From the NCBI GenBank assembly GCA_018398765.1, contig JAHBMJ010001455.1:1-30634 (forward strand): a DNA stretch of 30,634 bases, given 5' to 3'. Numbering within the stretch: position 1 is the stretch's first letter; each line of letters begins with the position of its first letter. A program made the translations under genes and the position numbers. Below, piece after piece: positions 1 to 30,634 of this stretch. The notes beneath the pieces were generated by a model. It was not told where the DNA came from, made no database searches, and saw only the letters and a program-made list of their open reading frames with translations. The DNA comes from Chromera velia. Taxonomy: Eukaryota; Sar; Chromeraceae.

Positions 1-14
1 GGGGGGGGGGGGGG
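1..14. other. G homopolymer at window start
   Basis: The first 14 bases are all G, and the window closes with a run of seven C. Homopolymers at both ends, complementary to each other, look more like contig-end or sequencing artefacts than biology, but a natural poly-G tract cannot be excluded. Confidence 0.6.
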
Positions 15-199
15 ACGATGTACGCACTTGAAATTGCTCCCTGTCTTCCTCGCTTGTGACCGGCTGCCGGCCGTGCTTTCTCTACCTTCAACGTTTGCCT
101 GTCTGTCCGTCCTGGAGGCGCGACTTTGTGATTGACGCCTCGACAGAGCATATGACCGGGCGAACACGGAGAACCTCTGTGCCTCATTTCATCCCTGTC

Positions 200-1190
200 C
201 ACTGTTGCTTTCTTTTCTTTTTGTCTGTTGTGTTCATGAAGAAAAGGAGGGAAAGAAACCATATAGCCTGTCTGTCATGAAGGGCAAGGAGGGAAAGAAA
301 CCATATAGTCTGTCTGTCTGTCTGTCTGTCTGTCGCCTAAAGACGAAAGAAAAAAACAGAAGTGAATGAAGAAGGAGAAAAAGGGAAAGAAAAGACGATA
401 TAGTCTGTCTGTCTGTCTTTCTGTCTGTCTATTGAGGCCACTTGTCTGAGTTGTCGTGATGTTCTTTTGTCTTTGTTGCTTTCTTTCTTTTTATCTATTG
501 TGTTGATGAAGAAAAGAAGGGAGAAAAAGAAACACATAGTCTGTCTATTGAGGGAAAGAAACCATGTAGTCTGTCTGTCTGAAACCATATAGTTCGTCTC
601 TCTGTTGTCTTCATGAAGAAAAGGAGGAAGAGAAACCATATAGTCTGCCTGTCTGTCTGAGGGAGGGGAAAGAAAAAAACAGACTATATGTCTCTGTCTC
701 TCTTTTTGTGTGTGTGTTGTGTCCATGAAGAGAAGAAGGGAAAAGAAAGTAACCAGAAATGTACAGCCTGTCTCTCTGTGAAGGCGGAAGGGAAACCAAA
801 TACGCAGTGTTCCCATTTGTCTCTGTCTGTTTCTCTAGCCGTTTCCGTTTCTGTCTGTTTTTCTCTGTCTCTGTCTGTCTGCCCGCCTTGAACTGAAAGG
901 AACAGAAAGAACATCTTGTCTGTGTGTGTTTGTCTCTGTTTATCTCTGCCTTTGGTCCTTGTGTTGTGCGCAAGAACAAAAAACAACAGAGACATAGAGG
1001 TTGTTTCAGCTGTCTGTCTTTCTCTGCCTACCTGCTTGTCTGCCTAAAGAAGGAAAGGAACAGTAGGACCACACAGTCTGTCTTTGTCTGGCTCTTCACT
1101 TGTCCGTTGCGTGCGTGAAAATAAAAAGTTGAAAAAAAATCGTAGTGGCTCTCTTTCTTTTCTCTCTTTCTCCCCCTGTGTGTGTGTGTG

Positions 1191-1247
<57 letters not shown>

Positions 1248-1250
1248 TGC
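200..1250 (+). repeat. Composite TCTG microsatellite / foldback repeat array
   Basis: This kilobase is built from irregular copies of one theme: a pyrimidine stretch (CTTTCTTTCTTTTT), a short TGTTGTGTTCATG-like spacer, a purine stretch (GAAGAAAAGGAGGGAAAGAAA), then CATATAGTCTG and a run of TCTG. The pyrimidine and purine arms are roughly complementary, so each unit could fold back. Copies start near 205, 365, 465, 600 and 705. The array ends in a (GT)n tract at about 1177-1246. It probably lies in an intron or introns of the plus-strand gene whose last exon starts at 1477. A very similar unit recurs at about 18163-18260, so this is a dispersed family. No convincing exon was found here, although 56-170 is less repetitive. 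Confidence 0.75.
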
Positions 1251-1476
1251 CGCCTGCCTCCCTGTTTTCCTACCTGCCTGCATGGCTGTCTGTCTGTCTA
1301 TATGCTCTTTCCGGATTCAAAAGAAAGCGACATTGCGTCGAGGAAAGAGTAGGAAAGAGGACAAGAATTTGTGGGTTTTGTCCTTGCCCGCCTGTATGCG
1401 CGTGGTTCGTTTTCCATCTCCGTCTGACACTACACATTTTGTCCCCTTTCCCTGCTGGCCACTTGTATGCTCGCAG

Positions 1477-1774
1477 TCTGGCCAACAGCATCCCCCAACT
1501 GCCTTGGACGGTGGCAGACGGCCTTGTGAGGGGCATCGGGGGAGCGATGTGTTCCTCGTCTCCCTCCCTGCCGCACGCGGTGAGCGCAACCGCAGGAGAG
1601 ATCCTTCGGTGGAGTCTTCCCCTCTCGCCCCTTCTACTTGGAACTGCTGCTGCATACCTTGGCGGCAAGTATTCGCTATCAGTGCTGAAAGGAACCTGGG
1701 TCAGTCTGCAGATCGACCCAGCTGGAAGGGAGACGTCCCAAAGAGAAGATGAGGTTGATGTAGATGAATTTTAG
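1477..1774 (+). CDS. Terminal exon of an unrecognised plus-strand gene (partial)
   Basis: A pyrimidine-rich tract ending in CTCGCAG at 1470-1476 is a good 3' splice site. From 1477, entering in phase 2, the frame stays open for about 98 codons to TAG at 1772-1774. The predicted segment starts with LANSIPQLPW, has a small hydrophobic stretch (SPLLLGTAAAYLGG) and ends in an acidic tail (EDEVDVDEF). I do not recognise the family. The upstream exons would lie to the left, beyond or within the microsatellite array. Codon content and the sharp change from repeat to non-repeat sequence support coding, but an untranslated or spurious ORF is possible. Confidence 0.5.
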
Positions 1775-3713
1775 ATAGAGACTGTCACAGAGTTTTGGAA
1801 ATGAATTGCAGACAATCTTAACGATGAGTCGACGAATCGACGACGATCAACAAAATTGACTTGAAACACAATGAAATCGGTCGGTTTCAAATTTTAATCA
1901 TGGGCTATGAATTAATTATACATAATTTTTTTTTTTTTAATTTTATAAGAGATTATGGAATCCGAGGAATTGACATAGATGCCCTAGTGGGTGGCATTAT
2001 TGACCTTACTGTCCTTACAATTTTTTTTATAACCTCGACCACCTATGAACTCTCCAGTGTCTTCCCACGACCTTGCCTTATCCGTTAAGAGCGGCTGATC
2101 ATCACTCCATCTATCCGAGTACTGCCGCTGCCGCTGCCCCTCCCTCGACGCTCACTCTTCGCACCTCTCCCCTGGTATCCCGCATGCAGGCACCCGCTAG
2201 CGGTTCTGTGGTGCACTGCCTGCATTTTTACAATGCTAAATAGCAGTTTTTCTGTAATGGGCCAAGAATGGCCAAGATATAAACAAATCATGACAAATTT
2301 ACATTAGAGCTTAGGGCTTTAAGTGGAGTTAGGCATCTAACTAACTAACTAACAAAGCATAGTTACCTAGATAGTCACCTTTTAGGGCTCTACTAATTAA
2401 GCCTAAACAGTTTCTAGAACAGTCTAAACTCTAGTTCGGACGTTAACTTACAAATACTATTGATTGCTTTAAGATTTATTTTATGTAAGCAGTTACCTCT
2501 GACAGTACAATAGATTATAGTAGCAATACTAACGACTAGACTAACGATCGATGATATATTACAATTAATTATAATCATAATTATACGCGTGAAGGCTCTA
2601 GAAATTATTATACCACGGACTGCAATCATCATTATCATCAATCTATAGCTGGCAAATGCTGGCAACTTGAATAATTAATTTATTATTATTAGAAAGTCGA
2701 GTGAAAAGTCGTGCTTCGTATAGACTAAGACACCGATAAAGACGGTATAGTCTTGTATTACAGACTTGTAAACTATGATGAGTTTTAGGATGAGCTAAAA
2801 CCCAGGCTAACTCAGGCTTAAAACAAGTACGCGGTACTTGTAGATCTACTGGTATCAAGCCTCATCCACGTACACCAAACAGGTTCAACAGACCAACGAG
2901 TGATGCAAACAAGCAAAGAATGGAGCCACAAGATCCTCTTGCAAGCATTTCTGTAGAGAAACCAAGTGACTGCATGCACCAGCCTGCATCATGACGCCTT
3001 CATGATATGATAGGCCTCATCGTGTCTGCAGATCGCAAGCGATTCCTTGGGAGGCCCTGGGGCAAAGGTATACTATCTGAAAAGGACTGTCTGTGAACAT
3101 GCGCAGAAGTGAAACACTCCTTGACAGACTCAGCACAGACTCTCCCACTTGCATGAATGAAATGAGTGTAGGGAACACACCTTTCAATCCTTGAATTCCC
3201 ACAAAAAGCAAGTACGGCATACTCACAATCATGCCACATGTGCGCCGAAAAGACGATTCAATCAAGCCCATCCTTTGGTCCCCAGGTGGGCGACTTTAGC
3301 CCGAGCAAAAGCGGAGAACAAAAGGAGAGTCTCGAAAGGACGCATCGCATTCATGTACCAGACAAACATGCAGAGCACAACACGAGTTGACCCACCAGCA
3401 GCAATGCGCGGCATCGTTGCGACACGTCGACATGGAACGACAGTCATTCACTCACAGACTCACTTCACAAAGGAAGAAACCCCAACAGAAAAAACGTTTG
3501 ACAGTGACAGGGAGGGCACCTTTTCACGCAACCACAGCATATTCTACCCAGCCTCATACAAAAGAGGCAACACCTTTGTCCGAGTGTCCTCGTACGTTCC
3601 TGTCCCCCCTTCCTCTCGTTCTTTTTTCATTCCGAGCCGGAGGAGTGTGTCGATACAAAAGAAGAGTCCACACCCACACGCCCCTTTCTCGTCATCAGTA
3701 CGTGAGTTTTCTT

Positions 3714-3766
<53 letters not shown>

Positions 3767-3777
3767 AGAGCGGATGC
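1775..3777. other. Convergent spacer, largely AT-rich, no gene seen
   Basis: This 2-kb gap lies between two gene 3' ends. About 1800-2080 and 2280-2880 are AT-rich with a (CTAA)n run near 2336. Between them, 2085-2230 is GC-rich and holds a perfect 9-bp inverted repeat (ATGCAGGCA at 2184-2192, TGCCTGCAT at 2217-2225). From about 2880 the base composition becomes balanced. A GT then GA microsatellite occupies about 3712-3764, just beyond the stop codon of the minus-strand gene. ORFs here on either strand lack splice or family support. Confidence 0.6.
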
Positions 3778-6535
3778 TCAGTTCTGCTGCTGCTGCTGCC
3801 TCGCTCTTCCAAGAAGACGACGTCCACGACCTCCAAACACCGTGTGGATGTTGCCAAAGTTGTGCCCATTCCAGGTGTTGTGGTTCTGGGTGAATCCCCC
3901 ACTGAAGTAGTTCTGCTGGCGCTGATCATACCAGGGCCCGTTCACGTAGCCGTAGTTCTGCTTCTCCTCATCTGTGCTGTCGGGATTGCCTGCGTTGACC
4001 TGCAGGCTCAGAGGGAGGGGAGGCAGAAAAGAAGAGAGGGGGAGAGAGACGTTCACACGAAGAGATGAAGATGTAAATTTTCTGTATGAGAAGGAATTAT
4101 TCGACAGGCAGCTAGGGCTGATCGATGATTCTCTTCCTCCAAATTCAGTTTCAGTGCGGGCTTTTTTTCGCACAATGTCATGGGTGCGGAAGAGACAGTC
4201 ATTGGACTGAGCATGAGGGGCAGAGACAACCGGAGAAAACGAGAACCCAAAACAAAAGAAGTCGAAGAGAACCAACAAGATGTGAAAACGGATCGAGCCG
4301 AATGTGGGAAAACTGACAAAACAGAGCCCTGAGGAAGTACAGGGAAGTAAAGAAAATGGAAGAGGAAGCAGGAGGGGGTGCACAAATACTGTCTATGCGC
4401 GTCAACTCACTCACCCCTCTGGCAGCGATCTGCTCTTCCTCCTCGACCTCTCCTTGAAGACGGCGTCCCCGGTATCCCCCTCCAAACACGGAGCCGATGT
4501 GACCGAAGTTGTTGCCGTTCCACTGGTTGAAGTTCTGGGTGTACCCCCCGTTGAAGTAATTCTGCCGACGCTGATCAAACCAGGGCCCGTTCACGTACCC
4601 GTAGTTCTGCTTCTCGAACTCCAAGGCTTCTTCCTCAGGAGTGACAACACCTGCCTGGCTCCTCTCATTCTCATTCTCAGTTTGAGTCTGAGTCTGAGGG
4701 TCCGATTGCAGTCTCCTCCCACCAAACACCCCACCAGGACCAAACATTGTGGAGGCAGACCCATAAAAGTTTCCATTGAAGGTCGTAGAACTGCCCGGAC
4801 TTACCCCTCCCCCAAACACCGTCTCTGCCCCCCTCTGCACAAATGCCCCCTGATGAACCCCTGTGTTCACTCCAGAGCCACCGGGGACGGTGCCGGGAAC
4901 GACAGGGAACTGGCCGATCGGGTGTCTGTGAGTGACCCCGGTGCTGTCTGTGACATGCTGCCAATACCTGCCATTTGCATCTCTCACAATTCCGTTGGAA
5001 AAGTCACCACTGACAGGGACTGAACCATTGCCAGGGGAAGCAGGCGCTTCAGCTTCAGGCACAGCAGGGGTAGGGGAAGCAGCGCTTCAGCTTCAGGCAC
5101 AGCAGGGGTAGGGGAAGCAGGCGCTTCAGCTTCAGGCACAGCAGGGGTAGGGGAAGCAGGCGCTTCAGCTTCAGGCGCAGCAGGTTCGGGTTCAGGAACT
5201 GATTCTGCTGGGGGGTCTGCGACTCCTGCTGTGGGGGGGGGGACCTCGACGGTTTCCGACACGACTCCGGTCCTCTGTCCCGTCACAGGATCGACAGATT
5301 CGGCGGCACCGGGAGGAACGGTGTTGTCTCCAATCATTCCGAAATTCTGTCCCCTCCAAGCGTCCGTCGATGAGCTGACCCCCCCATTGAAGAAACGGGC
5401 AGTGGCTCCAGGGACGTATGGGCCTGCAACATAGCCGTAGTTCTGCAACCGACGTCCACGCCCTCCAAACACCGTGTGGATGTTGCCAAAGTTGTGCCCA
5501 TTCCAGGTGTTGTGGTTCTGGGTAAAGCCCCCATTGAAGTAGTTCTGCTGGCGCTGGTCATACCAGGGCCCGTTCACGTAGCCGTAGTTCTGCTTCTCCT
5601 CATCTGTGCTGTCGGGATTGCCTGCGTTGACCTGCAGGTTCAGAGGGAGAGGGGGGCAAAAAAGAAGAGAGGGGGGATTGTGAGTGAAGGAGGAAGATTT
5701 GTATGCAGAAGCAGACGAATGCAGACGGAAGAAGGGTGGCTCAAAGAGAACAAAGACGTGCAGTCATGAGGGAGGCAAAAAAGGCCCAGTGAGCGGACAA
5801 GGATGTTTCTTCAAGTGCTTCATGAATGTATGAAGGGAAGGACTCGTCTACTAAGAAAGTGAAAGGAAGATTGTGGTTGGAGAAAGTGAGCAGGAAGGAG
5901 CTGTCGAATGGGGAGACAGCCGGATACAGACGAGAAGGAAGGCAACACAGCAGGACATGTGGACAGGGAAGAACGTCTCCCTCCCTCGCACTCACTCACT
6001 CACCCCTCGGGCAGCGATCTGCTCTTCCTCCTCGACCTCTCCAAGTTGAAGGCGACGTCCCCGGTATCCCCCTCCAAACACGGTGCCGATGTGACCGAAG
6101 TTGTTGCCGTTCCACTGGTTGAAGTTCTGGGTATACCCCCCGTTGAAGTAATTCTGCCGACGCTGATCAAACCAGGGCCCGTTCACGTACCCGTAGTTCT
6201 GCTTCTCGAACTCCAAGGCTTCTTCCTCCGGAGTCACAACCCCGACCTCTGGGGGGGTGATTGGGGCTGTGGCAGGCTGCACAGATATATTGAAAGAAGG
6301 GACATTGAAGGAAATTTGATGCGAGCCGTGATTCACAAGAGAACGGAGGAGAGGAGTGACGGAGGTTCAGTCTGATGCCACTGACAGACTATTTCTATAG
6401 ACCAACCACTTCATTCGTCGCCTCTGTTGGTCGACTGTCGGGCGGAGGAATGCTTGGTACTGATGGCCCCTGCGCATCTTGGGCATTGCAGGCCAAGACT
6501 AACGACAAAGCAACTGAACAGACGGACTTCATCAT
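3778..6535 (-). CDS. Secreted modular repeat protein (four exons, one frameshift)
   Basis: Exons on the minus strand: 6535-6410, 6276-6004, 5631-4415 and 3999-3778, with stop TGA at 3780-3778. Splice sites are GTGAGT/CTGCAG at introns 2 and 3 and a weaker GTGGTT donor at intron 1; all introns are phase 0. Exon 1 gives a classic signal peptide, MMKSVCSVALSLVLACNA, followed by a Pro-rich linker. The mature part carries about 48-residue modules: NYGYVNGPW, DQR, QNYFNGG, TQN, W-G, NFG, VFGG and a terminal RGRRL. There are four well-kept modules, one partial (about 5300-5450) and one degenerate Gly-rich one (about 4700-4850), separated by a Pro/Glu/Ala repeat of PEAEAPASPTPAV. Exon 3 is 1217 nt, one base short of frame, because a 39-bp repeat copy near 5081 lacks a G; the frame resumes correctly after it. 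Repaired length would be about 612 residues. No known family is recognised; an extracellular coat, matrix or peptide-precursor role is inferred. Confidence 0.8.
5030..5175 (-). repeat. 39-bp coding tandem repeat with a one-base deletion
   Basis: About four copies of a 39-bp unit encode the 13-residue repeat PEAEAPASPTPAV in exon 3 of the secreted repeat protein. The other copies read GAAGCAGGCGCTTC on the plus strand, whereas the copy at about 5077-5088 reads GAAGCAGCGCTTC. This single-base loss shifts the downstream frame. An assembly error in a short tandem repeat is as likely as a real mutation. Confidence 0.85.
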
Positions 6536-7112
6536 GTTGATTCGGTTCAGTGCAGAGAAGAGACGGCGCAGGAGAAATCGATGCTGTGGAGGCGAAGGTA
6601 GAGAACTTAAAGAGTGATTGAAAACGTCCGGACCAGCTATGAGTCGCCAGAGTTCTTTTCGAGATGACTGATTTGAGGTTGAACAAGACTTTCAACAAGT
6701 ACTGCGGGTAGGTCATGAACAGAAACTGAACTCTAAATTATAGTCTCTATATTAAATGGATCCTGGGATCGAAGCTGTATCGATCGGGTTTCAATTTTTG
6801 GTCGACAATTAAGGTGCGCGCAGCGCGCTTGTGAATGGCGCGGCTCGCCCGCGGCCTCAGGATTGCATGGGCGCGCCGCGGCCGGGGTATATGTATAGGG
6901 GTGCCGGCCGGCCGCCGCGGCGCCGCCGGTCACCACTATGTAGCTGTGTACGTGTCATTGTGTGTCTTAATTCAATCCGATTCTGGTCACGAGTGTCTGT
7001 GTAAATGATTCCTATGCAGCGATCCTCCAGCCGCCAGCACGCGAAGACAGGGTGAAGAAACCTGAAGTGTCGAGCTAAGACGATTGTCGTGCATTTCGAC
7101 ACATCCAAAAAA
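6536..7112. promoter_or_regulatory. Divergent promoter region with GC-rich block
   Basis: This gap of 577 bp separates the start codons of the minus-strand secreted-protein gene and the plus-strand YbaK-domain gene, so it should hold both promoters. A block at about 6815-6935 is very GC-rich with palindromic words (GCGCGCCGCGGC, GCCGGCCGGC) and contains a TATA-like TATATGTATA at 6888-6897. Assignment as a promoter rests on gene layout and composition only. Confidence 0.5.
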
Positions 7113-9590
7113 ATGCCCGAAAAGCTTCACCCGTCTCCTCCTCTGCCGTCGAGGCCGTCGCTTGACTCCACAATTCTCTGCCGTGCAGCTCCATGCAGCG
7201 ACCTACCAGAGATAATCTCTAGTCGTTTCTCCCTTCTTGCCTTCCTCACCTGCAAGGTGCTCACAAACCTGCCCTTGGAGCTCTACCCCTCTGGTTCTTC
7301 AGATCCGCAATCAGAAAGGGGAAACGGAGCTGTGGAAACCGACCACCTTCTGGCACTGCAGACATACGCTTTGCTGAGGTCAGTTCCTATTATCTTGCTG
7401 TCTGCGTGGTAGCTGTCTGTTTCTTTTATACTGCTTCTGGTCGAAATGAGTTCTCCCGTCTCCTGTGCATCTCCGTCTCCGTCTCCTTCTGGAGCATATC
7501 TCCTGCATGAACCGGTTTGTCCCTTGGGTGTCTGATCGAGAAAGTCCCCCAGTTGGCCTGCAGCAATGCCCCATTTATTTCTGCTGGAATCGGTGAGATG
7601 CGCACGGTGAGCAAAGGGCCTGCCAACCCCCCCGTTTGGGAAGAGGCACACACTCGCCAGCTGCATGGGGCAGCCACTGTTCTTCTCTACTGCTTCCGTC
7701 TCTTCCCTTGGCTTTGTCTCTCTGTCCCTTCTGCAGACTCCTAGAAAGGGAGGGAAGAGATGAAAGGCGTGGCAGTAAAGGGACCGATTGGGCTCTTCAC
7801 GAGTTCATCTGCGCACTCAGTCGGGGACACTTCTTGAAGGAGAATGGGGCACTTGATGCGCTTTTCCCTTTGGCCGAGAAGAGTCTCTCTGTTTCAGGAG
7901 GTTCTGCTCTCTCTCCCCGTCTCTTTGCCGTCTCTCTTCTGTGGGCCGCCACCGAAATTTTGAAAGACTTTCAGGAAGCTTCACCCGACGTGAGGGCACA
8001 CGTGTCCCCCCCTGCCCTCGACGGGGGGGCCTTCACGTTCGACTTCCTCCCCCCTGCCTCTGCGTCGGCGCACAAGGAGAAACTCAAAAAGGCACGCTCT
8101 GTCTATGGGGATACACTGAAAACCCTAAATATCTCGCCCACCTCTTCCCACTTAGTGACCCTCGGCCTCGTGTCTCCTGGACAGCCGAGGGCCCAAAGAG
8201 AAAAGGGAGTGGCAGGCGCTGAAGAGTCGAACTCAAAGACCAAAAGCAAGAAACCAGTGGAGAAGGAAACAGAAAACACAGACGCAACGAACGGAGGCAG
8301 CAAAGGACCGAAGCCACCCAATGGTCCCTCTAAAAGGGGCAATCAGAAAAAAGGGCCCCAGCCAGGACCTGCAGCGGATATGGGGCCCTCTCCTGAAGAT
8401 TTGGCCAAAGAGAGGGAGGAGAGAAAGGCGGTTGCTGACACCGTGGCTGTACTATCAGTCCCAAAGAGACCTTTCTCTGAAGTACCGCCTGCCCCCACAC
8501 GCAGTGAAGCTTCCAAATTCGAGAAAGCACTCGGAGAACACTTCAAAAAAGGAGGACTCAAGTAAGTCAGCCAGGTATATTTATTGACTGTCGGGATTCA
8601 AGATTGGACTTTTTTTTTTTGATGCGGGGAGGTTTTCATAGACGCATAGAGGACCTGCTTCTTGGATCTGTCTGTCCTCACTGTCGTTCCTTGCTGTTTC
8701 TTGTTTGCGTTTGCGTTTGTGTTTCTGCTGCCTTGACCCAACTTGGGTCGTTGGCGTCCTCCTTTTTGTTGAGCGCATACGTGCAGGGGTCTGCCGGAGG
8801 GTCATTCTTCCTCCCTCTCTCCACTCTCCTTGTAACTCTGTCTCTCTCTTTCTCTCTCTCCCTCTCTCTCTCTCTCTGTGTGTGTGTGTGAGAGAGAGAG
8901 CTCTTCTCCCTCAATTTCTCTCCGTGTGCTCTCGATCGTCTCCCTTTGTTCCCTCCTGCATGCCCTTGCGGTCCCTCACGCAGGGTCTCTCTTGCACGAG
9001 TCCCCTGCAACTACTACGAGGACATGGAGCTAGCCCACAGAAGGTGGGAAGGACTCCTTTCTCTGTTTCCTCTTGTGTCGCTCTGTCTTCTCTCGTGTCT
9101 GCGTAGTGGATAATGTCCAATCACTCCCTGTGGCTTCCAGTTTTTGTTTGAGCGCACCTTTCCTCACCGAGGTCAAAAGTATTTTGAAGGGATCATTATC
9201 AGGAGAATGGCCAGGCAGAGTCAGGCCCTTTTCGAAAGGACCGCATCTCGAAATCCCCCTCTTCGCCTCGGAGAGACGTCCTAGGATGTGCCTGCGTTTT
9301 TGTGGAAGCCTGAGTATACGATTGCTGCATTGCACGCCACTGGAGCGCAGCTACCGACACTCCATGCGCATGCAAGACTTGGCAGCATCCTATTTGTCGG
9401 TCGAGACTCATGCATGCATGGATGCACGCAAACGAACAAGCAGGCATCTGCTGGGTGCTCCTTCGGTTGGGCATCTGTGCAAGACCGTGGTGATGGAGAA
9501 CACTGCACACACGGGAGAGGAGGGCAATCCAAGGAACGCCCGGTTTTATGCAGTGGTGGTTCAGTACATCGCCAGGGTCAACTGTGGTCC

Positions 9591-9675
<85 letters not shown>

Positions 9676-10441
9676 TGTGTGTGTGAGTGTGTGTGTGTGT
9701 TCAGGTGTGGAGGGAGTGAAGAGGAGGGAATTTCTCGAAGAGCTGTGCTTCCTTATGAACGGACAAGTCAAGATCGATCCTCAGTCCTCTCTCGTTTCTG
9801 TCGAAATTCACTTGCTTCTCTCCACATCCTTTCTGCCTTCCTGCCTGCGTGCTTGATGCCTTGCAGAACGCGTCAAGGACCTGGTCAAGAGCCTCAATCC
9901 GCCTGGTGGGTTGGTCGGCTGGTCGTGAGTGAAAGAGGCAGAAGAAGAAGCGAAATTGTCTGAGAGAGGCGGGTCTATGAGGGTGAAGCGCGTGGTAATC
10001 TGAAGTAGTAAATGCCCAGGACTTTGTTTTAACCGAAACTCTCTCTGTTCTTGTGATTTGCAGTGCTTGCTATTTTTCTGCTGACGGGTTACTTTGGCAA
10101 CGAGTGAGCATGCAGTCATGGATCTGCCCTCCTTGAAGCTGTGCAAACTGAAAAAAGCTTCAGATAGGAAGAATCAGCTGCGTCTGATGGCCCTAGATTG
10201 TTTTTCTTTTTTTTTCTTCTTTTTCTTTGGCTGCCATCGACCTTTGTTTTTGATCTCCTGTCTGTCTGGGCATGCAGGAAAACTCGGAAACAAAAAGCTG
10301 AATTTCAATTTTGCCAAGGAAGAGGTCAGGACGGCTAATTCCAGGGGCTCTACTCACTCTTTCCTTCATCTCTCTGCGTGCGCGTGCTTGTCTGTCTGTT
10401 TGTTTGTTGTGTGTGTCTCTGTATCTCTCTCTCTCTCTCTC

Positions 10442-10472
<31 letters not shown>

Positions 10473-11848
10473 GTATGCCCCGCATTTTGTTTTTTCAGTC
10501 TGCTGCCCCCCATGTTTTGCCTCCCTTTCCGGCTATCGTTTTTTCCCTTCTCTTTTCTTTTTCCTTTCAGATGTCTGCAGAACTGACGGGATTCAAGTAC
10601 AACGCCGTGACGCCGTTCTTGATGAGGACCCCGTCAGTCTTCTTCAGTCTTGTATGTGTCCGCAGTTGCCGCGTCGATCTCGTATGTTTCTTCCAGCTGA
10701 CAATGAGCACTCAAAACAATGAGCACAATGTGCATGTGCATACTGTCTCTAAAACAGTTTCTGCATCCCAGCTGTGCTTCTTGTCTGGACATCCACCAGT
10801 CTGTCAGCAGGGGAGCTTTGATCAAAACGTCGGCTTCATTTGAACACAAACCGTCGGGTGGTTCTCGGAGTGCACCCAAGAGCGGCGTGGTATTCCTTCC
10901 CTAGGAGTCGTCTTTTGGTCTCCTGCAAGTTTCACTGACCGTATATATTTTTCCCCTCTCTATAATCTATGTTTTTTTCTCCGAGTGCCTGCCTGCCCGC
11001 CTGTCTGGACTTCTTTCTGGGGGTCTGTCTTTGTGTCTAAGAAAGAGGAAACAGACAGGAAAATTTACACATTGGCGCTGTAAGTGGGAAAGGAAGAGAG
11101 AGAAAGAGAAAAGGAAAGAACATAATGATTTGGTTGTTCTATCTGTCTACCCGTCTGTCTGTGAGAAGAGCACAAGAATAGGGCCAGGGGAAGAAAAAGA
11201 AACGAGAAACACCCATACGATCTGTCTGCGTATCTGCCTTTCTGCCTGCCTGCCCGCCTACATGCCTCTGTCTGTCTGTCTGTCTGTTTCTGTCTCTCTC
11301 TTCCCCCCCCCACCCCCCTTGTTGTGTGTATGAGTGTGTGTGTGTGTGTGTGTGTATGTGTGTATGTGTATTGATATGCAGAATTCCTGTGCTGCTCTCT
11401 CACCACATCACTCGTCTGGATCCTCCCGTCATCTGGTCGGTCGGTGCATGCTTGCGGGGTCTCGAGATCTCTTTCTTCCCTTTCCTTTTTTTCATTCTTC
11501 TCTGACTTCTTTGTTATCCAGAGGAAGCGCTTCTTTCTCAATCAGGTGGTCTATGCTCATGCGTGCTGGACCTGTGATCTATCGTGTGGCCTCTTTTTCC
11601 TTTGTAGTGGATTTTTTCCGGCCTCGCTGTCGCTCTTCTGGATCATCTTGTTTGGGACAGTCTGAGCAAGGTCGTGAAGCTGTTTGGCAATTCTGTAGTG
11701 CAGTAGCCGAGCGTGCGTCAGTGCGACTCTCAATGTGTGCAGGCTCGGAGGCGGGGAGGTTGATTTGAAGCTGGGCATAAGTTTGGATGATTTTGTGGGG
11801 GAGCTTTCTCCTTTTGTGGGTAGCGTGACCTTTCCTGTAGGATCGTGA
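7113..11848 (+). CDS. YbaK/ProX-type aminoacyl-tRNA deacylase domain protein (nine exons)
   Basis: Exons: 7113-7378, 7737-8561, 8984-9043, 9444-9586, 9867-9905, 10278-10324, 10571-10632, 11382-11435 and 11743-11848 (stop TGA 11846-11848). All are GT-AG, all phases match, and the sum is 1602 nt for 533 residues. Residues 1-165 are mostly helical and unrecognised, perhaps a docking domain. Residues about 225-365 form a Lys/Pro/Glu-rich linker. From about residue 366 comes a YbaK/aminoacyl-tRNA-editing domain: VPCNYYEDM, HLLGAPSVGHLCK, VVMENT, FYAVVVQYIARVN, KKLNFNFAKEE, LTGFKYNAVTPF, IPVLLSHH and W-LGGGEVDLKLG. Proteins of this family hydrolyse mischarged tRNA, such as Ala- or Cys-tRNA(Pro). 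The Lys in HLCKTVV matches the conserved catalytic-site Lys of the family. The start is the first ATG of the frame. The conserved domain is cut into seven small exons while the variable linker sits in one large exon. Introns are rich in sense-strand CT/GT/TCTG repeats. Confidence 0.88.
8825..8900 (+). repeat. (CT)n-(GT)n-(GA)n foldback microsatellite in YbaK-gene intron 2
   Basis: A CT tract at about 8838-8878 passes directly into GT (about 8878-8890) and then GA (about 8891-8900). CT and GA are complementary, so the tract can fold with GT as the loop. It lies in the intron between 8561 and 8984. Confidence 0.85.
9594..9702 (+). repeat. (CT)n-(GT)n microsatellite in YbaK-gene intron 4
   Basis: About 50 bases of CT repeat followed by about 60 bases of GT-type repeat fill the first part of the intron from 9587 to 9866. 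The donor GTCCGT at 9587 runs almost directly into the CT tract. A CAG after the repeat at 9700-9702 resembles a 3' splice site but the following frame was rejected as an exon. Confidence 0.85.
10425..10475 (+). repeat. (CT)n-(GT)n-(GA)n foldback microsatellite in YbaK-gene intron 6
   Basis: CT repeat, a short GTGTGTGT loop, then GA repeat, the same order and strand as the element near 8850. It is located between exons ending at 10324 and starting at 10571. Confidence 0.85.
11030..11380 (+). repeat. TCTG-purine composite repeat and (GT)n in YbaK-gene intron 7
   Basis: Alternating purine runs (GAAAGGAAGAGAGAGAAAG-like) and TCTG/CCTG runs resemble the array at 200-1250. They are followed by a C-rich stretch and a GT tract at about 11334-11370 that stops at the 3' splice site (ATGCAG, 11376-11381) of the next exon. 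Confidence 0.75.
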
Positions 11849-12460
11849 AGACAGAATTGACGGGGCACACGAATGAATGTCAGCGGGGTTTTTGCTTATC
11901 GAATCTTTGTTTTCCGGAGCTGGGGTGGACAGTGGGAGCATGCACGAAGATTCCGCCATAGCTGATATACCTCACCCGGATGTAAGCCAGTGCAATGGGT
12001 CGGGAAAGGCAGTTTTGTCTCGTTAATTCGGGCGGATGATCTTTGATATACAGCCTCACCGTGACGGCCCTGTCAATAACTTGACTCAAGAAGGGACTGA
12101 TGAACGGTTGTCTCTATAAGAGACTGTGAAACCTAGGTGAAACCTTATTCTTAGCCTTATTCTACCTTATTCTTCATTGATTCAGGTATGACAATGATGA
12201 CATTGAATTCCGGAACGTCGGAATCAGGATCTGCCAGTGGTAGTAAGACTGAAGCGATGATAGCATGCTATCGTTGCCATGCACTGCAGCTAGCCATGCA
12301 GTATGACCATTGACTCTCGGACCTTCAACTCCGATCAACGTGCGGCTTTCATTCATATAAAAAAAAAACATAGGTATATCGATCGATCCACCTCTTAATT
12401 GAGTCTTAAATAAAAACATATGTATACAAATATAATTTTAGTTTAACATCTGATTCAATT
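11849..12460. other. Convergent spacer after YbaK gene, no gene seen
   Basis: Sequence between the YbaK-gene stop and the first AT-rich repeat. Composition is balanced up to about 12120 and then becomes AT-rich with short poly-A runs. ORFs on the minus strand here have no family resemblance or splice support. The 3' untranslated region of the YbaK gene probably lies at the left edge. Confidence 0.5.
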
Positions 12461-12464
12461 TATA

Positions 12465-12546
12465 TTACTTGATTGATTGATTGATCATTGATTGATTGTA
12501 GTTCCGCACAAAGTCCCTTCGGCTATGTGAATTTATTATCAGAGCT
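12465..12546 (+). repeat. Dispersed GATT-GTTCCGC repeat, copy 1
   Basis: A TTGATTGATTGATTGAT run leads into GTTCCGC, then CTATGT about 20 bases on, and CAGAGCT. The same ordered blocks occur at 18751-18827 on the same strand. Two copies in AT-rich spacers point to a degenerate interspersed repeat of unknown class. Confidence 0.6.
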
Positions 12547-12676
12547 AAGATGAATTCTAAGATTAAATCTACTAGTAAGTGCATTAGAATTAGTATGTAG
12601 ATTACTTACCGACTGTGGCTTGTGCGATCGACATACTTACCGTTGGTGCTTTATTTGACTAGTAAAGATTTGAACT

Positions 12677-13172
12677 TTAAAACAAGGCTGTATAATCAAA
12701 AAATATATTTATTTATAATTAATCACTTTCAAATTCCCATAATCACGATAGTATAATCACCAAATATATTGGGTGCATAGCAAAAAGGAGATATACCCTA
12801 AACATTTGTTTTTGGTGATGAAAACAAGGCTGGAGCACTCAGTTAAAGCAATGTAGAAGCTGGGATAAAGTAGATCTAGCTTTGAGTTACAAATTGAGTA
12901 GAGACAAACAAGATGTGAACGTAAAATTATGTATCAGTGAAACTAGGAACCTTCTCGGCTACTGAAACTACGTACCAGTATAGACGAATAATTATGACTT
13001 CAAGACAAAATCGTTTTATAATTAGTGACAATTGCCTTCAAAACACATATTAAGACTACTAAGAATCACACTTTTGAGCTAGAAAAATAATTAAAATATT
13101 CAATCATAATCAATCAACTTCCAAGAAAAGTGATTATATTTAATCATTTTTGATTATACAGCCTTGCTTTAA
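12677..13172. mobile_element. MITE-like non-autonomous DNA transposon
   Basis: Bases 12681-12702 and 13147-13168 form terminal inverted repeats that differ at one position (core CAAGGCTGTATAATCAAAAA). A weaker inner inverted segment around AATCACTTT extends the match. TTAA lies directly outside each end (12677-12680 and 13169-13172), as expected for a TTAA target duplication, so the element proper is 488 bp. It is AT-rich and contains no ORF of note. The short length, inverted ends and lack of transposase fit a MITE. The TTAA target suggests a piggyBac-like source, but this is inference. Confidence 0.75.
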
Positions 13173-13174
13173 AG

Positions 13175-13601
13175 AAAAAAAAAAAAAATCTAAATGATTT
13201 CATAAAGGATTCTGTCTATGTATGGTAGTACTTAGTAGTATTCCAACATAAAAAAAGCCTAGAAAAAAGCTTGTGAAAACTCATATAAGTGGCAATTTCA
13301 TACGGGCAAAAACGTGAGTCACGTGACAACTACTAGTTAAAGCACCTACAATAATAATTTAATAATTAAATTTAAAAAGAAACATCCTGGTTTGAATTAA
13401 GTATAAATCAAAGTGAACTGCTGTTGTAAAGAACCGAACTGCCTCATGCGTTGCCGCTGAACGCTAGACGCCTATTTATAGGCCGATGGCGATGGCGTAT
13501 GCATGATGATGACTCGGATGATGATGATGATAATTAAATTTAATGTGAGATGTGTTGTAACTTTGAAAAACGAGCCAGGCTCCAAGGCTCGGAATAGAGT
13601 G
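13175..13601. other. AT-rich spacer between MITE and transporter 3' end
   Basis: AT-rich sequence with a poly-A run at about 13175-13188 and a (GAT)n/(ATG)n stretch at about 13500-13535. I see no coding or RNA feature. The right edge probably contains the 3' untranslated region of the minus-strand transporter. Confidence 0.5.
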
Positions 13602-15652
13602 TCAATTTTCTTTTAGTGGCACGCTTTTCTCCTCTACCAGTTCTGACACTTCTCCTTTTTCTTCATCTGTGCATGGCAAAACTTTCTTTTCTTTCTCTTT
13701 CTCACCACTCTGTCGCCCTCCAATTTTGTCGATTCCAAACGCCGCCACTTGAAGGGAGACCACAACAACCCAAGCCAATTTGCCAAAACTTGCTGATGTT
13801 GTCTGAAAGACCGCGACTGCCATCCCGTATGTGAGAAGCATCGACATCGCGTTGGCCAAATTCTTCACGATGACGTCCAGGTGCTTCAACAAAGCCACAA
13901 TGGCAAAGTCTTTCGAAACGTACCTGCATGTACGGAGCGCGGAAGGGATCGAGAAGGACACAAGACATTGTGTATTTCTGTCAGTCTCTCTTTGTATCTC
14001 AGGCTCTGACTGTGTGTTTGCTTCTTGCCTCCCTGTTTGCCTGTCTCTCTCTTTTTCTTTCTCCGACCCTTTCTCTCGCTCTCGCTTTGTGCATGTGTCT
14101 GTGTGTGTGCGTGTCGTGTATGTGTATTGCGAAAGCTGGAATCTTCAATCAATCAGCAAACCCGACCAAGCAGCCGGATCCTCTGTTTGTCAATCAGGCG
14201 CAGACAAAGATTGAATTAATTAGCAAAAAAAGCAATCAAGAGACCCAGGCAAAATGAACCGAATCGACAGAGAGAGCTCTGCCCACGTGCCTGGATTCAA
14301 GAGATTCATAGTGCAGTTAATGAAAAGCGAATGCGTGGGTACATTTATCGATCGATCGATCGATTGGACGCAAAAAAACCTCAAATCTCCTTTCACATGC
14401 AGACACATGATATGGACTTGGACAAAAAGGAATCCACAGCTAGGACGCACCACAAGCCGAGGACAACGGTTCTCCATGTCCAAGGAGCTCCCCCATCCGG
14501 TCCGTTGAAGAAATGGTATTTCCCGCTCCACCCCTCAGGAACGAAAAAGGTCAATTGCACCACAAAGCTAAATGCTGAGGCAGCTCCGTAAAAGAGGCTC
14601 TTTCCGTATATCAATTGCGCTAGAAAGGGGGCATTTACCGTCTTCAGCCTTTGGTCACACAAACACCCACACACGATCGACAGGCTTAACTTGATCCCAA
14701 GGCAGATCAATCCTGTTGCTGATGGACCTGATGCACTCCCAGAACTACTTTTCCCTTCAAGGGAATACCCCACCATCGACCAACTGATTGCCATCAACAG
14801 ACACCATCCGACCCCCGTTTGTCCCCTGCCCCACGTTAAGAGAAGCAGAGCAGTGCCCACGAGTTTCAACTGTGAGAGAAGTGCGTACGTTGTCGCATCC
14901 ACCCCCCCCGCACTGAGTGAGAACACCCCAAACAAATCTGCCAGGGAATACCCCACAGCTACGGGTGCAAATGCCCAGTGGTTTCTGAAGTTCACAGCTG
15001 CCCTTAGTCCCTCTCGATCCTCAAAGACTGCGAGAAGGCTGCTGCACAGACACGAACTGACCATGCTCGTGAATACCAAGAGAGCAGGGGGGAAGTAATT
15101 CTGTACCCTTCGAACCGTGCCATCCTCGTCTGTGCGGATTGGCAGGCTCCATGCTACGAGATTCGGGTTCAGAGCATATTGCAGCGTTACGAGAATGACA
15201 AGAACCCCCTGGAAGAGAATGCCCTTCCAAGAATCCAAAAATGATTTTACATTCGGATGATCACTTTTCAACTGTTCCTGGAATTCTGGTGAGAAGACCG
15301 ACGGCCTCTGCCGGGGCCTCCCGTCGGATGTTGACTGAAGATGAAAGGACACACGGGTTGATCTGCGCTTACAGAGGGCTACAGCTGAGTCAGCGCTGGG
15401 AGCAATTACGTCCTCTTCCACCGACTGCCCATTCGAGGTGCTTTCATTCGTCAGTCTTTCTTCAGAAAGTGCTACGACATCAGACTCTCTGTTGAACTTG
15501 ACAGTCCTCCTCTTGACAGGATTGGTTAAAGTCTTGAACAGAGAAGGCCGCAGGCTCTCTCCCTCCCCGAATGCGTTGGGACCTGAGCTCGTTGGTATCG
15601 CGTCCTCCTCCTGAAGGTGGTATGGTGTCTCTGTAGAGCTCCCGTCCTGCAT
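13602..15652 (-). CDS. SLC35-type nucleotide-sugar transporter (two exons)
   Basis: Exon 1 is 15652-14418 and exon 2 is 13923-13602. The intron of 494 bp is phase 2 (AA|GTCCAT donor, CATGCAG|G acceptor), and the total is 1557 nt for 518 residues. The first ~135 residues are hydrophilic and probably cytosolic. About ten hydrophobic segments follow. The stretch TYALLSQLKLVGTALL at about residues 255-270 matches the YQVL-Q-K region typical of the CMP-sialate/UDP-galactose transporter family (SLC35A). Exon 2 supplies SKDFAIVALLKHLDVIVKNL, matching the family's conserved VVKYADNI-KGF helix. These proteins exchange nucleotide sugars for nucleoside monophosphates across Golgi or ER membranes; the substrate cannot be read from the sequence. 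The C-tail is hydrophilic and Glu/Lys-rich. The long N-terminal extension is unusual for the family. Confidence 0.85.
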
Positions 15653-16464
15653 GGCGCTTCTTCCTGACCCTCTGTTAATTATATATTACTGGAGACCAGA
15701 TCTTGAGCTGAATGCGTGTGTACTGGTGCACTGACAGAGGAAGTGTCTGTCTGCCCTACGAGCACTCAGACGCGATCCGACATGCAGCTTAATTTTGGAA
15801 GATTGATGTTCGACTGATGCATCGGCTCTGAATTGCACGAGGGAGCGCTCAGCGAAGCGTTACTTGGTCCGCAGACATATGTGTGGCCAGTCCTTCATGG
15901 TGTTACAAGGGCCGTCACTCTCTGAGGTCATGCGGCACCGGTCAGAGCTTGGCTGGCAGCTAGTGCACCCATGGTAAAGTTCTGAAGGTCAGTCGATCAT
16001 GCATCTTCGAAAGCATGCACACCGATACGCGTGCATGCTACTCAGACTGCATGCAGGAAACTGTCAACATGCAGTTGCATCCGTCTACGCGAGACATTCC
16101 GGTAATTTCACAATTAAAAAGATCCCCAAAGAAACACTCGCGTAAGAGCAAAGAAATGACCTTGAGTCGACCCACCTTCTGCCTCACTTTTGAAGCACAT
16201 CGATCGCGAAGATCGTATGGAAATCATGAGGAATGTTGTCCCGTAATAGTTTGTTGCATTGATTGCCTTTCCTGGTTGCAATGCAGCAACCGTCTACTTG
16301 ACAACAACACGCGAACAACGTTACGTTCGAGGCGCACCGTGACTGGCCGTACATCGATAAGTTCTCACAGGCGCCGAAAGGGGTATTTGCACCGTCACGA
16401 TAAATTTGGAAGTTTGGAACTGATACCAGATCCTTGGTACCATTTCTCTTCTTTCTTGCCGTCC
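15653..16464. promoter_or_regulatory. Divergent promoter region with TGCATGC cluster
   Basis: This 812-bp gap separates the starts of the minus-strand transporter and the plus-strand acylated protein. At about 15998-16080 there are at least five overlapping or near copies of the GCATGC word, including CATGCAT (15998), GCATGC (16013), TGCATGC (16032) and TGCATGCA (16048). TGCATGC is a known ApiAP2-type and Toxoplasma promoter motif. Function here is inferred. An in-frame upstream ATG at 16015 means the coding region could start earlier. Confidence 0.45.
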
Positions 16465-17127
16465 ATGGGTTGCCGGTGTTGCACTGCTGCTCCTCCCACC
16501 AAAGAGGCGGAGGGAGACGGCAAACCACCGCAGATGGAGGGCGATCCCAACGCTGTTGAAGTGAAGGCAAAGGAGGGCCCAAACGTGAAAGTCCATTTTG
16601 GACCTTTGGAAGTCTCTTCGGGTGGCGTCGTTCTGAAGCCAAAGTTTAGTGTTGGGTTTCAGTCTGGACACATTTATGCTGTTGGGGGGATGAGGGACGT
16701 ACGGGACGGTCTTGCTGTTGAGGCGCTTGCCATGGGTCAAAAAACCTACTGCACTTCTGGTTCGTCTCTCGTGGAGTTCCTGCAGAAGATTAAGGCAACA
16801 GACCCCATTCCGGTGTTGGACGATGTGATCACAGCCGTGCCCCAGATTGTGGCTGCGGTTTTGGAAATCACCGGGATTGATATCCAGGCACCTGGCAAGG
16901 AGGTTGAAGGGTTGCTTTACCTGTATTCTGGTATTGGTGTAACGGCAGGGGCATATCTTGGCTGGACAGATACGAGTGGATACAGAATGGTGGGGGCTGA
17001 GGGGAAGATCGCTGCTGCTGTCGGACTGGGCATGACCATTCGTGTCGGTATGCATGAGGACGAAAAGTCGGTCCGAATTGTTTTCTTCCTCAGCAACGTC
17101 GGGGGGGATGTGAAAGTGTTCGTTTGA
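16465..17127 (+). CDS. Predicted dually acylated membrane-associated protein, family unknown
   Basis: A single exon encodes 220 residues. The chosen start gives MGCRCCTAAPPTKE: Gly2 is in place for N-myristoylation and Cys3, Cys5 and Cys6 for palmitoylation, a pairing that fixes many alveolate proteins to the plasma membrane or inner membrane complex. Residues 10-40 are charged and low in complexity. From residue 41 on there is a compact domain rich in Gly and Val (VHFGPLEVSSGGVVLKPKF, then about 118-140 and 147-167 hydrophobic, ending FFLSNVGGDVKVFV). I do not recognise the family. The frame stays open upstream to ATG 16015, but the extension is Arg/Cys/His-rich and looks non-coding, and the acylation motif supports 16465. 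Confidence 0.75.
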   Translation: MGCRCCTAAPPTKEAEGDGKPPQMEGDPNAVEVKAKEGPNVKVHFGPLEVSSGGVVLKPKFSVGFQSGHIYAVGGMRDVRDGLAVEALAMGQKTYCTSGSSLVEFLQKIKATDPIPVLDDVITAVPQIVAAVLEITGIDIQAPGKEVEGLLYLYSGIGVTAGAYLGWTDTSGYRMVGAEGKIAAAVGLGMTIRVGMHEDEKSVRIVFFLSNVGGDVKVFV

Positions 17128-17683
17128 CGTGTCTGACTACCTGCCGTTTGTTCATGTGTCCTTCGCGTGTACTTAGTACGGCTTCTCTCTCTCTGATGCT
17201 CCTCGGGCACCTCCGTGTAGAAAAAGGAGTCAGAATGTACAGACACTAACTGAAGATAATTCAACAGAAGTGCCTCACTTCAGAAACCGTTTCTAGTGAG
17301 AAGAAATCTTGAAGGGCCACGGCATGCCCACCCTTGCCGACGCTGGTGCTGTTTTTGCTGCTGCTGCGGTTGTTGTTCCGACCTAGGTTCAGACTGCTGA
17401 AATTCGCAACTAGCTGGAAAAGCAAAGTGGAAGGAATGCTGGCAAGCGAGAGGGCGCACTGAGGGGCTGACGGTTGCCAAAGAGCTCTCACGCAGTCCCT
17501 TGGTGTTGCACCGAACGACCATCAGACCTCTGAATGAGACAGATGCATGTAAAGTGATGATGTAATGCACTTCAGATTGGTTCATTGTGCAGTTTGACAG
17601 AGTATGGCTTACGCAGGCTGTGTTCCGCGCTGTTCTTCCCTCCCTCCGTCCGTTCCCCTTTCACCTAATCTCTTCCTCTCTCT

Positions 17684-17724
<41 letters not shown>

Positions 17725-17740
17725 GTCAGTCTGTCTGTCT
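17128..17740. other. Convergent spacer, left part; no gene seen
   Basis: The likely 3' untranslated region of the acylated-protein gene, then ordinary sequence with a GCTGCTGCTGCGG stretch near 17350, then a (CT)n tract at about 17683-17720. An approximately 100-codon minus-strand ORF at 17280-17585 is Gln-rich because of the CTG repeat and has no other support. Confidence 0.5.
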
Positions 17741-17742
17741 GT

Positions 17743-17874
17743 CTCTGCAACAGAAGAGAATAAAGAAAGAGAAAAAGAAAAAGAAAAGACGATATAGTCT
17801 GCCTCTGCAACAGAAGAGAATAAAGAAAGAGAAAAAGAAAAAGAAAAGACGATATAGTCTGCCTCTGCAACAGA
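17743..17874 (+). repeat. 60-bp perfect tandem duplication
   Basis: Two identical 60-bp copies (17743-17802 and 17803-17862) and the first bases of a third. Each unit has CTCTGCAACAG, a long purine run and GACGATATAGTCTGC. The ending matches the unit at about 380-410 (AAAGACGATATAGTCTGTC), tying it to the same dispersed repeat family as 200-1250. The identity of the copies suggests recent duplication. Confidence 0.9.
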
Positions 17875-18084
17875 CGAAGACACAACATCAGAAGAATCCC
17901 CCTCCGTAGGAGCATCCCCCCATCCCTGTCTAAAGAACATGGCGGTGCCGGTTCCGCCTATGTTGTATGTATTTGTTTGAAGCGCAGTACGTTTTTTCCT
18001 TTTTTGTTTTTTCTTTGTTTTTTTGTTTCTTCTTTTGTCTTGAGTGGAAGCAGCAGAGGACTTACGTGTGAATCCAGTGATCAC

Positions 18085-18132
18085 GTGAAAGTCTGTCGGG
18101 AGGTGGAGAGTCAAGGGGTGCTTGACTTTCAC
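18085..18132. other. Nested inverted repeat (possible hairpin)
   Basis: Outer arms GTGAAAGTC (18085-18093) and GACTTTCAC (18124-18132) are perfectly complementary. Inner arms AGTCAAG (18109-18115) and CTTGACT (18121-18127) with a 5-base loop are also perfect, but overlap the outer right arm, so two alternative foldings exist. No RNA family is recognised. Confidence 0.5.
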
Positions 18133-18162
18133 CTTCCGGGCCCCCTGCCCACGCTGTTTGAT

Positions 18163-18250
18163 TGTTTGTTCTGTTCTTTTGTCTTTGTTCTTTCTTTCTT
18201 TTTGTCTGTTATGTACATGATGAAAAGAAGGAAGAAAAAAAAAACATGTA

Positions 18251-18295
<45 letters not shown>

Positions 18296-18353
18296 GCTCG
18301 CTCGCTCGCTCGCTCTCGCTCTTTCTCTTTCTCTCTCTCTCTGTCTCTCTCTG

Positions 18354-18403
<50 letters not shown>

Positions 18404-18407
18404 CCTC

Positions 18408-18443
<36 letters not shown>
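18163..18443 (+). repeat. Foldback unit followed by TCTG, CTCG, (CT)n-(GT)n-(GA)n
   Basis: 18163-18260 closely repeats the unit at about 460-545 (TTCTTTTGTCTTTGTT, CTTTCTTTCTTTTT, purine run, TAGTCTGTCTG). It is followed by a TCTG run, a short CTCG run (about 18296-18315), a long CT tract, a GT run (about 18407-18421) and a GA run to 18443. This is the longest CT-GT-GA tract in the window. Confidence 0.85.
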
Positions 18444-18445
<2 letters not shown>

Positions 18446-18479
18446 TCGAATTCGGTCTGTGTCTTCTTGTGTTGTGTCA

Positions 18480-19268
18480 GTGACACTGTTATCAGATATC
18501 AATTATTGTGTGTCTCAAATTGAATTAAATTCAAATAAATACAAATAAATTTGAATGAGAGCCAGAATAGAACCTAGAATAGAACTCGGTTAGGCCCGTA
18601 AACTTCCTCTTGGGCCCTAGCCTGCCGCCGCTGCAGGGCCTGCCACCATACATTCACATTGTTTTAAATATTATTTATTCTTAGGTTTGTTCTCAGCGAG
18701 TCATTATACATGACACTGGCAGAAGTTCAGTTGTTATAAAACTTAAAGATATTGATTGATTTTTGATTGATTGATTGATATGTTCCGCCCTAGGGCCTTC
18801 TTGCTATGTCTATCTGTCGCCAGAGCTATTTAGAAAATTATATACTATAAATCACCTGAAGTGTTTTTTAAAAAATTTAAATAACTTCTTATAAATTTTA
18901 CTAGAAATCCTAGCTAATTTTAAATTAGTTATACTAAATTTATGCAGAAGTCTACTTTTATACTAGTAGCGATGGTGTATTCAGTGATCTATAATAATGA
19001 TAGTTATGATGACATTGTGACTACTAGCATTGTGACAAATAAAACGTTTGTAAAAACAGTAAAATAGGCTCAAAGTCAGGCTTCATATAGAGATATTCTC
19101 TTACTTATTTTATTTTTGTGTGATTTAGCTTAAAGGCTGAGTCTCATACCAGAAACGAATGACGACTCATAAATACAAGAGTCAACATACACCAAAGTCT
19201 ATATGCAGGCTAATCGAACCAAAAAATCAAAGTTTAAATACGTTGAATCCACTTCATGCAACAATTGA
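18480..19268. repeat. AT-rich convergent spacer with dispersed GATT-GTTCCGC repeat, copy 2
   Basis: This 790-bp AT-rich block abuts the stop codon of the giant minus-strand gene. At 18751-18827 it holds the second copy of the repeat seen at 12465-12546: GATT runs, GTTCCGC, CTATGT and CAGAGCT in the same order. A small GC-rich patch (18596-18650) interrupts it. No ORF of note. Confidence 0.6.
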
Positions 19269-22200
19269 CTAGCTTCCAGACCCAGTGGAGTACAGATTTG
19301 AAAACCGCTGGCTTGCTGTATACCTGTTTGTGTTCTTCGATAAACCCACAGGCTCCTTCAAAAAACGGGAGGGAATGCCGGCGAGGTCGCGTGCTCTTTG
19401 AGGAGCTGCAATACCGAAATGTTTGAAGCGTCCTGTAGCAAATGCCGAGACTTCCTGACCGGAGACTTGCTGCTTCATGTCAAGATATTTGTTCAGAATG
19501 CGGCGGACTCTTCGGAGTTCTGTCTGCTCCTTTTCTCTCTCCTTTGCCTCCAACGCCGCTTTCTGTTTCTGATCTGCTTGTCCGTACATCCCCTCCTGAC
19601 TCTGCGGACGCGACGGAGCTGTTGAAGCGCGACTGAATGGTCGCGCCTGAGGCGGCGCCTGTTTTCCACTCCCTGTCACCGTGTCTTGGGCACGAAGCTC
19701 CCTATCCAATGCCTTTAATTTGGCCATTACAGCAGCTTCCTCTGCAGCGTCGCGCACTCCCGGGAAAACAGAACGGAGGTTCCAGATGTCCCCCCGTCCC
19801 CCTGCACCCAACCATGGGCGCAGAGTCTGTTGACGATCCACTGCTGCAGCAACAGCAGGGTCCTGCAAACCCCCCTCCTCCCTGAGGAGTGCGGCTTTCT
19901 GCAATGTCGCGAGGGATGCAAACTTCTCTGTGCGTCGGGTGGGACTGGAGGTGCGCGTGTTGGGGACCCACTCACAAGGTCGTGCGCGTTCAAGCACTTC
20001 CGTCTGAATTTGCACTTCGCGCATGTGTCCCTCCACTGCGGTTGAGGAGGGGAGGGAACGGAGGAGACGAACGATCAGACGGCGGGTGCGATCATCGAGT
20101 TGTCTTAAGGGAGTTGTCTCGGAGAGGGCCCATAAGTGCCCGTGTGGGTCGAGAAGTGTGCGGCACTCATTGTGTTCATCCATGCTGTCAGATGAATTCT
20201 CTCCATCTCCCCCCTCTCTTTGGGAATGCTGAAGCAACCCTGAACGTATGCTGTGAGCGTGCGGTGAGAGAAGAGGGGACAGGGTGGGAGCCATGGGTGC
20301 GCCCCCTTTTTGCCCAGACGTCGGAGAAAGAGGGGTAGCCCCCCCGTCCACGACTGAGTGAACAAAATTTTGGAGACTGTTGGAGACGGCTACTAAAGAC
20401 ATTTGACCAGAAAGGCCGAGTCCAGATTTGGGACTCGCAACCGCCTTCCGTCTCCTGTCTACTCTCTTGGGTGACTGCCCATCGGGACTCAAAGGTGAGG
20501 GTGTCGGTGGTTCTCCCCCCCTGCTTCTGACTCTCGATCCTCCATCATCTCTCTGCCTGTCTCTATCTCTACCCTCTTTTTCATGACTGCTGGCAACGCT
20601 GGGAGAGAAGTCTGACAGCTCTTCCGCCCCCCTCTGAGGAGACTGGGAATGCATTTGAGAGACCCCTGAGAAGGACGGAGACCTTCTCCCTCCGCCCAAG
20701 AGGGAACCTCTCTCTGACCCCGTCCGACTGTGTGCCCGCTTACGAATGAAAGGGAACCTGCCCTGCCCCCTTGCCGATGCCCCCTGCTGCCGGGGCCCTT
20801 TGGAGAGAATCAAATCTGCAACCTGCACAAGGGCCCGAAGGCCGGGGCCCTCGGGTCTCAGATCTTCGATTGTTGGCTCACTTGGGAGTCTGAAAACGAA
20901 TCCATCTGCAGATTGGAACGTGCGGGCTTTCACCCGACCTCCAGAGGACTCACGAAGCTCCATCTCCACTTGCAGCACGAGCTCTAGCTTCTCTTTCTGA
21001 GCCCTCAGATGAGCGCGCCTCGGCAGAACGCCTCTGCGCAGGAGTCGGAGCTGCAAGGAGCACCGCATCGCATCGACGTTTGAAAGTAGAAAAGTAGAAG
21101 ACGTCAAAGAATGCTTTTAATTGTCCTTTTCATTCACGTCAAAGAATGTTCAAAAACAAAATAGTGGTGAAGTCTTCTGAAACTCCAGATCCACACTCAT
21201 GGTCCCATTTGCTTTTGATGAATAAAGTTAGCTCTTACTTGACTTGATTGGTTGTGATATACAAGTTGAAGGCGCCAAAATTACAAACAAGAAGACAGAG
21301 AGAAATGCCGACAGAGCGAAACGAAAGGACGGACCTTGATGGCATTCTCGACCTTCGACCACAATCTTGCCAGCCCCCCCCCTCTCTTCGTCTGCAGTTT
21401 CAGGTCGTGCTCAGGTGCAGGCTTTGTGAGTCCTCTGTAGGACTTGCCTCTTTCCCTTTCTGTCTGCATGCGCGCGTCTGCAGAGGCGCCCCTCCGTGTG
21501 CGTGTCACGTTACAGTCGCAATGCAACTTTGGAGTGTAGGCAGAATGCGTCGGCCTTGTTGTCCCTCCGGCTGTGGGGGGGCTGGAGAAGGGGGGGGCAA
21601 ATCGGGCAATCGGTCCGGCTGGAAAGGCCTCCGTCCCCTCTTTCATCTCACTTGTCTGTTCTCGAGCGGTCTGGGAAGGGAGTGTTATGCCCTCAGGGAC
21701 ACCCGCAAACGGCCTTTGTGGCTGTGAGGGGCACCACATGACTCCTGGAGCACTGATGTGCCGGGCCTCGGACAACGCCGATTGCAACGCTGAAAGGCGA
21801 TTGATTGCACCTCTCGTGGCAGCTTTGCCTTCTGCCACTTTAGCTGCTGCTGTTGGTCTCCCCCTGTCCATATCGATTAGTGCCTTGGAAGTGATCGCTG
21901 CCATCCGCTCAGCTGCCTGCAGGACCTTTCGGTCTGCTGCAAACCGACGGAGGGCCTCTCCTCCTTTTGCCCCCTTTTCTGCAGGTGTCTCATTTGTGGT
22001 TTCGGCATTTGGGGCTTCACCTGCCTGTGCGTCTCTCAACAAGCCCATCATATAGATGTGTCTCTTTGCAGAACGAGGACTCTTCCGCTCCACTGCTTCC
22101 ATGAGGACCCGGTGACGAGGGGAGGGAAGGGGGTCGCCCTTCTCTATCGGTGCAGAAGGATAATTGGTGATGAACCAGTGTCGGGGGGACCTCGGTTCCA

Positions 22201-25200
22201 CTTCTGATACGCCGCCGTGTTGTCTTGAGGATGTGTGGGATGGCATGGTGATGGAACTCCTCGGGCTGCCTGTCAACGTTGCGCGTCTTCTGCTGCTGTG
22301 GGGGCGTGCACTGATGCTTTCTCCGTGTGCACCCGGGGGCATCAAGTGACTGTCGTCCTGTGACCCCACTTGGTGTTGCTTCTCTGCAGCTGCCTCTACA
22401 AGCGCAGAGTTGATGGATGTGTGCGCCCCTCCAGAGTCAAGCTGCCCCGGAAAGACACGGGAGGACTGGCGGGAGGAGCGGCGGGAGGGCGTGTGTCCCC
22501 CTCCTGTTTTGATCGTTCGAACTGCTGCACTGAAATCCGTTCGGACGGAGCGGGCAGATGCGTGCCCTCCTTCCACATTCCCCCCACTCAAAGGACCCTC
22601 TGCCTCCCCCCGATTGATTGGAGAGGCGATATCATCCATGTGAGACGGGGGCTCGTCTAAGGGTCCTTTTGCGGTTCCATCCGAGTCGAAGGCAATATGC
22701 GCTGCCGGAGAAGCAGACACGGAAGCTAGGTTGGCCTCAAGAAAGGACGCAAATCTCTTTCCCCCTGCTGCTCCTTGCCCGGGAGAGGCACTGAGGATTC
22801 GGTCGAGGTCAAGACGCAAAGTCGCGTGGTCAACAGTTTGACGTTTTGGACTTGTGGTGCGTCTTCCTAGTCTTTCCATTCTCTCTATTTTCTTCTGATT
22901 GTAAAATTCATGTGCTTCTTCTTCGGCTTCCTGCAGCTTCCTGACATCTCTGAGTGCAGAGACTGTGCCTTTGACAAGACTTTGAAAGGATAACTCCTTC
23001 CGGCTCAATTGATCTGTGCTCAAAAGACCCCAGGCAGAGAAGTAAGAGGCGCCAAGTTGAAGGCCTGTTTTGGCCTTCTTGTAAAGGGGAGAAGGACGGT
23101 TCGGACGCTCGTCGTGTGACGTCTGTCCTTCTCCGTGGGATAAATCGTCCCCGCTATCTTCGCAGGTTCGGTTCAAAACGGAAAGAAGAGAGAAGGGGCG
23201 GAGGGCTGCTGGGAGGTTGGAGGAGGATTCAGGGTGTTGGCGGTTTTCGTCTGTTTGTCCCTTTTTGTCGGGACTCTGTTTGTCTTGATGGCCCCGTGAG
23301 GCATCATTTTGCGATTCGTGAAAATCGGAATTTTCGTCGTCCTCCCTTCCGGCAGGATCGATGAAGAGGTCAGCCTCTGTCTTTTGAATCGCATTCAAGT
23401 GAAGCAGTTTGGCGTAGCGAAGATCTGACTCTGTAGAATGTCGAAAGGACTCGCGCTGCTCTTGCCACGCTGTGAGCATCTCCCGCGCAAACATTGCAGG
23501 ACTAGCATCCCTGCTGCTACGATCTGAGAAGAGAGCGTGGGGCAAGGAGAATGAGGAGGAAGGGTGGACTGTATGTGGCCTCTGGTGGACTTCAACAGAT
23601 TCTTCTCTGGAGGGGCCCTTTGAAGGAACTTCTTTGGATGTCTGACGGGAGGTCGCAGACCGACTTTTGTTAGGAAAAGAGACGGAGTTTTGTTTTTCTG
23701 TAAAAGGCCGAGAAGCCTGTCGAGAGGGTGATCCTTTCTTCCGACAGTGAGGGGAGTGGGTGGGGGAGGGGGCGGCCCATCCGGATAAACGGGAAAATTT
23801 ATGTGAAGCCGAGGTAGCACGGACTGCTGCTTGGAAAAGTTTCCATCGACAGAGGGGTTCGGGTTCTTCTCCTTCGTCTGTCGTGAAATTTCCATCCGAC
23901 TCTGAGCCGTCTCTCTTCTTTCTTGCGGCTTTCAAGCCTTGTTTCATTCTACCTGCAACACTGCTAGCAAAATCAGAACTTCTTCCATTTGCAACTGATA
24001 GAAGTCGCAAATTCTGTTTTGCCTGTCGCATTCTTTGTTTCCGTCTCACTCGACGCATCTCATCCTGAAAATGATCGAACGGCTGGAGGTCCACACTCCC
24101 CACACCTGCTGCCCTCCCCCCCCCCTTCTCCATCAACCGTTTCCTGAGGCTTTTATCCATCAGGGGGGTCCACAAACGACGACGCCAAGTCAACTGAAAG
24201 CCGTGAGGAGAGGGGTTTCCTCTTTCTGCTGCGGAGAAAGGTGATTTGGACAAAGACATGCCCTGTTGTTGCTGCTGTGATCCTACCATTGTTCCCCGAC
24301 TTTTGCTGCGACTCAACGCACAGTGTTGGCGTGAGACCGCGTCTGTCCTTGAAATTTCCAACGTAGAGCCTCCGAGACCTCCCCCCTCTCCACTGAACCT
24401 GCCCCCCTTTCGATCTCCAGAAGGAGAAGAAGGGATGTCGGATGGTGCACCCAGGCGTCGGTGTATGAGATAAGCCTCGTCGACGCATGATAAGTTCGGA
24501 CAGAGGGGAAGGAAGCGAGAGGGGAGCGGAAGGGGCTTGCGGATTGCAAGAGCCCGAAGAAATGTAAGAAATTTCAGTGCTTTCTCTCTCAAGGGATCTG
24601 CCCCCCCTTCCATATCCCCTTGATGATCCTCTAGATTTTCTGCCTCCTCCCCTGAAGTTGGAAGGAAAAGAGAGGCAACCGAGGTCAATCCTCCGCTTTT
24701 GTCTTCCTGTTCATCTCTAACTTCTTCATTTTCGTCCACAGGGGGCATGTCTTGCCTTTCAATCAACAAGCGTGCAAAGCGCTCCCATGCCATCGTGGCA
24801 CGGGACAGTTCTTTTTCTTCCTCTCCCCCCTCCGCATCTTTTTTTAACCCTTCTTCCTCCCCTGAAGCCTCGGCTGCTTCTTCTGTGAGTATGATCAGCT
24901 TGCGCATCACAGCTCTGTGCTCCATCAAATTCAACCCCCCCCCCATTGGGTGTGTGAGGACCCCAAAGGGACTCACATTGGCCGTCACATCCTTTCCCTT
25001 TTGCTTCTGCCTGGACACACCCGCAGACCCTTTAGCCCAGGTCTTTTCCTCAGACAGAATTCCTGTCCCCCCCCCTCCCCCCTCCGTATCAACGTCCCCT
25101 CCCTCCACAACCTCATCCACCTCGGGTCCCAATTTTGCCTTCTCCCTCTCCCTCTTTTCCTGCCGAAAGGCTTTCGTCTCAAAAATTTTCGGGACTGCTG

Positions 25201-27959
25201 CTTGAATCAAACACGCCGTCTGCTCTTCCCCACCATCAGGAATCTCCAAGTACTTGTGCGCAAACGCAGACGGACTAGATTTCTCCACCCCCTTCGCAGC
25301 CAGCACAAGGTCTGCACCACTCACCCCGCCAAACAAACGGCCAAAAACAGTGCGGGCAGTCTCAGGTCGGGGCTTGGGGACGAGGACAGCGAATTGCCCT
25401 CCTGTCGAGTCCCCTTTCCAGTACTTCTGTGCACCCGTGCCCACTAGAGGCTTTCCTACGTGAGCCCTCTCGGGAGACTTTACGCCCCTCAAGAGCGCCA
25501 GCTCTTCCTCCACTGCGTGCTTTGTGTCTGCCTTGCTGATGCGCCCACCCACGGGCCCTCCCCCAATTGCCCTGAGAGAGTCCAGCTTCGAGTAGAACAT
25601 AAAACATCTGCACCCACGTAGGGAGGGGAGAGGACAGGACAGACACATGGAGAAGGAAAGAAGCCAACATCTGCACCCACGTAGGGAGGGGAGAGGACAG
25701 GACAGACACATGGAGAAGGAAAGAAGCCAACATCTGCACCCACGTAGGGAGGGGAGAGGACAGGACAGACACATGGAGAAGGAAAGAAGATAACAGAAAT
25801 TCACTTCGTTACTAGACATGCCGACTCATCCATACTCTCTCCCTTGTCTCCGCTCTCTCTCTCAGATACAAGCGCATACGCACACAAATGGCACGGACAA
25901 ACACATCCCATACCTTCCTACTTCCATACAACCTAGCAACGCACAGACACACATACACACACACACACACACACACGGACGGAGGCAAAGGGGGGGGGGG
26001 GAAGAGAGACATCGAGAGACAGAAAGGCCAGGGTAAATTTCATTCTGGTAGCGCTCTCTTCACGTTTACTCAATCTCATTTCCTTTTCCATTTGAGAGCA
26101 GGGCTTGCAATTTGAAACAGAGACACAAAGGATACACTACGCAGACTGTGAAAAGGCTGTTCACATACCTGCTGCAGACCCGTGCCGCATCCAGGCGGAA
26201 GAGTCTCTTCGTATGCCCCGCGAGGAGCGGAACAGCCCTTTCGAGGCGGCTGAGCACAATAGACCCCGGACTAATGCTGTACAGGTTACCGTCACTGTCG
26301 GCTGTCGGGTCGTCCGCACCTGCCGCTCCACTGCCTCCCCCCTTTCTGGAGGCAGCGCCCCCGCTGATCCCCCCTGCCATGTCTTCCCCGTCAAGTGGTT
26401 TCATCACCTCTGCATCTGCAGCCCCCACAATTTTCTTCCACCGCACCGACACGGGATCGTGGGTGGCAAGAGAGGCACGCTGCAAGGTCAGAGGGGCTGG
26501 TTGCCAGCAAAAGTCTCCCATGCATTCATGGTAGACACTCCCTATTCTGACCACACGGGGAGGCCTTTTGTCGGCTGTGGCGGTTGTTGCTCTTCGTGAA
26601 ATCGGCCCTGCTCCTGCGGCTGGTAGTGCGCCCAGACTTGTGAGTGACTGGGACTCTCTGACAGTTCCCTTCGGACCCTTTGCTTCCTGTTCCCCTGTTT
26701 TCTGATCCTCTGATGGGATCAGCGGAGGGAAGAGACAATCTAGGCCTAAGGCACTCGCACTGCGGGGATACGTCCCCGCAATTTGACGAGCAGGTTGGCT
26801 CTCGTGACCGAATGCACGGCCGGGATTTCGGCCTTTGCGTGTGGACGCAGCCGCAGGGCCGTCAAGGTCTTCATCGTCGTCGTTCTCTGAAACTGACACT
26901 TTCCAATCTGACGCGCCAAAAAATGCGAATTCCCTGACCACCCTGTCAATGCCGAAAAACTTCTGTGCTTGAGTGCGGTCCTCATCCTCTTGAGTCGCTG
27001 GATGTACCTCCGGATCGATACGTACAAAGTCGAGAGCAACGTGCTCAATTCGACTCGATGTGGTTCTCTCCGCGCGCCTGATCACGGACATCGCTAAGCG
27101 AGGAAGCCAACGACATATATACGGATCTGTACAGAAAATAAGGGAGCCGGTTGCATCCACCTGCATTTTTCGCTTTGTTGACTTTCTCGGTTTTCGTCCC
27201 CCCCCTGAGGATTCCAGTCCCCCTGCCCCCCCCCTTCCCTTCCTTCTGGGAGACCTGGACAGAGCAGATCTAGTCACTGCACCTAGTTGCGGCCCGTTCA
27301 GAGGATCGTAGGTCGAATAGTGTCGGGGAAAGGGCACGGGGCGTGTTTCGATTTGGAGTTTCTCTGTGTGGGAATTAAAGAGAGGAGGCAGCATCTGTCC
27401 TCTCTCTTCGTGTGTGATTTGCCATTTGAAGACGGCCAGTGAGGGATCCTTGGGGGGTGCATTCTCTCCTCCATGTCCTTCTTCTGTTGCGTGCTTCAGA
27501 CTGTCCCCTGCTGGGAGGTGGCGAGCTTGGAGACGGAAAATTACTCTGTAGACAGTCCCGGCACGCAGTCTCTTCCATTCAAACTGCACACAAACGTAAG
27601 AGGGTTCGGCGGTTGATAGTCAAGTAGAAACATGAACAGATAGACACCAAGAATGGGACAGAGACAGGTAGACTGACACACAAACGTACGCTGAGGGAAA
27701 CTGACAGAGAGAGTCCGACGCAGACACACGCGAGCACACGCACACAAACACGCACACGCATGCGCACACATGAATACACATCCACATACACACGCACACA
27801 TGCTCACAGACACACACACGCACACACCCTCTTACTCTTAAGACACAGAGAAGACAGAGATCGAGAGATGAAAAGACAGACAGACAAACAGACAAACAGA
27901 CAAACAGACAAACAGACAACACAACAGACAAACAGACAAACAGACAAACAGGCAGACAA

Positions 27960-27993
<34 letters not shown>

Positions 27994-30023
27994 CTCAGGA
28001 ACTGGGGCCTCCGTCCACGTCCCCTCGATGTCTGCAATCACGTCGGGATCCTTCAAATTCAGACGCCCCCCCAAGACGTCCACCCCCAGAACCTCCAAGC
28101 AGGCCCCGAACACAGCGTCGTTGGCAGGCGAGAGCCAATCGTGAATTGCCCTCTCTGCGCCCCTCTGGAAGACGCCTGAGGGAAGAAGTAGACCCTCATC
28201 GAAGATCCCATGCACTAGTTTTTGGATGCAAAAGAACTTCGCAGTGAAATGTCCAGTCAACGCTGGCCGTCTCAGCTCATAGGCAAGTAGAACACGTGCA
28301 GAAACCTTTCCCCCTACTTTTGCAAATCCCAGTGCGACAGGACGATCCCCTCTGATGGGCACACCTCTCGAGTGAAAAATTCCGAACGGACCCCTTTGGG
28401 ATGTTCGGATGCTCTTCTGCCTGCTAAAGACACGAGAGAACTCTTCCAGAGTCTGTGAAGACTCTGGTTTCTTGCAAGGAACGCCATCCTGCATACATCC
28501 ATACATTCAGTCAGTCAGACAGTAAAAAAGACAACAAACGTCCTATCACACACACGCACTCGCATGATCTTCCACTGACTGACCCCCTCACTTTGTCTAT
28601 CTCACCTACTGACACCCTCATTTACCCGCTGATTCACTCTTCCACTTACTTTTTTCACTAGTTCACATTTTGCTTATGTAGCTCGGCGAAAGCAGGAAGG
28701 GTCAAAAGAGAGAGACGAAAAACGCAGGGATCTAAATAGCCCTCGTACCAATGTCTTCGTAGACAGGTTGGAGTCTCATCTATAAATGGATTCTCGCGCT
28801 TCGGTTCCATCCATTCATCCATTGGTTCCTTGAGGAGATGGACACAACGTGAGGGAAACGGAGGACTCACTCACCTGCGGCCACTTAGAGCCACAAAGAG
28901 GATGGTATCAAAATGCAAACTCACCTTGTCTGAGAATATCCACAGTACGGGTCTGTCCATGTTGCAGAAGAAAACTGTGTCTGGGATGACCATCCGTGTT
29001 CGGCTTGCAACGGGCCCCTGAAATACAAACAAGCAGAGTGAGCGATCATACAGTCGTATTGCTCTGTGCCCGGATAAGTGCCCTACTTGTAGAGAAGAGC
29101 GTGCTCATGTACCACAACAGCCATGCGTGCGCAAAATCTAAGCATCTGACAAGAAGAAAGGATGGATGGATGGATGGATGGATGGATGGATACCCAATCA
29201 CGTCCTGGAACCCCGACAGTTGCCCCAAATGCACATGCATCCCCAAATTCAAATTGGCTTTTCAATGCTTGTCGGGCAGATTCATACACAAAGAGAACTT
29301 CCCAGAATCCCTCTGCTTCCAGGCTCCTTCAGACTCAGAAACTCGACCGACAAAGTGAAAGAAAGAGGTTCATGCGGAACTTCCACGACTTCAAAGAGAA
29401 GAAAGGAACCAATCAAAGGAAAGAATCACAAAGAGACAAAAAAGCTGAGAGAGAGACAAGCAGAGTGAAAGGCGGTGGGATGACGACACAAACACCGGCA
29501 CATGCAGCCAAGCGCAGTCAAAGAAAGGTGAGGCTCCACCGACCTTCGTGAGGCTCTCGAGGAACCACTTGAACATGTCGCAGCAGTGGACATCTGCATG
29601 CACTCGTACAGAAACACACAACACACCTCAAGAGCTCCTTTGGAAGAAGCTTAATCGGATAGACAAAACCAATCCTGCGTGACTGAGGTAGTGCTCTTCA
29701 ATTCATTGAATGGTTTCTTGGACCTCCAGAGAAACTCTCGATCGATCTCGCCTCTTTTCTAAACCTTGGCAGAGAAATTAATCTCGGTCTACATACATAT
29801 GTAAAAGTGGGAAAGAAAGGAGAAGAAGAGGGAGATATTAAGGCTTTAGGCATGATCAGAGTAGCGTTTGAGGCGAAAGAAGCTGCACAACCTCCAGACT
29901 CACCAATTTCAATGCAGAGTGTTGTCTTACCAATACAAAAATACGGAGAAACAACTGACCGTCTGAGTTCCTGAGGTTCCCCTCGCCCTCAAGCAGAAAT
30001 GACGGACAGGGGTCCACGTCCAT
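19269..30023 (-). CDS. Giant protein of unknown function (at least eight exons)
   Basis: Minus-strand exons: 30023-29960, 29593-29540, 29312-29194, 29017-28925, 28488-27994, 27583-26169, 25607-21335 and 21050-19269 (stop at 19271-19269). Junctions are GT-AG, phases agree at every join, and the total of 8295 nt gives about 2,764 residues. The start ATG at 30023 opens MDVDPCPSFLLEGEGN. Small N-terminal exons encode folded-looking sequence (FKWFLESLTK, EVLFVYESARQALKSQFEFG, VIPDTVFFCNMDRPVLWIF). Exon 5 is also ordered (GIFDEGLLLPSGVF, CLEVLGVDVLGG). Exon 6 begins FEWKRLRAGTVYRVIFRLQA and becomes Gly/Ala/Ser-rich. Exon 7 (about 1,425 residues) alternates acidic, Ser/Arg-rich and basic helical parts (DEMRRVRRKQRMRQAKQN), largely disordered. 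The C-terminus has a basic helical stretch (EREKEQTELRRVRRILNKY). No catalytic motif or family is recognised. The large exons are secure; the joins of exons 1-3 are less so. A scaffold or cytoskeletal role is only a guess. Confidence 0.75.
21051..21334 (-). other. Last intron of the giant gene
   Basis: Donor AAG|GTCCGT and acceptor CTCCTTGCAG give a phase-0 intron of 284 bp. It is AT-richer than the flanking exons and has stops in all three sense frames, which supports splicing of the two long ORFs into one gene rather than two separate genes. Confidence 0.75.
25605..25790 (-). repeat. 63-bp tandem repeat carrying three candidate 3' splice sites
   Basis: Three nearly identical 63-bp copies start at 25605, 25668 and 25731. 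Read on the sense (minus) strand, each is a pyrimidine-rich tract ending in GGGTGCAG, so each supplies a full 3' splice site (AG at 25608-25609, 25671-25672 and 25734-25735). The copies contain no stop and 63 is a multiple of three, so upstream acceptors would add 21 or 42 residues in frame to the protein. The most 3' site joins directly to exon 7. Confidence 0.9.
25945..26005 (-). repeat. GT microsatellite (sense strand) in giant-gene intron 6
   Basis: (CA)n on the plus strand at about 25950-25976 followed by an interrupted GGA/G run to about 26003. On the sense strand of the minus gene this is a C-rich run then (GT)n. It lies within the intron 26168-25608. Confidence 0.8.
27610..27993 (-). 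repeat. TCTGTTTG and GT repeats filling giant-gene intron 5
   Basis: On the plus strand CA-type repeats (about 27715-27830) are followed by CAGACAAA/CAGA repeats (about 27868-27993). On the sense strand the donor GAG|GTCTGT at 27994/27993 runs directly into TCTG repeat, so the 5' splice site is itself part of the microsatellite. The intron ends at 27584 (GTGTGCAG). Confidence 0.85.
28667..28828 (-). CDS. Possible extra (cassette) exon of the giant gene
   Basis: On the minus strand a pyrimidine-rich tract ends in CTCCTCAAG, followed by 162 nt open in phase 0 and then a GTGAAC donor. The 54 codons read as ordinary protein (RENPFIDETPT, GYLDPCVFRL, LLTLPAFAELHKQN). It lies in the intron between exons 28925 and 28488, and both of those ends are phase 0, so inclusion or skipping keeps the frame. 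Weak points are the purine-poor donor and the AAG acceptor. Confidence 0.4.
29160..29191 (-). repeat. (GGAT)8 microsatellite abutting a 5' splice site
   Basis: Eight GGAT units on the plus strand, which is (ATCC)n on the sense strand of the giant gene. The donor GTATCC of exon 29312-29194 overlaps the repeat edge, so length changes would start at intron position 3. Confidence 0.9.
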
Positions 30024-30634
30024 TCTGTTCTTCTCCTTTTGGACTGACTGCTCCTTCTGCTTAGAGTCTCACGGCGGGGTGAGGCGGTGGAGAAGGTACT
30101 GCAACGCTATGTTTGTGAGGAAGTCTGTTTTGGGGAGACGTTACCGTGCTGACTCTGGTGTGCTGCGGCTCTTGGGGAGCGTGGGCTGTTTCACTTGGAG
30201 CAAGCTGAATAGAAGGATCAGAGCAAGGTTGTTTAGACAGGCAGGCAGGTGTGTGGTAAGCTATACTTCTTGGTTTGTTTCGTCCGACAATGAACAACAG
30301 TTGGGTCACTTTAATCAGTAGAGGATTCGATTCTCCCATGAAAAAAGGACAATGCGGAGGGGGACTGGGCTGGCGAATACCTTCGATCGCGAGGGAGAAT
30401 CTCTATCTGTAGATGGGGATGCTTCTTTTATGCGGATCATCGCGGAGCACAGTATATTACTAACTAATATATAACTCTCGATCATGCAATGCTGCAAGCA
30501 ATGTACACTGTACGTGTGCAAGCGCATCATTGCAACCCATGCATCTGACGCAAGCAAGCTTGCGAACGGCCCCGGAAAGCAAGAAAAATGATAACTGCAC
30601 GATTGACGCACGCCGACCAGTTGACCACCCCCCC
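30024..30634. promoter_or_regulatory. Upstream region of the giant gene
   Basis: Sequence 5' of the proposed start codon on the minus strand. It has no repeat array and no convincing gene. The right part (about 30480-30570) is rich in short palindromic words such as CATGCA and CAAGCTTG. A plus-strand ORF at 30079-30321 has no family resemblance. It may hold the promoter, or further 5' exons. Confidence 0.35.

What the first reader, a model, noticed from the sequence alone, without database searches (positions are those of the whole stretch)
3778..6535. Secreted modular protein whose modules end in furin-like RGRR sites: a possible peptide or coat-protein precursor
Seen in sequence: a signal-peptide exon, then about 48-residue Asn/Gly/Tyr-rich modules, four of which end VFGG...RGRRL and a fifth FGGRRL. 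R-X-R-R is the consensus for furin/kexin-type proprotein convertases, and it falls at the module boundary each time. Inference: the precursor may be cut into a set of similar secreted modules, or assembled as an extracellular layer. I recognise no known family with this module, so this is the best candidate for an undescribed system in the window.
Basis: partly seen in the sequence, partly recalled or inferred. Interest (0 to 1): 0.8.

Follow-up and report, generated by a model that had tools for sequence, protein, structure and literature searches.

The report
Repeated cut-sites in algal secreted proteins
A free-living alga related to malaria parasites carries a family of secreted repeat proteins whose repeats end in a sequence resembling the site cut by the parasites' protein-export protease, and the alga also carries a relative of that protease; cutting itself has not been shown.

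Summary
Minus strand 6535 to 3778 holds a Chromera velia gene with a signal-peptide exon and Asn/Gly/Tyr-rich modules; four end RGRRL and a fifth site reads FGGRRL. The family is undescribed, and only Chromera proteins came back from the searches. One branch joins the modules to a Kazal domain.

The furin reading does not hold as written. At 48 RR[L/M] sites in 11 proteins (one a gene-model artefact), Arg at furin P4 occurs in 14. What persists is R-R-L (42) or R-R-M (6), then mostly Gln and an acid. It persists in modules only 32-39% identical, and in an otherwise dissimilar secreted repeat protein on contig C966. RRL is the Toxoplasma TEXEL core cut by ASP5; RxLx[E/Q/D] is the PEXEL cut by plasmepsin V. 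The genome encodes a plasmepsin V-like protease (E 3e-55; next family 4e-16). The one proprotein-convertase P-domain found lies beside a trypsin fold.

Best reading: secreted precursors cut after RRL by a plasmepsin V/ASP5-type protease in a free-living relative of parasites. Shown: genes, motif, candidate protease. Inferred: cleavage, enzyme, extracellular role. Against: Met at five real sites; a genome-wide motif count proved uninformative.

The parts
6407..6535 (-). exon 1: signal peptide MMKSVCSVALSLVLACNA|Q...; donor taken as GTG|GTTGGT by likeness to GTG|GTAAGC in C2512 (6410 is the alternative)
   Evidence: donor position inferred
6004..6276 (-). exon 2 with module 1 (EKQNYG... from 6207) and RRL at 6049-6057
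4415..5631 (-). exon 3: module 2 (from 5598; RRL 5446-5454), degenerate module QNYGYVAG (from 5445), Pro/Ala/Glu repeat tract with frame slip near 5080, GVNTGVHQ region (from 4873) ending FGGRRL (4709-4717), module 3 (from 4615; RRL 4457-4465)
3778..3999 (-). exon 4: module 4 (from 3966; RRL 3814-3822), short tail and stop

Best explanation
The window gene encodes a secreted precursor made of tandem Asn/Gly/Tyr-rich modules, one member of a Chromera family. In the secretory pathway the precursor is cut after the Leu (or Met) of the R-R-L/M-Q-acid site at module ends by Chromera's plasmepsin V/ASP5-type aspartyl protease (contig C500). This frees a set of similar modules, mostly with N-terminal Gln, that act outside the cell, perhaps in the wall or matrix. 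Shown: gene structure, signal exon, family, conservation of RR[L/M], presence of the protease gene. Inferred: cleavage, the enzyme, order of events, extracellular role.
For: RR[L/M] at 48 sites in 11 proteins, 42 with Leu; the next residue is Gln in 36 of 48 and the one after it Glu or Asp in 34 of 48; observed 2-7 sites per protein against shuffle means of 0.02-0.20. Forty-seven sites use 17 codon spellings, so the amino acids are kept. RR is invariant at module ends across five proteins of which two are only 31% identical to the first. Distant modules on C4033 (32-39% identical) end IQGRRLQEE. The Kazal branch has a second site in another context, RRLEET, RRLAET, RRMEET or RRRLGES. A secreted repeat protein on C966 ends each fetched repeat in GRRLQE, and its only BLASTP match of note to P0006 is 13 residues around that motif. 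ASP5 needs R, R and L at P3-P1 and cuts at internal or C-terminal places (PMC4764566, passages). The C500 protease matches plasmepsin V at 3.6e-42 from one exon, next 1.3e-9, and at 3.4e-55 with exons joined, next 3.7e-16.
Against: No cleavage data. Met stands at P1 at 5 real sites (four in P0003, one in the C3868 gene), while point changes at P1 abolished ASP5 cleavage of the peptides tested. Sites in one family may be alike by descent. C966 and the FGGRRL site of C2512 share 17 of 18 bases (listing) and both families have EKQ(N)YG starts, so common descent of that segment is not excluded. Two-site proteins are not far beyond shuffles taken singly (P0005: 2 seen, shuffle maximum 3). The genome-wide GRRLQE excess (132 against 73 reversed and 46 permuted) is inflated by interspersed repeats: of 19 places fetched only 3 (C966, two on C1418) were clearly of this kind, C2831 was unresolved and 15 were not. 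The structure model is useless (mean pLDDT 31.1).
Confidence: 0.5

Rival explanations
1. Furin/kexin-like or other basic-site processing: a subtilase or trypsin-like enzyme cuts after RR.
For: RR is present at all 48 sites by definition and RGRR at the four window module ends. Chromera has many S8 subtilases (36 matches).
Against: Arg at P4 in only 14 of 48 sites; only 2 KR pairs against 75 RR pairs; 48 of 75 RR are followed by L or M, which RR cutters would not require (general knowledge). The one P-domain found lies beside a trypsin fold and no S8 match was listed on that contig. The S8_pro-domain search found none, but no control genome rang either, so that is weak.
Confidence: 0.2
2. No cleavage: RRL-Q-acid is a structural or binding linker of an intact repeat protein of the wall, matrix or surface.
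For: The modules are N/G/Y-rich, repeated and secreted; RR[L/M] could be kept for contacts or by descent in a duplicating family.
Against: The motif recurs beside dissimilar sequence: after the Kazal/Pro-rich part, near the signal peptide in P0006, and in C966.
Confidence: 0.25
3. The motif is a sorting or retention signal read by a receptor, not a protease site.
For: PEXEL-type motifs were first discussed as targeting signals (recalled); repeated copies would raise avidity.
Against: In Plasmodium and Toxoplasma the matching motif is a cut site (PMC4764566 passages; PMC10900883 abstract and Discussion).
Confidence: 0.05

Closest known systems
Toxoplasma TEXEL (RRLxx) substrates of ASP5, e.g. 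MYR1, GRA16, GRA44
   Same: Secreted proteins with RRL followed often by an acid; sites may be internal, C-terminal or several per protein (PMC4764566 passages; PMC10900883 Discussion)
   Different: Free-living alga, no host or vacuole; sites in regular tandem at module ends; Met at five real sites; cleavage unproven
Plasmodium PEXEL (RxLxE/Q/D) substrates of plasmepsin V
   Same: R at P3, L at P1 and an acid at P2' in most sites; the protease relative is in the genome
   Different: PEXEL processing is near the N terminus; here sites are repeated along the chain
Kazal-type protease inhibitors (PF00050)
   Same: Paralogs P0004, P0005 and the C1166 and C3868 genes carry a Kazal_1 domain over the curated cut-off
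   Different: The window gene has none
Furin/kexin-processed precursors
   Same: Repeated units with dibasic boundaries
   Different: R-X-R-R not kept at 34 of 48 sites

Membership tests
TEXEL/PEXEL-type substrates of plasmepsin V/ASP5 | entry into the secretory pathway (signal peptide) | tested here: met
   Signal-like N-termini in the window gene and 9 other family or C966/C1418 N-termini by a simple hydrophobicity and (-3,-1) rule; no trained predictor was available
TEXEL/PEXEL-type substrates of plasmepsin V/ASP5 | RRLxx or RxLx[E/Q/D] motif | tested here: met
   All five window sites are RRL; in the family 42 of 48 RRL and 6 of 48 RRM, one of the six an artefact; acid at P2' in 34 of 48
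TEXEL/PEXEL-type substrates of plasmepsin V/ASP5 | matching protease in the same organism | tested here: met
   C500 locus, plasmepsin V 3.4e-55 against 3.7e-16 for BACE2
TEXEL/PEXEL-type substrates of plasmepsin V/ASP5 | cleavage after Leu by that protease | not testable with these tools
   needs N-terminomics or an enzyme assay
Plasmepsin V/ASP5 (C500 protease) | DTGS and DSG(T/S) catalytic pair | tested here: met
   VDTGST and, with the next exon joined, VDSGTT, both aligned to plasmepsin V
Plasmepsin V/ASP5 (C500 protease) | nepenthesin-type Cys-rich insert | tested here: met
   CKNCKKCGHH...CEPGCTCRDDKCSYYQ aligned with plasmepsin V cysteines; TAXi_N also matches; that this is the insert is from general knowledge
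Plasmepsin V/ASP5 (C500 protease) | C-terminal membrane anchor | tested here: inconclusive
   A hydrophobic stretch lies in a downstream open frame of L069, not linked to the gene by any transcript
Furin/kexin substrates | R-X-[K/R]-R at each boundary | tested here: not met
   P4 Arg in 14 of 48 family sites; four of five in the window
Furin/kexin substrates | proprotein convertase (S8 + P-domain) in the organism | tested here: inconclusive
   One P-domain, beside a trypsin fold; 36 S8 matches, none listed on that contig; the method searches exon by exon
Kazal inhibitor family | Kazal domain | tested here: not met
   Window protein: no Pfam family over its cut-off

The most novel reading that the evidence does not exclude
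Chromera uses the orthologue of the malaria export protease as a polyprotein maturase: secreted tandem precursors are cut at RRL|Q into many extracellular modules. The protease that parasites use to license host-cell effectors would then have begun as a general maturase of surface proteins in a free-living photosynthetic ancestor.
Probability: 0.4. Interest if true: 0.8.

Novelty: new variant of a known kind. Interest (0 to 1): 0.6.

Why it matters
The role of plasmepsin V/ASP5 before parasitism is open. [quoted passage not shown] Candidate substrates with many sites per chain in a free-living relative, together with the candidate enzyme, would make that testable in an alga that is not a pathogen. 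Eight literature searches showed no paper on this family or on Chromera substrates of such a protease, within listings, abstracts and the passages read.

Tried and rejected
Furin as cutter: rejected as the leading idea because P4 Arg is in 14 of 48 sites.

Genome-wide GRRLQE count as evidence: 132 matches against 73 for the reversed pattern and 46 for the permuted GLRRQE; of the first 100 listed, 68 truly read GRRLQE, against 26 of 46 reading GLRRQE. Not used as support, because part of the excess is interspersed repeats (C775, C1402 and C1554 carry one and the same element). Of 19 places fetched (5, 11, 3), C966 and two on C1418 fit, C2831 is unresolved, 15 did not fit. C1418 proved to be a relative of the C4033 genes, so it is not independent.

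Structure prediction of P0002 with four relatives: mean pLDDT 31.1, no use. A protein search with the C966 product found nothing at E 0.001 or better.

Full report
Identity. The best database hit of the reconstructed protein is Chromera velia CCMP2878 A0A0G4GR44 (P0001, 91% identity over 95%); all five hits at E 0.001 or better are Chromera, and so are both hits of the C4033-type protein. These searches score only the candidates sharing most words, so distant relatives elsewhere are not excluded.

Gene. Minus strand: exon 1 6535-6407 (or 6410), exon 2 6276-6004, exon 3 5631-4415, exon 4 3999-3778. The database models P0001 and P0002 start in other frames and lack the signal exon. That exon is nevertheless present in C2512 and C170, with 9 synonymous and 7 changing codons of 43 against C2512, which is only mild constraint; module 1 has 7 synonymous and 1 changing codon of 54. 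The model of the paralog P0003 begins with a signal-like peptide. Exon 3 slips one base in a tandem-repeat tract near 5080; the C2512 paralog reads through without a slip. The slip may be an assembly error or a mutation.

Family. Own-genome searches with two modules gave 36 and 37 matches at E 1 or better. They fall on contigs C1453 (the window), C2512, C170, C3899, C1166, C1142, C2948, C2301, C3868 and, at 32-39% identity, C4033; two short weak matches are on C3943 and C313. Proteins from C1166 and C3868 and the database proteins P0004 and P0005 carry a Kazal_1 domain over the curated cut-off between signal peptide and modules. The window protein matches no Pfam family over its cut-off.

The site. 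In 11 proteins (P0001-P0007, and genes read from C1166, C1142, C3868 and C966) there are 48 RR[L/M] sites, 42 with L and 6 with M; one M site (P0001 residue 23) comes from a wrong first exon. Furin P4 is Arg in 14. The next residue is Gln in 36 and the second next Glu or Asp in 34. Of 75 RR pairs 48 are followed by L or M; 14 are followed by Q, as in the module-internal FDQRRQ; KR occurs twice. Shuffles of each protein (2,000) give means of 0.02-0.20 against 2-7 seen; for proteins with two sites the shuffle maximum reaches 2 or 3, so those alone prove little. At 47 sites 17 codon spellings are used. In the C4033 pair, a site near the signal peptide reads RRLFG in P0006 and RNLFG in P0007: R-x-L is kept while the RR pair is lost. 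That would break a dibasic site and fits PEXEL better than strict TEXEL.

A dissimilar carrier. C966 encodes a signal-like peptide and repeats of about 57-60 residues; eight matches lie on that contig and the seven complete sites in the fetched stretch all read GRRLQE. Against P0006 BLASTP aligns only short pieces, the best being 13 residues around the motif. The shared start EKQ(N)YG and near-identical DNA at the motif leave common descent open.

The protease. Of 20 matches to the pepsin family in the genome, C500 is closest to plasmepsin V among solved structures: one exon 3.6e-42, next 1.3e-9; exons joined by hand 3.4e-55, next 3.7e-16. I built no tree, so orthology is inferred. PMC8540915 (passages and section 10) places two Chromera enzymes in clade B; the parts read do not mention a Chromera clade D (plasmepsin V) member. 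For furin-type enzymes, one P-domain was found, beside a trypsin fold; S8_pro-domain gave nothing but no control rang; S8 gave 36 matches.

Mechanism. ASP5 requires R, R and L at P3, P2 and P1, accepts variation at P1' and P2', and cuts MYR1 near its C-terminal third (PMC4764566, passages). Plasmepsin V also processes non-exported secreted proteins (PMC10900883, abstract and Discussion). I infer that the Chromera protease cuts after L. One hint is that the degenerate module starts QNYGYVAG right after RRL at 5445, so a cut after L would leave QNYG, as in EKQNYG of the other modules. Another is that a candidate signal-peptide cut lies just before Gln in at least 8 of 10 N-termini, so both cuts would leave N-terminal Gln, which often cyclises (general knowledge). 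The simple rule used offers other positions too.

Verdict. Woo et al. 2015 (PMC4501334, passages) uses PEXEL only in general terms in the passages shown.

Noticed in passing
window 5050-5190: One-base frame slip in a tandem-repeat tract (PAVPEAEAPASPT); the database model P0001 skips part of it, apparently with an intron.
   Followed up: partly
L068 (C4033:42600-51244): Two divergently transcribed genes of the distant branch, P0006 and P0007, with RRLFG and RNLFG respectively after the signal peptide.
   Followed up: partly
L070 (C879:21000-27500): A proprotein-convertase P-domain beside a trypsin-fold sequence, an unusual pairing if it is one gene.
   Followed up: partly
L091, L092, L093 (C775, C1402, C1554): An interspersed element with a hydrophobic Leu-rich frame that also reads GRRLQE; it inflates motif counts.
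   Followed up: no
L087 (C2831:25000-27600): Gly-rich reading frame with FGGGRRLQEE and ESRRLQG, interrupted by stops; gene or remnant not settled.
   Followed up: no
window 3717-3767: TG and AG simple repeats directly downstream of the stop codon.
   Followed up: no
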